DNA from: Peribacillus frigoritolerans
Lineage (GTDB): Bacteria; Bacillota; Bacilli; Bacillales; DSM-1321
Reading direction: 5' to 3'
Length of the DNA: 64,000 nucleotides
Assembly: GCA_030562215.1 (NCBI GenBank)
Contig: JAUPFL010000001.1
Location: 248,001-312,000 of the forward strand
How positions within the stretch are numbered: position 1 is the first letter of the stretch; each line of letters starts with the position of its first letter. Below the pieces are notes generated by a model, which was not told the origin of the DNA, made no database searches, and worked only from the letters and a program-made list of their open reading frames with translations. Position numbers and translations under genes: made by a program. Shown piece after piece: positions 1-64,000 of the stretch.

Positions 1-280
1 CCATAGCGGTTAACAGTAACATTTGATGCGCCATCATCGCTCCGTTTGTATAGTCATCCAGGCCGTAACCTTTCCCCACCATCGCTGTCATTGCAGGGTT
101 CTTCATCGTTTCTGCAATGGTTTGCCTTTCTAGCCCAGTCGGATACAGATCGGTGAATGCCATTGCAACCATGAATGTAAGGACGGAGAGGGAAATTATC
201 CAAACAGGAATCCGAATCCGATCTTGCCGTACGATGAATCGGGAGAGCCTCCCTGTATTATGATAGGACTGGTTCGCCAT
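1..280 (-). CDS. ABC-2 exporter permease, N-terminal part (runs off window)
   Basis: Only the first 93 or so codons are in the window. They begin with a basic stretch (GRLSRFIVRQDRIRIPVW) and one hydrophobic segment (IISLSVLTFMVAMAF), followed by an extracytoplasmic stretch containing NPAMTAMVGKGYG and a YTNGAMMAHQ motif. This matches the large permeases that pair with drug-type ATPases (tetronasin/polyketide exporter family), so it would form the membrane half of an antibiotic or lipid exporter. Its ATG overlaps the stop of the upstream ATPase gene (TAATG), which indicates translational coupling. The substrate cannot be told from the sequence. Confidence 0.75.
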   Translation of the reverse strand, partial: MANQSYHNTGRLSRFIVRQDRIRIPVWIISLSVLTFMVAMAFTDLYPTGLERQTIAETMKNPAMTAMVGKGYGLDDYTNGAMMAHQMLLLTAM

Positions 281-1196
281 TATAACGCACCTCCCGCCCC
301 AGAATCAGAAGTCTTCCTTACACCTTCATAATGGCTCATGAATAAATCTTCCAATGTAGGCGGCGCACTTTCCAATTTTACAATTCCAAACTGGCTTATA
401 TATTTCATGACATTATCCAATTCCTCTGTATCCACTTGGAATGAAAGTGCCTCGTCTTTCTTCACGATATCCCAAACACCATTTACATTCCCTAAATCCG
501 GAATAGGCTGCTTCGTTTCGACAAGCAAGCTCGTTCTCGTCAAATGACGCAACTCATCCAATGTTCCCGTTTCAATTATTTGTCCTTGCCGAATGATGCC
601 CACTTTATCGCATAACCTTTCCACTTCAGAAAGAATGTGACTGGAAAGCAATATACTTTTTCCTTCATTTTTCGCTTCCATCACACATTCCTGGAAAACC
701 CTTTCCATCAAAGGATCTAGACCTGATGTTGGTTCATCCAATATATAGAGGTCGGCATCAGATGAGAAAGCAGCAATCAAAGCAACCTTTTGCCTGTTCC
801 CCTTTGAATATGTTCCACATTTCTTAGAAGGATCCAAGTCGAATTTTTCATTAGTTCTTCGCGTCTGCTTTTATTGTTCGTCCCGCGTAATTCAACAAAT
901 AGATCAATAACTTCCCCGCCTGTTAAGTTGGGCCATAGGTTCACATCTCCAGGAACATATGCGATTCTCTTGTGAATTTCAACCGCATCTTTCCATGCAT
1001 CCTTGCCAAAAATCTTCGCTTCCCCATCCGTCGCTTTTAAAATCCCGAGCAGCACACGGATCGTTGTTGATTTTCCAGCACCATTAGGACCGATGAACCC
1101 AAATACCTCACCTTTATTCACTTCAATGTTCACACCATTTAAAGCATTGAACTTTCCAAACTTTTTCGTTAAATCCGTTGTTTTCAATACGGACAT
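280..1196 (-). CDS. ABC exporter ATP-binding protein (frame broken once)
   Basis: The ATPase subunit of a drug-type ABC exporter, 305 residues once repaired. Walker A is GPNGAGKST (about residue 36), the signature region is YSKGNRQKVALIAAF and Walker B with D-loop is LYILDEPTSGLDP; an H-loop histidine sits in LLSSHILSE. The C-terminal 80 residues resemble the accessory domain of NatA/DrrA-type ATPases. The frame breaks near 842, where an A appears to be missing from a run of five; adding it restores LMKKFDLDPSKKC. It is translationally coupled to the permease and divergent from a TetR gene that probably represses it. Confidence 0.85.
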
Positions 1197-1249
1197 TCCT
1201 CATCCACCTCTTCCTCATTGAAAAAATATGAAATATTTTAATTGATTTA

Positions 1250-1294
1250 GTTCATAATATACAAAAGGGGAATTCCTGACAATAGTTTATGAAC
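1250..1294. promoter_or_regulatory. candidate TetR operator between divergent ABC and tetR genes
   Basis: The intergenic region holds inverted half-sites GTTCATAA (1250-1257) and TTATGAAC (1287-1294), between the exporter ATPase start (1196) and the TetR start (1350). The position suits autoregulation and exporter control. No binding evidence; inferred from symmetry and context. Confidence 0.4.
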
Positions 1295-1349
1295 TTATTT
1301 TATTGTTCTATTACATATTTTTAATTAAACTAAAGTTGAGGTGAAACAA

Positions 1350-1936
1350 ATGGACGGATTTCAACGACGCAGGGAACAAAAAAAATTGCATATATTAGAA
1401 GCTGCCTTAGCTTTATTCATGGAGTATGGTGTACAGAAGATTTCGATTGGGGAAATAGCCAAAAAGCAAATGTATCTCAAGTAACGATATATAATTACTT
1501 CGAAAGTAAACATAACTTGATTCATGAGGTTTTTATTCATTATACAAATAAGGCATTGGATGAATTTGAACAGATTCTTACCAGCAACGTTGCTTTCCCT
1601 GAAAAAATAAAGCAGCTGATGTTCACGAAGAATGAAACTGCGAAACAAATTCATGAAGATTTTTATCAATATTTAATGAGGGAATATACTTCCGGAGTCA
1701 ATTACATGGAAAAAATATACATAGAAAAGGCCCTGCCACGCTTTATTGATCTGTTTAACCAAGGGAAGGAACAAGGATATGTTAATCCGAACTTATCCAA
1801 TGAAGCGATTTTATTTTATATAAAAGCAATGAATGAATATATCCAACGGGAGGAGGTTTATCAAAGCATCCTGCCTTTGACTGAGGATATTATGAAGATT
1901 TTGTTTTATGGGATCGTTGGGGAAAAAGAGAAATGA
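1350..1936 (+). CDS. TetR/AcrR family regulator (frame broken once)
   Basis: Repaired length 195 residues, normal for TetR. The N-terminus carries the helix-turn-helix: residues 15-30 (LEAALALFMEYGVQKI), then IAKKANVSQVTIYNYFESK after adding one A to the run at about 1459. Without this base translation stops after about 45 codons. The C-terminal ligand domain has no recognisable effector signature. ATG 1350 follows a GAGGTG ribosome site. Divergent from the ABC exporter, which it probably represses until a drug or lipid binds. Confidence 0.8.
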
Positions 1937-1938
1937 AT

Positions 1939-1977
1939 TAAAAAAACGGTGTGAATCGACCTTTCCAATTCACACCG
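1939..1977. terminator. terminator between convergent tetR and gntR genes
   Basis: CGGTGTGAAT and ATTCACACCG form a 10-bp stem with an 11-base loop. The A-run at the left is a U-tract for minus-strand transcripts, so it ends the GntR gene best. Confidence 0.75.
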
Positions 1978-1983
1978 CTCTCT

Positions 1984-2682
1984 TTAAGTCAATGTTAATA
2001 ATTTGGCTGAAGTGTAATTATATTTCTCGATTGATAGATCAAAAACGGCTCCCGCTTTTAAAAAGACCGTACTTTCAACTATTAAAGTCGGATCGCCTGG
2101 CTGCAAGTCCAAAAGCTTGGCATCGTCGTCATTTAGTTTTTCACACGAAATGATTTTATCTGCAAACCCGATATTCAACTTCAAATCCTCGACTATATAA
2201 TCATAAATGGAACCATTTGCGATTTCTTTATTCAAGATGGGGATGATGTCTTTATTGAAAAAGGACTCTTCTATTACAATGGGTTCACCATTTAAGTATC
2301 TAACCCTTTTGAGGTTATAGATTTTGGTTTTTACATTGCATTTCATTTGTTTGGCCAATTTTTCATCAGCTTCTATTAATTCTAACTTCAATACTTTACT
2401 TTTCATTTCATCATTTGGAAACACTTTGGTTAAGCCGCTCATATCCCTCATCGAAATGCATCCCGGTCTGGAAAATTCCCTTAGGAATATGCCGCTTCCT
2501 TGCACTTGATAGATATAACCCTGCTCAACCAATATGTTGATTGCTTTTCTAATGGTATTCCTGCTGACATCGAACTTCTTCATCAACTCTTCTTCAGTAG
2601 GTAACTTAGTATTTAATGTATATTTTCCTTCTAATATTTCCTTCTCCATTTGTTCTACGACCATTCTATACTTTACACCCAT
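1984..2682 (-). CDS. GntR family regulator with UTRA ligand domain
   Basis: 232 residues, intact. The N-terminal winged helix has the GntR pattern (KLPTEEELMKKFDVSRNTIRK, about residues 26-46, then YQVQGSGIFL). The rest is a UTRA domain (LKRVRYLNGEPIVIEESFF; PGDPTLIVESTVFLKAG) of the HutC/TreR/YydK type, which usually binds a sugar phosphate or small acid. There is no obvious target operon beside it, so it may act on distant genes or on itself. A 15-base inverted repeat sits 60 bp upstream of the start. Confidence 0.85.
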   Translation of the reverse strand: MGVKYRMVVEQMEKEILEGKYTLNTKLPTEEELMKKFDVSRNTIRKAINILVEQGYIYQVQGSGIFLREFSRPGCISMRDMSGLTKVFPNDEMKSKVLKLELIEADEKLAKQMKCNVKTKIYNLKRVRYLNGEPIVIEESFFNKDIIPILNKEIANGSIYDYIVEDLKLNIGFADKIISCEKLNDDDAKLLDLQPGDPTLIVESTVFLKAGAVFDLSIEKYNYTSAKLLTLT

Positions 2683-2742
2683 ATTTCCATTTACCTTCCT
2701 CTATACATAATGATTTAGAACAATAATTAAGACTGAATGCTA

Positions 2743-2787
2743 GGTTTTCTTTACAATAGTTTATTTTATAACGATTGTAAAGAAACC
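2743..2787. promoter_or_regulatory. strong inverted repeat upstream of the GntR gene
   Basis: GGTTTTCTTTACAAT and ATTGTAAAGAAACC are near-perfect inverted arms separated by 16 AT-rich bases. There is no T-run on either side, so an operator is more likely than a terminator. It lies between the GntR promoter region and the repeat cluster. Confidence 0.45.
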
Positions 2788-2824
2788 TCTGTTTCTTTCA
2801 GACTGCAGACAAATCCGAAGAAAA

Positions 2825-2912
2825 GCCTATAGTTTTTTCAAGAAAACATTCCAGCTGATTTCAGAAATCCGCTCCCTTTCCGCCGACTGCCTGCCAACCC
2901 TCCTCGGCGCAA
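2825..2912 (+). repeat. GC-rich intergenic repeat, type B, partial copy
   Basis: Shares CCAGCTGATTTCAGAAATCC and CTCCCTTTCCGCCGACTG with the array at 57.4-58.7 kb, then diverges after CTCCTCGGC. It lies directly before three type A copies. Confidence 0.75.
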
Positions 2913-2935
2913 CTGGATTGAAGATTTTTGAACGT

Positions 2936-3540
2936 TGATTTCCACTCCAGGCACTCGCTTTCCGCGGGCGGTCCGGGGAGCCTCCTCGGCTTGTGCCTGC
3001 GGGGTCTCCCTTGGTCGCGCTTTTCCCGCAGGAGTCTCGTACCTTCCTCTCCAATCAACTTTGTTATAACATTTAGTTAGAAATCATACATGAGGAGTTG
3101 AAGGTGTTGCCGGTGATTAAAGAAAGATACGCTTTCCGGACCCTTCTTATGGCTTGTATAATTTGGAAGTGGATTTCCACTCCAGGCACTCGCTTTCCGC
3201 GGGCGGTCCGGGAGCCTCCTCGGCGCTTTTGCGCCTGTGGGGTCTCCCTTGGACGCGCTTTTCCGCAGGAGTCTCGCACCTTCCGTTCCAATCAACATTG
3301 TTATAACATTTAGTTAGAAATCATACATGGGGAGTTGAAGGTGTTGCCAGTACATCAATTAAAGAAAGATTCGCTTTCCGGACCCTTCTTATGGCTTGTA
3401 TAATTTGGACGTGGATTTCCGCTCCAGGCACTCGCTTTCCGCGGGCGGTCCGGGAGCCTCCTCGGCGCTTTTGCGCCTGCGGGGTCTCCATTGGACACGC
3501 TTTTCCCGCAGGAGTCACGCACCTTCCGTTCCAATCAACT
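2936..3540 (+). repeat. three tandem copies of GC-rich intergenic repeat, type A
   Basis: Copies at about 2936-3060, 3171-3300 and 3411-3540, each about 125-130 bp, with cores CTCGCTTTCCGCGGGCGG, GCCTCCTCGGC and CGCAGGAGTC. The linkers (ATTTAGTTAGAAATCATACA, then TATGGCTTGTATAATTTGG) are also duplicated, giving periods of about 237 and 242 bp. Open frames across them are not protein-like. Two more copies lie inverted at 53.6 and 58.4 kb. Confidence 0.85.
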
Positions 3541-3557
3541 TTGTTTTACATTTAGAT

Positions 3558-3584
3558 AGAACTCCTTTTGTCGACAAAAGTTCT
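3558..3584. repeat. palindrome at the right edge of the type A repeat cluster
   Basis: TTTTGTCGACAAAA is a perfect palindrome inside AGAACT...AGTTCT arms. GTCGACAAA also follows the last type B copy near 58,720, so it may belong to the repeat family. The rest of 3585-3760 shows no gene. Confidence 0.45.
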
Positions 3585-3760
3585 GAATGGTCTCATCCCC
3601 TACCTTGATTAAGACAAGGTTACACTTTATGGCTTTTTACTGTATGACAATCGATTGAATAAATTGTGACACTCCTGCAAAATAAATGGCTAGCCAAGAA
3701 AAAAGTACAAAACAATAAAGTGTAATGTTTATATCCTCGGGCTGATCCTCATTTCAACTA

Positions 3761-3797
3761 AAAAGAGACACCCTATCGATTAACGATAGGATGTCTC
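3761..3797 (-). terminator. terminator of pepD
   Basis: GAGACA-c-CCTATCG pairs with CGATAGG-a-TGTCTC around an ATTAA loop. The A-run on the left gives a U-tract on the minus strand, 48 bp past the pepD stop. Confidence 0.8.
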
Positions 3798-3844
3798 CAA
3801 ATCTATTGAATATCATTTTGCCGTTTCCTCAAGAATGTAGTTGT

Positions 3845-5312
3845 TTATAGCTCCTTCATCCGCTTTAATGTGTAAACAAAATATTCCCAGTTGTTTATGG
3901 TCGAAGGGATGCTTAAGTGTTCTTCAGGTGTATGTACGGAAAACATATCCGGCCCGATTGAAACAGTATCCAACCCTGGTATCTTATCTATGAATACCCC
4001 ACATTCGATCCCTGCATGGACAGCGATGATTTCAATTTCTTCATTATATTTTTCTTTGTATGTCTCTTCAAATAATTTCTTGAGTTTCGAATCAGGATTA
4101 TAGGGCCATTCCGGATAATCCGCGTCAACCAATAGCTCACACCCAAGCATGTCGGCAATCGCCTTTGCCTGCGTGACCATATTATATTTGATGCTTTTGA
4201 CCGAACTCCTGATTTCACTTTCGAATATCATTTCCGCTTCATTTGTTGTAACGACCCCTAGATTCGTCGAACTTTCGACTAACCCTTCTATTCCCATGCT
4301 CATTCCTTGAACGCCATGCGGGATCACCAGTAAGGAGGCAATGGCTTTAGTCACCGTCTCTTTGGAAAAAACGTTTGAAGAAATCGTTTCAATTTTTTCA
4401 AACCTGATCGATATCTCAGGGTCGGAAGATTGCAGTTCATTTTTAAAAGTATCCTCCCATTTCTGGAGTCTCTCCGTTATCTTCTGAACATCTTCTACAG
4501 AAATCAGTACAGTCGCCTCCGCTTCACGAGGGATTGCATTCCCTTTCAGGCCACCGTTCATTTGCTGTATGCAGCAAGGGAAGTCTGTCGTTAATTCATG
4601 CAATACTCTGCCCAAAAGTTTATTGGAATTCCCTCTTCCCTTATGGATGGACATACCGGAGTGTCCGCCCTTCAACCCTTTAATCCTGATATTATAAGAT
4701 ACAGCATCAACAATGGAAGCCGATTTCCATCCGATTGGCAGGATCTGCCGCACGCGTATTCCTCCAGCAGAGCTGACTAGAAGCTTCCCATCTTCTTCCG
4801 AATCGATATTGATCATCATTTTTCCTTTGAAGTGAGCCGGATCCACGGCAAGTGCACCGTTCATTGTCGTTTCTTCTTCAGTCGTTATGACTATTTCAAG
4901 AGAGGGATGCGGAATATCATTTGCATCCAATAATGCCAAAGCATAAGCAACAGCAATTCCATTATCCGCCCCCAATGTTGTATCCGTTGCATATAACATA
5001 TCTCCCACAATTCTTAATTGAAGCGGATCTTTCTCAAAATCATGAAGCGTTCCCTTGTTCTTTTCACAAACCATATCCATATGCCCCTGGATAATGACTG
5101 TAGGTGCACTCTCATATCCAATTGTGGCAGGCTTTTTAATAATCACATTCAGCGCCTCATCCTGGATCACCTCCAGGTTCCTATCCTTGGCGAAGCGAAC
5201 CAGATAATCACTGATCGCTTTTTTCATTAGCCGATCCTCTCGGGATTTTGGAAATCGCTGCAAAATGATGAAACACCGGATGGTTCGATAATTCTTCTAA
5301 CGTGCTATACAT
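3845..5312 (-). CDS. pepD: aminoacyl-histidine dipeptidase, M20 family (frame broken once)
   Basis: A zinc Xaa-His dipeptidase of the M20C family, 488 residues once repaired, cytosolic and used in peptide recycling. Metal and catalytic motifs are visible: QGHMDMVCEK, TLGADNGIAVAYALAL, TTEEETTMNGA, and near the C-terminus HAGIECG and SIGPDMFSVHTPEE. The real start is ATG 5312 (MYSTLEELSNHPVFHHF), typical of PepD. The frame shifts near 5222 at a run of six A where five keeps the frame (NEKAISDYL). This is one of only three apparent insertions in the window. Upstream neighbour is a VanZ-like gene. Confidence 0.88.
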
Positions 5313-5351
5313 GGAAATACACCCTTTCATTTAACATATTTGTACTGCCTA

Positions 5352-5960
5352 TCATCCTTTCACTTTTCCAGAACGGAGCACTGCGACTTTCTTGAAAAAA
5401 GGATACAGAATGTACCCCAGGTAAACACCAATCATATTCAGGATCAGGTCATCGACATCCAAACTTCCGCGCCGAAAAACGAACTGACAGATTTCGATGC
5501 CCGAAATCGAGAGTAATGGATAAATAAATTTCCTTTTAGCCGAGGGCCCTTCCCCTTCCCTTGACAACAAATACAGACCGAATGGAATGAACAGCCCCAC
5601 ATTGGCGCTAAGGTTATAAAATGACACAAGCCCGTTCATTTCGTTCGATAAATATGAAAGAATCGTAGAAAAAGGAATCAAATTATATGAATATACCTGC
5701 CCTTCCGGCCGAAAGAACAGCAAAACCAATAATGATAAAGTGTAGCCAAACAATGCTGCCTGCCATAAAAGGCGCGGAACCCTGACCGTTTCACCTCGAT
5801 AATAAAGAATCGCAAACGAAACGATAAGAAGTATACAAAACCAGACAACCAAGATCACTAAAGGATTCAAATATAGTAGAAGCTGAAGGAATAAAGGCAA
5901 ACCGCACAAAAACAATGCTTGCGACAGCAAAAGGGAAAGCATGAACGATTTTAGGGACAT
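5352..5960 (-). CDS. VanZ-like membrane protein
   Basis: 202 residues from ATG 5960, chosen because GAAGGGGGAG lies 6-8 bases before it; a longer frame starts at 5987. About five hydrophobic segments are seen. The C-terminal half has the VanZ pattern: NLIPFSTI, NVGLFIPFGLYL, GIEICQFVFRRGSLDVDDLILNMIG (key residues E, Q, R, D-D-x-x-x-N). VanZ proteins give low teicoplanin resistance in some hosts, but most Bacillus members have no proven role. A separate transcription unit is likely. Confidence 0.8.
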   Translation of the reverse strand: MSLKSFMLSLLLSQALFLCGLPLFLQLLLYLNPLVILVVWFCILLIVSFAILYYRGETVRVPRLLWQAALFGYTLSLLVLLFFRPEGQVYSYNLIPFSTILSYLSNEMNGLVSFYNLSANVGLFIPFGLYLLSREGEGPSAKRKFIYPLLSISGIEICQFVFRRGSLDVDDLILNMIGVYLGYILYPFFKKVAVLRSGKVKG

Positions 5961-6098
5961 ATAACTCCCCCTTCTATTTCTTTCCAAATCATTGCATATC
6001 CTTATATCCTAGGACAACTTTAACAGCCAGTCAACAAACTGCATTAACACCGATGGGAATTCTGATTCGAATTTCAACCAAAATTTGAACCAGAAAAC

Positions 6099-6142
6099 AA
6101 AAAGCCTGTTCCTCACTTTCCAGGAATCCGGCTTCTTTTTTA
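6099..6142. terminator. terminator downstream of the second ABC exporter
   Basis: AAGCCTGTTCCT and AGGAATCCGGCTT pair with minor mismatches, flanked by A and T runs, so it can work both ways. Confidence 0.6.
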
Positions 6143-6155
6143 AAAGTTGTTGATT

Positions 6156-7172
6156 TCACAGTGCACGGTATTTTTTTAAGCTAATGATATTGATGGTGAT
6201 AAAAACGACGGCAAAGGCCAGGAGAATGAACAAATCCAGTAAAACCTCATTGAATGTGAACCCTTTGTACATAATGCCGTTCATGGCATCCGATGCGTAA
6301 TAGAGAGGCATGGCCTTGCCGATTTTTTGGAGCCAGTCTGCCATGCCATCTAATGGGAAAATCCCTGTAAAGAAGACTTGCGGCACGATGACAAGCGGAA
6401 TGAATTGTACCATTTGGAATTCAGATGTCGCGAAACTCGATAGTAATGTACCGAGCGATAATGCAACGAGCGCGACCAGTATATTCGTCAGTAAAACGAG
6501 CCAAATGGAGCCAACAAGGACGATATCCAATACATTGACAGCATAAAGTACGACAATTATGGTTTGAACGAGAGCGAATAAGCCATATCCGATTACATAG
6601 CCCGCTACGATTTCGTATCTTTTAATCGGGGTGGCAAGCAGCCGTTCCAACGTACCACTTGTACGCTCTTTCAAAAGCGCAATCCCCGCTATTAAAAATA
6701 CAAAGAAGAAAACGAAAAAGCTGACGAGCATCGGACTGAAGGTATCAAATCCCTTTGTGTTGGCATTTCCGTAAACATATTGCTCCTCAATTGAAGGAGT
6801 GTTTTTTTCATTCCCTTGAAAGCCTTGCATCATTTGCATTTGAACGGCTTTTGCACGGGTCGGTTCGTCGTTCAATAGTGTGAGTTTCATTTTGCCATTT
6901 TCAACATGCAGCCAGCCATCCGTATCATTTTCAATCATCTTTTCCTGTGAGAATTCCTCTGCAGCCGTTACTTGAAAATCCGCTTTTTTCAATGCTTTAA
7001 CGATGGTTTCATCACTGCCTGTAACAACGATATTCAAATCACTTGCTTCTGTATCGAAAATAAAATACATGAGCGTTAAAATAAGCAATGGAGCTAGGAA
7101 AAATAAAGCGAGCGTCCTTCGATCCCGGCGCATCTGCTGTGTAATACGAGTAACAAGAGAGGCAATTCTCAT
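6156..7172 (-). CDS. ABC-2 type exporter permease (YhfA/DrrB-like)
   Basis: 338 residues from ATG 7172, preceded by GGAGGCGG. Layout is that of ABC-2 permeases: one N-terminal membrane span (LALFFLAPLLILTLMYFIFD), an extracytoplasmic domain of about 130 residues, then five spans ending SLKKYRAL. The motif LLKERTSGTLERLLATPI is the ABC-2 coupling-helix signature. It starts 20 bp after the ATPase stop, so the two are cotranscribed and form a half-transporter exporter. Substrate unknown; drug or lipid is usual when a TetR gene is divergent. Confidence 0.82.
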   Translation of the reverse strand: MRIASLVTRITQQMRRDRRTLALFFLAPLLILTLMYFIFDTEASDLNIVVTGSDETIVKALKKADFQVTAAEEFSQEKMIENDTDGWLHVENGKMKLTLLNDEPTRAKAVQMQMMQGFQGNEKNTPSIEEQYVYGNANTKGFDTFSPMLVSFFVFFFVFLIAGIALLKERTSGTLERLLATPIKRYEIVAGYVIGYGLFALVQTIIVVLYAVNVLDIVLVGSIWLVLLTNILVALVALSLGTLLSSFATSEFQMVQFIPLVIVPQVFFTGIFPLDGMADWLQKIGKAMPLYYASDAMNGIMYKGFTFNEVLLDLFILLAFAVVFITINIISLKKYRAL

Positions 7173-7191
7173 TTTAGGCCGCCTCCAATCC

Positions 7192-7892
7192 TTAAAAAAC
7201 ATCATCAAGCGTTTCCACGCCAAATTGAGTTTTTAAAGCTGCAGGGGTTCCTGCCGCAATGACTTCACCTTCCCGAAGCATCGCCAATTTATCGCATCGT
7301 TCCGCTTCATCCATGACATGCGTCGTGATGATGATCGTTTTATGATCTTCATTTCTTAAACGCTCAAGTTCCTGCCAAATCGATTGTTTCAGCAAAGGGT
7401 CTATCCCTACTGTCGGTTCATCCAAAATGAGAATCTCCGGATTTTGGATGAGTGCAACCGCCAGTGACAGACGGCGTTTCATTCCCCCTGAATAATGGGC
7501 AACCCGAACGTTCAAATCACTCGTCAACTGTACGATTTCAGCTGCATATTGAATGCGTTCCCTTCGTTCCTTTTTCGAAAAACGATAAAGCTTCGCAAAA
7601 ATTCAAGGTTTTCGGCCCCCGTCAGTTCTGTATATAAAGCATCGGACTGTGCCATATAGCCGACATCCAGCAACAGTGCTTCATTTGGCACTTCTTGATC
7701 CAGAACCGTAACTTTACCCGCATCGGGCTTAATCAATCCGACAATCATTTTAATCAAGGTCGTCTTTCCGCATCCGGATGGGCCTAACAAGCCAAAAATC
7801 CCGCTTTTTTCAATATTCAGGCTCAATGGCTGAATGACCTTCTTCTGCTGAAAACCCTTAGCAATCCCTTCAATGGAAATTGCATTTTCCAT
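7192..7892 (-). CDS. ABC exporter ATP-binding protein (frame broken once)
   Basis: 233 residues once repaired. Walker A is GPSGCGKTT, signature is HYSGGMKRRLSLAVAL, Walker B is ILILDEPTVGIDP and the H-loop is TTHVMDEAERCD. ATG 7892 follows GGGAGGA at 11 bases. The frame breaks near 7600, where one T is missing from a run; six Ts give ENLEFFAKLYRFSKKERRER. The C-terminus is short (LKTQFGVETLDDVF), typical of compact ABC-2 ATPases. Operon with the permease, divergent from a TetR gene. Confidence 0.85.
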
Positions 7893-7924
7893 TGCACACA
7901 CATCCTCCCTCTTTAATTAACACG

Positions 7925-7977
7925 GTGTTGAGTGTATCATCATTCTAAGGTAGCATTCGGTCTAATACAATCAACAC
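7925..7977. promoter_or_regulatory. candidate operator pair for the second TetR
   Basis: GTGTTGAGTGTAT (7925-7937) and ATACAATCAACAC (7965-7977) are inverted copies with one mismatch, lying in the divergent promoter region between the ABC ATPase and tetR. Confidence 0.5.
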
Positions 7978-8010
7978 ATTTGGAAAAATGTTCAGTGAAG
8001 GAGACATTCC

Positions 8011-8609
8011 ATGGCATCGATTCATGAGGATATGGTACAAAAGACGAAAATGCAGATACAGCATCATTTTATTGCACTTGTTGAAGCAGAGGGGTTCTCA
8101 CATGTATCAGTGAAGAAAATTGCAGAGCGTGCCAACATTAATCGGGGCACATTCTATTTGCATTACACAGATAAATATGAATTGATGGATCACTTACAGC
8201 AGGAATTGTTAAATGAACTTCGAACCCGCATTACTGCCATTTTGCCGAAAGAGGCTTTTTTGGCTCTTCATCAACAGCAACTTTACCCGCCTTTCATAGC
8301 GATTTTTCAATTCATCAGTGAACATGCTCACGCATTAAGGGCCATTCTTGGTGATCAGGGCGATCCTTCTTTTGCCAAAAAATAAAGCGGGTATTCGGTG
8401 AAGTACTATTGGAGCGTTTAATCAGCCTGCATCCAGCAGCAAAAAATGAAGCATTCCGCATGTATATGCAAGCCTTCCTGACATCGGCTATTTTAGGAGT
8501 GATTACTGAGTGGCTGGAGAACTGTGAAGAACAAACGGCGGAGGAAATGGCGAAAATCCATTTTCAAATCTTGAACTTCATCAGCCAATTGCGCAACTTC
8601 ATCCAATGA
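8011..8609 (+). CDS. TetR family regulator with TetR_C_7-like domain (frame broken once)
   Basis: 199 residues once repaired. The DNA-binding part reads VSVKKIAERANINRGTFYLH (residues 33-52) followed by YTDKYELMDHL. The C-terminal part (MYMQAFLTSAILGVITEWL) matches Bacillus regulators such as YcnC/KstR-like proteins that sit beside ABC exporters. The frame breaks at about 8384 in a run of six A; seven A gives FAKKIKRVFGEVLLERL. Probably represses the divergent ABC exporter. Confidence 0.82.
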
Positions 8610-8617
8610 ACGATTCA

Positions 8618-8648
8618 TTAAAGGCATGTTCCATCAACATGCCTTTAA
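8618..8648. terminator. bidirectional terminator between tetR and MFS gene
   Basis: TTAAAGGCATGT and ACATGCCTTTAA form a perfect 12-bp stem with a 7-base loop. It separates convergent genes. Confidence 0.85.
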
Positions 8649-8654
8649 ATCGGA

Positions 8655-9914
8655 TTACATCTTTTCCTTCGCTTCTACCTCTACATCATCAAGGGAATAA
8701 TACCTCCTCTTGGAGGCCTTCATACTAAGTATCGACAATAAAATTGATAAAGCGAACATGATCAAGGAACCTGAAATCACCACGAACCGAATCGAAATGA
8801 AATGGGCTGAAACACCAACAATTGCGGTAGTAATGATGATCAATAAAGCTTCTAACAAGCCAAAAACACTTCCGACCCTGCCCATGATCTCCACCGGAAT
8901 ATTATTTTGATAAAAGGTTTGAAAGCCGGTGTTGGCAAAAGCCAATGAAAAGGCAATGATGAAAAATCCGATGGCGGCCAATGAAAAGGAATTCGAAAAG
9001 GCATAGATCATATAACCTATCGAGACAAATAAAGATCCAAGACCAATCATGTGCGAGATTTTCACTTTACTGATGAAGACGGCATTGACGATGGCGCCAG
9101 CAATGATGCCTGCCCCTGCGATGCTTACAAGGAATCCGTAATCGCTGTCCGACAAAAGGAGCACTGCCTTGGCAAACGCCGCTTCTTGGGAGTCGATGGC
9201 CGTTTCCATCACCACCATGCAGCTGAATAAGAAATAAATGAGCATGATATAGGAAGATTTCCGGCTGAAGTCCAGGACGATGCCCCAATCCTTTTTCATG
9301 ATGGTCCAAGACAGGTAACGACTGGATTGTTCAAGGGGATGATCCTTTTCAAGATCAGGCATGAATAAAGTGATGATACCGGATAATAATAAGGCAGCCG
9401 CGTTAATATAAATCGCTAAAACGGGCGTACCGATCAAGAAAAGGATACCCGCTAGCGCCGGTCCAATCAAAAAAGCCCCAGAATCCATTAAGCTTCGTAA
9501 GGAGTTAAATCGTTTCCTCTGTTCAACGGGAATTAATTTTGTAATATACGACCTTGATGTTGTTCCGAACATGGCCCCTGCCATATTGATCACGAACACA
9601 AGGGAATAGATGACCCAAATAGAAGAAGTCAATGGCAGCAAGGCTATGAATACCGTGCGAAATATGTCAAGTGCCGCCATTAGATTCCGCTTATTTATCC
9701 GGTCGATCACGCTCCCTGCCCACACATTCGTAAATATGGCCGCAATCGGTTTAACGATATAAAGCCCAGCTACCGCCAAGGCTGAATCAGTCATATCCAG
9801 AACGATTAAATTAAGTGCAATGAAATAAACCCAAGAACCGAAGTTGGAGATACCTATTCCGCACAATAGAATGGAGGGGTATTTCCAGGATACTAATGTA
9901 TTTCTTAATGTCAT
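8655..9914 (-). CDS. MFS transporter under T-box-like control
   Basis: 419 residues from ATG 9914 (GGGGAG six bases before). A longer frame runs through the leader RNA and is not real. Twelve hydrophobic segments; the first carries GIGISNFGSWVYFIALN and the loop between helices 2 and 3 carries VIDRINKRNLMAALDIFR, as in MFS_3/MFS_1 permeases of the MefA/macrolide-efflux-like group. The short tail is acidic and basic. A leader with a T-box antiterminator precedes it, which points to amino-acid-responsive expression and hence to an amino acid or peptide substrate, not simple drug efflux. Confidence 0.75.
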   Translation of the reverse strand: MTLRNTLVSWKYPSILLCGIGISNFGSWVYFIALNLIVLDMTDSALAVAGLYIVKPIAAIFTNVWAGSVIDRINKRNLMAALDIFRTVFIALLPLTSSIWVIYSLVFVINMAGAMFGTTSRSYITKLIPVEQRKRFNSLRSLMDSGAFLIGPALAGILFLIGTPVLAIYINAAALLLSGIITLFMPDLEKDHPLEQSSRYLSWTIMKKDWGIVLDFSRKSSYIMLIYFLFSCMVVMETAIDSQEAAFAKAVLLLSDSDYGFLVSIAGAGIIAGAIVNAVFISKVKISHMIGLGSLFVSIGYMIYAFSNSFSLAAIGFFIIAFSLAFANTGFQTFYQNNIPVEIMGRVGSVFGLLEALLIIITTAIVGVSAHFISIRFVVISGSLIMFALSILLSILSMKASKRRYYSLDDVEVEAKEKM

Positions 9915-9939
9915 CGCTTCTCCCCTTTGACCGTACATA

Positions 9940-10103
9940 AAAAACCCCGTCCCCAAGCCAATGCCTCTCGGGACGAGATCGATTTGCGGTGCCACTCCCA
10001 TGCGTCACTATACATCCCCAACTTCCTCGGCTGCTTTCAGGGCTCTTTCGGAAAGTGGTCATTCCATTTACTTTCCTCTTCCTTACGTCCACATTACCAT
10101 TAC
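9940..10103 (-). ncRNA. compact T-box riboswitch-like leader
   Basis: Reading the minus strand, GGGAGTGGCACCGC matches 10 of 13 fixed positions of the T-box consensus AGGGUGGNACCGCG. It is followed by CTCGTCCCGAG and a terminator arm GGGACGGGGTTTTTT, i.e. mutually exclusive antiterminator and terminator. Upstream, GGAAGAGGAAAGTA and CGAAAGAGCC resemble Stem I elements. A promoter TTTACA-18-TAAAAT lies at about 10,109-10,138. The Stem I region is only about 100 nt, shorter than usual. UGGC in the bulge predicts a tRNA with discriminator G (Trp, Asn, Asp or Ser types); this is inference. Confidence 0.6.
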
Positions 10104-10143
10104 TAAATTTTAACATCTATGGTTCGAAACTGTAAATAACGCA

Positions 10144-10171
10144 AAAAAACTCATTCAAAATAAATGAGTTT
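10144..10171 (-). terminator. weak terminator-like hairpin after the 63-residue gene
   Basis: AAACTCATT and AATGAGTTT pair around CAAAATA, with an A-run on the left that is a U-tract on the minus strand. Confidence 0.5.
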
Positions 10172-10258
10172 AAAAGCAAAACAAGATATGGATTTTTCGC
10201 TCGGCGTTCCTGGATAGATCATAATTGAATACCGCTAATGAATGTTGAATCAATTGAA

Positions 10259-10450
10259 TTACCTTAGGGAAAACAATTTTAAAAACGGATTCTTTTTCTT
10301 ATCCGTTATCCTTAACTCATCCATGATGATTTGATCCTCATGATCGGCTATCCATTTCCTTAGTGCATCTTTATCCTGGCATTGTGTTAAATATGTCTGG
10401 CCACCCTTGCCTGTAGCATTAATAACATATCTATTGAACGTCTTCTCCAT
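10259..10450 (-). CDS. small hypothetical protein (63 aa)
   Basis: Intact 63-residue reading frame starting MEKTFNRYVINATGKGG and ending in a basic, aromatic tail (KKKNPFLKLFSLR). No signal peptide, no membrane span and no cysteine motif (a single cysteine). The middle is rich in charged residues (CQDKDALRKWIADHEDQ). GGCGGGC lies about 8 bases before the ATG on the minus strand. I do not recognise the family. It stands alone between the T-box gene and the ktr riboswitch. Confidence 0.55.
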   Translation of the reverse strand: MEKTFNRYVINATGKGGQTYLTQCQDKDALRKWIADHEDQIIMDELRITDKKKNPFLKLFSLR

Positions 10451-10736
10451 AATTGCCCGCCTTTTTAATAAAATGTATTGAAGCTTTAAATACGAATGTA
10501 CTGCTTTTTTCTTTATCTTTTACAAAAGAAACATAATATATATGTTAGAAATTTTGATTGGCAATAGCATGTTCTGCTTGAAAGTATTGAATGAAGTTCA
10601 TCGATGCCGGTTATCATAATCGGATTAATCGAACCTATCATAATGCGCTAACTAATATTTGTCAATACGTTTTCTAAATGTAAATTAAACGTAAATTTTC
10701 AGTTTTATTAAAGAAATATTTTTTACGATTTAGGGG

Positions 10737-10766
10737 TTTACAACTGCTAAATGATGGGAGTAGAAT
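10737..10766 (+). promoter_or_regulatory. promoter of the ktr operon
   Basis: TTTACA at 10737-10742 and TAGAAT at 10761-10766 with an 18-base spacer, about 30 bp before the riboswitch. Confidence 0.6.
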
Positions 10767-10796
10767 ACGTTTATCAATTTAATATATTTCGGCCTA

Positions 10797-10965
10797 AACT
10801 CAAAGGAATTGAGTACGGAGGACCCAATCATTTGGGGTTAATTCTGCCTTGCAGAAGGGATGAGATCAGCTCTTTCGCCATCCTACCCGTCAGCTAACTT
10901 CGTCGGCTAAAGCGAAGGAGGTCATAAGACCGCCTATTTCGGGAGCTTTTTTGCGCGTTTTTTCA
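10797..10965 (+). ncRNA. c-di-AMP riboswitch (ydaO/yuaA class)
   Basis: Conserved ydaO/yuaA blocks are present: GGAGGACCCAATC, GGGGTTAATTCTGC, AGAAGGGATGAGATCAGCTC, CCATCCTACCCGTCAGCTAA and CTTCGTCGGCTAAAGCGAAG. A terminator-like hairpin (CGAAGGAGGTC / GACCGCCTATTTCG, then a T-run near 10,950) ends it. In Bacillus this RNA switches off potassium-uptake and wall genes when c-di-AMP is high, which fits the ktrB-ktrA genes that follow at 11,088. Confidence 0.9.
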
Positions 10966-11087
10966 GGAGCAAATAGCTATTCGATGTTTTCGCAGGTCTT
11001 TTTATTATGCCTTTAAAAAGAGTCGGAATGGGGATTGATGGTTAAGATATTCAAACAGTTTTACACATTTCATTTTTATAAGTAGGG

Positions 11088-12434
11088 ATGATCAATTTGA
11101 TAAAAGCAAAAAATTTGTTAGATCCGCCCAAAATACTTGTACTCGGGTTTGCCATCCTGATACTTATCGGGTCCTATTTATTGACCCTGCCGATTTCCAC
11201 TGAAAATGGCGATGGCCTTTCTTTTCTGGATGCTTTATTCACCGCAACCTCAGCTACTTGTGTAACAGGACTGGTCGTAGTGGATACGGGATCGACCTTC
11301 ACCACTTTTGGTGAGTTGGTCATCTTAACACTGATTCAGATAGGCGGTTTAGGGTTCATGTCATTTGCGACGTTTTTCTTTTTCCTTCTAGGCAAAAAGA
11401 TTTCTTTAAAAGGCAGGTTACTCTTGCAGGAGTCCTTAAATAACCTATCCATGGCAGGTATAGTCAGGTTAGTGAAACGGCTTTTAATTTTCACGGCCAT
11501 CATTGAAGGCATGGGGGCCCTTATCTTATCGATTCGCTTTTCTTTTGATATGCCAATGGGAAAAGCGATCTATTACGGGGTTTTTCATTCCATCTCGAAT
11601 TTCAATAATGCCGGCTTTGATTTAATGGGGGAATTCAGGAGTTTGACCCCATATGTATCGGATCCATTCGTAACGCTTACCGTCGCCTTTCTCATCACGT
11701 TTGGCGGAATAGGCTTCATCGTGATGAATGAACTATACGAATATCGTGACACCCATCGTTTATCCGTACATACGAAGGTGGTTCTGATGACTAGCTTGAC
11801 CCTTACGGTTACCGGCGCAATTTTAATCTTTTTATTCGAGTTCGGTAATCCAAAGACATTGCAGCCTTTATCTTTCATGGGTAAAATACTGTCATCTTTA
11901 TTTCAATCGGTATCACCAAGGACAGCCGGCTCCAATACGCTGAATATCCCTGATTTGACTCAGCCTACATTACTGCTCATCATTTTCTTGATGTTCGTCG
12001 GGGCTTCACCCGGATCGACTGGCGGCGGGATTAAAACGACTACATTGGCGACGCTTGTCGGAACGGTTTGGTCACAGATTAAAGGAAAGGGTGATGTGGT
12101 CTTATTCCGTCACCGCATTGTGACTGAAACGATTTTTAAAGCATTATCGGTAACATTCATTGGCGTATTCATGGTTTCGCTCATCTCCATTCTGCTGACC
12201 ATCACTGAAAGCGGAACTGACTTCTTGATGATTTTGTTCGAAGCCACTTCAGCATTCGCCACCGTGGGACTTTCAATGGGTTTGACCCCAGAATTATCAC
12301 CGGTTGGCAGGATGCTCATCATTTTCACGATGTTTGCAGGCCGTGTTGGTCCTTTGACTTTGGCCTTCGCTATCGCCATGAGGCGCAAACCAGATCCGTT
12401 CCGACGTCCAAAAGGAAAAATCATGATTGGTTAA
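11088..12434 (+). CDS. ktrB: potassium channel-forming subunit KtrB/KtrD
   Basis: 448 residues of the Trk/Ktr/HKT superfamily: the membrane pore of a K+ (Na+-coupled) uptake system. Four pore loops with their selectivity glycine are seen: SATCVTGLVVVD, SNFNNAGFDL, SPRTAGSNTL and SAFATVGLSMG. The flexible gate loop GASPGSTGGGIKTTT in the third repeat is intact. TTG at 11,097 is an alternative start because AGGG lies nearer to it in standard spacing. Preceded by a c-di-AMP riboswitch and followed 23 bp later by the regulatory subunit, so the operon order is B then A. Confidence 0.9.
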   Translation: MINLIKAKNLLDPPKILVLGFAILILIGSYLLTLPISTENGDGLSFLDALFTATSATCVTGLVVVDTGSTFTTFGELVILTLIQIGGLGFMSFATFFFFLLGKKISLKGRLLLQESLNNLSMAGIVRLVKRLLIFTAIIEGMGALILSIRFSFDMPMGKAIYYGVFHSISNFNNAGFDLMGEFRSLTPYVSDPFVTLTVAFLITFGGIGFIVMNELYEYRDTHRLSVHTKVVLMTSLTLTVTGAILIFLFEFGNPKTLQPLSFMGKILSSLFQSVSPRTAGSNTLNIPDLTQPTLLLIIFLMFVGASPGSTGGGIKTTTLATLVGTVWSQIKGKGDVVLFRHRIVTETIFKALSVTFIGVFMVSLISILLTITESGTDFLMILFEATSAFATVGLSMGLTPELSPVGRMLIIFTMFAGRVGPLTLAFAIAMRRKPDPFRRPKGKIMIG

Positions 12435-12457
12435 TAATGAATGAAGGAGTGTAAACG

Positions 12458-13114
12458 ATGGGAAAACGACAATATGCCGTGATCGGTTTAGGCAGATTCG
12501 GAACCAGTGTGGCCCATAGATTATATTCGGCCGGCCAAGAGGTATTGGGTATTGATGTCAACGAGGAGAGAGTCGAGAATGCGGATCTGAACGTTACCCA
12601 TGCGGTCATGGCAGATACGACAGAAGAAGAGACATTAAAAGCAATCGGAATCCGTAATTTCGATTGTGTCATCGTAGCCATCGGAAATGACATGCAATCG
12701 AGCATTTTAACTACCTTGCTTTTAAAAGAGCTTGGGGTCAAAAAAGTCATCGCCAAGGCACTTAATAAAAATCACGGTCAGGTGCTCACTAAAATCGGTG
12801 CCGACTGGGTCATCTATCCTGAGAGGGATATGGGGGAACGGGTCGCGAATCAGCTTCTTTCCCCTAACATGCTGAACTATATAGAGCTTTCTAAAGAATA
12901 CAATATCGAGGAGATCATCCTCCCCAAGAGCATGAAGGGTAAAAGCCTCAGGGAGCTTGATTTGCGGGCAAAATATAATATTAGCGTCATTGCCATCGTG
13001 AGTAATGGAGAAATTATCATAGCACCCTCACCGGATCAGGATATCCATGAAAAAGATATGCTTTTAGTTGTTGGCAATAAAGAAGATCTAGCCGTCTTTG
13101 CCAATATTGAATAA
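12458..13114 (+). CDS. ktrA: KtrA/KtrC-type RCK regulatory subunit
   Basis: 218 residues, cytosolic ring subunit that gates KtrB. The RCK-N domain has the nucleotide-binding Rossmann motif AVIGLGRFGTSVA (residues 7-19) and an acidic end of strand two (GIDVNEERVE). The RCK-C domain (about 140-218, SVIAIVSNGEIIIAPSPDQDI) is the c-di-AMP binding part in related proteins. Start ATG follows GAAGGAG. Second gene of the c-di-AMP-riboswitch operon, so both RNA and protein could respond to the same signal. Confidence 0.88.
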   Translation: MGKRQYAVIGLGRFGTSVAHRLYSAGQEVLGIDVNEERVENADLNVTHAVMADTTEEETLKAIGIRNFDCVIVAIGNDMQSSILTTLLLKELGVKKVIAKALNKNHGQVLTKIGADWVIYPERDMGERVANQLLSPNMLNYIELSKEYNIEEIILPKSMKGKSLRELDLRAKYNISVIAIVSNGEIIIAPSPDQDIHEKDMLLVVGNKEDLAVFANIE

Positions 13115-13179
13115 TCCGGCAGGTTCCGGCATTTGCTTTATGTAGCCCGATACCTATTTTGAATGCTAATACATGCGGG

Positions 13180-13203
13180 AAGACCGCCATATGGAGGTCT
13201 TCT
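13180..13203. terminator. palindromic hairpin between convergent ktrA and rsbR-like genes
   Basis: GAAGACC and GGTCTTC pair around GCCATATGGA (itself partly self-complementary, CCATATGG). No long T-run follows, so termination is only plausible. Confidence 0.4.
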
Positions 13204-13247
13204 CGATGAAATGTATAATGCATCCCCGCGCCCTGGATATGTATGTA

Positions 13248-14081
13248 TTATTTTGTCGTACTGATTGCTTGGGCAAGAGTGGACTTTATCGTCACTTTAT
13301 CAAAAGGCAGTTGAAGCTTAACGGCAGTCATGGCTATTTCCGGCCGAAGTCCTGAAAGGGTTGTTTGAATTCCTATCAAATGTAAGGATTCAATCAATTG
13401 AGACAGCTGGTGTGCCGATCCGCTATCTATTGCATGAACGCCAGATAGATCAATGAAAAGTCTGGTGACATTTTTTCCAGCGCACTTTTGTAATGTGTTT
13501 TCAAGCAAGGACATGCCCCTCATCGTGTCAATATCGCCTATCAGGGGAAGCAGCGCCGTGTTATCTTTAAGCGAAATGATGGGTGTGCTCAATTCATCGA
13601 TCGTTGCCTGTTGTGCCTTCATGATTTTATTGGCATATCTATGATTCGCTTCCGTAAACCTCTCCATCACTTCACTGAACACCTTCACCACTATCCGATA
13701 CCAGGAATTTACTTCCTCCTGTGTATATTTATCCCCATGCAATTCCACAAACCGGTCAATATAATCCAGGTATTGCTCTTGCGTTCGGAAAAACTCCCTC
13801 AATATAAAATAGATGGGTGTGTTTAAATGCTGCTCATCCTGACCGATATCTTCAATCCAATCACCAAGTTGCTTAAAGAATTCTCTCTCCTCTGTATCAA
13901 AGACCTGAAAGAAACGTAAATGAAATTCATTATTTTGCTGCTTAAGTTTTTTAATCACTTTGGGATCGGATGAACTATAAACACCTGACTTATCACCTTT
14001 ATTCAATGATGTGTACCAATCCTCAGTCAATTGTGCTGCCACACCCAATAAAAAGGAATATAATTCTTTATTTATGTGCAT
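13248..14081 (-). CDS. RsbR-type stressosome protein with C-terminal STAS domain
   Basis: 277 residues. The C-terminal STAS domain (about 165-277) has TPIISLKDNTALLPLIGDID, typical of RsbR paralogues, then LFIDLSGVHAIDSGSAHQL. In many RsbR paralogues this last motif ends in a phosphorylated Thr (DT); here it is DS. The N-terminal about 160 residues form a helical, globin-like sensor with no recognisable haem or flavin ligand. RsbR paralogues build the stressosome that controls sigma-B. No rsbS, rsbT or sigB gene is nearby, so it acts as a stand-alone sensor subunit. Confidence 0.8.
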   Translation of the reverse strand: MHINKELYSFLLGVAAQLTEDWYTSLNKGDKSGVYSSSDPKVIKKLKQQNNEFHLRFFQVFDTEEREFFKQLGDWIEDIGQDEQHLNTPIYFILREFFRTQEQYLDYIDRFVELHGDKYTQEEVNSWYRIVVKVFSEVMERFTEANHRYANKIMKAQQATIDELSTPIISLKDNTALLPLIGDIDTMRGMSLLENTLQKCAGKNVTRLFIDLSGVHAIDSGSAHQLSQLIESLHLIGIQTTLSGLRPEIAMTAVKLQLPFDKVTIKSTLAQAISTTK

Positions 14082-14425
14082 AAACTCCTCCTATTTAGTT
14101 TTTTATAAAGCATTCAATTGGTCTCAGCAGTCGATAAATCTAACGCTGAAATCGGCATTGTCAGGTTATTGAAATATCATCAAAAAGCAAGCATCGAAGA
14201 CAACCTCTTCCATACTTAAAATCTTATGATCTGATGCCCCATTGCCTCCTCTTTCCATATACCTTCCCAGCTGTTTTTAAAACCATGCAACCACTGTTTT
14301 TTAAAAAAAGATCAGCAAAACCTTCATCTATCATTCTGGTAAATCTACGTTCCCAAAACTTTATGTTGTTGTTATAGTTTACCATTTTCATTTTTTGTTA
14401 ACAAATCCCCACTTTTCTTCATTAC
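14082..14425. other. intergenic stretch without a recognisable gene
   Basis: About 340 AT-rich bases between the rsbR-like start and the methyltransferase terminator. No open frame with coding character, no clear hairpin and no repeat copy was found apart from an rsbR-like upstream region with ATTTAG/TATAAA promoter-like boxes. Confidence 0.5.
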
Positions 14426-14452
14426 AAAAAAAGGACCTGATCCCAGATCCTC
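14426..14452 (-). terminator. terminator of the methyltransferase gene
   Basis: GGACCTG and CAGATCC pair around ATCC; the seven-A run on the left is the minus-strand U-tract. Confidence 0.65.
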
Positions 14453-14474
14453 CGTTTAAAACCATTTCGCCTTC

Positions 14475-15182
14475 TCACTTCATAAATAAAGCCGTCCATA
14501 AACCTTGCACCCCAAAGGTTTCATCCGTTTGTTCCATTTTCCTCATTTTCCGTATTTCCACCACTTCAAATTCATTGAAAATCAGTCTGAGTTTTTCTTC
14601 AGTAAAACCTAATCCGCCTTTAAGGTTCCTTTGCCTATATACTTCCCAATCCGAGATGTCTGCCCCACCCAATATGCCGCCTTCGACAAAACAAGTAATC
14701 GAATACAACCCCTTAGGCCTTAATGCCTTTTTCACCATCTCCAAATAATTGATCCTTCGATGTGGAGCAATATGGTGAAAACAACCTGAATCATACACGA
14801 AGTCATATTGCCCTTTTGCAATATCCAAATCAAAAATATTCCTTTGAATGAAGTTCACGTGGACATTTTTATCTGCTGCCCGTTCTTTTCCCCATTCAAG
14901 GGCTTCCTTCGAAATGTCCACCGCATCAACGGAACAGCCCTTTTGAGCAAGGTAAATGGCATTTCTCCCAGGTCCGCATCCAAGCTCAAGAACCTTTCCT
15001 GGCCCAATTAAACGATCATCAAAATATGAAACCAAATTCTCATCAGGGAAATTCCCAAAAAAGGGAACCCCTTTTTCACGGTCTTCATAAAAACCATCCC
15101 AGAATCCAGCTGGCTCACGCAATAATGAGTCCAGCATGTTCAATAGATCTTCGTAGGTTGTAATCGTTTCCGACAAAACCAT
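14475..15182 (-). CDS. class I SAM-dependent methyltransferase
   Basis: About 235 residues. Motif I is VLELGCGPGRNAIYLA (about residues 65-80), followed by the acidic residue of motif II in VDAVDISKEAL and by FDFVYDSGCFHHI (motif IV region; text reads YDFVYDSGCFHHI). It resembles the thiopurine/tellurite (TehB-like) group of small-molecule methyltransferases. The substrate is not recognisable. Start is uncertain among 15,194, 15,182 and TTG 15,176, because GAAGAGGTG overlaps the first two. Single-gene unit. Confidence 0.78.
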   Translation of the reverse strand: MVLSETITTYEDLLNMLDSLLREPAGFWDGFYEDREKGVPFFGNFPDENLVSYFDDRLIGPGKVLELGCGPGRNAIYLAQKGCSVDAVDISKEALEWGKERAADKNVHVNFIQRNIFDLDIAKGQYDFVYDSGCFHHIAPHRRINYLEMVKKALRPKGLYSITCFVEGGILGGADISDWEVYRQRNLKGGLGFTEEKLRLIFNEFEVVEIRKMRKMEQTDETFGVQGLWTALFMK

Positions 15183-15549
15183 CACCTCTTCCATTGTATC
15201 CCGCCATTTAATTATACTGATTTCGGCCAGTGCCTATGTAACAGCTGCATCAAAAATGCGTTACATATGACGATCAGACACCATTGGACCTTGTTGTTTA
15301 TATAATGGTCACTGGAATTTAAAGGTATCAAAAATGCATTCAAACTGCCTTCTGATGGTATGATCCATTCTTACTTAATGACCCGGCGATCAGCTCATTA
15401 TCCATGTTAGGGAAGACAGGGATTTTATACATGCATGTCAAATATTACATGCTCTTTACAACGGGTCAGGTTTAGCTTCCAAATTACAAAACTAAAGCTC
15501 TATTCAGATTTGCTTATCATTCAACCCGCCCATCCACCCTGCCGAACCT
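15183..15549. other. intergenic stretch with one hairpin
   Basis: No gene seen. A hairpin at about 15,234-15,266 pairs TATGTAAC with GTTACATA (inner GCAT/ATGC) but lacks a T-run. The rest is unstructured AT-rich sequence. Confidence 0.45.
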
Positions 15550-16448
15550 TTAGACTTTCACTTCAAACTCTTTAACGTAGACCGCATTCCCGGTGATTTC
15601 AATATCATATGTGTCATCGTTTTTGGTAGCCGTAACGTGAACTCTGCCATCCTTTCCGATTTCATGTCCTTGTTCGATTAACAGTTGCACCTCATCTTCA
15701 AGATCATCCTTTATGTATTTTGCATAATAAGCGCCCATTACACCTGAAGCCGTTCCTGTAACCGGGTCTTCAAGCGTACCCGAAAATGGCGAGGAAAAAT
15801 GCCGGGCATGCATATGGGCATCCTGATCGTACGTTTCCAGGCAAAGGGATGAACGGAAGCTCTTGGCATTTCCTTTAATATTTGTGGAAACAGGTTATTG
15901 TTCGCCTTCATCTTTTTGAATGCATTGCGGTCTTTTATCGGAATCAGTAAAGTCCATAAACCTGTACTTCCATAAATAATAGGCAATTCCGCTTCTAGAT
16001 CTTCTATTTCAAGTCCGAGGGAACTGGCTAAGCCAACTTTATCTCCGTTAAACGCTTCAAACTGCGGCGCGGCCTGCTTCATCGTAATATATATATCAAG
16101 ATCCGCCGTCGTATGGATCTTGATTGGCAATATTCCCGCTCCTGTTTCAATCATCAGCTCATCTTTATTCAACAATCCCCTGGTCTTCAGTGAATGGATG
16201 GTGGCCATTGTCGCGTGTCCGCAAAGATTCATTTCGTGCCCCGGTGTAAAATAACGGATTCTAAGATCGGCAATATCGGACTCCATGGGAAAAGCGGTTT
16301 CATTGAACCCGACCTTCATCGCTATAACCTGCATTTCCTTTTCCGTCAGTCCATCCGCATCTAAAACCACACCTGCCGGATTTCCTTTATTCGGTTTACT
16401 GCTGAACGCATCGTAATGAAAAACCCTTACCGTTTTCAAATCTAACAT
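15550..16448 (-). CDS. PhzF family isomerase/epimerase (frame broken once)
   Basis: 299 residues once repaired, the usual PhzF size. The N-terminal half has [20 protein letters not shown] and GFNETAFPM with the conserved catalytic Glu, and [18 protein letters not shown]. The C-terminal half repeats the fold with [17 protein letters not shown]. The frame breaks near 15,836: one T missing in CCCTTTGCC; with it the text reads [19 protein letters not shown]. PhzF-like proteins of Bacillus (YddE type) have no fixed substrate; phenazine synthesis should not be inferred. Monocistronic. Confidence 0.83.
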
Positions 16449-16566
16449 CTCCTATTAAATGAATGGTGCTTCTCTTGAATAGTAATTCTATATCTCTATC
16501 AATATCCCTTTTTCGTGCTTATTAAGTGAAACAACCATTGCCTACCCCACAAGTGCTTGCTTTGAT

Positions 16567-16640
16567 GAGGCTTGGCCGACAGCCGGCGGAAAGGGAGCGG
16601 ATCCCTGAAATCAACTGCAACCTAATAAAAAACTGCAGGC
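16567..16640 (-). repeat. GC-rich repeat type B, inverted partial copy
   Basis: On the minus strand it reads TGATTTCAGGGATCCGCTCC then CTTTCCGCCGGCTGTCGGCC, matching the left half of the type B unit. It lies just beyond the galE terminator, whose CTGCAG-TTTTTT end is also the left edge of other B copies. Confidence 0.65.
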
Positions 16641-16670
16641 AAACTCGTATTTCTTAGAGTTTGCCTGCAG
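16627..16670 (-). terminator. terminator of galE
   Basis: CTGCAGGCAAACTC and GAGTTTGCCTGCAG form a perfect 14-bp stem; the A-run on the left is the U-tract for minus-strand transcripts. Confidence 0.85.
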
Positions 16671-16700
16671 TCTGAAACGACTTTCGGCCCCAAGGGACCA

Positions 16701-17672
16701 TTAATTCATTTGAGATTTATGCCATTTCCACGCACTTTCAATGATTTCTTCCAAATCTATTGATGCTTTCCAACCAAGTTCTTCATATATCTTATTGGCC
16801 GAAGCTACCAGGCGGGCTGGATCTCCAGGGCGACGGTCTGCATACTCTACGGTCGGTTTAACTCCTGTGACTTTTTCGCAAGTGTCGATTACATCCTTAA
16901 CCGAAAACCCTTTTCCATTCCCAAGATTGTAGATGGCCGTATCCTTCTTCCCGGATAATAGGGCTTGAAGCGCGATTATATGAGCTTGGGCTAAATCCGT
17001 TACATGGATATAATCGCGAATGCAAGTGCCATCTTCTGTATCATAGTCCGTTCCAAACACGGAAATCTTCTCACGTTGACCTAATAAATGCTGTAAAATG
17101 ATAGGAATCAGGTGGGTTTCCGGATCATGGCTTTCACCGATTTCTGCTGACGCATGTGCTCCGGCCGCATTAAAGTAACGCAAGACGACATAATGGAGTC
17201 CATATGCATTTGCAAAGTCCCCTAAGATTTGCTCTACCATCAATTTTGAGCGGCCATATGGGTTAATCGGATTAGTTGGCTGATCTTCATCAATCATATC
17301 CACATTTGGTATCCCGTACGTAGCTGCCGTTGATGAAAAAATGAAATTCTTAACATCATGCTTGAGCATGGTATTCAATAATGTAAGAGTGGCACCTACA
17401 TTATTATCATAATATTTATAAGGATCTTGAACAGACTCCCCGACCAAGCTATTGGCGGCAAAGTGCATAACAGCTTTAATGGGATATTTAAGGAATATTT
17501 CATTCAAGACCGCTTCATCCCCTAAATTCCCTTCCACCAAGATGGCCTTCGAATCGACCAGCGAACGAAATCCAGTTGAGAGATTATCCAGAATGACAAC
17601 CTCTTCAGTTTTCACTAACTCTTTTACAAGATGACTTCCAATATATCCTGCACCGCCAACGACCAAAATCAT
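16701..17672 (-). CDS. galE: UDP-glucose 4-epimerase
   Basis: 323 residues, short-chain dehydrogenase of the extended type. NAD motif is GGAGYIGSH (residues 6-14); catalytic residues are Ser/Thr in STAATYG and Tyr-Lys in YGRSKLMVE. LRYFNAAGAH is the family hallmark. It interconverts UDP-glucose and UDP-galactose (or the N-acetyl forms). It follows the large glycosyltransferase and gtaB on the same strand, so it supplies UDP-galactose for the surface polymer made by this locus. Confidence 0.93.
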   Translation of the reverse strand: MILVVGGAGYIGSHLVKELVKTEEVVILDNLSTGFRSLVDSKAILVEGNLGDEAVLNEIFLKYPIKAVMHFAANSLVGESVQDPYKYYDNNVGATLTLLNTMLKHDVKNFIFSSTAATYGIPNVDMIDEDQPTNPINPYGRSKLMVEQILGDFANAYGLHYVVLRYFNAAGAHASAEIGESHDPETHLIPIILQHLLGQREKISVFGTDYDTEDGTCIRDYIHVTDLAQAHIIALQALLSGKKDTAIYNLGNGKGFSVKDVIDTCEKVTGVKPTVEYADRRPGDPARLVASANKIYEELGWKASIDLEEIIESAWKWHKSQMN

Positions 17673-17766
17673 ATAGAATTTCCCCTTTTACTTTAAGCTT
17701 AAATGAATCATAACCAATTCCCGCAACCTATATATGTGAGGCTCTATTAATAGAACCTCCCTCATT

Positions 17767-20700
17767 TTATAAGCATTTATTGAAGGTTTCCATGGCCAAT
17801 CCATTATATTGGGTGTAATCAAACTTCGCTAGTTTAGGATTATCATTATTAACCATGGTAGATAAGCCCTTTTCCAGTCCATCTATGCTATTTTCGACAA
17901 GTAAACCATATTTACCGTTTTCCAAAACGGTTCGGTTAGCCACAATATCCGTAGCCATGATTTTCATTCCTAACGTCATGGCCTCCAATAAAACCATAGG
18001 CTGCCCTTCATAATGTGAGGAAAGAACGAAGCAGTCACATTTTTCCATGAACGAAAATGGATTTTCAAGCTGGCCCAAAAGATGAATGGAATGATTTAAG
18101 TCCAGCTCATCAATGATTGCCTGCAAATCTTCCTTTAAGGGTCCTTGTCCTAAAATATACAGTTTACTATTTTTGTGTTTCTCATGAAAGCCTGCGAATG
18201 CACGAATCAAATTATCTTGCCCTTTTTCAGGAGATAACCTTCCCATATTGACAAAGTTAAAATCATTTTTATCAGGATATGGAACGAACTGATCATTCAC
18301 TTCCAATCCATGGACCTCTTGTACGATTAACGCCTGTTTATCGATCCAGCCTATAGATATCCCATCCAATAATATATGGGCATAAGTACCAAGTTGAGTA
18401 ACCGCTTCTTTATCGAATTCCACAATCCGGCCATTAAAGGTTGGCCCATTTTCCAAGACCATGGCATCTTGCAGTCCATAAGGCTTATCCCAAATATGAT
18501 AATCGCCCAAGTTAATTTCGGCAGTGCCGCGCACTTCCCGTTCTTTTAACAGGATTGGCTCTTCTATGATTTCGAATGCCCCCGTATTTAACCAGCCAAT
18601 TTTCTTATTATCGATTTCGAAAAGGTAATAGCCGCCTTTGTTGGTTCTGTTATACTTTATGATTCTGACAATTTGCCCTTCAAAATCGATTGCCTTGCTC
18701 ACTCTTTTAGCCTTGTAGTTCGGATATGCCTTCGTCCAGATTGTATGATCTTCCGGGTTAGCTATTTTTCCGTACTTCTGATTGCCGGTGTTTATTTCCT
18801 TCAGCGTTCTATTCTCGATCTTATCAATGAACTTTTTATTGTTTTTATAGTTTCTCGATATTATATACTTTCTTTTCATCATGATTTGCAGCTTGTCATT
18901 AAAGCTCATGTCTTCATTGATTGTACAATGTTCAAGGATGGATAAAGCAGCATTATCTATCCAGCCTATTATCTTGTCTTTTACAGATATTCTGCTATAA
19001 ATCGAATGCTGGGTTTTTGCTTCCCTATCAACTTTTACAATGATCCCTTTAAAATCATGACTGCCGGAAACTTTGTACGTTCCTTCAACTTTATACGGCA
19101 GGGACCAAATATAGTTCGATCGAGGTCTTACTAACCTTGCAATTTTATCCACTTCTTTTTCATAAATGATGCTGTCTGGCAGCAGCTCCACAGCTTCTTC
19201 ACTAATCCAGCCTATTATTTGATTGTCATGGCTGAATTTGTAAAAAGTCTTTTGATTAGCATGGGCTTTTCTCGAAATCACGATTTCAGCACCTTCAAAT
19301 CGTTCTTCCAATGGAAATTGAGCGGCATTCGAAATTCCCGGAAGGGTATTCCAAACAGGGTTATCCTTTACATCCCATAATATCGCCCTTGCTTTGAAGT
19401 TTTCTGTGATCATTGCCTTTTCATCATTTTCGATAACTTCAGGTTCATTTGACTCGATTTGAAGGATTTTATCCGGGTTGATAGAATTCATTACAAAATC
19501 AAATTTATCGAAGTCTGCATACTCCAATAGATTCTTTCGGTTTAATTCCATCGTTCCCTCAGAAACGCTTACCAGTTTATCAAATCGATTGTATACCGAA
19601 AATATCCCTCTTAGATTAATACGGTGAGGTCTCTTTCCGTTAATGATGCGCTCACTATCAGAAAGCAAATCATTATGCATATAGCAAACTTTCTTTTTTG
19701 CAACTGCCGCCAGCAGATATTTCGCCCAATAATGGCTATAACCGCTAAAATCGATAACAAAATCAAACTTTGTTTTGCCGAATAAACGTGCATGCTCCCT
19801 AATATAGGCATTTTCCGGGTAAAGCTTCTTCCCTAAGAAACCTCTTTCCCCTCTGTTATGGATGAATTTATCTTTGTAGACTTCCAAAATTTTATACACA
19901 GGCAAGCCAGGTTTGAATAGAAAACGCACATTCTTATTAACCTTGCCCATATTTTTCAAAACCTCGTACGAGTGAGGAGTGGCAGTGAAACAGCTGACAT
20001 CATATTTATCATAATCAATATTATTCATTAAGTTAAGGAAAGAGGATGTAATCCCGTTATCCCTCAAACCACCTGGATAAATTAATATTTTTTCCTTTGC
20101 GGAATCCAGCCCGGTAATTGTGTTCAGTTGTTTCGTAGACTTATTGAAAATATTTTTGACTATTCTCTCCGTTACTTTTCCATCCTCATGGTTCGTGAAT
20201 TTTTCCTGCATTTTTTATATTTATCGGAATATCTCAATTTCACATTTTTAATGTCTTTAATGGCTAGCGCCAATTCTTTTGAGTTAAAAAGCATTGGTCC
20301 CGGAAGTTCATCATTTTGGAGATATTGTCCCCTTTGCTCTGCATAAACGTCCGTATCCCAAGTGTAAAATAGAATTGGCTTATCGGTAACAAGGTAATCA
20401 AAGAAAATGCTGGAATAATCCGTGATAAGCAAATCGACTGCAGCAAGCAATTCATTCGTATCCACATGGTCTGGTATTAGCCGATCCTTGATTTCCGAAT
20501 GCTTGGCCGCTTCTTTATATAGAAATGGATGCACCTTAATAAATAGATTATATCGTTCACCGATTTGACTTTGTAAATAATTAATATCTGCAATGATTTG
20601 AAGAAGATCGTTATCTACCTTGGCCAGGTTCGTCCCCTTCCAGGTCGGGGCATATAAAATATTTTCCTTAGCATCACTGATTTTCAAACCCAGGGTCCTT

Positions 20701-21408
20701 AGATAATCCTTATACTCCCCGGATCCGTATTCAGCGTCAAATCGATCCTCGGATATCCTTCTTCTATTATTTCACCTTTATACAATCCATTTAACTTATA
20801 GCTATGTGTAAATATGTTCGTAGTATGGGCATTAGGGCTCAAAATGAAATCTGCACTCAAAAAGTTCCTGACGACGTTTTGAGAGACCGAAGGGTTACCG
20901 GGTATATCAAAGCCCATATTCTTAAGGGGCGTTCCATGCCAGGTATTGATGTAAACTTGATCGCTTTTAGGGATGAAGAAAGACTGGAATGTGGAATTAT
21001 TGATTAAATACTCACTTGTTGCCAACCACTTTAAATATTCCTTTGAATTACGCTGAACAAATTGAACATTCGGCATATCCTTATACTTCGCTATTACACC
21101 TGAGAGGACACTGAAATCCTGGATGGACCAAATGTGCATAAAATCTTGATAGTCCTGATTTTCCAGCATATATTTAAACATCGCGTATGGACTGTCAGTC
21201 ATACTGTTACCATCACGGCTCTCATATAGAATCGTGTTTTTTGAATTTTTAATTTCTCATAATACTTTGCATATCTATTTACACGCTGATGATTTTCCTT
21301 TGATAGGAAATTAACAATAGGCTGTTTAAGGAAATCGACTTTTCTTTTTATTACCTTCTTATTCACTAAATAGGCATCCCCTTTTATGGATTTATATTCA
21401 CCATTCAA
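17767..21408 (-). CDS. TagF-like glycerophosphotransferase fused to GT4 glycosyltransferase with internal GW/SH3 modules (frame broken three times)
   Basis: A single protein of about 1,214 residues once three lost bases are restored (near 21,230, 20,712 and 20,212). Residues about 60-400 are a CDP-glycerol glycerophosphotransferase: INTWHGTPLKNMG, FILSPNAHTTNIF, APTWKG, KVHPFLY and LITDYSSIFFDYL. Residues about 440-640 are the N-terminal lobe of a GT4 transferase. Residues about 673-1,027 hold four GW/SH3-like modules, each ending IGW(I/L) plus a short tail. The GT4 catalytic lobe resumes at about 1,047 (NMGRLSPEKGQDNL, SSHYEGQPMVLLEAM). It probably builds and decorates a glycerol-phosphate polymer. 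The TTG start is uncertain; no strong ribosome site is seen. Confidence 0.8.
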
Positions 21409-21502
21409 AATTATGTTTGCATTTCATTAACCAAAAATAACAACTATGAATGATCAATAGTTGGAGATTTTTTATAAATAATTACTCTATTAAATTAAAA
21501 GA

Positions 21503-22390
21503 TCATTTGTCCACTGCCTTGTGCAGTTCGAGGATATTTTCCATTACTTTTATAATGTCTTCTCTTAAATCGGGACGTTGCAGGGCAAATTCAATTGTCG
21601 TTTTCACAAAGCCATCGACAACTCCGACATCATAGCGTTTTCCTTCAAAATCGTAAGCGAAGACACTTTGGATTTCATTCAGTTTTTGGATGGCATCCGT
21701 TAACTGGATTTCTCCGCCAGCCCCTGTTTCCTGCTTGGCCAGGAAATCGAATATTTCCGGAGTCAGTATGTATCTTCCCATGATGGCTAAGTTGGATGGT
21801 GCCGTTCCTTGTTTTGGTTTTTCGACGAAACGGTTCACTTCGTATCTTCTGCCCTCTTGCGTAAGCGGGTCAATGATGCCATATCTATGTGTTTCGCTCT
21901 CATTCACCGGCTGCACACCAATGATGGACGAACCTGTCGCATCATATTCGTTGATTAATTGACGCAGGGATGGCACATCGCTTTCTACGATATCATCGCC
22001 TAAAAGGACGGCAAATGGCTCATCACCAATAAAGTTACGAGCACACCAAACAGCATGTCCGAGGCCTCTCGGTTCTTTTTGCCTAATGTAATGGATATTA
22101 GCCAAATTGGATGGGTATCGCACCTTCTCCAATAAATCGAATTTCCCTTTTTCACTCAAGTTATTCTCTAGTTCGTAAGCATTATCAAAATGATCTTCTA
22201 TCGCTCGTTTATTCTTTCCTGTGACAATGATTATATCTTCAATTCCCGCTTTCACGGCTTCTTCTATAATATATTGAATAGTAGGTTTATCGACAATTGG
22301 CAGCATTTCTTTAGGCATGGCCTTCGTTGCGGGCAAGAATCTAGTTCCCAATCCCGCTGCAGGTATAATGGCCTTTTTAACTTTTTTCAT
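21503..22390 (-). CDS. gtaB: UTP-glucose-1-phosphate uridylyltransferase
   Basis: 295 residues. The nucleotidyltransferase signature [20 protein letters not shown] is at residues 11-30, with the substrate motifs [35 protein letters not shown] and the metal Asp in LLGDDIV. It makes UDP-glucose for glycolipid and wall teichoic acid glucosylation. AAGGAG precedes ATG 22,390. First gene of a locus followed by the TagF-GT4 fusion and galE, which use the product. Confidence 0.95.
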
Positions 22391-22760
22391 ATTTGTAACT
22401 CCTTCATATTAGGATAAATCAACAAAAAAACCATTTTTTCTGAATCATCCTTTTCATAGTAACATAGACTCGTTTTTTGTAAATATATTAACAGAAAAAA
22501 TTCCTTCATTTGTAAACACATCCATAATATTTAAGGCCTTTCCCTGAGATTTGAGGAAAAGGCCTTATTTTTCTTAATTACAGCTCATAGATCTAAAGAC
22601 TTATTCATTCAGGACTATTGATCATCTCATCCCTTCAATTTCCGCTCGGCTTCCTCCTTATTGGTGCCCACCGTTCGCGCCGCTTTGATCCTCATATTGA
22701 TCTTTCAGCGATGAATGATACAGAGAGTCTGCGCAAAACGATTTCAGAAGTTACTATCAT
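22391..22760. other. gtaB upstream region without a supported gene
   Basis: Holds a hairpin (22,533-22,573). Between 22,574 and 22,760 a short minus-strand frame (MRIKAARTVGTNKEEAERKL) has a ribosome-site-like GGAGG inside it and no upstream start signal; I do not call it a gene. Confidence 0.4.
22533..22573. terminator. strong terminator-like hairpin upstream of gtaB
   Basis: AAGGCCTTTCCCT and TGAGGAAAAGGCCTT form a stem of about 13 bp followed by TATTTTTC on the plus strand and AT-rich sequence on the other. It insulates gtaB from the ywnB-like gene. Confidence 0.65.
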
Positions 22761-22791
22761 AAAAAAGACGTCACTCCAGAGGAGAGACGTC
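22761..22791 (-). terminator. terminator of the ywnB-like gene
   Basis: GACGTC-a-CTCC pairs with GGAG-a-GACGTC around AGA; six A on the left give the minus-strand U-tract, seven bases past the stop. Confidence 0.85.
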
Positions 22792-22797
22792 AATAAA

Positions 22798-23438
22798 TTA
22801 TTCAGCTTCGGCAACAACGGTAAAGCGTTGGTTGATGTGCTGCGGATTTTCAATTTCATCAAGTACTGCAAGGGCAAAATCGGCATAACTTACATAGCTT
22901 TCACCCTTTGAGTTTACAAGAAGATTGTCTTTACCCAATTTATATCGACCTGTTCTATTTCCTTGCGGATCAAAGAAGGCGGAAGGACTGATGAACGTCC
23001 ATTGGATGCCCGTGGCGTTTTGCAGATCTCCAAGGTTCTTGGATTGATTATACGCTGTTGCAAAGTATTCTTTAGGGAACTCAGGCGTATCCAGTACACG
23101 GATCGTTTTTGCCTCGTCAACGAAAAGGCTTCCAGCTCCGCCAACAACAATCAGTTTCGTTTGAGGAGCCCCTTTCATTGCCTCAATCAAGGTTTTTCCT
23201 GCATCGACATGCAGATGTTCTTTCCTGGAGCAGCGCCAAAGGCATTCACTACCACATCGAATTCTTTAATATCTTCCGCTTTCAGATCGAATACGTCTTT
23301 TTCCAGTACGGATGCTCCTTGAATTTGGACTTTAGCTTCATCCCTGACAATGGCCGTAACTTCATGTCCCCTAGTCAATGCTTCCTTTAAAATCAGACTT
23401 CCAGCTTTTCCGCTCGCACCAATAATACCGATTTTCAT
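22798..23438 (-). CDS. ywnB: YwnB-like NAD(P)-binding oxidoreductase (NmrA type, frame broken once)
   Basis: 213 residues once repaired. An atypical short-chain dehydrogenase: N-terminal GIIGASGKAGSLILKEAL (nucleotide binding) and VVNAFGAAPG; the middle has LIVVGGAGSLFVD and the end FISPSAFFDP. It matches B. subtilis YwnB in order of motifs. The frame breaks near 23,219, where one A is missing from GGAAAAG; repair gives GKEHLHVDAGKTLIEAMKG. AGGAGG precedes ATG 23,438. In B. subtilis ywnB lies beside the Rrf2 gene ywnA; here bdbCD lies between them. Confidence 0.8.
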
Positions 23439-23488
23439 TTTAAATTCCTCCTATATTGTTTTTGAAATATTAGTTGTAACTAAATTAC

Positions 23489-23512
23489 TTACATGTAATA
23501 ATATAAGTTACA
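23489..23512. promoter_or_regulatory. candidate YwnA-type operator at the ywnB promoter
   Basis: Begins TTACATGTAATAATATAAG and ends TTACA. 21 of 24 positions match the site upstream of bdbD (24,871-24,894). It overlaps the expected -10 region on the minus strand. Confidence 0.5.
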
Positions 23513-23548
23513 GGTTGCCTTTTTTGTCAACTATATTATTTAGAGCGA

Positions 23549-23610
23549 AGTTTCGGAGATATATTGCCAAGTTTCGTCGATATAATCCAATTTTCGGAGA
23601 TATATTTCTG
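23549..23610. repeat. three short direct repeats (about 20-21 bp)
   Basis: AGTTTCGGAGATATATTGCC, AGTTTCGTCGATATAATCC and ATTTTCGGAGATATATTTC follow head to tail between the bdbC terminator and the ywnB promoter. Function unknown. Confidence 0.6.
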
Positions 23611-23631
23611 ATTTTTTCATCCGTTATAAAT

Positions 23632-23662
23632 AAAAAAGCACCATTCCTTTTAGAATGGTGCG
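23632..23662 (-). terminator. terminator of bdbD-bdbC
   Basis: GCACCATTC and GAATGGTGC form a perfect 9-bp stem around CTTTTA; six A on the left are the minus-strand U-tract, six bases past the bdbC stop. Confidence 0.85.
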
Positions 23663-23667
23663 CTTAA

Positions 23668-24078
23668 TTACATGCTGATTTTCTTTTTCATTAGCAGTGC
23701 CATGCAGATTGTGATGAGAGTAAAGGCGATAAAGGACAAAAACGGGATCGTGATGAATCCTAGCCAATTTATATACTCACCTGAGCAGGGAACACCGCTT
23801 TGGCACATTTCGAAATGCTGTAGTGCTGGAATTTTTTGCAGACTATAGTGATACCCTGACACCAACATGCCCAAAATCGATAATGGGAGGATGTATCGAT
23901 GGATTTTCAGGTCCTGTTCATAAAAGGCCCGGCCCAATAAGATAACGAGCGGGTACATCAAGATCCTTTGATACCAACAAAAGGTACAGGGTACATAATG
24001 GAGAATCTCACTAAAGTAGAGACTTCCAGCAGTGGCGATGATGGACAGGATCCAAGAAAATAATAGTGGCTTGTTCAT
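23668..24078 (-). CDS. bdbC: DsbB-type disulfide oxidoreductase BdbC
   Basis: 136 residues, four membrane spans. The first cysteine pair is CTFC in VPCTFCWYQRILMYP and the second pair is in EMCQSGVPCSGEY, the DsbB arrangement. It re-oxidises BdbD and passes electrons to menaquinone. The start (ATG 24,078, or GTG 24,081) overlaps the bdbD stop, so the two are translationally coupled. Confidence 0.9.
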   Translation of the reverse strand: MNKPLLFSWILSIIATAGSLYFSEILHYVPCTFCWYQRILMYPLVILLGRAFYEQDLKIHRYILPLSILGMLVSGYHYSLQKIPALQHFEMCQSGVPCSGEYINWLGFITIPFLSFIAFTLITICMALLMKKKISM

Positions 24079-24080
24079 CA

Positions 24081-24769
24081 CTATTTCTCCTTCGCTGCAT
24101 CATCAACCATTTTAACTAAATCATCGATTGTATTTCCTTCAAACTTCTTGCCATTGACAAATAAGGAAGGAGTTCCAGTAACGCCCAATTCGTCGGCCAA
24201 CTCCATATCCTTGTTCCATTGGTCCTCGGACTTTTCGGCTTTAAAAGAAGTAACGACCTTTTTCACATCTTTGTCAGTTGCGATTTCTTTCAATGTTTCT
24301 TCTAAGAATTTGTCCGTAAAGACATCTTCCTTTTCATATTTCAGGTCATCTGGCTGCTTATCGAATAAAAGCTCATGGAATTTCCAAAAGGTCTCATTTC
24401 CCAATTCCTGATAAACAGTTTCCGCGAATTTAGCGGATCTGGTTGAATCGACGTTAATGAACGAATAATTCATGAAATAAAATTGCGCTTTTCCCGTATC
24501 AATCAATTCACTTTGTATAGAAGGGAAGAATTGCTCCTCGAATGTCTTGCAGACTGGACATTTATAATCCCCAAATTCCACTATTTGGACAGGAGCCGAT
24601 TTTTCTCCCAAATAAGGTTGTGATTTATAATCGATTTCATTAACGGCGGTATCTTCGTCTTTCCCATTTGCTAAAAATATAAAGCCAATAATGATTACAG
24701 CGATTAACCCGATGATCCAAAACGTGAATGCAGAAGATTGTTTTTGATTACCCTTTTTTTATTAGCCAT
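24081..24769 (-). CDS. bdbD: DsbA-type thiol-disulfide oxidoreductase BdbD (frame broken once)
   Basis: 229 residues once repaired. An N-terminal membrane anchor (FTFWIIGLIAVIIIGFIFLA) is followed by a DsbA fold on the outer face with active site CPVC in FGDYKCPVCKTFEEQF and cis-Pro loop GVTGTPSLFVNG. One A is missing from the A-run at about 24,755; repair gives MANKKKGNQKQSSAF. ATG 24,769 follows GGAGG. It introduces disulfides into exported proteins with BdbC. An operator-like site shared with ywnB and ywnA lies 100 bp upstream. Confidence 0.9.
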
Positions 24770-24870
24770 CATATACCTCCATCACTTGTAGTTGTGTCGC
24801 TATTCCTTATCCAGCCATAGCGGCCGATTTCAGTTCCCCTTCCTGTACCTTTCACCTGTAACTGATTCAT

Positions 24871-24894
24871 TTACACGTTATAATATAAGTTTCA
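24871..24894. promoter_or_regulatory. candidate YwnA-type operator at the bdbD promoter
   Basis: Begins TTACACGTTATAATATAAG and ends TTTCA, 21 of 24 identical to the ywnB site. Confidence 0.5.
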
Positions 24895-24989
24895 CCATGC
24901 TTGTTTGTCAATTACACATACCTTTTATTTTTGACTTTGAAGAAACGGCCTGGCTTGACAAGGAAACGTTTAATGGATAAATATTATTC

Positions 24990-25042
24990 TTACAGGTCAT
25001 TATAACTTGTAACCACTTGAATTACATGTTAAATAATTTATA
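24990..25042. promoter_or_regulatory. candidate autoregulatory sites of the Rrf2 gene
   Basis: A palindrome with arms TTACAGGT and ACTTGTAA (24,990-25,012) and a second TTACATGTTA half-site (25,022-25,031) overlap a promoter TTGAAT-16-TATACT upstream of the ATG at 25,081. Confidence 0.5.
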
Positions 25043-25080
25043 CTATATAGGAATAGAGATTTTAAAGGAGAGAAAAAGAG

Positions 25081-25515
25081 ATGTCCATCAGTACCCGCTT
25101 TTCCGTAGGAATCCATATATTATCTCTTTTAGAAATAAACAAAGAAGGCGTTAACACTTCCGATTTTATTGCAAAAAGTGTAAACACCAACCCAGCCTTA
25201 ATCAGAAAAATCACCGGCATGCTGAAGAATGCAGGTTTAGTGAATGTTCGGCCGGGTATCGCCGGAGCGACATTGGCCAAGGAATTATCGAATATCACTT
25301 TGCTCGATGTTTATCACGCTGTCAACGTTGTCTCCGATAAAGAATTATTTGGAATCCATGAAAATCCTAATCCAGCATGCACTGTTGGAAGAAATATACA
25401 AGATACAATAGAGCCCATCTTTTCAGTTGCTGAACTTGCCTTGGAAAAGGCGTTGGGAGTGGTGACGATCGAGGATGTCGTCAAGGGGATTCTGGAAAAG
25501 GATAAAACTAAATAG
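25081..25515 (+). CDS. ywnA: YwnA-like Rrf2 family regulator
   Basis: 144 residues. Rrf2 winged helix: RFSVGIHILSLLEI, then the recognition region NPALIRKITGMLKNAGLV and the wing RPGIAGATLA. It has one cysteine (NPACTVGRNIQ), not the three that hold an iron-sulfur cluster in NsrR/IscR, so thiol-based or ligand sensing is more likely. AAAGGAG precedes the ATG. It faces the bdbDC and ywnB genes, whose promoters carry similar half-sites, and probably controls them together with itself. Confidence 0.88.
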   Translation: MSISTRFSVGIHILSLLEINKEGVNTSDFIAKSVNTNPALIRKITGMLKNAGLVNVRPGIAGATLAKELSNITLLDVYHAVNVVSDKELFGIHENPNPACTVGRNIQDTIEPIFSVAELALEKALGVVTIEDVVKGILEKDKTK

Positions 25516-25516
25516 C

Positions 25517-25550
25517 AAAAAAACACATGAGCCGGGCTCATGTGTTTTTT
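25517..25550. terminator. bidirectional terminator
   Basis: AAACACATGAGC and GCTCATGTGTTT form a perfect 12-bp stem around CCGG... with A and T runs on either side, between convergent genes. Confidence 0.9.
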
Positions 25551-25559
25551 CCTGTTTCC

Positions 25560-28500
25560 TTATTTATACTTAGGAACCTCTATCGTCAATTTATAGGAAT
25601 CTAATAAACTATATAAATTATAAATCTGTTTCACTTGTTTTGTTGCCCAGCCAATATCAGTCGCATACTGGTGTGATGCATATCCATATTTCTCTGCAGC
25701 TGTAGGATTCCATCTCATTTTATAAAGCGTGTCCTGTCCAGAAGAGATATACCCTTTGGCGATGAATTCGGCACCGCCTATGATGGCCGCTTCCGGAGTG
25801 AACCAGCCTGCATTATAGGCGTATTGAGCGCCGCTGCTTAGCGCAGTTCCGTCAAATGCTCCGACTCCATACATATTATAGACCGTTTTCCCGTTCACCT
25901 TTACGCCAGTCGCTAATGGTGAGGTGCCATTCCCGGTCTCCAGCAAAGCGTGTGAAATCAGGTAGATTTCATTTACCCCATATTTTTCCCCTGCCGCAGT
26001 GAAGGTTGCAGCTTGGCCTTGTAGTATCCCTTTACCTGAAAGGATTCTATTATTCACTTCAGAAACGTTCATGTTGGTGACTTGGGAGAGCTTGACGAAT
26101 TGGAATGAATTTACTGGATCATTCACAAAATTATTCGGGTTAAGATTATATTCTATTTCTTCCGGACTGGCATTTACCCATGTCTTGTTATAGTCCACCT
26201 CATACCAATAGTATCCGTCAGAGCCCCTTACTTTTGATTTAATATTCAATGATTGGTTATTGCTGACAGGACCGACTACCCAATAATTAGAACCGGCTCC
26301 GCCCCTGACACGCCATCCGGTTCCTTTAACTGTACCTTTTGTTGAATTGATTAAAGATACTCCATCTTCACGTATGTAGGTCTTATACTTCTTATCCGTT
26401 TGACCATTAACGGCCATTTGAATTTCAACCATCTTTTCCATCGTAAGATTATACTCTTTATCGATCCTGATTATCGATCCATTCGAACTTCCCGGACCTT
26501 CCGGTGCTTTGGCCGTTAAATATTGCGTACTGACATATCCGGTTTTTCCATTGGCCGTGACTCTTGACCAGCCATTAGACTCTGAATACACCGTTACGGC
26601 CGTATTGTTTACAAGCTTGGTTATAATTGAAGCGGAAGCAGATGCTGCAGACCGCATATTCAGACTCGAGCCATCATTCACACTTACGTATTTAACTAAT
26701 GTGTTTTCTTCTCCATCTGGATTCAGCCCCGGTACAGAACCAGGCTTCGTTGCCGATAGATATTTCGTACTGACATAACCTTCTCCGCCATACGCTTTAA
26801 CTTTTGACCAGCCATTTGATTCCGAGATGACTTCAACCTCTACACCCCTTGCCAATTTCACAATGACGGAAGCACTATCTGACGGTTTATTCCGCATATT
26901 CAATGAACCCGAACTGACATTTACATATTTCGTTGTCGTTTTTCAGGTATGGATGGTTTGGAGTCCGTTCCAGGCTTTGTCGTGGAAAGATAGTCAGTGC
27001 TGACATACCCATCCTTCCCATTTGCCTTGATTTTCGCCCATCCATTGGATTCCGAATACACCGTCACTTCCGTTCCTTTTGACAGCTTTGCGACTATGCC
27101 CGCGCTATCCGACCCGCTTTTTCGCATATTGAGCGTTCCAGAGCTTACGTTTACATATTTCGTCGTCGTTTTTTCAGGCGTGACTGCCGTTGAACCCGTT
27201 CCCGGTTTTGTTGTCGATAGATATTTGGTGCTGACATGTCCGTCTTTTCCATTGGCTTTGACCTTGGCCCAGCCTTTGGATTCCGAATAGACCGTCACTT
27301 TCGTTCCTTTTGACAGCTTTGCGACTACGCTCGCGCTTTCCGATCCGCTTTTTCGCATATTGAGGGTTCCAGAGCTCACGTTTACATATTTTGTCGTCGT
27401 TTTTTCAGGCGTGGCCGTCGATCCCGATCCCGGCTTTGAAGCAGACAGATATTTGGTGTTGACATATCCGTCTTTTCCATTGGCTTTGACTTTCGCCCAA
27501 CCATTGGATTCCGAATACACCGTCACTTTCGTTCCTTTTGAAAGTATGGCGACTATGCTTGCGGTAGCTTTTCCACTTTTTCGCATATTGAGTGATCCCG
27601 TGTTCACGTTCACATATTTCGTCGTCGTTTTTGCAGGTGTGACTGCCGTTGATCCCGACCCTGGCTTTGAAGCAGACAGATATTTATTGCTGACATATCC
27701 ATCCTTTCCATTGGCTTTGATTTTCGACCAGCCATTGGATTCCGAATACACCGTCACTTTCGTCCCTTTTGAAAGGATGGCAACTATGCTTGCGGTAGCT
27801 TTTCCACTTTTTCGCATATTGAGTGAACCCGTGCTCACATTCACATATTTCGTTGTCGTTTTAACTGTCGCCTCAGCTTTGGTTACTGTTCCAGGCTTCG
27901 TTGCCGATAGATACTTCGTGCTGACATATCCATCCTTTCCATTGGCCTTGATTTTCGCCCAGCCTTTGGATTCCGAATACACCGTTACCTGTGTGCCTCT
28001 TGTCAGCTTTGCGACTATGCTTGCACTATCACTACCGCTTTTTCTCATATTAAGTGAACCTGTGCTCACATTCACATATTTTGTTGTCGTTTTAACGGCC
28101 GCCGAAGCTTTTTTACCGCTCCAGGCTTCATTGCCGATAGATACTTGGCACTGACATATCCTTCTTTTCCATTGGCCTTGATCTTTGCCCAGCCTTTGGA
28201 TTCCGAATACACCGTCACCTGTGTGCCCCTTGTCAGCTTCGCGACTAAGCTTGCACTATCACTACCGCTTTTTCTCATATTAAGTGAACCTGTGCTCACA
28301 TTTACATATTTCGTTGTCGTTTTAATGGTCACAGCAGTTTTCGTTAAAGTCCCTGGCTTCGTTGCCGATAAATACTTGGTACTGACATATCCTTCTTTTC
28401 CATTGGCTTTGATCTTTGCCCAGCCTTTGGATTCCGAATACACCGTCACCTGTGTGCCATTTGCCAGCTTTGCAACTATGCTTGCACCTTCCGTCCCGTT

Positions 28501-28655
28501 TTTTCTCATATTGAGCGATCCGGAATTCACCTGCACAAACATGACGTTTTCAATATTGGCCTGTTCCGCATGTAGTGGAGCTGCAGATATTTTTCTTCGA
28601 AAGCAACTGTAGACAACACTGCAAAACAGAAAGTTGGTATAATTAATTTCTTCAT
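25560..28655 (-). CDS. secreted N-acetylglucosaminidase with nine SH3b repeats (frame broken three times)
   Basis: 1,032 residues once repaired. ATG 28,655 (GGGAGA before it) starts a signal peptide (MKKLIIPTFCFAVLSTVAF). Nine bacterial SH3 repeats of about 65-80 residues follow, each with GSLNMR, GW(A/S)K and GYVSTKYLS, joined by KPG..TTTKYVNV linkers. The C-terminal 200 residues are a LytD/LytG-type glucosaminidase with the catalytic Glu in ISHALLETGNGTS and NMYGVGAFDG. Single A losses at about 28,600, 28,100 and 26,938 break it into four frames. It cleaves peptidoglycan glycan strands at the cell surface; SH3b repeats bind the wall. Confidence 0.88.
26900..28540 (-). repeat. tandem DNA repeats encoding SH3b modules
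   Basis: Seven to eight near-identical units of about 210-235 bp. Shared blocks on the plus strand include TTGGATTCCGAATACACCGT and TTTTTCGCATATTGAG. The similarity of neighbouring units suggests recent duplication or exchange. Confidence 0.8.
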
Positions 28656-28988
28656 CTCATTCTCCCTACTAAAGAATTATATTTTTAACATTTATTTAAA
28701 TATCGGTTAAAATCAGTATAATAATATAGGTAAATATGCTCATTCATCTAAAATATATCATATTCCTTTAGATCTATAGGGAGATAAAGGTGATTGTAAT
28801 ATAATAGTAAACTAATAGACATTTATGTAATTAAATAGAAATATTCGCAACGAACCTTATACGCCAAGCAAATGATGAATATAAAATATATTGATATAAT
28901 TAATTACCACTCAAATTAATGCTATTGAGACGAGCATCTTTCTGCCTAAACCGAATATATATAAAGGGTAAGCACATGATCCTTATAT

Positions 28989-29018
28989 TTGACGGAACGA
29001 GGCAATAACCTATATAAT
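28989..29018 (+). promoter_or_regulatory. promoter of the riboswitch transcript
   Basis: TTGACG (28,989-28,994), 18-base spacer, TATAAT (29,013-29,018), about 30 bp before the riboswitch core. The stretch 28,656-28,988 holds no gene. Confidence 0.65.
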
Positions 29019-29046
29019 TACTGTATATAACTTATAAGAATCCTTC

Positions 29047-29168
29047 TGTTAAGGGGAGTAGCTATACAATAAAGTCGTCAGTACAGGATGGAATCCTCGG
29101 CTTTATTGGCAACTGATTTTAGTTGTTTGCAAGACCTTGCCGATTATTTGGTGAGGTCTTTTAATTTT
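29047..29168 (+). ncRNA. yybP-ykoY (Mn2+) riboswitch
   Basis: Conserved blocks GTTAAGGGGAGTAGC, GTCGTCAGTAC, ATCCTCGGCTTTATTGGCAA and TTTGCAAGACCTTGCC are in the order of the yybP-ykoY family. The last arm pairs with GGTGAGGTCTTTT to make a terminator, the expected expression platform. Mn2+ binding would favour read-through in this class. The gene downstream is a YrzF-like kinase, not the usual TerC, MntP or P-type ATPase, and a second terminator stands between. Confidence 0.85.
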
Positions 29169-29208
29169 AAAAGACGGTATAACCAATAATCGGTTATACC
29201 GTCTTTTT
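29169..29208 (+). terminator. second terminator between riboswitch and yrzF-like gene
   Basis: AAAGACGGTATAACC and GGTTATACCGTCTTT form a 15-bp perfect stem around AATAATC, followed by TT. Very strong. Confidence 0.9.
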
Positions 29209-29243
29209 CGATTCGAAAAAATTGCACAATAGAGGTGAAAAGT

Positions 29244-29887
29244 ATGCAGAACTATAATGAATTAGCTCAAAGCGTTAAGATTTCCGATGATAAAAAACAT
29301 ATATTGCTCGATGCCGACCCATCTTTATCACTGATCGGAAAAGGCCGAAGCGCATATGTATTCCGAATACATTCCACCAATAAGGCACTAAAAGTGTTTT
29401 TCCCGGATCATACTCACACAGCTAAAGTTGAAGCTGAAATATACAAAACCGTCCAATCCATCGAATACTATCCAACCCTATATGATGCGGGGGTAAATTA
29501 CCTGGTTATAGATCACATTGAAGGCAACACTCTTTTTGAATGTTTAACATTGGGAATCCCGATAACGGAAGAAAACATTGCGGAGATAGACCATGCGCTG
29601 CAATTGGCAAGGAAAGAGGGATTGAATCCTTCGGATATCCATTTACGAAACATCTTCATAACTTCTGAAAAAAGGTGAAGATCATTGACGTTGCAAGGTT
29701 TAAGCAAGTGAAATCCTGCAATCAGTGGCACGACTTGAAAAGCGCTTTTCACCTTTTCTATTCGAAGTCATTTTTTCCGAAGAAGATCCCCAGCTTCATT
29801 CTGAATTCCATTGCAGCGATTTATAAAAAAGATTTCTGCCCATCTGATCCTTACTATAAAAAAATCACATTGGAGGCACACATATGA
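29244..29887 (+). CDS. YrzF-like protein kinase (frame broken once)
   Basis: 214 residues once repaired, a minimal kinase fold. Glycine loop LIGKGRSAYVFRI, Lys in KALKVFFP, a hinge-like VNYLVIDHIEGNTLF and a catalytic-loop remnant LNPSDIHLRNIFIT, then VKIIDVARF after adding an A at about 29,675. It resembles B. subtilis YrzF, a putative Ser/Thr kinase without proven substrate. ATG 29,244 follows AGAGG. Its stop overlaps the next ATG (ATATGA). It lies behind a Mn2+-type riboswitch and a strong terminator. Confidence 0.72.
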
Positions 29888-30327
29888 AAAAAATAATGAC
29901 CTTTGCGCTGCTGTCCATCCTTACATTAAGCGGATGCTCAGCTTTAGAAGAAGTCAATTCATCCTTGGAGTATGCAGATAATGCGACGGAGTATGTAAAT
30001 ACCGTTAAGGATTTTGCCAATGAGGTGCCCGCAATGTCCCAGGACGCCGTCACGAATGCAGAAGCAAGAGCAAATCTTGAAAAGGAACTGGAATTGATGA
30101 AAACGGAGATTGAAGAATTCGATGCAACTGAACCACCCCAAATCGCTGAAGGCATCCATGAGAAGATCGTCAGCTCAAATCAACAGCTTTCAGATGGAAT
30201 TGAATTATATCTGAATAATATTGAAAAGGGCCAAATTGACCCTAAGGCATTGGAAGATTCAGAGATAATGAAATCAATCGATAATATAACGGGCTTGGCA
30301 AAACAAATTGAAGAGTTGGGTAATTAA
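29884..30327 (+). CDS. DUF6376-like lipoprotein
   Basis: 147 residues with a lipoprotein signal: MKKIMTFALLSILTLSGC, lipidated Cys at residue 18. The mature part is helical and acidic (NSSLEYADNATEYVNTVKDF; PPQIAEGIHEKI), as in a family of small Bacillus lipoproteins of unknown role. GGAGG precedes the ATG, which overlaps the stop of the kinase gene, so the two are made together. Confidence 0.75.
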   Translation: MKKIMTFALLSILTLSGCSALEEVNSSLEYADNATEYVNTVKDFANEVPAMSQDAVTNAEARANLEKELELMKTEIEEFDATEPPQIAEGIHEKIVSSNQQLSDGIELYLNNIEKGQIDPKALEDSEIMKSIDNITGLAKQIEELGN

Positions 30328-30370
30328 GCATCCTGCAATGAATAAAAAGGAATCGCTTGAAACAAATTAT

Positions 30371-30425
30371 TGACATGAAACCAAAAGGTTTTATATAATC
30401 GAAAAAGCGAAACCAATTGGTTTCA
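30371..30425 (+). promoter_or_regulatory. promoter with two palindromic operators for the SRPBCC-ArsR operon
   Basis: TTGACA (30,371-30,376), 18-base spacer, TATAAT (30,395-30,400). GAAACCAAAAGGTTTT fills the spacer (30,378-30,393) and the perfect palindrome GAAACCAATTGGTTTC covers the start site (30,410-30,425). This is the expected layout for ArsR autorepression. Confidence 0.75.
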
Positions 30426-30452
30426 TATTTTCACTTAAAAAGGAGAAACAGT

Positions 30453-30875
30453 ATGGAAAATACATTACAGGATATCAAGAAGACAATTATTCTTGAAGCA
30501 CCTATCCAAAAAGTTTGGGATATAGTTTCGACTGCAGAGGGCATAGCTTCATGGTTCATGCCAAATGATTTTCAACCGAAAGTGGGACATGAGTTCCATG
30601 TGCAATCACCCTTCGGTCCATCTCCTTGTAAGGTAACGGAGTTAGATGCTCCTCATCGTCTTTCATTCAGTTGGGATACGGACGGTTGGTTCATTTCCTT
30701 CATTTTAAAAGAACTGGATGACAAAACGGAGTTCACCCTTATTCATGGTGGCTGGAAAGAGCCTGAAACGATTCTTCCGAAACCGAACGAAAAAAGCTCA
30801 GTGATTCGCGATAGAATGAATCATGGCTGGGAGCAGATCGTTAATCAAGGTCTTAAAAAGGCTGTTGAGGGCTAA
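30453..30875 (+). CDS. SRPBCC (AHSA1-like) domain protein
   Basis: 140 residues from ATG 30,453 (AAGGAG before it). A START/Bet v1-like ligand-binding fold: [46 protein letters not shown] and a long C-terminal helix ([15 protein letters not shown]). Its role is unknown; members bind hydrophobic ligands or help enzymes. The next gene starts at the base after its stop and encodes an ArsR regulator; such pairs are common in Bacillus. Confidence 0.83.
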
Positions 30876-31247
30876 GTGTCTGCAGCAGAAAAACATGATG
30901 TATTTCAGGCTATAGCCGACCCGACCCGCCGAAAGGTCCTGCAATTGCTTGCTGAAGGGGATTTACCCATTTCAGAAATCACTTCTCACTTTTCCATGAG
31001 CCGTACAGCGATTGCCAAGCATCTTCATATCCTTTCTGAAGCTGAATTGGTCAGTGGCCGGAAGGTAGGAAGGGAGAAACGCTTCCGGCTTCAGCCGGAA
31101 CCTTTAGCGGAATTGAAACAGTGGCTTTCTTTTTACGATCAATACTGGGATAACAAATTATCCATCCTTAAACATGTGATTGAAAATTCAGGCGAAAATG
31201 GATTGAAAGTCATCGAAGCAGAAAAGGACACGGATGAACCATTATAA
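30876..31247 (+). CDS. ArsR family regulator
   Basis: 123 residues, GTG start immediately after the SRPBCC stop. Winged helix: FQAIADPTRRKVLQLLAEG, recognition helix in MSRTAIAKHLHILSEAELV and wing GRKVGREKRFRL. There is no CxC metal motif, so it is of the non-metal, ligand- or redox-independent type. It probably binds the two GAAACC...GGTTTC palindromes at the operon promoter. Confidence 0.87.
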   Translation: MSAAEKHDVFQAIADPTRRKVLQLLAEGDLPISEITSHFSMSRTAIAKHLHILSEAELVSGRKVGREKRFRLQPEPLAELKQWLSFYDQYWDNKLSILKHVIENSGENGLKVIEAEKDTDEPL

Positions 31248-31251
31248 TGAG

Positions 31252-31282
31252 AAAACCCCGGCGCATTGCACCGGGGGTTTTT
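31252..31282. terminator. bidirectional terminator
   Basis: AAAACCCCGG and CCGGGGGTTTTT with inner GC-rich pairing around CATT; between convergent arsR and yhgE-like genes. Confidence 0.85.
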
Positions 31283-31289
31283 CCTTTGT

Positions 31290-34137
31290 TTATGCATCCA
31301 TCTCAATATTGTATGCTTTGCGCTTCTTGATGACCATCGTTAGCAATAGCAGTAGATTAAAAACAATGATGCATCCAGTAAGGAACACTATACTCGCTGT
31401 CAATGCATCCGCTCCAAGGCTCGTACTCATTGCCTGGCGGAAGCCCATGACAGAGTATGTCATTGGTATGAACGGGTGAACATGGCTGAAGAAGTTATTG
31501 GTCAATTCTACAGGGAACATTCCTCCGCTTGCACCTAGCTGTAATACAAGGAATATCATCGCCAATAAACGACCTGGATTTCCAAATCCTACGGTCAGGA
31601 AGGTAACGATGAACATGAACGTAAGGGAAGTCAGGATGGATACCCCAATGAATTGCCCCATGTTCTCGACCTGTAAATCCATTCCCCATATCATGATTGC
31701 ATCCAACACTAATGCAGATAGCGTCGCTTGGATAAACAGGACCGTAAATTTACTGAACCACCATGCCACCCCTGATGTAGGCCTTGTAGAGGGCAAGCCT
31801 GTCGGGAATCCCATATTGAAGGCAATAGCCCCTACAAATAACCCAAGAGACAATACATAAGGAGCCAGTGCATGACCATAATTCGGCACGTCACTGCTTT
31901 TTTGTTCTTTGACCTTTGTCGGTTCAGCAATCATGCTGTAATTATCATCGGTTGTTTTATTTTCACTTATTTCTTCTGCACCATCACTGAGTTTTTCCGA
32001 AAGTTCGACCGTTCCATCTTTAAGTGATGAGATTCCATCACCCAATTTGCCGGAACCTTCAGCAAGTGCTGATGAACCTTCATTGATCTTCCCTGCGCCA
32101 TCAGCAAGCTGGATGACTCCATTGCTCAAAGTAGGCAGGTTGCCTGCCAATTGTTCCGTGCCTTTAACTAGTGCTGATGAGCCCTCGTTCAATGCCGCTG
32201 AGTTGGCATTCAGTTGATTGGCCCCATTAGCCAGTTTGCTTGCCCCTTCGCCTACTTGGCTAACACCAAATGCGTACTTCTCAAGACCATTCCCAAAGGA
32301 GGATGAACCTGCTTGCAGTTGTGAAACCCCATTAACCAACTGACCAGATCCCTCAGTTAGTTTTGAAAGGCCATTATTTAACGAGGAACCGCCTTGTGCT
32401 AACTGGTTGATCCCTTTCACTAATTCTGGTGTCCTCTCATTTAAACTTTGTGTTGCCGCCGTTAATTGATCGCTGCCTTCTACAGCTTCATTAAAACCGC
32501 CATTTAATTGGGTCGCACCAGGAATCAATTGTTCATTCAGTGCGTTCCTTATTGCCGTATATCCGTTTAACGCTGAAACGGCGTTTGGATTGACTTTATT
32601 CACCGCATTATTTAAATTGGCCACTTGTTCCGGAAGCTGGCCTAATCCATTCAATACAGGCATTACTTTATCCGTTAATTGTGTTGATAAGTCGGATACA
32701 CTTGCAGCAAGAGTCGATGCGATTCGTTTTTGTGCTTCCGCCTGGCCTTGAAGTTCATTTTGAATGGCTCGGATTAATTCGGATTGCTGTTCACTGGTCA
32801 TGCTTTTGAAGGCTTCCGTGTTTTGAACGGCATTGATCGTGCTCTGACCATTATTCGCAATCGTTGATTGAAGTTCCGTTAAGGCCGCTTGACTGTTATT
32901 GAGGTCTTCGGTAATGCCGGATACGGTACCGGACGTGCTGCTTCCTGCGGGAACCGCTTCTTGCAATTGATTTACACCGCTTTGAATGCTTGTCAGTCCT
33001 TGCTTAAGCTGATTCAGCTGTTCTTCTGCGGGCAATTGGCCATCCATTTTTTCAGGCCGTCATTTAACGCCTGGCTTCCTGCTGCCAGTTTATTGATTCC
33101 CTCATTTAAACTCTGCTGACCTGCTGCCAATTTTGGAATTCCTGTCGATTGGTCCGTCAGCTGGCTTGCATTTTGTGATAATTGATTCAACCCATCATTC
33201 AAATTCGCACTGCCCGTTTGCGCTTGTGCCAATCTAGTATTTAAAGACTGCGCTCCTGGAACCACTTTGGCCAGCCCAGTGGAAAGTTGGGATGAACCTT
33301 GTATAAGTGCTTCACTGTTATTAGTTAATTCCCCTGTGCCTGATGCGAGTTCGTTCGCACCCTTTTGCAACTGACCGACACCGGAAGTATATTGTGAAAT
33401 TCCCTTATTCAATTCCGACGCGCCACTTTCAAGCTTGTTGGCCCCTTCCAAAAACTCGCCAACGCCAATTTGAAGTTTATTCGCTCCATCTTTAAAAGTT
33501 AATGTGCTCGAAGCTAACCTATTCAGATTTTCCGTCACTTCTTTGTTTCCATCATGCAGTTTTTTTGCACCGTCATCCAGCTTTGATGCCCCATCTGCCG
33601 CTTCGCCGAATCCTTCTCCGATTTCATCCAGTTGTGAGAAGATCGCCTCCGCATATTCTTTTGTGACACTTTCGGCAATTTCCGTTTTCAAATTATTCGT
33701 TGCCTGTTTCCCGACCGTTTCAGAAACGAAACTGCGTCCAGGATTCACATCATACGTCAAATTCATTTTTTTGGCTTATCATCCATGACGGTAGAAGCAT
33801 TTTTTGAAAAGTCTTCCGGAATGGTAACGACCATATAATATGTACCATCATCGAATCCTTTTTTCGCCGCTTTTTCCGTTACGAAATGCCATTCTAAATC
33901 ATCATTGTCCTTTAACTGCTCGACTAGCTCATTACCGACTGTTAAGGTTTTTCCCCCATATTCCGCCTTCACATCCTTATTCACGACTGCAACAGGCAAT
34001 TTGCCCGTATTTCCGTATGGATTCCAAGCAGAACTAAGGAATAACCCCCCATAAATAATCGGGACGAACAGTAAAACGATCGCGACACCGACCAGTTTTC
34101 GATTTGTAAGGAAGAGCTTCCATTCTTGTTTAAGCAT
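31290..34137 (-). CDS. yhgE: YhgE/Pip family membrane protein (frame broken twice)
   Basis: 949 residues once repaired. One N-terminal span (KLVGVAIVLLFVPIIYGGLF) is followed by an external domain of about 650 residues made of L..G...L..G heptad/undecad repeats (QLNGG, KLADG-like), and by five to six C-terminal spans of ABC-2 type (VLSLGLFVGAIAFNMGF onwards). This is the YhgE/phage infection protein layout; the family is linked to phage adsorption and export. A-losses at about 33,766 and 33,042 split it. Its start overlaps the stop of an Rrf2 regulator, so the two are coupled. Confidence 0.87.
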
Positions 34138-34139
34138 GT

Positions 34140-34646
34140 TCACTTCTTTTCACCTTTCTTTTCACGCAGTACATCACTCAATGACGCGGTATTCCAATTA
34201 AGAGTCGGTATGTCCGTGGTGCCAAAGCTTTCTTTAAGCAAATCCGCCACTGTTTGACTGGAAAAGAACTCTATTAAAAGTTGATCCGCCCGAGAAAACA
34301 TCCGGCGAAGGACGTCCATCCCCTTCTCTGCATACTCTCCATCTTTGAACGCTTTTTCTATAAGTCCTGTATCCGGAAACATTGAAATGGGACCTTCCAT
34401 CGCCTCAATAATTTCAAGGTTTTTAATCTTATCTACACTTTTGGCAAGAGTAAGGCCGCCGTTATTACCAGGAACGGAAGTGATTACCTGCTTTATGACC
34501 AATTTCCTTATGATTTTTTTCAAATAAGAAGGAGACACCTCTAATCTCCTGCTGATCTCATTAGACGAAAGCGGGACATTTTTATCCTGGGTAGAGAGTA
34601 TAACGATGATGCATATAGCTTGCTCGACCCCTTTTGTTAATTGCAA
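34140..34646 (-). CDS. Rrf2 family regulator upstream of yhgE
   Basis: 168 residues with a likely TTG start at 34,646 (AGAGG nine bases before). Rrf2 helix-turn-helix: SSNEISRRLEVSPSYLKKII and wing SVPGNNGGLTLAKSV. No cysteine occurs, so it cannot hold an iron-sulfur cluster. The C-terminal extension (about 90-168) is longer than in NsrR. Two palindromes 20 bp apart lie upstream. It is the first gene of an operon with yhgE and probably represses both. Confidence 0.82.
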   Translation of the reverse strand: MQLTKGVEQAICIIVILSTQDKNVPLSSNEISRRLEVSPSYLKKIIRKLVIKQVITSVPGNNGGLTLAKSVDKIKNLEIIEAMEGPISMFPDTGLIEKAFKDGEYAEKGMDVLRRMFSRADQLLIEFFSSQTVADLLKESFGTTDIPTLNWNTASLSDVLREKKGEKK

Positions 34647-34673
34647 ATCAGTTCACCTCTTTCAATATGTATG

Positions 34674-34710
34674 TGGATATCAGATATCCATAATGGATAT
34701 TCGGTATCTA
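34674..34710. promoter_or_regulatory. tandem operators of the Rrf2-yhgE operon
   Basis: TGGATATCAGATATCCA (34,674-34,690) is a perfect palindrome; TGGATATTCGGTATCTA (34,694-34,710) is a degenerate copy. Their centres are 20 bp apart, two helical turns. Confidence 0.7.
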
Positions 34711-34764
34711 TAATTAAAACCCGTTTCACCTTAGAAATCAAGTCATTTCTAGAAAAAAATTCCT

Positions 34765-34813
34765 GAAAAAGATGAACCCCTCATTACAGCACCATACGGG
34801 GTTCACCTTTTCA
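34765..34813 (-). terminator. terminator of the thioredoxin-like gene
   Basis: GGTGAACCCC and GGGGTTCATC pair on the minus strand, followed by TTTTTC, just past the stop. Confidence 0.75.
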
Positions 34814-34820
34814 AGATCTT

Positions 34821-35135
34821 TTATAGGTCCTTTAGAAATTCATTGACCGCTTCGGGAGTTTTAGCATTTGCACTGTGCAGGTGCGCAACCTTTTCCCCAT
34901 TTTTAAATACTAATAGTGATGGAATTCCCATTACCGTTTGCTCTTCAGAAATCTCAGGGAACTCGTCACGATCGATTGTAAACCACTGTTTGTCTTGATG
35001 TTCTTGAGTGATCTCATCGATGAACATGTCTAAACGTTTGCAGTCCGGGCACCATGTAGTCGTAAAAATCCCGACCGTCAGTCCTTCTTGGTTGATTTGT
35101 TCACGATATTCTTGTTCTGTATTGATGTTTTTCAT
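34821..35135 (-). CDS. thioredoxin family protein
   Basis: 104 residues, cytosolic. Active site WCPDC in FTTTWCPDCKRLDMF and cis-Pro loop VMGIPSLLVFKNG. The acidic residue between the cysteines differs from the usual WCGPC, as in the YdbP/YtpP-type thioredoxin-like proteins of Bacillus. GGAGGAG precedes the ATG. Monocistronic with its own terminator. Partner proteins unknown. Confidence 0.88.
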   Translation of the reverse strand: MKNINTEQEYREQINQEGLTVGIFTTTWCPDCKRLDMFIDEITQEHQDKQWFTIDRDEFPEISEEQTVMGIPSLLVFKNGEKVAHLHSANAKTPEAVNEFLKDL

Positions 35136-35343
35136 GATCGTCTCCTCCGGGCTTTTATACTTTAATCCATAATGTACTCAAGGATTAATATATAATTAAT
35201 TCCTTCACAGCACAAACGGTTTATCCTAAAAGTTCGAACTCTTGCCCGTTTTACCCCCCTCTCCTTTACCCAAAATAATCAAGCAGCCTCCCATTCACCT
35301 TTATTGTCCTTGGAAAATTCCCTTGCAATAAGGCTGACTCCAA

Positions 35344-35600
35344 TCATAGGCCAATGTTCAAATCTTTAATGGCTTGCGGCAATGCAGGGAAAAGCGTCCC
35401 AATTGTAGCGCTTGTTATGGTTGTATATCCAACAGTAGCTAAACCGGCAATGATGCCCGCTGACGCACCCTCCTTCGTCACGAAGTTCTTTTGCAGGAGG
35501 CTGGCAATGAAGATGGGAACAATTGAGTTACCATGCTGTATCCCATCAATAAAAGGGCGCCAAAAGAAAGGACTTTTCAATAGTGTTTCTGCAATCCCTA
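35344..35600 (-). pseudogene. C-terminal remnant of a sodium:solute symporter
   Basis: The frame reads GNSIVPIFIASLLQKNFVTK, GASAGIIAGLATVGY and GTLFPALPQAIKDLNIGL, which matches the last spans of SSS-family symporters such as YwcA. The first 400 or more residues are absent and the left part joins an unrelated zinc-ribbon fragment. A decayed gene, not a sequencing slip. Confidence 0.65.
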
Positions 35601-35671
35601 AAGCATCTGTATGCCCAAATTGTGGTTATGTAGCTTTCTATATTGATGAGTTTAGAGAATTTATTATGTAA
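35600..35671 (+). pseudogene. C-terminal zinc-ribbon fragment
   Basis: A short plus-strand frame ends CPNCGYVAFYIDEFREFIM, a CxxCG zinc-ribbon tail. The start and the first cysteine pair are missing. It abuts the symporter remnant, marking a deletion junction. Confidence 0.45.
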
Positions 35672-35686
35672 AAATATAAATCTGCA

Positions 35687-36371
35687 TCATTCCACCTTTT
35701 TCAATTCCATAAATCCTTCCCCATCCACTGAAATATCTAGCTGCTGATTTATGACTAGCGAAAGCGGAAAGATTTCCGACTCTTTATCCGAAAAATCCAA
35801 CGCCGTTTCCTTGGACCTAAAAGTAAAAACGAACCTTCTTCATGTTCCCCATGAAATTCAACCCATCTTCTCTTATGACTTCACCATTCCTTACAGGCAC
35901 GCCATTGCTGATTAACCGATTCCCCAAAGCCCTGACTTCATCTGTCGTAATGTTTATTTCACTGATGCACAGGACGTTTTGAGCTGAAAAAGACTCAGCC
36001 TCGGATTCGGGTGATACGGAATATCTCGATATGAACTCGACAATGTTGCCTGAAGGGTCTAAAAAATAAAAAGATTGTGCGTCGAAAAAGCTAAAATAAA
36101 CTTCGTCTTCATCCTCTTCTCTAGTCAATTCCACTTTTGATTTCGCCCATGCTTTTGCCGAAGAAAATAAATTGGTCGGAATGTTCATGGCAAAATGGTA
36201 AAAAGGCTTTTCTTTTTGATGATATTTTTTAATTTCAAGCACACTTTCCCCTGCCTTCATTTCAAAACCATCATCAGTTAGCGATAGTAGCTCAAATCCT
36301 AACACCTCAACATAAAAATTCCGCATTTCATTCCATGCCTGACTATACAAAGTGACCTTATTGATAATCAC
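35687..36371 (-). CDS. CppA/VOC family protein (frame broken twice)
   Basis: 228 residues from GTG 36,371, which has GGAGGGGG before it. Two glyoxalase-like modules: VIINKVTLYSQAWNEMRNFY, GFELLSL and YFLDPSGNIVEFISRYS in the first, INITTDEVRALGNRLISNG in the second. The C-terminal part reads LLLGPRKRRWIFSDKESEIF after restoring one T at about 35,826 and one at about 35,790, as in CppA-type proteins of Bacillus. Metal ligands are not clear; enzymatic activity is unproven. Confidence 0.75.
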
Positions 36372-36489
36372 ATTCAATCCCCCTCCACTTAACAAATATT
36401 GTAAGATAATACTGCATTTGTGCAAAGATTCCGCACTTTGCATAATCTATATAATTCTATTCACTCTGCCTTTTTCACCACAAATAACT

Positions 36490-36517
36490 TAAAAAGGACC
36501 GCCAAAATCGGTGGTCC
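36490..36517 (-). terminator. terminator of the pentapeptide gene
   Basis: GGACCGCC and GGTGGTCC pair around AAAATC; A-run on the left is the minus-strand U-tract. Confidence 0.75.
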
Positions 36518-36541
36518 CTCGTTTCAGCCTTATTGAAAGGT

Positions 36542-37189
36542 TCACTCTTTAATTTTCAGTCCAAGCATGGCTGCAAAGACTATCGCTTGGTCCGGGGAAA
36601 CTTCGCATCCTTTTAAATCTTCCGGGGATACGGTAATCCTTTGAAATGTAGAACTGCTAATATCAATTCCTTTGAGCGGTGTCCGGGAAAAGTTCACTTC
36701 ATTTAACCTGCATGTTTCGAACTTCACTTTAATGAATTTACACTCATAATAATCAGCACTTTCCAATGAGCAATGATCGAACCTCACTTGCTTTAAACTG
36801 GAATAACCAAAGGCACTTAAATTCAGGTTGCAATTCTCAAAGAAGACATTCCTAAGCTTGCGTCAGACAGGTTAATGCCTAAAAGTTTGGACTCTTTGAA
36901 TTCCACACGATGAATCGAGCCGCCCATGAAATCGGCATTCGTTAAATCGCAATGATCAAAGATGACATCCGTCAGCTCGATATTCCTGAATGATACATCA
37001 CTGAATGTCACATTTTTAAAAACAACCTGTGATAATACGATTTTGTCCATTTTTTTCTCTATCGATCGTGCAGTTGGTTATGATACAGGACTCAAGATAA
37101 GGCTCATCTTGATAATATATTTCCTGAAAGTTCGCTTGTGTTAAGTCTTGGGGGATCTTTGGCTGTTCAATTTTGATTTTGCCTGACAT
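36542..37189 (-). CDS. pentapeptide repeat protein (frame broken twice)
   Basis: 215 residues once repaired, from ATG 37,189 (AAGGTG before it). From about residue 50 on it is built of A(D/N)LXX-like pentapeptides: VVFKNVTFSDVSFRNIELTD, VIFDHCDLTNADF, VRFDHCSLESADYYECKF, which fold into a right-handed beta helix. The frame shifts at a seven-A run near 37,052 (one too many) and near 36,857 (one A too few). Some pentapeptide proteins shield gyrase from quinolones, but nothing here shows that. Confidence 0.78.
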
Positions 37190-37375
37190 TTTATCACCTT
37201 TTCGCTTTATTCTTCAATCACTGGTTTATCCAATCGATAGGGTTCATCGCCGGTATTATAGCAACTGGTCTACTAAATTTCGACTTAACTATAAACTACA
37301 TTACAGTGAAGTTCAATCTAAGAATTTCGCGAAAATGACTATTATTTTTCGTTATTTTGTGTCAACATTTTGCAG

Positions 37376-37400
37376 AAAAAATGCTGCCTCATCGGCAGCT
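37376..37400 (-). terminator. terminator of the 162-residue membrane protein gene
   Basis: GCTGCC and GGCAGC pair around TCATC with an A-run on the left (minus-strand U-tract). Confidence 0.65.
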
Positions 37401-37403
37401 TGC

Positions 37404-37892
37404 TTACTTCATGAACGTATTGAATCCTGTTGGCATCCGGTAATAATAGAGAGCCGCAGCCATTATAGCCATCATTCCGCCTATCAGAAAAAATGCCTGA
37501 AAGATATTTCCTCCAACAGTCGGGGAATTGGATACAAAACCACTTGAAAACAGAAAAAGGACACCAAATCCCAACAAGAATAGAGCCATTTTTTTAATCC
37601 TTCTTTTGAACAGGATATATCCCGAAAGTATGATGATGTACGATGCGGATAGGGCCATAAGAAATGGAAATAACGGTTTGAATTTTGCGGCATACACGAA
37701 ATGATCGAAATTCGAAATATCAACTGCCTCTATCGCTTGTTCATCATTTACGTGTGTGAAATACGTGGAATACTTCCATTCCCAAGGTCTATCAAGAATT
37801 TCACTTCCTTCATACCAGGTAAAAAACGTAAAAACCATAAAGAAAAGTGCAGCGATAACCATTTGCAAAAAATTGTTAAAAGTCAATATCAT
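37404..37892 (-). CDS. membrane protein, DUF4306/YjdJ-like
   Basis: 162 residues, four hydrophobic segments (VIAALFFMVFTFFTW, LFPFLMALSASYIIILSGYI, MALFLLGFGVLFLFSSGFV, AFFLIGGMMAIMAAALYY). The motif WYEGSEILDRPWEWKYSTYF and the following NFDHFVYAAKFKPLFP match the small Bacillus DUF4306 family as I know it. No function is known. ATG 37,892 follows a GGAGGG site. Confidence 0.65.
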   Translation of the reverse strand: MILTFNNFLQMVIAALFFMVFTFFTWYEGSEILDRPWEWKYSTYFTHVNDEQAIEAVDISNFDHFVYAAKFKPLFPFLMALSASYIIILSGYILFKRRIKKMALFLLGFGVLFLFSSGFVSNSPTVGGNIFQAFFLIGGMMAIMAAALYYYRMPTGFNTFMK

Positions 37893-38021
37893 CCCTCCAG
37901 CTGTCCATTATACCAATAAATGGGTAATATTCAACCAGAGCCCAAAGTGATAAAGCAATATGTAAACAAACACTGTTTCCTGAATAATATAATCTAACCA
38001 CTTTTAAGGAGCGTTTGAGAT

Positions 38022-38665
38022 ATGATCACTCATGGAGAAGACCTCCTTATTTCAGGAGCATGGTTACTCGGCATCGGTACACTTGTAGGTGCAATCGGGC
38101 AAACCCGGCAAACTTTAACGAGCACTGACCTCGGAAAAGATCTCGTCCTCAAAGGGAATGGCATTGAAGCCGTTGGAAATTCGCTGCAAGCAATCGGCCG
38201 TTCGAAAATGCTGAATCCGGAAAATGAACGTACGGAAACCTATTTCATATTCGGTTCTTGGCTTGAGGCCATTGGCAATATCGCAGATGCAGTTGGAATA
38301 GGTATGCAGTTGAGTGGTTCAGTGGAGGAGGGCATTAGAACCGATGCACTCGGCAGTGGAATCCAAGGCCTGGGCGCCGCAATTGAAGCATTCGGGGCAT
38401 CGCTGACTGAGGAGACCATTTCACGCTCTTATGAGATCAAGGGAAATGGCCTCATTTCAGCCGGTTCATTTTGGAATCCGTGGGAAATATTTTCATTTTA
38501 AATGAAAAAGTACGGATGGGAGAACATATTCTTTTACTAGGCAGCTGGACCCAAGTTTTCGGTGCATTTATATTGATCGAGGCCTTTTCACTTGGCCCAG
38601 AACCCGAACCTGAGAGAGGGAAAGATCGACATAACCGCCATTATAGCTATGCCAACTATTGTTAA
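38022..38665 (+). CDS. DUF6944-like repetitive protein (frame broken once)
   Basis: 214 residues once repaired. Composed of repeats of about 36 residues rich in Gly, Ala and Ile: ISGAWLLGIGTLVGAIGQT, GNGIEAVGNSLQAIGRS, FGSWLEAIGNIADAVG, GSGIQGLGAAIEAFGAS, GSFLESVGNIFI and LGSWTQVFGAFILI. One T is missing at about 38,472. The repeats look amphipathic and membrane-associated. This matches a Bacillus family of unknown function. TAATATAAT 30 bp upstream is a promoter -10 candidate. Confidence 0.7.
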
Positions 38666-38722
38666 GGGGCCACGAGTTCGACCTTCATCCGATCGGGATC
38701 TTCGAAATATACAGCAGAATAA
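38662..38722 (-). pseudogene. C-terminal remnant of a VOC/glyoxalase gene
   Basis: The minus frame reads FYSAVYFEDPDRMKVELVAP then stop, the hallmark C-terminus of VOC-family proteins. No upstream part of the gene exists before the next gene at 38,755. A decayed fragment. Confidence 0.6.
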
Positions 38723-38754
38723 AAAAGGCAATACAACACTTACGCAGGGTCCAC

Positions 38755-39153
38755 TTATTTTATGATTCCGTTATAAATCTCTCCGCCGCCATTTATTTTG
38801 ATAATTTTCAGGCGATTGGTATTTTTGACGAAAACGGTTTTATATTGTTTTTCACCATTAAGTTCAATAAGGAAGACTCGTTTGCCATCGTTATCCGTTT
38901 CCTTATTGAAAGTATAGTCTTCGTTGCCGATTTGCTCGGTGATTTTGTCATATTCGGGCAAAGAAGACCACTTCTCATGTTTAGGACTTGTTTGAGTTTC
39001 TGTTTGCGTGGGTTGTTTTTGTTGTTCATTTTCGGTTTGGGTTTGATTCTCATCCGTTGTTTGGATAGATTTTTCCCCGTTTTCATCCGCTTTGTCATTA
39101 TTGCAGGCAGTTAGCATTGCTGCTGCAATCAACGCGATCATAGATTTATTCAT
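38755..39153 (-). CDS. small lipoprotein with Gln/Thr-rich linker
   Basis: 132 residues. Lipoprotein signal MNKSMIALIAAAMLTAC with lipidated Cys 17, a 40-residue low-complexity linker (QTQTENEQQKQPTQTETQTS), then a compact domain ending in YKTVFVKNTNRLKIIKINGG. It is exported and anchored to the outer face. The family is not recognised. Divergent from a MarR gene; a perfect 12-bp inverted repeat lies between. Confidence 0.7.
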   Translation of the reverse strand: MNKSMIALIAAAMLTACNNDKADENGEKSIQTTDENQTQTENEQQKQPTQTETQTSPKHEKWSSLPEYDKITEQIGNEDYTFNKETDNDGKRVFLIELNGEKQYKTVFVKNTNRLKIIKINGGGEIYNGIIK

Positions 39154-39217
39154 GCTTCACATCATCTCCTATTCCTATATTCCCATTCATTTTAACTAAA
39201 AACCTGATTTAACTAAA

Positions 39218-39254
39218 CAAAACAAATCCGAGTGGACAGAATGGATTTGTTTTG
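39218..39254. promoter_or_regulatory. perfect 12-bp inverted repeat between lipoprotein and marR
   Basis: CAAAACAAATCC and GGATTTGTTTTG flank 13 bases. No T-run follows, so an operator or a UTR hairpin is more likely than a terminator. Confidence 0.5.
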
Positions 39255-39262
39255 CTATCATA

Positions 39263-39294
39263 GTTACTCAGGGTAACAATTACTCACGATAACT
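39263..39294. promoter_or_regulatory. candidate MarR operators, tandem
   Basis: GTTACTCAGGGTAAC (39,263-39,277) and ATTACTCACGATAACT (39,279-39,294) repeat with a 16-bp period in front of the marR start at 39,312. Confidence 0.55.
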
Positions 39295-39311
39295 ATATAT
39301 TGATATAAGGG

Positions 39312-39739
39312 GTGTTTCTGATAAAGACTTTCCAAAAATTCTTTCAGCAATTATTGCTGTTGTACCGGCCGTTTGAAAATAATCTTAATATCCAGCTGAA
39401 CAAGCATGATTTACACAGGGCGCAATGGTCCATTTTGTATTACTTGAACAATTATGGTTCGGCGACGCTTGTAGAGCTTGCCAATTACCAAAGCGTGGAA
39501 AAACCCACGATTACGAGGACCATTGCCCGCTTGGAAGAGCTGGGGTATGTCGAGCATGTGCCAAGCAAAGATAAACGCGAAAAAGAATGCGGCTTACGGA
39601 GCTTGGCAAAAAGGTCTACAGCGAAGTCCGAGTGACAATCGATCAATATGAACAGGAGATCTTGAAAGGGATCACGGAAGAGGAACAACTCGCAGCCATA
39701 CGCATCATGGGCGAAATTAGAAATAACATCATAAAGTAA
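39312..39739 (+). CDS. MarR family regulator (frame broken once)
   Basis: 142 residues once repaired. MarR winged helix: LHRAQWSILYYLNNYGSATL, VEKPTITRTIARLEELGYVEH, then wing residues in SKDKREKRMRLTELGKKVY after adding an A at about 39,585. The start (GTG 39,312) is uncertain because AAGGGG is very close. Followed after 12 bp by an MFS transporter gene, so it probably represses an efflux operon in response to a small phenolic or drug. Confidence 0.82.
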
Positions 39740-39751
39740 GGAGATAATAAC

Positions 39752-40950
39752 ATGGATCAATCCAGAACCAGACTGTGGACGAAGGACTTTGTCATCGTTT
39801 CGTCCATCAATTTTTTCATAACATTAATCTTTTATTTACTGATGGTGACACTTGCCATCTATGCTGTTAATGAATTGGATGCTTCTACAAGCGAAGCCGG
39901 ACTCATATCGGGGATTTTTATTATCGGGACGTTGATCGGACGACTGTTCATCGGCCGTTTCATTGATTCAATCGGCCGCAAGAAAACACTATTCATAGGT
40001 TTGATCTTTTTCACTTTGACAACAATTCTTTATTTTGTCGACCTTGGAATCGGCTTCCTGCTTGTTAACCGCCTGATCCATGGGATGGCAATGGGGATGG
40101 CAAGTACTGCGACAGGCACGATTGTCGCCCAGATCATTCCGGCGACACGAAAGGGAGAGGGCATCGGCTATTACAGCATGAGCGCAACACTTGCGACAGC
40201 AATCGGTCCTTTCATCGGTCTGTTTATGGCTCAGCATACAAGCTTCCAAGTCATTTTCAGCTTCTGCCTGGCTTTAGGGGTGATCTCCTTATTACAGCAT
40301 TCTTCCTGTATGTCCCGGCATTGAAAGTGACGGCCAAAGTTACGGAAAGCAAAGGGTTCAAGCTTTCCAATTTCATTGAACCTAAGGCACTGCCCATTTC
40401 AATCATCACTCTGTTATTGGCATTCTGTTATTCCAGTGTCCTTTCTTTCATCAGTTTCTATGCCATTGAAATCGATCTGGTCAATACGGCAAGCTTCTTC
40501 TTTGTCGTTTACGCAGTAGCCGTATTGTTATCACGTCCTTTCTCAGGACCATTGATGGACCGGAAAGGATCGAATTTCATTATGTATCCGGCGTTCATTA
40601 TTTTCGGGATCGGCTTGCTGCTTCTAAGTATGACAACCAATAGTTTCACTTTACTGGCAGCTGGTTTCCTCATTGGCCTCGGATTCGGTAATATGCAATC
40701 AAGCTCGCAGGCGATTGCCGTTAAACTGACACCGCCTCACCGAATGGGGATGGCAACATCCACCTTCTTTATCATGCTTGATGCAGGACTTGGATTCGGC
40801 CCTTATATTCTGGGATTCATCATTCCGGTAACAGGTTACAGCACACTTTATGTCATCTTGGGCGTTTTGGTCATCTTAACCTCCGTCCTTTACTACTTCT
40901 TGCACGGCAAGAAGGAACGTACAGCCAGAACGAACTTGGCTTCCATTTAA
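39752..40950 (+). CDS. MFS transporter (frame broken once)
   Basis: 399 residues once repaired, 12 spans. The MFS motif A is visible as GRLFIGRFIDSIGRKKTLF in loop 2-3 and again as SRPFSGPLMDRKGSNFIMY in loop 8-9. The frame breaks near 40,290 (one A missing; repair gives SLITAFFLYVPALKV). It belongs to the drug:H+ antiporter-like Bacillus MFS group; substrate unknown. AAGGAG precedes the ATG. Cotranscribed with marR and closed by a strong terminator. Confidence 0.83.
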
Positions 40951-40986
40951 AAAAAAGGGATATCCCATTGGGGGATATCCCTTTTT
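40951..40986. terminator. terminator of the marR-MFS operon
   Basis: GGGATATCCC and GGGATATCCC pair around ATTGG, between A-run and TTTTT; works in both directions between convergent genes. Confidence 0.9.
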
Positions 40987-41006
40987 CATTTAAGCTTATT
41001 TGGTCC

Positions 41007-42224
41007 TTATTTTATTTCCAGGTCATCGATAAAAAGTCCAAAAATTTTGCTGTTCTTTTTATTCATGACTGTTTCACCTTTATATAAAGTCTTTCCAGTC
41101 TTTATATCTGCAATCAAGAGTTTGGCAGGCTTGTTTGTTTTCCCCTCTTGATTCATTCTGTTCAATAGGAAGTACACACGCCCGTTCTTAAAGGCAGCGG
41201 TATATTGATCTTCTTTATTAGCAGCTATATCCAGTTCCTTGTCATTCGTTAATGTTTGACTGCTGAAGTCAAACGTTTTAATGCGATATTTTCCTGATTT
41301 CATTTCAACTGCATAAAGGTTTTTTCCGTCTGAATATCCTGATCTAGCCATGTCCAGGCTAAGTGATTCTTTTTTAACCGTTTCTAATTTTTCCGTTTCA
41401 TAATTATAAGATAAAAGCTTGCTTTCCTTTAGTTTTTCCTCAAATGAACCATCCTCATGATTTACCCCTTTAATTAACGAAATGAATACCATGTTGTTTG
41501 GCATGGAGGGAGCAACATCGATTGGCATTTCAAAATCAACTTGATCAGGGTAAGTAAAGGATTCAGATACAAGGGTTTTATCGCTCAAGACTTTTTTATT
41601 GGCTATATCGATCGTATACAGATGAACCTCTTTTGTCTGCTCACTGTTTGAATTCACATCATTCATCGTTAAAACCTGTAGTTTTGAATGGACCAACTGC
41701 ACATCCCTGACATCAGCATTCATGATTCTCCCTTGATTCGGAAGCTCGATTTGGAATGAAGTTTCCTCTTCGTCCTTCTTCTCCAGTAAACCGATATCAA
41801 ACTTTGCTTCCATATTCCCGCTCTTTGTATATTCGCTATTCACCCAAGCGTAAGCAAGAAAATCATCGTCTTCATATAAAGAACTAATGGAATCTTTGCC
41901 ACGCATAAACGAACGATGTTCTTTTACCAATCTTTCAATTTCATGACCTTGTCTTCCAGTTAAGTTCTCCAAGTAAGACCTTTCGCTTTCATATGTCGTT
42001 GTATTGGATTCAATCGTTAATGGTTCATAAAAATTACTGCTATTTTGAAGCGAAGCATTTATGATCACCGGATCAAGCTCTTTATCGCTGCCTTCCAGTG
42101 TCTTGAACGTATACTTTGGAAGGCTGGAAGCGGAGGAAGCTACTTTGACATAATAGGTCCCGATGCTTAAGATGACAACCATTCCAATAATGATGCTGCA
42201 TAAATAACGTTTCACCTTGTTCAC
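41007..42224 (-). CDS. membrane-anchored extracytoplasmic protein of a YtrA-type operon
   Basis: 405 residues. A basic N-terminus and one span (YLCSIIIGMVVILSIGTYYV) anchor a large external domain. The latter has repeated beta-strand units (LLSYNYETEKLETVKKESL; LYAVEMKSGKYRIKTFDFSS; RVYFLLNRMNQ) suggestive of a beta-propeller. No catalytic motif is seen. It is the last gene of a GntR-ATPase-permease operon, so it may be a sensing or substrate-handling accessory of that ABC system. Confidence 0.65.
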   Translation of the reverse strand: MNKVKRYLCSIIIGMVVILSIGTYYVKVASSASSLPKYTFKTLEGSDKELDPVIINASLQNSSNFYEPLTIESNTTTYESERSYLENLTGRQGHEIERLVKEHRSFMRGKDSISSLYEDDDFLAYAWVNSEYTKSGNMEAKFDIGLLEKKDEEETSFQIELPNQGRIMNADVRDVQLVHSKLQVLTMNDVNSNSEQTKEVHLYTIDIANKKVLSDKTLVSESFTYPDQVDFEMPIDVAPSMPNNMVFISLIKGVNHEDGSFEEKLKESKLLSYNYETEKLETVKKESLSLDMARSGYSDGKNLYAVEMKSGKYRIKTFDFSSQTLTNDKELDIAANKEDQYTAAFKNGRVYFLLNRMNQEGKTNKPAKLLIADIKTGKTLYKGETVMNKKNSKIFGLFIDDLEIK

Positions 42225-42242
42225 TCTCCTTTAAAGTTGTTG

Positions 42243-43073
42243 TTATACGGTCACGCGATTTTTCAATAACCAAGCACCAAGCCAAACCGATAATCCTGTC
42301 AAAATGATTCCTATTGCGAGCAGCAGGCCAAATAATTCATTAGGATAGAAATGGAAATTCCCAAACCCCATTACGAAAAATGGAGCTAAAAACAACACAG
42401 CAGCGATTCCGCAATATAACAAGCCCATTATGATTCCTTTTATGCGGAAACTTCTTTCAAACATGATCGACGTGAATAATATCGACATGATCATAAGACC
42501 GGCGCCATAGGAAATCAGGAATTGCGTGAACGTGCTTGGAATGATCAATGACAAAATCGGATTGGCTATCGTGATAGTAGAAATTGACATTTCATTCAAG
42601 AGCGCTTCCGGCACATTTGAATTAAATAGGGCATTTTGCATAGGTAAAATGATGATCTGGAAAGCAATCAACCCTAATACCATCAGGAAAATGGCCGTAG
42701 CTTTTGAAAGGTAGATCGATAATCTGGATGTTGGTACCATCAAAAGACGATAAATGAACGTATTCTTTCCAAACCAATCACGATACCAAATAAGGAAAAT
42801 GTAAAAAATAAGGGCAACCGCACTCAGCGCTATCGGTCCAACAAACAAAAGGGTATTGGCAATATGATTAAAATCAAGGCTTCCATAATTGGTAATATAA
42901 GCGGCTTCAGATAGTCTTTCTTCTTTCATGATATCCCTGGCATCTTTAAGAAGGCTCTTCGTTACGATGATCACTCCGGCAAATTGCGAAACCAAGGTGA
43001 TCAACAATAAGCTAAGATAGATTTTACTGAAACGGTTGATTTCAAAGTTCACTAGTTTTATATATCGCATCAT
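42243..43073 (-). CDS. ABC transporter permease of a YtrA-type operon
   Basis: 276 residues, six hydrophobic segments (for example LSLLLITLVSQFAGVIIVT, TLLFVGPIALSAVALIFYIFLIWYRDW and LFGLLLAIGIILTGLSVWLGAWLL). No coupling signature beyond general ABC-2 character. Its ATG overlaps the last codon of the ATPase gene (4 bp), so the two are coupled. It probably forms the membrane part of an export or wall-antibiotic response system. Confidence 0.75.
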   Translation of the reverse strand: MMRYIKLVNFEINRFSKIYLSLLLITLVSQFAGVIIVTKSLLKDARDIMKEERLSEAAYITNYGSLDFNHIANTLLFVGPIALSAVALIFYIFLIWYRDWFGKNTFIYRLLMVPTSRLSIYLSKATAIFLMVLGLIAFQIIILPMQNALFNSNVPEALLNEMSISTITIANPILSLIIPSTFTQFLISYGAGLMIMSILFTSIMFERSFRIKGIIMGLLYCGIAAVLFLAPFFVMGFGNFHFYPNELFGLLLAIGIILTGLSVWLGAWLLKNRVTV

Positions 43074-43756
43074 GATTGATACACCTCTCTCATTACATCG
43101 ACTACCGATTTTCCTTCCTCTTCCCGCATTTCTTCTGTATTGAACTCTTTAAGCACTGAACCGTTATCCAGTAAAATGACCTTATCGATCAAATGTTCAA
43201 TATCACCGATTTCATGGGTCGTGATGATGACTCCTCTATCTTCAATTAGGTGGCTCGCAAAGACATCGGCAATTTGCTCGCGGCTAAACATATCGATTCC
43301 CGAAAATGGTTCGTCCATGAGTACATAATCGACGTCAAGGGACAAACCAAGCATCAGGTTGAGCTTAGCTGTATTCCCTTTTGACAATTCCGAAATGCGA
43401 TTCTCCTCTTTAAGCTTGAAAAAACCCATTAGTTGGTTAGCTCTTTCCGGATTCCAGGACGTATAGAAGTCCGACATGAAAACCATGGCCTGTTTAATGG
43501 TCATTTGCGGAAGCATGGTCGGTGCGTCCGGAATGAAGGTGATTTTTTCATAACTGTCCTTTGTCATCTTTTGATCATCGATCAGGATTTCACCTTTATA
43601 TGGCGTCAATCCCATGATCGCTTTGAGTGTAGTCGTTTTACCGACACCATTTATCCCGATCAGACAAGTGACTTCGCCTTTATTGGCTGTAAATGAAACA
43701 TCATCCAAGATCTTTTTCCGTCCATAATTCTTGGAGATCTTTTTTACTTCTATCAT
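43070..43756 (-). CDS. ABC transporter ATP-binding protein (YtrB-like)
   Basis: 228 residues, intact. Walker A GINGVGKTT, Walker B VDYVLMDEPFSGID, H-loop TTHEIGDIEH. The signature loop reads ELSKGNTAKLNLMLGL, with LSKGN in place of LSGGQ, typical of YtrB/YxlF-type ATPases. It lies between the GntR gene and the permease gene, all overlapping or adjacent. Confidence 0.85.
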   Translation of the reverse strand: MIEVKKISKNYGRKKILDDVSFTANKGEVTCLIGINGVGKTTTLKAIMGLTPYKGEILIDDQKMTKDSYEKITFIPDAPTMLPQMTIKQAMVFMSDFYTSWNPERANQLMGFFKLKEENRISELSKGNTAKLNLMLGLSLDVDYVLMDEPFSGIDMFSREQIADVFASHLIEDRGVIITTHEIGDIEHLIDKVILLDNGSVLKEFNTEEMREEEGKSVVDVMREVYQS

Positions 43757-44131
43757 TATTCTTCCTCCTCCCTTATTTCTTCCGAGTATTTTTCTTTAAC
43801 CACACGAAGCAGTTCATCAACTGGTACATTAATCGGACGAATCGCATCGACAAACGTATCGACGGCTGCCAAAATCAATTCCTGCCTCACAGCCTGTAAA
43901 ATCGTTTCATTCGTCGTGATTTGACTGGGGAAATTTCGTTCAGTATGAATCAAGCCCTGTTCCTCCATTTCTTTATACGCTTTTGAGCGGTATTGGGATT
44001 TATATTGAGTGAAGCCGCCAGTTCTCTTCGAGAGGGAATTTCCTGCCCGCCACGAATTTGCCAATGGCTATTTGTTCTTTAAAATGCCTAACGACTTGCA
44101 GATATACCGGTTCCCGGGTATTTACGTTCAT
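43756..44131 (-). CDS. YtrA-like GntR regulator (frame broken twice)
   Basis: 125 residues once repaired, the short YtrA subfamily: winged helix plus a small dimerisation tail. Repaired text is VYLQVVRHFKEQIAIGKFV, EIPSRRELAASLNINPNTAQ and KAYKEMEEQGLIHTERNF. One G is missing at about 44,047 and one A at about 43,984. YtrA proteins repress their own ABC operon and are relieved by cell-wall antibiotics. A 26-bp palindrome lies 39 bp upstream of the start. Confidence 0.85.
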
Positions 44132-44169
44132 TAAAACCACCCCTATTTATTAAAAAAAGCCTGATATGC

Positions 44170-44195
44170 GTGTATGTACTAAGTAGTTCATACAC
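44170..44195. promoter_or_regulatory. 26-bp palindrome, candidate YtrA-type operator
   Basis: Arms GTGTATGTACTA and TAGTTCATACAC pair at 11 of 12 positions around AG, immediately upstream of the GntR gene. Confidence 0.65.
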
Positions 44196-44254
44196 CCTTT
44201 AGATGTACTATACCTGTAATACACCTAAGCTGTCAACAATCATTTCCAAAAAAT

Positions 44255-44289
44255 AAAAACCCCGAATGCGCAGGACAGACGGGGTTTTT
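44255..44289. terminator. terminator between GntR promoter region and the AAA ATPase gene
   Basis: AAAAACCCCG and CGGGGTTTTT pair around a 15-base loop; bidirectional. It lies just past the AAA ATPase stop at 44,322 (minus strand). Confidence 0.8.
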
Positions 44290-44321
44290 CCTTAGTTGCT
44301 GTTCATGGAGATGCTAAAATC

Positions 44322-45073
44322 TCATTGAAATAGATGGTGAAGCAGCCGATCTTTATCTTCAAAAAATTGTTTCATTAACAAATAGTGATTGGACTCCTCT
44401 AACTTTACCTCACTCATTCCCTCATCTGAAATTTGGAGGATTTTAGCATCCGGGTAGGCCATGATGATCGGGGAATGGGTGGAAATGATGAATTGGGAAC
44501 CTTGTTGAACAAGCTCATTTATCCTGGCCAGCATCGATATTTGTCTCAATGGCGATAAAGCAGCTTCAGGCTCATCGAGGATATACAATCCATCGCCTTG
44601 AAATCGTTCTACAAAAGCAGAAAAAATGATTCCCCATGAGATTGCTGGTGGAGTGATTTTCCACCGAAGGAATCGATGATTTTCGACCCATACGATGTTT
44701 CCCTGTCCAATTCCTCTATATTCGTTGCTAAATTATAAAAGGTTTCCGCCCTAAAGAAAAATGATCCTTCGGTTTGTATACGCCTTTTTCAAACGGAGGT
44801 ATTCGTCCAAATTGGAGTGTGAATCATAATTGGAAAAATTGAAATTCAACGTTCCGCCTTCCGGATTGAAACCATACGCAATCGCAATGCCTTCAAGCAA
44901 GGTGGACTTCCCATTCCATTTTCCCCGATGACATAGGTAACACTGGGATGAAAAGCCACTTCCTGAAGGTGCCTGATAACCGGAAGATCAAGAGGGAAAT
45001 GTTCATACGAAGATATTCGGTCTCGATTGAGGTAGATGCCCCTGATATACTGTGAATCATAATCTAGCTTCAT
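44322..45073 (-). CDS. AAA family ATPase, COG3910-like (frame broken four times)
   Basis: 251 residues once four lost bases are restored (near 44,911, 44,791, 44,751 and 44,626). Walker A reads VIGENGMGKSTLL, the signature-like FGGKSLHQQSHGESF precedes Walker B GLYILDEPEAALSP, and the H-loop is QFIISTHSPIIMAYPDA. The text is a stand-alone, SMC/ABC-like predicted ATPase (no membrane spans). Its role is unknown; related proteins act in phage defence or metal-stress contexts, but nothing here proves this. It has the densest set of breaks in the window. Confidence 0.75.
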
Positions 45074-45179
45074 TTGTTATCACCTTCTGTAGAAAATGTT
45101 TTGAGCGTCTTTCTTCCATTCCATATAAGTTCCAAGACGCCATTGATTGTTCAAATCGATAGATTGATAATGTTTGATT

Positions 45180-45773
45180 CTAAATGACCGCCCACTTTGG
45201 ATGCAATTCAATTAAACTAACTGAAATATCTTTTACTCCCGATTCGTTTATCAGTGCAGGCAATTCCTTATCCGCATACCGTTGATGTGAATCTTCATTG
45301 TCCCATAATGAGGCGACAAGATATCTGCCGTTTTGCCTTTTACCGAATGCGCCAGACAGCATGCCCTTGCTTCCTACTTCTATTAGCACCTGCTCAAAAC
45401 GGGTTCGTTTATCCTTTTCAACAGAACAGTCAGCCACTTGCAGTAATTTCCCCTTGCCAAAAAAAGCTGTAATGTCCGTTGTTCCTATATTGGATATGCT
45501 CTCGAATATATCGACAGAAATGTTTGTATAAGTACTTCCTTGGTCACTCTTCCCGAATATTTCATCATGCTGATGCTTCATGAAACGTTGATAGCAATGG
45601 ATATCTTTCCAAACGGAGAGAATGCCTGCTTCATGGGGTTCATTTCTATTCCACCCTCCGGTTTGACCGATGAAGCCAACACAATGGCGCAATTCTCCCC
45701 ATCCCTCTTGTGCTTTTGAAAATGAACGCTTGTTTTCCTCATTCACTTGGCATTTAATCCACTTCATCAACAT
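45180..45773 (-). CDS. YdbC-like DUF4937 protein with two ABM-type modules
   Basis: 197 residues from ATG 45,773 (AGGGGG six bases before). Two ferredoxin-like modules: MKWIKCQVNEENKRSFSKAQ with SVWKDIHCYQRFMKHQHDEI, and VEKDKRTRFEQVLIEVGSKG with VASLWDNEDSHQRYADKELP. This matches Bacillus YdbC-type proteins of unknown role, probably antibiotic-biosynthesis-monooxygenase-like dimers. It overlaps the GrpB gene by 20 bp, so both are translated together. Confidence 0.72.
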   Translation of the reverse strand: MLMKWIKCQVNEENKRSFSKAQEGWGELRHCVGFIGQTGGWNRNEPHEAGILSVWKDIHCYQRFMKHQHDEIFGKSDQGSTYTNISVDIFESISNIGTTDITAFFGKGKLLQVADCSVEKDKRTRFEQVLIEVGSKGMLSGAFGKRQNGRYLVASLWDNEDSHQRYADKELPALINESGVKDISVSLIELHPKWAVI

Positions 45774-46295
45774 GATGATCCCCCTCATTCGCCGCCCAAT
45801 GTTTCGCTTTTTCATCAACCTTTTTTATAAAATCATTTTTTCCATTTACATAACCTTTGATATCCATTGGAAATTCCGCTGCCAAGCGCTGCTTCAGCCT
45901 ACTATACTTTTGTGCTTCATCAGGGTGTGATAGCAAATAATCCCGAAAAGCGAGGTGTCGGGATATTTCTTCATGTCCTTCTTGAAACATGTGAATATGG
46001 TGTGTCCTCTCATCCCCGCCTTTACGAAAAAAACGTCGTCCAGCCATTCCGTTCTCCCCATGGCATCATACCCTATCCCTTCCATCTCTTTATTAAAATC
46101 AGCCACACATTCCACATCTTTTACCACTGCCAAAATATCTATTATGGGCTTGGCATGGATTGCCGGGATGGACGTACTGCCAATATGGTAGGAATTCATC
46201 ATTTCAGGCCCAAAAATATCCTGTAATTTTTGGCATTCATCATGAAATAGCTTGGGTCATTCTTTCTTATATGGTACGACTTCGACCTTTCTCAT
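45754..46295 (-). pseudogene. GrpB family protein (in-frame stop and one frameshift)
   Basis: 180 codons from ATG 46,295 (AAGGAGG before). GrpB/UPF0157 nucleotidyltransferase-fold family: HIGSTSIPAIHAKPIIDILA, RRFFRKGGDERTHHIHMF and HLAFRDYLLSHPDEAQKY. Codon 13, normally Trp in YKKEWP, is TGA here. In addition one G is missing near 46,055 (GENGMAGRRFF on repair). The stop is a substitution, not a homopolymer slip, so true inactivation is possible. A second, better GrpB copy lies at 51.7 kb. Confidence 0.75.
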
Positions 46296-46368
46296 GAAAG
46301 CCTCCTTGATTCGCGTTTACATTCCGTTTTACTATTTCCTTATTTTAACACCAATGTGCATGCATCAC

Positions 46369-46405
46369 AAAAAAGCAGCCGGGACAATAACCCCAGCTGC
46401 TTTTT
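46369..46405. terminator. terminator of the kdgK-kdgT operon
   Basis: AAAAAGCAGC and GCTGCTTTTT pair with inner GG/CC around ACAATAA. Confidence 0.85.
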
Positions 46406-46430
46406 GGATAACGCTTACATTTTATTTGTT

Positions 46431-47455
46431 TTACTTCGCTTTTTGTATCGAAGTCACATTTGAATCTTTCAAAATAGTTGGTTTCATGCCTCTTCGCTGC
46501 GGAATGCCTCTTTCCTCCTGTTTCTTTGCAACCCACATCGTCAACATGGGTGTCAGGATTGCCGTCACCAATACACTTGTCGCGATGATTGCTGTTGCCG
46601 ATTCTGCTACAGGAGCGAATTGCGGGTTTAACTCGGCAATGATGAAAGGTACAGCAACTGCGGCACCCGCTGTTGAAGAAGCGGCGACCCCAGCAACACC
46701 ATCGGAGCCCGTAACGTAACGGTCCAGTAGATATAAGACGCCTCCGGAAAGGAAGACGACGGCAACGCCCATTAAAATACCCATGAATCCTGATTTTACG
46801 ATCATGCCAAAATCCAACCCGAATCCTAGAGCTAATGCGAAGAACGGGATAAGGACCGGTACGGCCTGTCCAAAGAATTCCCGGCATTCTTTATCAATAT
46901 TCCCTACAATCATACCGACGGCAAATGGAATCAATGTGGAGACAATTGTTTGCCATGGAAACGTTGCAAGGCCTCCAACACCGAGGATGATCATCGTGAA
47001 GAACGGTCCGCTTTCAATACTGATGAACGGGAATGCCGCAGCATCTTCCGTTCTGCCCAATTTTGTCATGAGTGCGGTATAAAGACCGCCATTCGTTTCA
47101 TTAAAAGCAGCTATCAGAACTAAGACCGAAAGACCGGAAAAGAGACCAGTTTGAATCCCATTCTCTGGAAGAATCAAAGCTGCACCATATCCTAATAATG
47201 CCGCAAAACGACTTTACCGAAAAGCAATGTAAATCCTTTTCTTGCAATATACCCGGATTGCTTAACATCTATCGTAGCTCCGACACAAAAGAAAAAGACG
47301 GCTAATATCGATGCAGTACCTGTTAGCATGGCACCTGTAAATCCGCCAAAGAAGGTTGCTGTGTCAGGAAAAACAGTATGTATCAAAGCACCTATGAACA
47401 ACGGGACAACCATCATGCCACCAGGGATTTTTTCTATTGCGGCTTTTATTCTCAT
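46431..47455 (-). CDS. kdgT: 2-keto-3-deoxygluconate permease (frame broken once)
   Basis: 341 residues once repaired, ten hydrophobic spans, KdgT family. Hallmarks are IPGGMMVVPLFIGALIHT near the N-terminus and FNETNGGLYTALMTKLG. One T is missing near 47,208 (repair gives GKVVFAALLGYGAAL). It imports 2-keto-3-deoxygluconate from pectin breakdown by proton symport. It follows kdgK and is closed by a terminator. GGAGAG precedes the start. Confidence 0.92.
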
Positions 47456-47539
47456 CACAATCTCTCCACTTCATTATCAAATTTATGATTATTTGTAATT
47501 GGAAGTCTAGTTGTGGAGTTAACTGGCTGCTGTTATCGA

Positions 47540-48504
47540 TCATTCAACGTTTAAAATTTTGTTCTGGCTTTCAATAAAATCCTGTAATTCTTTCCGGCTG
47601 GGCATGCCATCCATATCACCGGGAGCCATGACTTGAAGAGCTCCAATCGCATTCCCCCGGGTAACGGTTTCCATCGTAGATTTACCTTCAAGCAAGCCGC
47701 TGATCACCCCGACGGCAAAACCATCGCCTGCACCTACTGTATCAATGACTTTTTCAGGTACGAATCCTTTAACATACCCTTCTTCATTCGCATTTTTATA
47801 ATAAGCTCCCCCTGCTCCAAGCTTGATGACAATCATTTTAACTCCTTTGTTCAAGTAAAATTCGGCCACCTTCTCAGGTGTTCGGAGCCCTGTTAAAACT
47901 TCCGCTTCGGACATGCCCGGAAGAAATAAATCACAAATGTAAGCAAGCTGATTAATGCAATCCACCATTTGTTGTTTATCCGGCCATAGGTTAGGCCGTA
48001 AGTTCGGATCGAATGAAACCGTTTTTCCTTGGTTCTTCATAAGTTTCATGGCAGCAACTGTAAATTCGTGGCAGCTTTCAGATAATGCAGATGGGATACC
48101 TGTTGCATGCAGATGTTTAGCTTGCCGAAAATACTCTTCTGAGAGGTCGTCGATATTCAGAGTGGAAGCAGCTGAATTTTTCTGAAGTACTCCACCTCCG
48201 GGTCTCCGTCATGCACTTTAGACTTAATTAGCATTCCTGTCGGGTGATCACTTGTAAAACGGATACCTGTCGTGTCGACTTTTTCTTTATTCAATTCTCC
48301 GATGATGAACTTACCGAAACTGTCGTTGCCAAGTTTCGTCATATAAGCGACATTTAAATCAAGACGTGCCAATCCGCAGGCTACGTTTGATTCGGCTCCC
48401 GCAATCGCTCGGGAAAAGGATTTAGCCTCATGTAAGGGCTCTACTTCATTTGCATAGAACATGGTCATCGGTTCCCCAAAGGTGATCACATCTAAATCTT
48501 TCAT
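47540..48504 (-). CDS. kdgK: 2-dehydro-3-deoxygluconokinase (frame broken once)
   Basis: 321 residues once repaired, PfkB family. N-terminal ITFGEPMTMFYANE and RAIAGAESNVACGLARL; C-terminal anion-hole motif DTVGAGDGFAVGVISGLL with the catalytic Asp. One A is missing near 48,176 (repair gives YFRKNSAASTLNI). It phosphorylates KDG to KDPG. ATG 48,504 follows GGAGG. Divergent from kduI; the KDPG aldolase gene expected beside it in B. subtilis is missing from the window. Confidence 0.93.
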
Positions 48505-48535
48505 TCCCAATTCCTCCTGAAAAAAGGTATGCTAC

Positions 48536-48548
48536 GGTTTAGTAAACC
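48536..48548. promoter_or_regulatory. candidate KdgR operator at the kdgK promoter
   Basis: GGTTTAGTAAACC is a perfect palindrome just upstream of kdgK; a related site lies before kduI at 48,781. Confidence 0.6.
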
Positions 48549-48557
48549 AAAGTTGAG

Positions 48558-48571
48558 AGAAAGCGCTTTCT
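48558..48571. promoter_or_regulatory. catabolite-responsive element (cre)
   Basis: AGAAAGCGCTTTCT is a perfect palindrome matching the CcpA consensus core GAAAGCGCTTTC. It lies in the divergent kdgK/kduI region and implies glucose repression. Confidence 0.75.
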
Positions 48572-48744
48572 TTTTGATGAAATCAGATTATCATATAAAC
48601 CAGTTATTAACAATACTAATTTTTATATTTTTATTTTGTATACAAACATGACTTTTAACATATTTTCCCTTTTTTAACTATTAAACTGCTAAAATTTTCT
48701 ATCAATATTGACTATTTGGAAAATACTATATATATTTTAAATAT

Positions 48745-48758
48745 TGGTAACGTTAACA
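48745..48758. promoter_or_regulatory. LacI-type palindrome upstream of kduI
   Basis: TGGTAACGTTAACA has the central CG and symmetry of LacI-family operators. It may be bound by KdgR or another LacI protein. Confidence 0.5.
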
Positions 48759-48780
48759 TTTTTAAACCTTATGATAAACC

Positions 48781-48792
48781 GTTTTACTAAAC
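48781..48792. promoter_or_regulatory. candidate KdgR operator overlapping the kduI leader
   Basis: GTTTTACTAAAC shares GTTTA(G/C)TAAAC symmetry with 48,536-48,548 and lies 15 bp before the kduI start. Confidence 0.55.
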
Positions 48793-48807
48793 TAGGAGGT
48801 TATTTAT

Positions 48808-49642
48808 ATGCATATGGAAAAACGTTATTCCATTCATCCGTCACAAGCCAAACACTTTGATACAAGTGAAATCCGTGAAAATTTTTAGTGGAAAATTTAT
48901 TTATCGATGATGACGTTTCTTTATGCTATTCCCTTGATGACAGGATCATCATAGGAGGAATCAAACCTGTTTCTAAGGAGGTTAAGCTTGAGGGTCATGA
49001 TTTCATAAAAGCTGATTATTTTCTTCAACGAAGAGAATTAGGGGTATTCAATATAGGTGGACCAGGGAAAATCTCAGTTGATGGAGAAGTATATCCCCTT
49101 CAAAATCGGGATTGTCTATATATAGGATTAGGCTGTAAGGAGCTGATTTTCACTAGTGATTCAGGCTCCGAACCTGCCAAATTTTATTTAGCCTCTGCTC
49201 CAGCACATAAAAATTACCCCGTTCAACACGTAGCATTCAAGGAAGTGCATGGTGATGAAATGGGGTCACAGGAAACGGCAAATAAGCGGACGATTCGCAG
49301 AATGATTCATGAAAAAGGAATCCAAAGCTGCCAACTTTGTATGGGAATGACTGAATTGGCCCCAGGAAATGTTTGGAACTCCATGCCTCCTCATGTTCAT
49401 GACCGCAGAGTGGAAGTTTATATGTATTTTGACTTGGCAGATGATGCGATTTTGTTCCACATGATGGGTGAACCGGATGAAACAAGGCATATTGTCATGA
49501 AAATGAACAAGCTGTCATTTCACCTCCATGGTCCATACATTGTGGTTCCGCTACAAGCAACTACACATTCATTTGGGCAATGGCTGGAGAGAATTATACA
49601 TATGAAGATATGGATACCTTTCCTATTTCAGATATGAAGTAA
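48808..49642 (+). CDS. kduI: 5-keto-4-deoxyuronate isomerase (frame broken twice)
   Basis: 278 residues once repaired, cupin-fold zinc isomerase of unsaturated galacturonate breakdown. Metal ligand region is [19 protein letters not shown], with further motifs [11 protein letters not shown] and, after repair, [20 protein letters not shown] and WAMAGEN. One T is missing near 48,886 and one A near 49,500. ATG 48,808 follows GGAGG. First gene of kduI-kduD-kdgR. Confidence 0.93.
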
Positions 49643-49689
49643 CAGGCTAAGAATGGTTTATTAATTCATATGGGGATGGAGGAAACAAG

Positions 49690-50465
49690 ATGAGTTTACT
49701 GGATTTTTCAATGGACTTTTTCAGTTTAAAAGGGAAAGTTGCCATCGTAACAGGAGGAAATACTGGATTGGGCCAAGGATATGCCGTTGCATTAGCAAAA
49801 GCGGGTGCAGATGTTTTTATCGTTGCCCATGGTGATAATTGGCAGGAAACAAAGGATTTAATCGAAACGACCGGCCAAAAAGCAGTCTTTTATCAAGCGG
49901 AACTTACGAATAAGGAAAGCCTTAAAGGTGTGGTAAAAGGCTGTCTTGATGCATACGGGAAAATCGATATCCTTGTTAATAATGCAGGAACGATTCGCCG
50001 TGCTCCTTTATTGGAATATAAAGACGAAGATTGGAATGCAGTAATGGACATTAACCTTAATTCCTTGTATTTTCTCAGCCAGCTCGTTGCCAAAGAAATG
50101 GTGAAACAAGGCAGCGGAAAAATCATAAATATCGCTTCGATGCTCACATTCCAAGGAGGCAAGTTCGTTCCCGCATATACTGCCAGTAAACATGGCGTTG
50201 CCGGGCTGACTAAAGCCTTCGCTAATGAATTGGCGTCTAAAAACATTCAAATAAACGCGATTGCCCCAGGTTATATTGAAACGGCCAATACTGCCGCGCT
50301 TCGTGCAGATGAGTCAAGAAACAAAGATATTCTTTCAAGGATCCCAGCTGAAAAATGGGGAACACCCTTTGATGTCATGGGAACCGTCGTTTTCTTGCCA
50401 GCAAGGCCTCTGACTATATGAATGGCCATATCCTCGCTGTTGATGGAGGCTGGCTCGTACGTTAA
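49690..50465 (+). CDS. kduD: 2-deoxy-D-gluconate 3-dehydrogenase (frame broken once)
   Basis: 258 residues once repaired, classical short-chain dehydrogenase. NAD motif TGGNTGLGQGYA, NNAGTIRR, catalytic Ser in IASMLTFQGG and Tyr-Lys in YTASKHG. One G is missing near 50,400 (repair gives VVFLASKASDYMNGHILAVD). It reduces 2,5-diketo-3-deoxygluconate to KDG, the substrate of KdgK. GGAGGA precedes ATG 49,690. Confidence 0.93.
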
Positions 50466-50503
50466 TCCGCTGGTTAAGAATTGTAAATCAATAGTTTAAG
50501 GTT

Positions 50504-50534
50504 AACACCCTTAGCCAAAGTGCTTAGGGTGTTT
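50504..50534 (+). terminator. terminator of kduI-kduD
   Basis: AACACCCTTAGC and GCTTAGGGTGTT pair around CAAAGT, then TTCTT. Confidence 0.75.
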
Positions 50535-50648
50535 CTTAAATCCAATGTTTAACAAAATCAGCTAACTGGCGTTGGAATCGTAATGCACCTTTGTTATGAT
50601 GAAGGTATCCGTTCTATTTCAAGAAATAATATCCTTTAGGAGAACATC

Positions 50649-51653
50649 ATGAAAAAAGAAAACTACCATATCAGATGTTGCTGAGAAGGCCGGTGTTTCC
50701 AAAAGTACGGTTTCTCAATATATTAACCAGCGTTTTCGTTATATGAGTGCTGAAACAAAGGACAGAATCGAGCAAGTCATCCAAGAACTTGACTTTCGTC
50801 CCAATGATAATGCCAGGAATTTAAAAGTGAAAAAAACAAAAGTCATAGGCATACTCGTAGCAAATATTTTACATACTTTATCCACTGAAATCATTCGTAC
50901 CGTAGAAGAACAGCTTCAGCAGCATGGCATGAAAGTATTCATATGCGACTCTGCCGATGATCCAGAGAAAGAAAAAGAATACCTTGATTTGCTCGTTTCT
51001 ACGCAAGTGGATGGAATCATCATCTTTCCGGTAGGAAATGATTTTAAAGTCTATAATTACTTGATCGATCATTCAATTCCAATGGTATTCGTCGATCGAT
51101 TGGTTGATGGAGTAACTTCTGATTCCGTTCTTTTAGATAATCATGCTGCAATCTTTTTAGCTGTTTCCATGCTGGCTGAAAAAGGACACGAAAACATTGC
51201 ATTTTTAACCTTACCGATTGATATCCCGATCACACCAAGGTTGGAGAGAATCGAAGGGTTTAAAAAAGCGATGGCATCTCATAAATTGGAAGTCAGGGAG
51301 GATGATATTCATTCTTTACCCAGAAACCAAATTCAAGACAAATTGGCCTGTATATTCGATGCAGAAAAACCACCGACAGCCATAGTGGCAGGAAATGATT
51401 TAGTATTACGTGAAATCCTTAGCTATTTGAAAAAGCAAAAATCTCGATTCCTGGGGAAGTGGCGATTGTAAGCATTGATGATGTCGCTTATACGGAGTTT
51501 TATGAACCATCCATCACAACAATTGGACAGCCCATACAGCAAATGGGAATTAAAACAGCTGAGTTATTATTGAACCGGATAATCAATTCGGATCAGGCCC
51601 CGTACATTACTTATCGGTTTGCCCCCGAACTCATCGTTCGAAGTTCATGCTAA
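50649..51653 (+). CDS. kdgR: LacI family regulator KdgR (frame broken twice)
   Basis: 334 residues once repaired. LacI helix-turn-helix: TTISDVAEKAGVSKSTVSQY, hinge region FRPNDNARNLKVKKT, then a periplasmic-binding-type ligand domain (GILVANILHTLSTEII; MVFVDRLVDG). The A-run after ATG 50,649 is one too long and one A is missing near 51,442 (repair gives KISIPGEVAIVSIDD). In B. subtilis KdgR represses kdg genes and is released by KDG. It lies after kduD and a terminator. Confidence 0.87.
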
Positions 51654-51667
51654 TTGTTCAAACAAAA

Positions 51668-51690
51668 ACGGCAGTTTAAATCACTGCCGT
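51668..51690. terminator. terminator of kdgR
   Basis: ACGGCAGT and ACTGCCGT pair around TTAAATC, with A-run and T-run flanks. Confidence 0.75.
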
Positions 51691-51729
51691 AACCATTTTT
51701 CAGGTAATTCAAAACTTTCACCTTGTAAG

Positions 51730-52226
51730 TCAAGTGCCATTTGCTGATTCGATGACATTTAGGATAAATGGGGCTTTCGCTTTCGTGTACCCCACTATAT
51801 CTGCAGGATGCTTTTGCGCTAATGATAATTTTAATTGCTGATATTGTTTCCGTACGTCAGGATGGCTTCTTAGATAGTCCCTGAATGAAAGTTGATTCTT
51901 CCACTGTTCACTTCCGAATCTATAGATATTCCCGCTCTCCATTGGCCTTTTCTAAAGAAACGCCTTTCGGGAAACTCCTTATGCGGGACAAATTCATACC
52001 CAATCGATTTCAACGGTTCAATGAATGTGTTAACTTCAGCTAAATGTTGGACGCCCGCCATGATGTCCAAAATCGGTTTGGCCCCCAACCCGATGATGGA
52101 TGTACTTCCAATATGCTCAACACAAAGGGAATCGTTCTTTAAAACCTCCATTATTCTCGCTTTTTCCTGTTGAAATTCACTGACCCAAACAGGGTTATAT
52201 TCCTCTATCTTCACTGTTTTTTCCAT
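51730..52226 (-). CDS. GrpB family protein, second copy (frame broken once)
   Basis: 165 residues once repaired. VEHIGSTSIIGLGAKPILDI, EFPERRFFRKRPMESGNIYRF and NQLSFRDYLRSHPDVRKQYQ are the GrpB/UPF0157 hallmarks. One A is missing near 51,955. ATG 52,226 has only a weak site; TTG 52,238 is an alternative. The family has a nucleotidyltransferase-like fold; some members modify CoA or ligate metabolites, most are unknown. No operon partner. Confidence 0.77.
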
Positions 52227-52265
52227 ATAATCACTCAACTTTACATGAAATCGTATTATCAGCCA

Positions 52266-52766
52266 TCATTTTTCATCACGTGACCATTTTATGAAAGGTT
52301 CTTGCGTGCTCGGCTCATGGTAAGTTCCGGCATACACCTTTTCTTTTCCCGTTATTTTATTCGTTCGGATGACTGTATATCTTCCTTTATCATAATTTTT
52401 GGTAAGATAATATTTCCGGTATGAAAACCCCTTTTCGGGCCCGGTTAACTTTTCTTTAGTTTTATACACTTGAGGCTTATTCAAGCTCTCTTTCACTACA
52501 CTTTTAATATTCAGCGGCGTGCCCTCAAGCTTAACATCACTTCGGAAATCCGAATCCCTGGTCTCCGTTTTCCCTGAAGGAACGGATGCCAATTCGATCG
52601 TATCATGAGTTTGTTCCGAGAATGATTTTGTGACACTGTATGAATAAAGGATATTCATGGAACTTATATTGTGTTTCATTTTGCCAGCAAATTCAGGCAT
52701 GGCAAAATTCAATAGAAAGGTGATCGATATACATACGATTAATAAGATAAGCGAAATTTTCTTCAT
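52266..52766 (-). CDS. hypothetical exported or anchored protein
   Basis: 166 residues. A basic start and hydrophobic segment (MKKISLILLIVCISITFLLN) act as signal or anchor; there is no lipobox cysteine. The rest is basic and beta-rich (KEKLTGPEKGFSYRKYYLTK; RYTVIRTNKITGKEKVYAGT). The family is not recognised. It lies 20 bp after the next upstream gene, so the two form an operon. Confidence 0.6.
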   Translation of the reverse strand: MKKISLILLIVCISITFLLNFAMPEFAGKMKHNISSMNILYSYSVTKSFSEQTHDTIELASVPSGKTETRDSDFRSDVKLEGTPLNIKSVVKESLNKPQVYKTKEKLTGPEKGFSYRKYYLTKNYDKGRYTVIRTNKITGKEKVYAGTYHEPSTQEPFIKWSRDEK

Positions 52767-52786
52767 ATTTCCTCTTTCTCAACTAT

Positions 52787-53134
52787 TTATTCTTGTAATT
52801 CAACTTGTTCATTTTCCTTAGGAATAATCCCAAATTTAGCGATTAATAGAATGGCAAGAAAACTGAAACAGCAAAAACTAGTATTATCACTTGTAATAAA
52901 TGAGGCCTGTATAATACGGGATGCCAATAATGAATTCAAAATATAAGAAAAAAGAAACCCTGAATAGGATAGGCAAACCAGATAGTTTCCAATCAATGCC
53001 CTCTTGTAATGTACATACTCCGATTTATTTCCATTCCTGATACTGACACAATGTCTAAATTGCCTAATGAGACCGTATGTGAAACCAATAATTAACATGA
53101 CTACAATGACAAAATCAATTATTGCTTCCTCCAC
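52787..53134 (-). CDS. small membrane protein
   Basis: 115 residues with three hydrophobic segments (AIIDFVIVVMLIIGFTYGLI, LIGNYLVCLSYSGFLFSYIL, FCCFSFLAILLIAKFGII) and a short charged loop. No family recognised. Leads an apparent two-gene operon with the exported protein at 52,266. Confidence 0.6.
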   Translation of the reverse strand: MEEAIIDFVIVVMLIIGFTYGLIRQFRHCVSIRNGNKSEYVHYKRALIGNYLVCLSYSGFLFSYILNSLLASRIIQASFITSDNTSFCCFSFLAILLIAKFGIIPKENEQVELQE

Positions 53135-53598
53135 TGTTTACTCCTCCCTGGTAATTCGACCTAAAAATATTGTAAATTATTACATTAAACTCATCATATA
53201 CCATTTATGATAAAATGATAAATATTTCCTACTTTTATATTGGAACCTTTCGGCTTGATGCTTCCATTACTATCAAAAAGGTTTTCCCAATTCAAATCGA
53301 TCTTGATTACAACATTCTGTCTTAGTTTCACCTATGAGATTCTTCAGCTTTTATTTGAATTGGAACAGTAATTTGCTTTCCTTCTTTTATCACTAGGTCC
53401 ATTTTACGCAGCGGCTGAATATCCAATTTTGTTGAAAGACGAATACATGCATGTCCTTATTCTTACGTTTAAAGCGAGAAGAGGTTTCAATATAAAGGAA
53501 AATATACCTAATATTACTGAGAATGCACAAAAAAAGACCACCAGATTGGTGGTTAGAGACTGTAAACAAAAGGGGTTCACCTAAAATTCAAAACAAAA
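53135..53598. other. AT-rich stretch with a possible decayed gene end
   Basis: A minus-strand frame from about 53,460 to 53,328 reads RLSTKLDIQPLRKMDLVIKE and TVPIQIKAEESHR then stop, which is protein-like, but its upstream part is out of frame within 30 bp. It may be the tail of a lost gene. A hairpin GACCACCA/TGGTGGTTAG lies near 53,542. Confidence 0.35.
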
Positions 53599-53723
53599 TT
53601 GATTAGAACGAAAGGTGCGAGACTCCTGCGGGAAAAGCGCGTCTAGGGAAGACCCAGCAGGCGCAAGGCGACGAGGGCCGACCGCCCGCGGAAAGCGAGT
53701 GCCTGAAGTGGAAATCGACTTTC
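53599..53723 (-). repeat. GC-rich intergenic repeat, type A, diverged copy
   Basis: Reads GGTGCGAGACTCCTGCGGGA, CCGCCCGCGGAAAGCGAGTG in the opposite orientation to the 3-kb copies. It ends three bases before the modA stop codon. Confidence 0.85.
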
Positions 53724-53725
53724 TT

Positions 53726-54529
53726 TTATAAACCTTTAAATCCGTATTTTTCAAAGATTTTCATGGAGGCTTCCGTTTGGAGATAGTCATAGAATAGCTT
53801 GGCTTCCTTGGCATGATCCACGTTATTGATCATTCCGACGGGATATATGATCGGATCATGTAAATTTGCCTGGGCTGCTGCAATGATTTCAACTTTTGAT
53901 GAGTTGAGTGCATCCGTTTTATAAACGAGGCCAGCGTCCACATTTCCCGTTTCCACATATGTAAGCACTTGCCGCACATCCTTGGCAAATACCAATCGAT
54001 CTTCAATCTCTTTAAAAAGGTTCATGTTTTCCAAAGTTTGTTTCGCATATTGCCCTGCCGGTACAGACTCTGGTGTCCCAATCGAAATTTTAGCGGCCTT
54101 TGTGATGTCTTCCAGCGATCCAATTTCCTTTTTGGAATCCTTTGGCACCACCAGCACCAGGTCATTGCCGACTAAATCGATTCCGTTTTTCCCTTCAATA
54201 AGATCTTCCTCTACTAATTTATCAAACTTATCTTCTGCTGCTGAGAAAAACAGGTCAACAGGTGCGCCTTGGGATATTTGTTGCTGAAGAGCTCCAGAGG
54301 CTCCAAAGTTATAGTGCACTTCAACATTTGCATTCTCTTTTTCAAAAGACTTCTTTATATCATTTAAGGCATCTTGTAAACTTACAGCTGCGGAAACCGT
54401 CAATTCCACTTTTCCTCCGGCTTGCGCCTTCTTTTCCGTTTTTTCCGTTTCATCGCTTGAACACCCTGCACCCACTATCACAAGCATCATCATCAAAAAA
54501 ATCATAAGGTATGTTTTTTTCAAAGTCAC
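53726..54529 (-). CDS. modA: molybdate ABC transporter substrate-binding lipoprotein
   Basis: 267 residues, intact. Lipoprotein signal with lipobox VGAGC (Cys 23), then the ModA hallmarks VSAAVSLQDAL (oxyanion-binding Ser), FGASGALQQQI, PVDLFFSAAE, VPAGQYAKQ and VDAGLVYKTDA. It binds molybdate or tungstate outside the membrane. Neither modB nor modC is next to it: downstream is a type A repeat, upstream a glycosyltransferase. Start GTG 54,529 or TTG 54,523. Confidence 0.92.
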   Translation of the reverse strand: MTLKKTYLMIFLMMMLVIVGAGCSSDETEKTEKKAQAGGKVELTVSAAVSLQDALNDIKKSFEKENANVEVHYNFGASGALQQQISQGAPVDLFFSAAEDKFDKLVEEDLIEGKNGIDLVGNDLVLVVPKDSKKEIGSLEDITKAAKISIGTPESVPAGQYAKQTLENMNLFKEIEDRLVFAKDVRQVLTYVETGNVDAGLVYKTDALNSSKVEIIAAAQANLHDPIIYPVGMINNVDHAKEAKLFYDYLQTEASMKIFEKYGFKGL

Positions 54530-54778
54530 TCTTCCTTCCGACCTTTCTTCATAGGATGGCTGCTAATTCAGCAGCCTTCCGTATTCAATCTTCCTTTTAG
54601 GTTCACCAGTGGGAACGCAATGCACTTAGCTATAAAGAAGTTTGGGCTGTCGGGCTAGATAGGAAGGCGTACCATTTTGATTTAGATTAAGGATCAATTT
54701 CATGACCTCCACTATTCCCTCAGGTTTCTCCAACTCTATTTCCTTATGGTAAGACTCTATGGAAATGCTCCATTTTTT
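54530..54778. other. modA upstream region with an in-frame extension of the GT gene
   Basis: Past the TGA of the glycosyltransferase (54,779) the same frame stays open to 54,654 and reads SISIESYHKEIELEKPEGIV, which looks coding. It may be the true C-terminus of that protein. The rest (54,530-54,650) shows no motif. Confidence 0.4.
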
Positions 54779-55791
54779 TCATTTTTTCTGATCCTTCAAT
54801 ATACTCAGCAATTGTTTTTCAAAAGGCGTTTTCTGATTAAGTTTAAATACAAGGCCTTGTTGTTTAAGATACTGCAGATTAATTTCCTCCTGCCCCGGAA
54901 GCCTGGAATGAACAAAAATCGGAAGCCTTTTTCGCAATGCTTCACTGATCGTGACACCGCCCGGTTTCGTAACGATTGCGTCAACTTCTTCATAAAGCTT
55001 ATTCATTTCAGACCTTGATGAGATATAAGGCAGTGGTTTGATATGAGGTAAGTTCCATGTATCGATTTCTTCATAAAGCTTGTTGTTATTTCCGCAAAGA
55101 ACTAAATAATCAAAGTCGGTAGAATTCTTTAACTCATCACCTAAGTTCAAAATCCCTCCCAGACCGCTATTTCCCCCGGATATCAAAATTTTTGGCCGTT
55201 CTGTTTTTCTTTGGACACGGACATTTTTTGTGATTTCCTCATGCACGGGAATGCCAGTGACCATCATCGTTTGTTTTGGTATTTGACGCTTACTCATCAG
55301 CTTTTCTTTAACTTCTTGACTAGGAAGAAAATGGGCATCTATGCCTTCGCTTCCCCACACATTATTAATAAAAAATCCGTGTACACGTTTATTACCGGTG
55401 TGCTGCACTTCCCTTTCATCTTTAACTGACTCAAAAGATATGAAGGGAAACCGTGTGTACACACAATTAAATCAGGCTTTTCTTCTGCTATCAATCGTTC
55501 CATCTTATTCATGAATAATTGCTGATACCATTTACATACACTTTCCTTTGGCGAGTGAACATAAAACAGATTCTTATAGGCAAGATTATAGGTTTCCGGC
55601 GCATAACGGATCCATGTCAGATAACTATTTGCAATGAATTTTTCTAGAGAGGTATTGGTATAACTGATTAGATCGATTTTTTTATAAGTAATCCCATTTG
55701 AATGCTTTTTTAACATATCCATCAATGCCTCTGCAACTTGATGATGTCCCGACTGCATTCGAAAGAGAGGTAAAAACAAAATCTTCTTCAT
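54779..55791 (-). CDS. MGDG synthase-like glycosyltransferase, GT28 type (frame broken once)
   Basis: 337 residues once repaired. N-terminal lobe LFLPLFRMQSGHHQVAEALM and THGFPSYLLSQLK; C-terminal lobe ILISGGNSGLGGILNL, YLVLCGNNNKLYEEI and the nucleotide-sugar motif AIVTKPGGVTISEAL. It resembles UgtP/YkoN-like diglucosyl- or monogalactosyl-diacylglycerol synthases. One T is missing near 55,369. The TGA at its end may be premature (see the open frame to 54,654). Last gene of the NodB-DedA-GT operon. ATG 55,791 follows AGGAG. Confidence 0.82.
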
Positions 55792-55922
55792 ATGTGTCAT
55801 CTCCTAAGAAATCATTCTGAAAATACAAAATATATAGTTCATGATATCTTGCTCTTACAATATCGTTGAACAAATTCCTTAAATCGATTTTTTATTTCCG
55901 ACGTTTATAATAAGGAGCAGAC

Positions 55923-56521
55923 TCAACTTTTGGACATTTGTTTTCTCTTTTTAATGTATTTGATAGTAACATATAGTACAAAAATAACTAAAAATACAAC
56001 ACCTAAATATGGAACATATTTGGGATTAACATTAAAAGCATCCCCCACATAATAACCGGCCACTATAAAAGGGACGGTCCATAGTATAGTGCCTAATAGT
56101 GAAAATAGGAAGTATTTCCGAAAGGGTATCGAAGAGATTCCTGCAAAATATGGACTTATTTGTCTCATACCCGGAATATAAAATCCAAATACTAAGGTTT
56201 TTCGTGCATTATCCGTATAGTTTCTCTTTGCTTTTTCCCAGCGTTCAGCCGTAATCCCAATGAATTTTCCATATTTATTTATAAATGGATACCCCACATA
56301 TTTTCCGCATGCATAAGCTGCAAGCATTCCGATAAAGGCGCCGAGGATTGCACACAGCATGGCTAAACCCATTGAGAGCTTGCCTTGGACAACCAACACC
56401 CCAATAAGAAATAGAAGTGATTCTTCTGGAGCAGGCACTCCCACAATGCCGAAGAATAAAAAAGAAAAATGATTAGGTAACCATATGAATCAATAAAATG
56501 TAAAAGCGTATCTATATCCAT
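55923..56521 (-). CDS. DedA family membrane protein (frame broken once)
   Basis: 199 residues once repaired. DedA/SNARE-assoc fold: FFGIVGVPAPEESLLFLIG, the motif ACGKYVGYPFINKYGKFIGI and FGFYIPGMRQISPYFAG (R and P conserved), then LLGTILWTVPFIVAGYYVG. DedA proteins flip or recycle lipid carriers such as undecaprenyl phosphate or phosphatidylethanolamine. One T is missing near 56,458. GGGGG precedes ATG 56,521. Same operon as the NodB deacetylase. Confidence 0.85.
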
Positions 56522-56538
56522 AATACCCCCAGAATTAG

Positions 56539-57240
56539 TTATAAGTCTTTTAAAGAAATAAAGTGTGTTCCTTTTTCCTTACTCTCCTGCAGGTAAATTT
56601 TTAACATTTCAATCATATAGCCTGGTGCCTCTTTATCCGCTCCCAATGTTTCACCACAGTCATGAAGCAACAGGATGGAACCTTCTGTCGAAGTGCTTCG
56701 AAGTTGATCAAGCAGAGTATTTTTGCAATTTTCGACTTTCCAATCCCCGAAGATGCCGGACCACATAATTACTTTATATTTCTTACTGAAAAGTGGGGTG
56801 AAGATATTAAAATGGCCCCATGGCGGTCTATAAAAAATCACCTTCTCATTCGTGCATTCCTTAATCGCCTTTTCAGTCATTTCCAACTGTTTCCTCAGAT
56901 GAACTGGTGATAGGACCCAACTTGAAACATGATGAAAATGATGGATACCTATAGTATGTCCCTCTTCATGCATTCTTTTAATAATCCCAGGATTACTTTT
57001 CACTTTACTGCCAACAACAAAGAATGTGGCCTTTATCTCATATTCTTTTAAAAGATCAAGTAATTTTATCGTATATTCAGGGTTCGGGCCATCATCGAAA
57101 GTTAGCGCAATCCCATTATTCGAATTGATTTTTTTGGTTATTCCCAGACTGCATACACGAATTAGCACCGTTGGGATAATAGTATAAAATATTAATAGCA
57201 ATAATAAAATAATAAAACTAATCAGCCATATATGCATCAC
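56539..57240 (-). CDS. NodB-type polysaccharide deacetylase
   Basis: 233 residues. N-terminal anchor (IWLISFIILLLLLIFYTIIP). NodB motifs: ALTFDDGPNPEYT (catalytic Asp and metal Asp), HTIGIHHFHHVS (metal His pair, HxxxH), FYRPPWGHFN and SILLLHDCG. Substrate could be peptidoglycan, teichoic glycan or a lipid-linked sugar. Its genes DedA and GT28 follow, which suggests glycolipid work. GTG 57,240 or ATG 57,237 start. Confidence 0.82.
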   Translation of the reverse strand: MMHIWLISFIILLLLLIFYTIIPTVLIRVCSLGITKKINSNNGIALTFDDGPNPEYTIKLLDLLKEYEIKATFFVVGSKVKSNPGIIKRMHEEGHTIGIHHFHHVSSWVLSPVHLRKQLEMTEKAIKECTNEKVIFYRPPWGHFNIFTPLFSKKYKVIMWSGIFGDWKVENCKNTLLDQLRSTSTEGSILLLHDCGETLGADKEAPGYMIEMLKIYLQESKEKGTHFISLKDL

Positions 57241-57445
57241 ACAAAACTATCCTCTCATTATTGATATTACCAATACTGATCCTTTCCCTATATCATAATC
57301 ATTTACTACAATACAGCAAATGTTATTGTATTCAGGTAATTCATTATAAAACCTCCCTTACAATTTAGCATTTTTTTTCATTATTTTCACTTATCATTAT
57401 TTTTTATTTTTGTAAAGGTTGAAGGACATTAGTTCTATTACAGCA

Positions 57446-58240
57446 ATGTCTGCAGTTTTTTCTTTTAAAACCGTTCCAGCTGATTTCAGAATCCGCTCCC
57501 TTTCCGCCGACTGTCCGCCAAGCCTCCTCGCCGGTTAGCGGCTCCGGGGTCTTGGCTAGCCAGTTATTCGGCAGGAGTGTCGCTCATTTCTTCCATCCAT
57601 TAAGGGTTATAGTAAAAAACATGAAGGATAACCTAGATTCGAAGAAATCGCGTTTGCCTGCAGTTTTTTCTTGAAAAAGTTCCAGCTGATTTCAGAAATC
57701 CGCTCCCTTTCCGCCGACTGTCTGCCAAGCCTCCTCGCCGGTTAGCGGCTCCGGGGTCTTGGCTAGCCAGTTATTCGGCAGGAGTGTCGCTCATTTCTTC
57801 CATCCATTAAGGGTTACAGTAAAAAAACATGAAGGATAACCTAGATTCGAAGAAATCGCGTTTGCCTGCAGTTTTTTCTTGAAAAAGTTCCAGCTGATTT
57901 CAGAAATCCGCTCCCTTTCCGCCGACTGTCTGCCAAGCCTCCTCGCCGGTTAGCGGCTCCGGGGTCTTGGCTAGCCAGTTATTCGGCAGGAGGGTCGCTC
58001 ATTTCTTCCATCCATTAAGGGTTACAGTAAAAAACATGAAGGATAACCTAGATTCGAAGAAATCGCGTTTGCCTGCAGTTTTTTCTTAAAAAAGTTCCAG
58101 CTGATTTCAGAAATCCGCTCCCTTTCCGCCGACTGTCTGCTAAGCCTCCTCACCAAGCGCCTTTAGTGTCTCGGCTACCCAGTTATTCGACAGGAGTCTC
58201 GCAAAATTTCTTCCATCCTAAAAAACTATGAAGGATAATC
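57446..58240 (+). repeat. tandem array of four GC-rich type B repeats
   Basis: Units at about 57,446-57,640, 57,641-57,848, 57,849-58,055 and 58,056-58,240, period 207-208 bp. Each has TGCAGTTTTTTCTT, CCAGCTGATTTCAGAAATCC, CTCCTCGCCGGTTAGCGGCT, GGGTCTTGGCTAGCCAGTTA and AGGAGTGTCGCTCATTTC. The first three are almost identical; the fourth has drifted. No protein coding is seen. The stretch 57,241-57,445 shows only promoter-like AT sequence. Confidence 0.9.
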
Positions 58241-58380
58241 TAGTTTACTTTCAAAATTTTGGTTCGGGGCGAGATCAATTCGAAACTCCTTTTGCCGGAA
58301 AATTGATGGAACCGCCAGACTGTAGTCGAATTTGAGAAGAAGCGCCAGTTTCCCTACAATATTTCTTAAAAAGGAAGTTC

Positions 58381-58503
58381 CAGTGATTGGAACGTAAGGT
58401 ACGAGACTCCTGCGGGAAAAGCGTGGCCAAGGGAGACCCCGCAGGCGAGCGCCGAGGAGGCTCCCGGACCGCCCGCGGAAAGCGAGTGCCTGGAGTGGAA
58501 ATC
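58381..58503 (-). repeat. GC-rich repeat, type A, inverted copy
   Basis: GGTACGAGACTCCTGCGGGA, GGGAGACCCCGCAGGCGAGC and CCGCCCGCGGAAAGCGAGTG match the 3-kb copies in opposite orientation. It interrupts the type B series. Confidence 0.85.
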
Positions 58504-58508
58504 ATTAA

Positions 58509-58690
58509 ACATACCTCCTTCCAGAAATCCGCTCCCTTTCCGCGGACTGTCTAAAACCAAGCCTCCTACCGGTAAACGGCTTTGGGGTCTTCGGAGCCAG
58601 CTATTTAGCAAGAGTGTCGCTCATTTCTTCCATCCTTTAAGGATTACTGTAAAAAATATGAAGAATAAGCTAGTCTTGTTTAAGATTATG
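58509..58690 (+). repeat. GC-rich repeat, type B, fifth copy of the cluster
   Basis: CAGAAATCCGCTCCCTTTCC, GGACTGTCTAAAACCAAGCC and GTGTCGCTCATTTCTTCCAT; more diverged than the array. Confidence 0.8.
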
Positions 58691-58731
58691 GTTCGGGGTG
58701 GGACCAATCCACCCCTTTAGTCGACAAACTG

Positions 58732-58758
58732 AAAAAAACACACCTAAGGGTGTTTTTT
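58732..58758 (-). terminator. terminator of bioB
   Basis: AAAAACACACC and GGTGTTTTTT pair around TAAG, just past the bioB stop on the minus strand. Confidence 0.85.
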
Positions 58759-58786
58759 AGTTTTCCTCAATAATCATCTTTTTCAA

Positions 58787-59779
58787 TTAAAGGGCACATT
58801 CTTCAATTTCAAATCCCAGGTCTTCGATGATTCCCCAGTCCGCTGTGGGTTCTTGACCAGCTGTCGTTAAATAGTCGCCGACGAAGATGGAATTGGCTGC
58901 ATAAAGTGCCATGGGCTGCATGGAACGGAGATTGACCTCACGACCGCCGGCCAGACGGATTTCTTTACTCGGATTAACGAATCTCATCATCGAAATCAAT
59001 TTCAGGCATTTAGTGGGGGTCAACTCGGAAGTTCCCTCAAGCGGCGTTCCGTCAATTGCATTGAGAAAATTACAAGGAATGGAATCTGCATCAAGGCTGC
59101 GTAAGGATAGAGCGATTTCAACCGCTTCCGCTTCTGATTCGCCCATACCGAAAATGGCGCCAGAGCATGGGGACATTCCGGCTTCTTTCACAGCTTCAAC
59201 AGTATCTACCCGGTCTTCGTATGTATGTGTCGATGTAATTTTGCTGTAGTTTTCCTGTGATGTATTCAAGTTGTGGTTATAGCGATGAACGCCTGCTTCC
59301 GCTAATTTACCGGCATGTTCCTCATTTAGGAAACCTAAACAGCAGCAGATTTTAAGATCCGTCGTTTCGCGGATTTCTTTTACCGCTTCAATGACATGAT
59401 CGATCTCCCTGTTGGTCGGACGACGGCCAGAAGCAACGATGCAATAAGTGCCCGCCTTGCGACGAATTGATTCTTGTGCTCCCTCGACAATCTTTTCCTT
59501 AGTCAGCCAAGCATATTTATCAATCGGGGCTTCCGAGACGATCGACTGTGAGCAGTAGCCGCAATCCTCGGGACATAATCCTGATTTCGTATTGATGATC
59601 ATATTCAATTTAACCTTTTTCCCATAATGATGCTTGCGTATGAGATAGGCTGCATTCAGAATTTCCAAAACCTCTTCGTCTGGGGCTTGTACGATGGATA
59701 ATGCCTCTTCCTCCGTCACTTTATATCCTTTGATAACGTTCTCCGCTAACATCTTCCAATCCCTTACCAATGTTTCCAA
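58787..59779 (-). CDS. bioB: biotin synthase
   Basis: 330 residues, radical SAM enzyme that inserts sulfur into dethiobiotin. Cluster motif CPEDCGYCSQS (CxxxCxxC, residues 62-69); further ligands in CCCLGFL, and the second-cluster motif PCNFLNAIDGTPLEG and RLAGGREVNLR. Full length and intact. Divergent from bioY-bioD-bioA with two BirA boxes between. Long leader of about 240 nt. Confidence 0.97.
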   Translation of the reverse strand: METLVRDWKMLAENVIKGYKVTEEEALSIVQAPDEEVLEILNAAYLIRKHHYGKKVKLNMIINTKSGLCPEDCGYCSQSIVSEAPIDKYAWLTKEKIVEGAQESIRRKAGTYCIVASGRRPTNREIDHVIEAVKEIRETTDLKICCCLGFLNEEHAGKLAEAGVHRYNHNLNTSQENYSKITSTHTYEDRVDTVEAVKEAGMSPCSGAIFGMGESEAEAVEIALSLRSLDADSIPCNFLNAIDGTPLEGTSELTPTKCLKLISMMRFVNPSKEIRLAGGREVNLRSMQPMALYAANSIFVGDYLTTAGQEPTADWGIIEDLGFEIEECAL

Positions 59780-60023
59780 ACCTATCCCTCTTTTCTTTTA
59801 TTGTGTGCCGAATCGCCATTCCTTGAAAAAGAACATAACCCGTTCGGTTCTCCGCACATAAAACGGATGATATCTAGTAATAGACCTGCTTCTTGCAACC
59901 TGCTGCTCCAGCCGCGGGTGTCCCCATCACCAATCCACTTTCCCCTCCAACCAACCGGTCGTATATGCACCATCAACCTCAATGGGCAATTAACATTTAG
60001 CAGTATCAATGAAGCGACAATAT
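59780..60023 (-). other. bioB leader, possibly structured
   Basis: About 240 nt between the BirA box and the bioB start. On the minus strand it contains self-complementary pieces (GGTGATGGGGACACC; CGGCTGGAGCAGC) and GAACCGAACGGGTTATGTTC followed by TTTTTC (59,826-59,850), a terminator-like element. Small frames through it lack coding character. Confidence 0.4.
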
Positions 60024-60053
60024 TTGTTAACCCAAAATACATTAAGTTAACAT
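60024..60053. promoter_or_regulatory. BirA operator at bioB
   Basis: TTGTTAAC and GTTAACAT are inverted arms around 14 bases (with CC after the left arm), matching the BirA box TTGTTAACC-N14-16-GGTTAACAA closely. Confidence 0.85.
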
Positions 60054-60153
60054 ATCGATAGAATAATAACATACAAACAAAATATTATTCAATGGTCTTT
60101 TTTCAATATTTTCCTGGTTCGTCCTTTAAATCGTAAGGAAGCTCGCACTTCAT

Positions 60154-60184
60154 ATGTTAACTAAACTATAAATTAGTTGACATA
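60154..60184. promoter_or_regulatory. BirA operator at bioY
   Basis: ATGTTAAC and GTTGACAT arms separated by 14-15 bases lie before bioY. The right arm includes a TTGACA -35 element, so biotinyl-AMP-bound BirA would block RNA polymerase. Confidence 0.82.
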
Positions 60185-60252
60185 TAAAATGGGAATCAGG
60201 CAAACTAATAGTGGGCATTCTGCAGAGCCATTTCAAAAAGGGGGTTAAAAAT

Positions 60253-60837
60253 ATGAAAACAAGGACGATTTCTTATGTGGCCCTTTTTACCGCGTTAACT
60301 GCCATTGGCGCCTTTATTAAGATACCTATCCCTTACATACCATTCACACTGCAAATTCTGGCAGTCTATTTGGCAGGCGCATTATTGGGGCCCAGGCTTG
60401 GGATGCTCAGTCAGTTATGCTACGTCTTGATCGGACTTATCGGGGTACCTGTGTTTGCTGAAGGCGGGGGATTCGGCTATATATTCAAACCCACTTTCGG
60501 CTATTTGCTCGGATATATACTGGGAGCCTATGTAAATGGATGGCTGATCAACCGGTTTTCCCTCTCCACGATTCGTTCCATATTCTTTGCTAATGCTGCC
60601 TCTTTGCTGACAGTTTACTTTTTCGGCTGTATCTGGCTGTATGGTGCGATGAAGTGGATTGTGGAAACGCCGCTTTCCATCAGCCATACGATTCTTTACG
60701 GCTTCTTATTACCTGTACCCGGTGATTTAATGCTATGCATTCTATGTGCTGTCATCATTCAGCAAGTACGGCCGCGCATTGCAAGATATATAAACATAAA
60801 GGAGCTGAATCATCCATGGGCCAAGCCTACTTTATAA
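60253..60837 (+). CDS. bioY: biotin transporter BioY
   Basis: 194 residues from ATG 60,253 (AAAGGGG before). Substrate-binding S-component of biotin ECF transport, five to six spans: VALFTALTAIGAFIKI, PYIPFTLQILAVYLAGALLG (biotin-binding loop), GGGFGYIFKPTFGYLLGY and FGCIWLYGAMKWI. It works with a shared energising module elsewhere. First gene of bioY-bioD-bioA, under BirA. Confidence 0.95.
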   Translation: MKTRTISYVALFTALTAIGAFIKIPIPYIPFTLQILAVYLAGALLGPRLGMLSQLCYVLIGLIGVPVFAEGGGFGYIFKPTFGYLLGYILGAYVNGWLINRFSLSTIRSIFFANAASLLTVYFFGCIWLYGAMKWIVETPLSISHTILYGFLLPVPGDLMLCILCAVIIQQVRPRIARYINIKELNHPWAKPTL

Positions 60838-61523
60838 CCGGAACTGGCACGGATATTGGAAAGACCATCGTAACGAGTGCACTCTATCTGTCTCTTCAAA
60901 CATTGGGAAAAAGCGTCACGATATTCAAACCATTTCAAACTGGAATCAATGAGGAAAATAATACATACCCGGATATATCTTGGTTTGAGCAGGAACTCGG
61001 TGTAAAGGAATCAGGGTTTTATACACTGGAACCCGAAACCTCCCCACATTTGGCGATTAAATTAACCGGCAGTCTTATCGATGAGAAGAAAGTCGTGGAA
61101 AGGGTCCATGAACTTGAGGAAATGTATGACATCGTATTGGTCGAGGGAGCTGGCGGATTGGCTGTGCCGCTTATTGAACGGACGGAAGGTTTCTATATGA
61201 CGGCGGATTTCATAAGGGATTGCGGCATGCCTGTCCTCTTCGTATCCACAAGCGGTTTAGGGGCGATTCATGATGTCGTGACGACCCATTCTTATGCCCA
61301 AATCCATGAAATAAACGTGAAAACCATTTTGTATAATCATTACCGGCCAGAAGATCGAATTCATCAAGATAATATCGAAACCATTGAAAAGCTGACTGGG
61401 CTGACTGGCCTCGCCTGCATTCCAACAATGGCCGATGTTAGAAAAGACTTGAGGATCTGCATCCTTGATTTGCTTGGTGATCAAGAATATACCCAACAAC
61501 TGAAAGAGGTGTTCGAAGCATGA
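60816..61523 (+). CDS. bioD: dethiobiotin synthetase
   Basis: 235 residues from ATG 60,816 (AAAGGAG 9 bases before), overlapping bioY by 22 bp. P-loop TGTGTDIGKTIVTSAL (residues 7-22), KPFQTGI with substrate lysine, and VEGAGGLAVPL. It makes dethiobiotin from DAPA, CO2 and ATP. Its stop overlaps the bioA start (ATGA). Confidence 0.95.
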   Translation: MGQAYFITGTGTDIGKTIVTSALYLSLQTLGKSVTIFKPFQTGINEENNTYPDISWFEQELGVKESGFYTLEPETSPHLAIKLTGSLIDEKKVVERVHELEEMYDIVLVEGAGGLAVPLIERTEGFYMTADFIRDCGMPVLFVSTSGLGAIHDVVTTHSYAQIHEINVKTILYNHYRPEDRIHQDNIETIEKLTGLTGLACIPTMADVRKDLRICILDLLGDQEYTQQLKEVFEA

Positions 61524-62902
61524 ACAGTCAGGATTTAGAACAATGGGATAAGGAATATGTATGGCATCCGTTCACGCAAATGAAAACGTATCGGGAAAGT
61601 AAACCGCTGATCATCGAACGCGGCGAAGGCAGTTACCTGATTGATGCGGATGGCAAACGCTACCTCGACGGCTATGCTTCATTATGGGTGAATGTGCACG
61701 GGCATAACGAGCCGGAATTAAACGGCGCCCTAATTGAACAAGTGAATAAAGTCGCGCACTCGACGCTGCTGGGATCTGCGAATGTACCATCGATCTTACT
61801 GGCGAAAAAACTGGCAGAGATCACTCCTGGTTCTTTATCGAAAGTCTTTTACTCCGACACGGGATCTGCTGCTGTGGAAATCGCCCTTAAAGTCGCTTAT
61901 CAATATTGGCAGAATATCGATCCCGTCAAGCATCAGAGTAAAAACAAATTCGTCTCCCTTGACGAAGCATACCATGGCGATACTGTCGGAGCCGTTAGTG
62001 TGGGCGGAATGGATCTATTCCATAGAATCTTTAAGCCACTCTTATTTCAACGGATTTCCGCCCCTTCACCATATGCCTATCACATGACTGAATATGGAGA
62101 TCAGGAAGCCGTGAAAAACCATTGCTTGAAGGAACTGGAAAAGTTACTGCAGAAACAATCAGAGGAAATTGCAGGATTGATCATCGAGCCGCTCGTGCAG
62201 GGCGCGGCAGGCATCATAACCCATCCCCAGGGCTTTTTGAAAGGGGTCGAGCAATTATGCAAAAAGTACAATATCCTCTTGATTTGTGACGAGGTGGCCG
62301 TAGGGTTCGGTCGCACCGGAACAATGTTTGCCTGCGAACAGGAAGACGTCGTCCCCGATATCATGTGTATGGGCAAAGGGATCACCGGGGGATATATGCC
62401 ACTCGCCGCAACGATCATGAACGAGCAGATCTTTCAATCCTTCTTGGGTGAACGGGAAGAACATAAAACCTTCTATCATGGTCACACCTATACAGGAAAC
62501 CAGCTTGCCTGTGCACTGGCCCTGAAGAATATCGAGCTGATGGAAAGCCGCAATCTCATTGAAGACATCCAGAAAAAATCAAAATACCTATCACAAAGAC
62601 TGCAAGCGCTATACGAACTTCCGATAGTCGGCAATATCCGCCAGCGCGGCTTCATGATTGGAGTGGAAATCGTTAAAGACCGCCAAACAAAAGAAACGTT
62701 CACACTCCAAGAGAATGTCGTTTCCGAAATCATCCATACAGCACGGGAAAATGGCCTGATCATCCGGGAACTTGGTCCAGTCATCACGATGATGCCGATC
62801 CTTTCCATGTCAGAAAAGGAACTCGATTTCATGGTCGAAACCGTCTACCGTGCCATTCAGGAAGTCTCCATTCACAAAGGATTGATTCCAGCAGCTAACT
62901 GA
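61520..62902 (+). CDS. bioA: adenosylmethionine-8-amino-7-oxononanoate aminotransferase
   Basis: 460 residues, class III PLP aminotransferase of biotin synthesis. N-terminal HPFTQMKTY is the BioA hallmark; SDTGSAAVEIALK binds phosphate; PLP lysine in MCMGKGITGGYMPLAA; LICDEVAVGFGRTG holds the PLP Asp. Makes DAPA from KAPA. bioF, bioW and bioI are not in the window. Confidence 0.96.
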   Translation: MNSQDLEQWDKEYVWHPFTQMKTYRESKPLIIERGEGSYLIDADGKRYLDGYASLWVNVHGHNEPELNGALIEQVNKVAHSTLLGSANVPSILLAKKLAEITPGSLSKVFYSDTGSAAVEIALKVAYQYWQNIDPVKHQSKNKFVSLDEAYHGDTVGAVSVGGMDLFHRIFKPLLFQRISAPSPYAYHMTEYGDQEAVKNHCLKELEKLLQKQSEEIAGLIIEPLVQGAAGIITHPQGFLKGVEQLCKKYNILLICDEVAVGFGRTGTMFACEQEDVVPDIMCMGKGITGGYMPLAATIMNEQIFQSFLGEREEHKTFYHGHTYTGNQLACALALKNIELMESRNLIEDIQKKSKYLSQRLQALYELPIVGNIRQRGFMIGVEIVKDRQTKETFTLQENVVSEIIHTARENGLIIRELGPVITMMPILSMSEKELDFMVETVYRAIQEVSIHKGLIPAAN

Positions 62903-62907
62903 TACAC

Positions 62908-62942
62908 AAAGAACCGGAAGAGCAGGGCTCACCCGGTTCTTT
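62908..62942 (+). terminator. terminator of bioY-bioD-bioA
   Basis: AAAGAACCGG and CCGGTTCTTT pair around 15 bases, then CCTTTC. Confidence 0.8.
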
Positions 62943-63128
62943 CCTTTCTTCACAAATGCACTTTAGAATTACGGAGTACATATGCTCATTATCTTCCATT
63001 GTCTGCACGGCTAAAATCATCATTAGCCTCTTTTTCAGTTTTACAAACCTATTAGATTAACCTAGATATTTTTAATATTTTTGGGTATTTCTGCTATAAT
63101 CAGGGTAAAAGGAAAGAGGTGAACCGTT

Positions 63129-64000
63129 TTGTCAGGCATAGAAAAAGCGTATGATTCCCCTACCAGAAAGGACTGGATCAGGACTTTTTATACTTTTGCT
63201 TATATAAGTCTGCTCATTCTAATAATCGTCTCTGGAATTATTCGCTATTTTCAGGCACCTGCCGGTAATATTCAAGAGTCGAAACAGGAACAAACAAGTA
63301 AAAGGGAAAAAGTAAAGGAAAGTAAAGTCATTGAAAAGGATCCCACCGTTACATCACTGGTTTTAAAACCATTAGCGGAATCACCAAAAGCAAAAATCAT
63401 CTTTGAACATGTCGGTTACTTTTTAATCCTGCTATTCCTTTTTATACTTATACCAATCCCGCTATTGAGCGTTAAAAGATTTAAATTCATGACCCTCGAA
63501 GTTGAAAGAGAATCTCAAGCCATTGAGGTAGCTAGGAATTTGACCATTCAACAAGATAAATTCGGACTCCTCTCTTACTGGTTAAAAGAGGATTTTAAAT
63601 CATTGTTTTTAGAAGTTGAAAGGGATAATACAAGTTATAAGGACTTTCTTGAAGAAATGCTCTTTTACATGAGAGATCACTATAAAAATAATTGGGACTC
63701 CCATTTTGAATTTGATATAGTGACGGAAACCAAGTTTAAACAGAATTATTCGGCTCTAAACTTGTTAAAAATCTCTTCCCTCTGCAAAAGTGAAAGGAAT
63801 CGGGCTTCCTATCAATAAAGAGAATGATAGATACATACACTTTAAAAACTTTATGATCCATACAATTAACGTCGAAGAAAATCTTCTGACTGAGGAAGAA
63901 TGCTTAATTACGTATGTGATTGTCCTAAAGAGCTATCGAACCATTTTTGATGAATATGACGGCCATTTAGTATCAGGCCTAGCTTCATTAACATATGAAT
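63129..64000 (+). CDS. two-span membrane protein of unknown function (frame broken once, runs off window)
   Basis: Starts at TTG 63,129 (AAAGAGGTG before it). A span at about residues 22-40 (FAYISLLILIIVSGIIRYF), a Lys/Glu-rich loop, a second span at about 95-115 (YFLILLFLFILIPIPLL), then a cytoplasmic, helical domain (VEVARNLTIQQ-like; EDFKSLFLEVERDNTSYKDF). One A is missing near 63,770; after repair the frame continues SLPSAKVKGIGLPINKEND and runs to the edge of the window. No family recognised. Confidence 0.6.

Follow-up and report, generated by a model that had tools for sequence, protein, structure and literature searches.

Does a run of four reading frames between a gtaB-like and a galE-like gene encode several proteins or one, and what might the product make? 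The run lies in a stretch of 64,000 nucleotides from Peribacillus frigoritolerans (contig JAUPFL010000001.1), which was analysed as a whole and is called the window here. On the minus strand, positions 21408-17767 are tiled by frames of 69, 167, 171, and 814 amino acids according to the open-frame list of the window (Table 1). The first-pass annotation had suggested that three frameshifts hide a single protein of about 1,214 residues. We found the gene as an intact single open frame about 1,200 codons long in 17 copies, carried by 16 of the 35 other Peribacillus genomes, which excludes separate genuine genes; with the source genome counted, 17 of 36 genomes possess the fusion. It was also intact in one frame in Sporolactobacillus (L026/L100). 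At each of the three breaks, the window is one base short of all five relatives compared. The single protein was thus confirmed, and its length was revised. A Shine-Dalgarno-like stretch (aaaagggga) precedes a GTG codon at position 21366, and the open frames of the relatives L015, L020, and L021 stop short of the TTG position upstream. Both features point to the GTG as the probable start codon, so that one long protein stands, with a likely length of about 1,200 residues.

The three frame breaks are probably sequencing errors, because each is a one-base shortfall and because other genes of the assembly GCA_030562215.1, which is 87.46% complete, are split as well, among them tagA, tagD, and further PF04464 genes. 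It might be argued that the breaks are real, as they stand in the assembled sequence, and that the source strain carries a decayed pseudogene at this locus; the patchy occurrence of the gene in the genus, with one genome (G018) holding a short match alone, would agree with this. We consider such decay very improbable, however. A missing base at every break, together with the interruption of tagA, tagD, and other PF04464 genes and of two or more additional genes in the window, forms a pattern of sequencing error, and the 814-aa piece is up to 97% identical to its kin.

Some observations on the window and on related loci are recorded here in their own right. Two overlapping frames at 15550-16448 correspond to one frame in the relative L069 and represent another split gene. 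The frames at 22798-23190 and 23187-23438 together match one 214-codon frame of L070 (the second part was compared by eye), so that this gene is probably split, too. At 25560-28542 lie three frames that contain SH3-like repeats and all match the same frame in L069 and L070, which looks like a split gene of the wall-hydrolase type. The match in G018 (L030) covers 65 residues at the C-terminal end of the fusion with 75% identity and is possibly a remnant. Genome G007 carries two fusion copies (L159 and L164) about 31 kb apart, each between relatives of gtaB and galE.

Table 1. Features of the fusion locus and its neighbours (window coordinates)
Feature	Position	Strand	Basis or remark
Split gene as a whole (four window frames, a single frame in relatives)	17767..21408	-	likely start GTG 21366
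Piece 1, 69 aa: basic N-terminal stretch, beginning of TagF-like domain	21199..21408	-	without own Pfam match
Piece 2, 167 aa: TagF-like domain, first half	20699..21202	-	PF04464, E 1.7e-32
TWHGTP motif, piece 2	20927-20944	-	motif position
Piece 3, 171 aa: TagF-like domain, second half	20172..20687	-	PF04464, E 4.4e-42
KVHPF motif, piece 3	20523-20537	-	motif position
TDYSS motif, piece 3	20409-20423	-	motif position
Piece 4, 814 aa: GT4 N-lobe, four GW modules, GT4 C-lobe	17767..20211	-	Pfam, NCBIfam
GT4 N-lobe (acceptor side), YPGG...NGIT near start	19456..20103	-	weak PF13439; L070 Cps3D alignment and GT-B fold; limits transferred from relative L010 by residue counting
GW module 1	19165..19404	-	local HMM 104.7; one of four PF13457 stretches
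GW module 2	18919..19155	-	local HMM 112.1; best PF13457 stretch
GW module 3	18550..18786	-	local HMM 113.3
GW module 4	18307..18543	-	local HMM 106.7
GT4 C-lobe (donor side)	17797..18273	-	PF00534, E 1.1e-31
GRLSPEK motif, GT4 C-lobe	18223-18243	-	motif position
EX7E motif EGQPMVLLE, GT4 C-lobe	17983-18009	-	motif position
gtaB-like UTP-glucose-1-phosphate uridylyltransferase, directly upstream	21503..22390	-	name from first-pass annotation
galE-like UDP-glucose 4-epimerase, directly downstream	16701..17672	-	name from first-pass annotation

The domain content of the protein was analysed with Pfam and NCBIfam. In the 814-aa piece, PF13457 matched four GW stretches with an E value of 3.2e-53 and a score of 178.8 bits (cut-off 21), which dismisses chance matches and places the modules in the GW family by sequence profile; NCBIfam NF033202 likewise yielded four stretches. 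The modules also matched those of the GW wall proteins InlB (1M9S) and Lmo1076, a putative autolysin (5JQC), by both sequence and fold. The N-lobe of the GT4 transferase gave a weak PF13439 match (E 0.0017) under the cut-off of Pfam. A template-free prediction of the intact relative L070, however, matched the GT-B enzymes BshA, PimA, and TarM across the insert with model residues 424-1200, and by this model the N-lobe is real. The arrangement described in the first-pass annotation, a TagF-like domain followed by a GT4 transferase that is split by four GW modules, is therefore backed by PF04464, PF13457, PF00534, and the GT-B prediction alike. Of the solved structures, Cps3D (PDB 8QOY) was the closest to the prediction, which superposed on it over 766 residues at 3.0 Å, and the alignment of L070 with Cps3D covered both halves together with an E value of 3.6e-129.

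All 46 rows of alignment A3, picked from the fusions, contained both PF04464 and PF00534 in intact relatives. The two TagF histidines, identified from their motif and their place in the alignment, and the R, K, and EX7E residues of GT4 were invariant in all 46 rows, and the active-site motifs are also present in the window pieces. Pfam revealed no TPR domain in the window pieces or in L070, and TPR_1 matched one of the 46 rows. No phosphatase family occurred among the Pfam matches of the window pieces and the A3 rows. The relative L010 lacks a strongly hydrophobic segment (its best 19-residue hydropathy mean, 1.44, lies inside the GT4 C-lobe), and the fusion protein is thus presumably cytoplasmic. 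The first 55 residues of L010 carry a net charge of +8.

To determine how common this architecture is, we scanned genome_contigs (84,980 species) with a query built from the GT4 half alone (alignment A2, TagF part excluded). The best 80 of 498 relatives corresponded to 79 distinct loci, and the proportions given here describe these best matches alone. A full TagF domain resided in the same frame as GT4 in 76 of the 79 loci; L116 and L145 had no TagF domain, and L095 had a partial one. The single-enzyme proposal is thereby supported, and the TagF-GT4 fusion is widespread, from Staphylococcus to Brevibacterium. The spacing between the GT4 lobes fell into two classes, with 19-77 residues in 50 and 234-416 residues in 26 of the 76 fusions. 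When the 79 frames were searched with a local HMM, GW modules were detected in 25 of the 26 long-insert frames and in none of the others. Pfam found GW in 25 of the 46 rows scanned (26 long, 20 short). An insert is thus a feature of 26 of the 76 fusions, and 50 of the 76 have none. Insert-free fusions from Staphylococcus, Cytobacillus, Bacillus haynesii, and Actinomycetota have the same catalytic halves in one frame and differ in the short distance between the GT4 lobes.

The number of modules varied. By local HMM, four modules occurred in 14 loci among the best 80 of 498 relatives, including Peribacillus L069-L071, three in Mesobacillus L081, and two in L082 and L083; Sporolactobacillus L100 had two by local HMM and three by Pfam, and the lactic relatives gave weak GW scores with the local HMM. 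The one long-insert frame that gave no GW match comes from Leuconostoc (L099:7744-11376), where 416 residues separate the GT4 lobes. We then calculated a tree from the 76 rows after removal of the insert region. On this tree, the insert label required 2 changes, compared with a mean of 21.7 for shuffled labels, and none of 500 shufflings was as low. The count was two instead of one owing to Weissella L127, which has no insert and was placed on a long branch inside the insert clade. A single clade of the 26 insert rows was narrowly not rejected (AU p 0.086) in a reduced set of 39 rows, from which 37 of the 76 rows, including L115 and all Actinomycetota rows, had been left out. The simplest reading of the tree would be one gain of the insert in Bacillota, plus one loss or one misplaced row. 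In the L127 frame (L127:6385-10218), the TagF domain is also preceded by about 480 residues in which no Pfam family scored above its cut-off. The GW-type fusion of L074, labelled Bacillus subtilis DE0224, groups with that of B. niameyensis, and the species label may be wrong.

Fusions of TagF and GT4 have been characterised before. Cps3D and Cps7D of Actinobacillus pleuropneumoniae alternate glycerol-3-phosphate and galactose, as stated in excerpts of PMC11666461 and PMC5974469, and alternate transfer was demonstrated for HS1.09 of Campylobacter jejuni HS:1 (PMC11924219, in excerpt). Like the Peribacillus protein, Cps3D and Cps7D contain a TagF-like domain followed by GT4 in one chain, with the same fold and mutual arrangement by the prediction, and the R, K, E, and E residues of GT4 align with, and are identical to, the UDP-sugar-site residues of Cps3D cited in the excerpted text of PMC11666461. 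The difference is that Cps3D carries an N-terminal TPR domain and no insert between the GT4 lobes, whereas the fusion has four GW modules in the hinge and no TPR match. The TPR domain is required for processive elongation in Cps3D and Cps7D according to the same excerpts (PMC11666461), although it is not a strict criterion, as most but not all of the described capsule members have it. HS1.09 combines a TagF-like with a retaining galactosyltransferase domain and is described as multidomain like Cps3D; the excerpts of PMC11924219 do not mention a GW insert, and neither does the excerpted description of Cps7D. The TagF-GT4 fusion is hence known and only the GW insert appears to be new, which confines the earlier statement that no characterised enzyme has this layout to the GW modules in the hinge. 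A further likeness exists to Bcs3, the capsule polymerase of Haemophilus influenzae type b, which possesses a TagF-like transferase and an SH3b domain to which the polymer is bound in the crystal and whose disruption abolishes activity (excerpts of PMC10299916). Bcs3, however, uses ribitol-phosphate and ribose chemistry, contains a phosphatase, and carries a single SH3b domain, placed after its last enzyme. A Bcs3-type polymerase (TagF-like, phosphatase, ribosyltransferase, SH3b) was rejected here, as no phosphatase matched and the SH3-like modules are inside GT4. TagF of Staphylococcus epidermidis (3L7I), the type I wall teichoic acid polymerase, has no GT4 in its match, and a plain type I TagF is discounted by the GT4 fused to it in the 17 intact same-genus copies.

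We consider it probable that the fusion is a cytoplasmic alternating polymerase of the Cps3D kind which makes a type II teichoic acid and whose GW modules tether the nascent chain. The TagF-like half would transfer glycerol-phosphate from CDP-glycerol to the terminal sugar, and the GT4 half would transfer a sugar from a UDP-sugar to the terminal glycerol-phosphate. This sugar would probably be glucose or galactose in alpha linkage, with the UDP-sugars supplied through GtaB and GalE. Alternation of the two steps would yield a wall polymer with a main-chain sugar, poly(glycosylglycerol phosphate), that is, a type II teichoic acid.

The first-pass annotation had instead proposed that the enzyme polymerises polyglycerolphosphate and glycosylates it. 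The TagF half would in this case produce plain polyglycerolphosphate, to which GT4 would add side-chain sugars in the manner of TarM and TagE, with the GW modules holding the chain. The GT4 C-lobe indeed resembles TarM (E 7.3e-12 to 6.3e-10), and GW modules are known from proteins that teichoic acid retains. TarM and TagE, however, are stand-alone GT4 enzymes with a TarM-type extra domain; GT4 here is fused to TagF, and PF09318, which we take to be the TarM-type family, was absent from the Pfam matches of the window at E 1 or better. Moreover, the match of both halves to Cps3D is far better and extends over one superposition, and enzymes of this type alternate. Decoration with side-chain sugars therefore seems quite unlikely, and from the homology to the alternating Cps3D, Cps7D, and HS1.09, a sugar in the main chain is likely rather than a glycosylated polyglycerolphosphate. 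Consistent with the flanking genes named in the first-pass annotation, the order gtaB, fusion, galE was found in all 17 same-genus loci, which are related genomes and not independent cases. Among the best 80 of 498 relatives, a GtaB relative with at least 70% identity was located near 10 of the 26 insert loci. The Peribacillus fusion lies away from the main teichoic genes, with its own tagA and tagD some 460-475 kb off, and since it is so distant from them, an accessory polymer or a capsule is possible in Peribacillus. A capsule or secreted polysaccharide would also agree with the characterised relatives Cps3D, Cps7D, and HS1.09, all of which are capsule makers, and with L069-L071, where no TagA-, TagB-, TagG-, or TagH-like gene was found within about 20 kb around the fusion. 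Against such a product, TagA- and TagB-like genes lie near the fusion in seven loci from Vagococcus, Bavariicoccus, Enterococcus, and Neobacillus (L078, L079, L084, L085, L087, L088, and L090), five of which have TagG- and TagH-like genes as well; these tallies are loose, because the fusion is among the matches of the TarF query and identity is only 23-32% for some of the TagH, TagB, and GtaB matches. None of the four genes was found near the fusion in L093 (Enterococcus) and L096 (Vagococcus). In Vagococcus L090, LCP-, TagH-, TagB-, TagA-, and TarF-like genes, named mostly from scores below equivalog cut-offs, are followed by the fusion, an order that would fit a TarF-type linker maker handing over to a fusion polymerase. 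Overall, a polymer that is not linked to the wall appears unlikely to us. A structure of a Peribacillus wall polymer was not found in the open-licence literature among the matches listed. Downstream of its GW-bearing frame, Vagococcus acidifermentans carries another member of the family at L090:12854-15343, which is shorter (829 aa) and apparently insert-free.

For the alternating polymerase, we propose that the four GW modules in the hinge between the GT4 lobes bind the nascent chain and hold it near both active sites, which would increase processivity. This role is modelled on the TPR domain of Cps3D and Cps7D and on the proposed role of the SH3b domain of Bcs3, and the GW cassette would be a natural candidate for the same processivity task. 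We infer tethering from GW proteins and from Bcs3, and modules that act as polymer holders are plausible on this analogy. InlB, a GW protein, depends on galactosylated wall teichoic acid for its retention on Listeria (excerpts of PMC7155027); InlB is a surface protein, whereas the fusion would reside in the cytoplasm. The binding of GW modules to lipoteichoic acid, on which the first-pass annotation had relied, is contested, as another study reports peptidoglycan as the receptor (PMC4944223, in excerpt). The 50 of 76 fusions without an insert (best 80 of 498 relatives), the presence of the gene in only 17 of 36 Peribacillus genomes, and an insert that is not basic overall were counted against our main reading. 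The protein might alternate as proposed and use the insert for structure or docking, such as contacts within a dimer, with the membrane, or with an export complex. Its position at the GT-B hinge, the retention of both catalytic halves in insert-free relatives, the dimerisation role of the Cps3D TPR domain in the excerpts of PMC11666461, and the neutral character of the insert (57 K/R vs 58 D/E in L010, not basic as a whole) are compatible with docking. GW and SH3-like modules in related settings are polymer binders, however, and the variable module number is easier to reconcile with a repeatable binding unit than with a single fixed contact. We are thus rather doubtful about a docking module.

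Among the matches listed for GW-containing polymerases and for Gram-positive type II polymerases in the open-licence literature, we found no description of this layout, which is weak evidence of absence. Excerpts of PMC5974469 (2018) and PMC11666461 (2024) call type II wall teichoic acid synthesis poorly known or uncharacterised, and the latter extends this to the wall teichoic acid pathways for types II-IV. This gives the finding its importance: the two-enzyme architecture occurs in Bacillota as well as in Actinomycetota, at some loci beside teichoic genes, and offers concrete candidate genes for a type II pathway that counted as uncharacterised as late as 2024. It is a bold and rather improbable extension that the fusions are the missing type II main-chain polymerases and that one clade has taken up GW modules, which in other proteins serve to anchor them on finished wall polymer, as an intracellular tether whose module number sets chain length. 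If this were true, the presence of two, three, or four modules would be the setter of polymer chain length. A natural experiment on processivity is offered by the relatives, in which the same place holds zero, two, three, or four modules.
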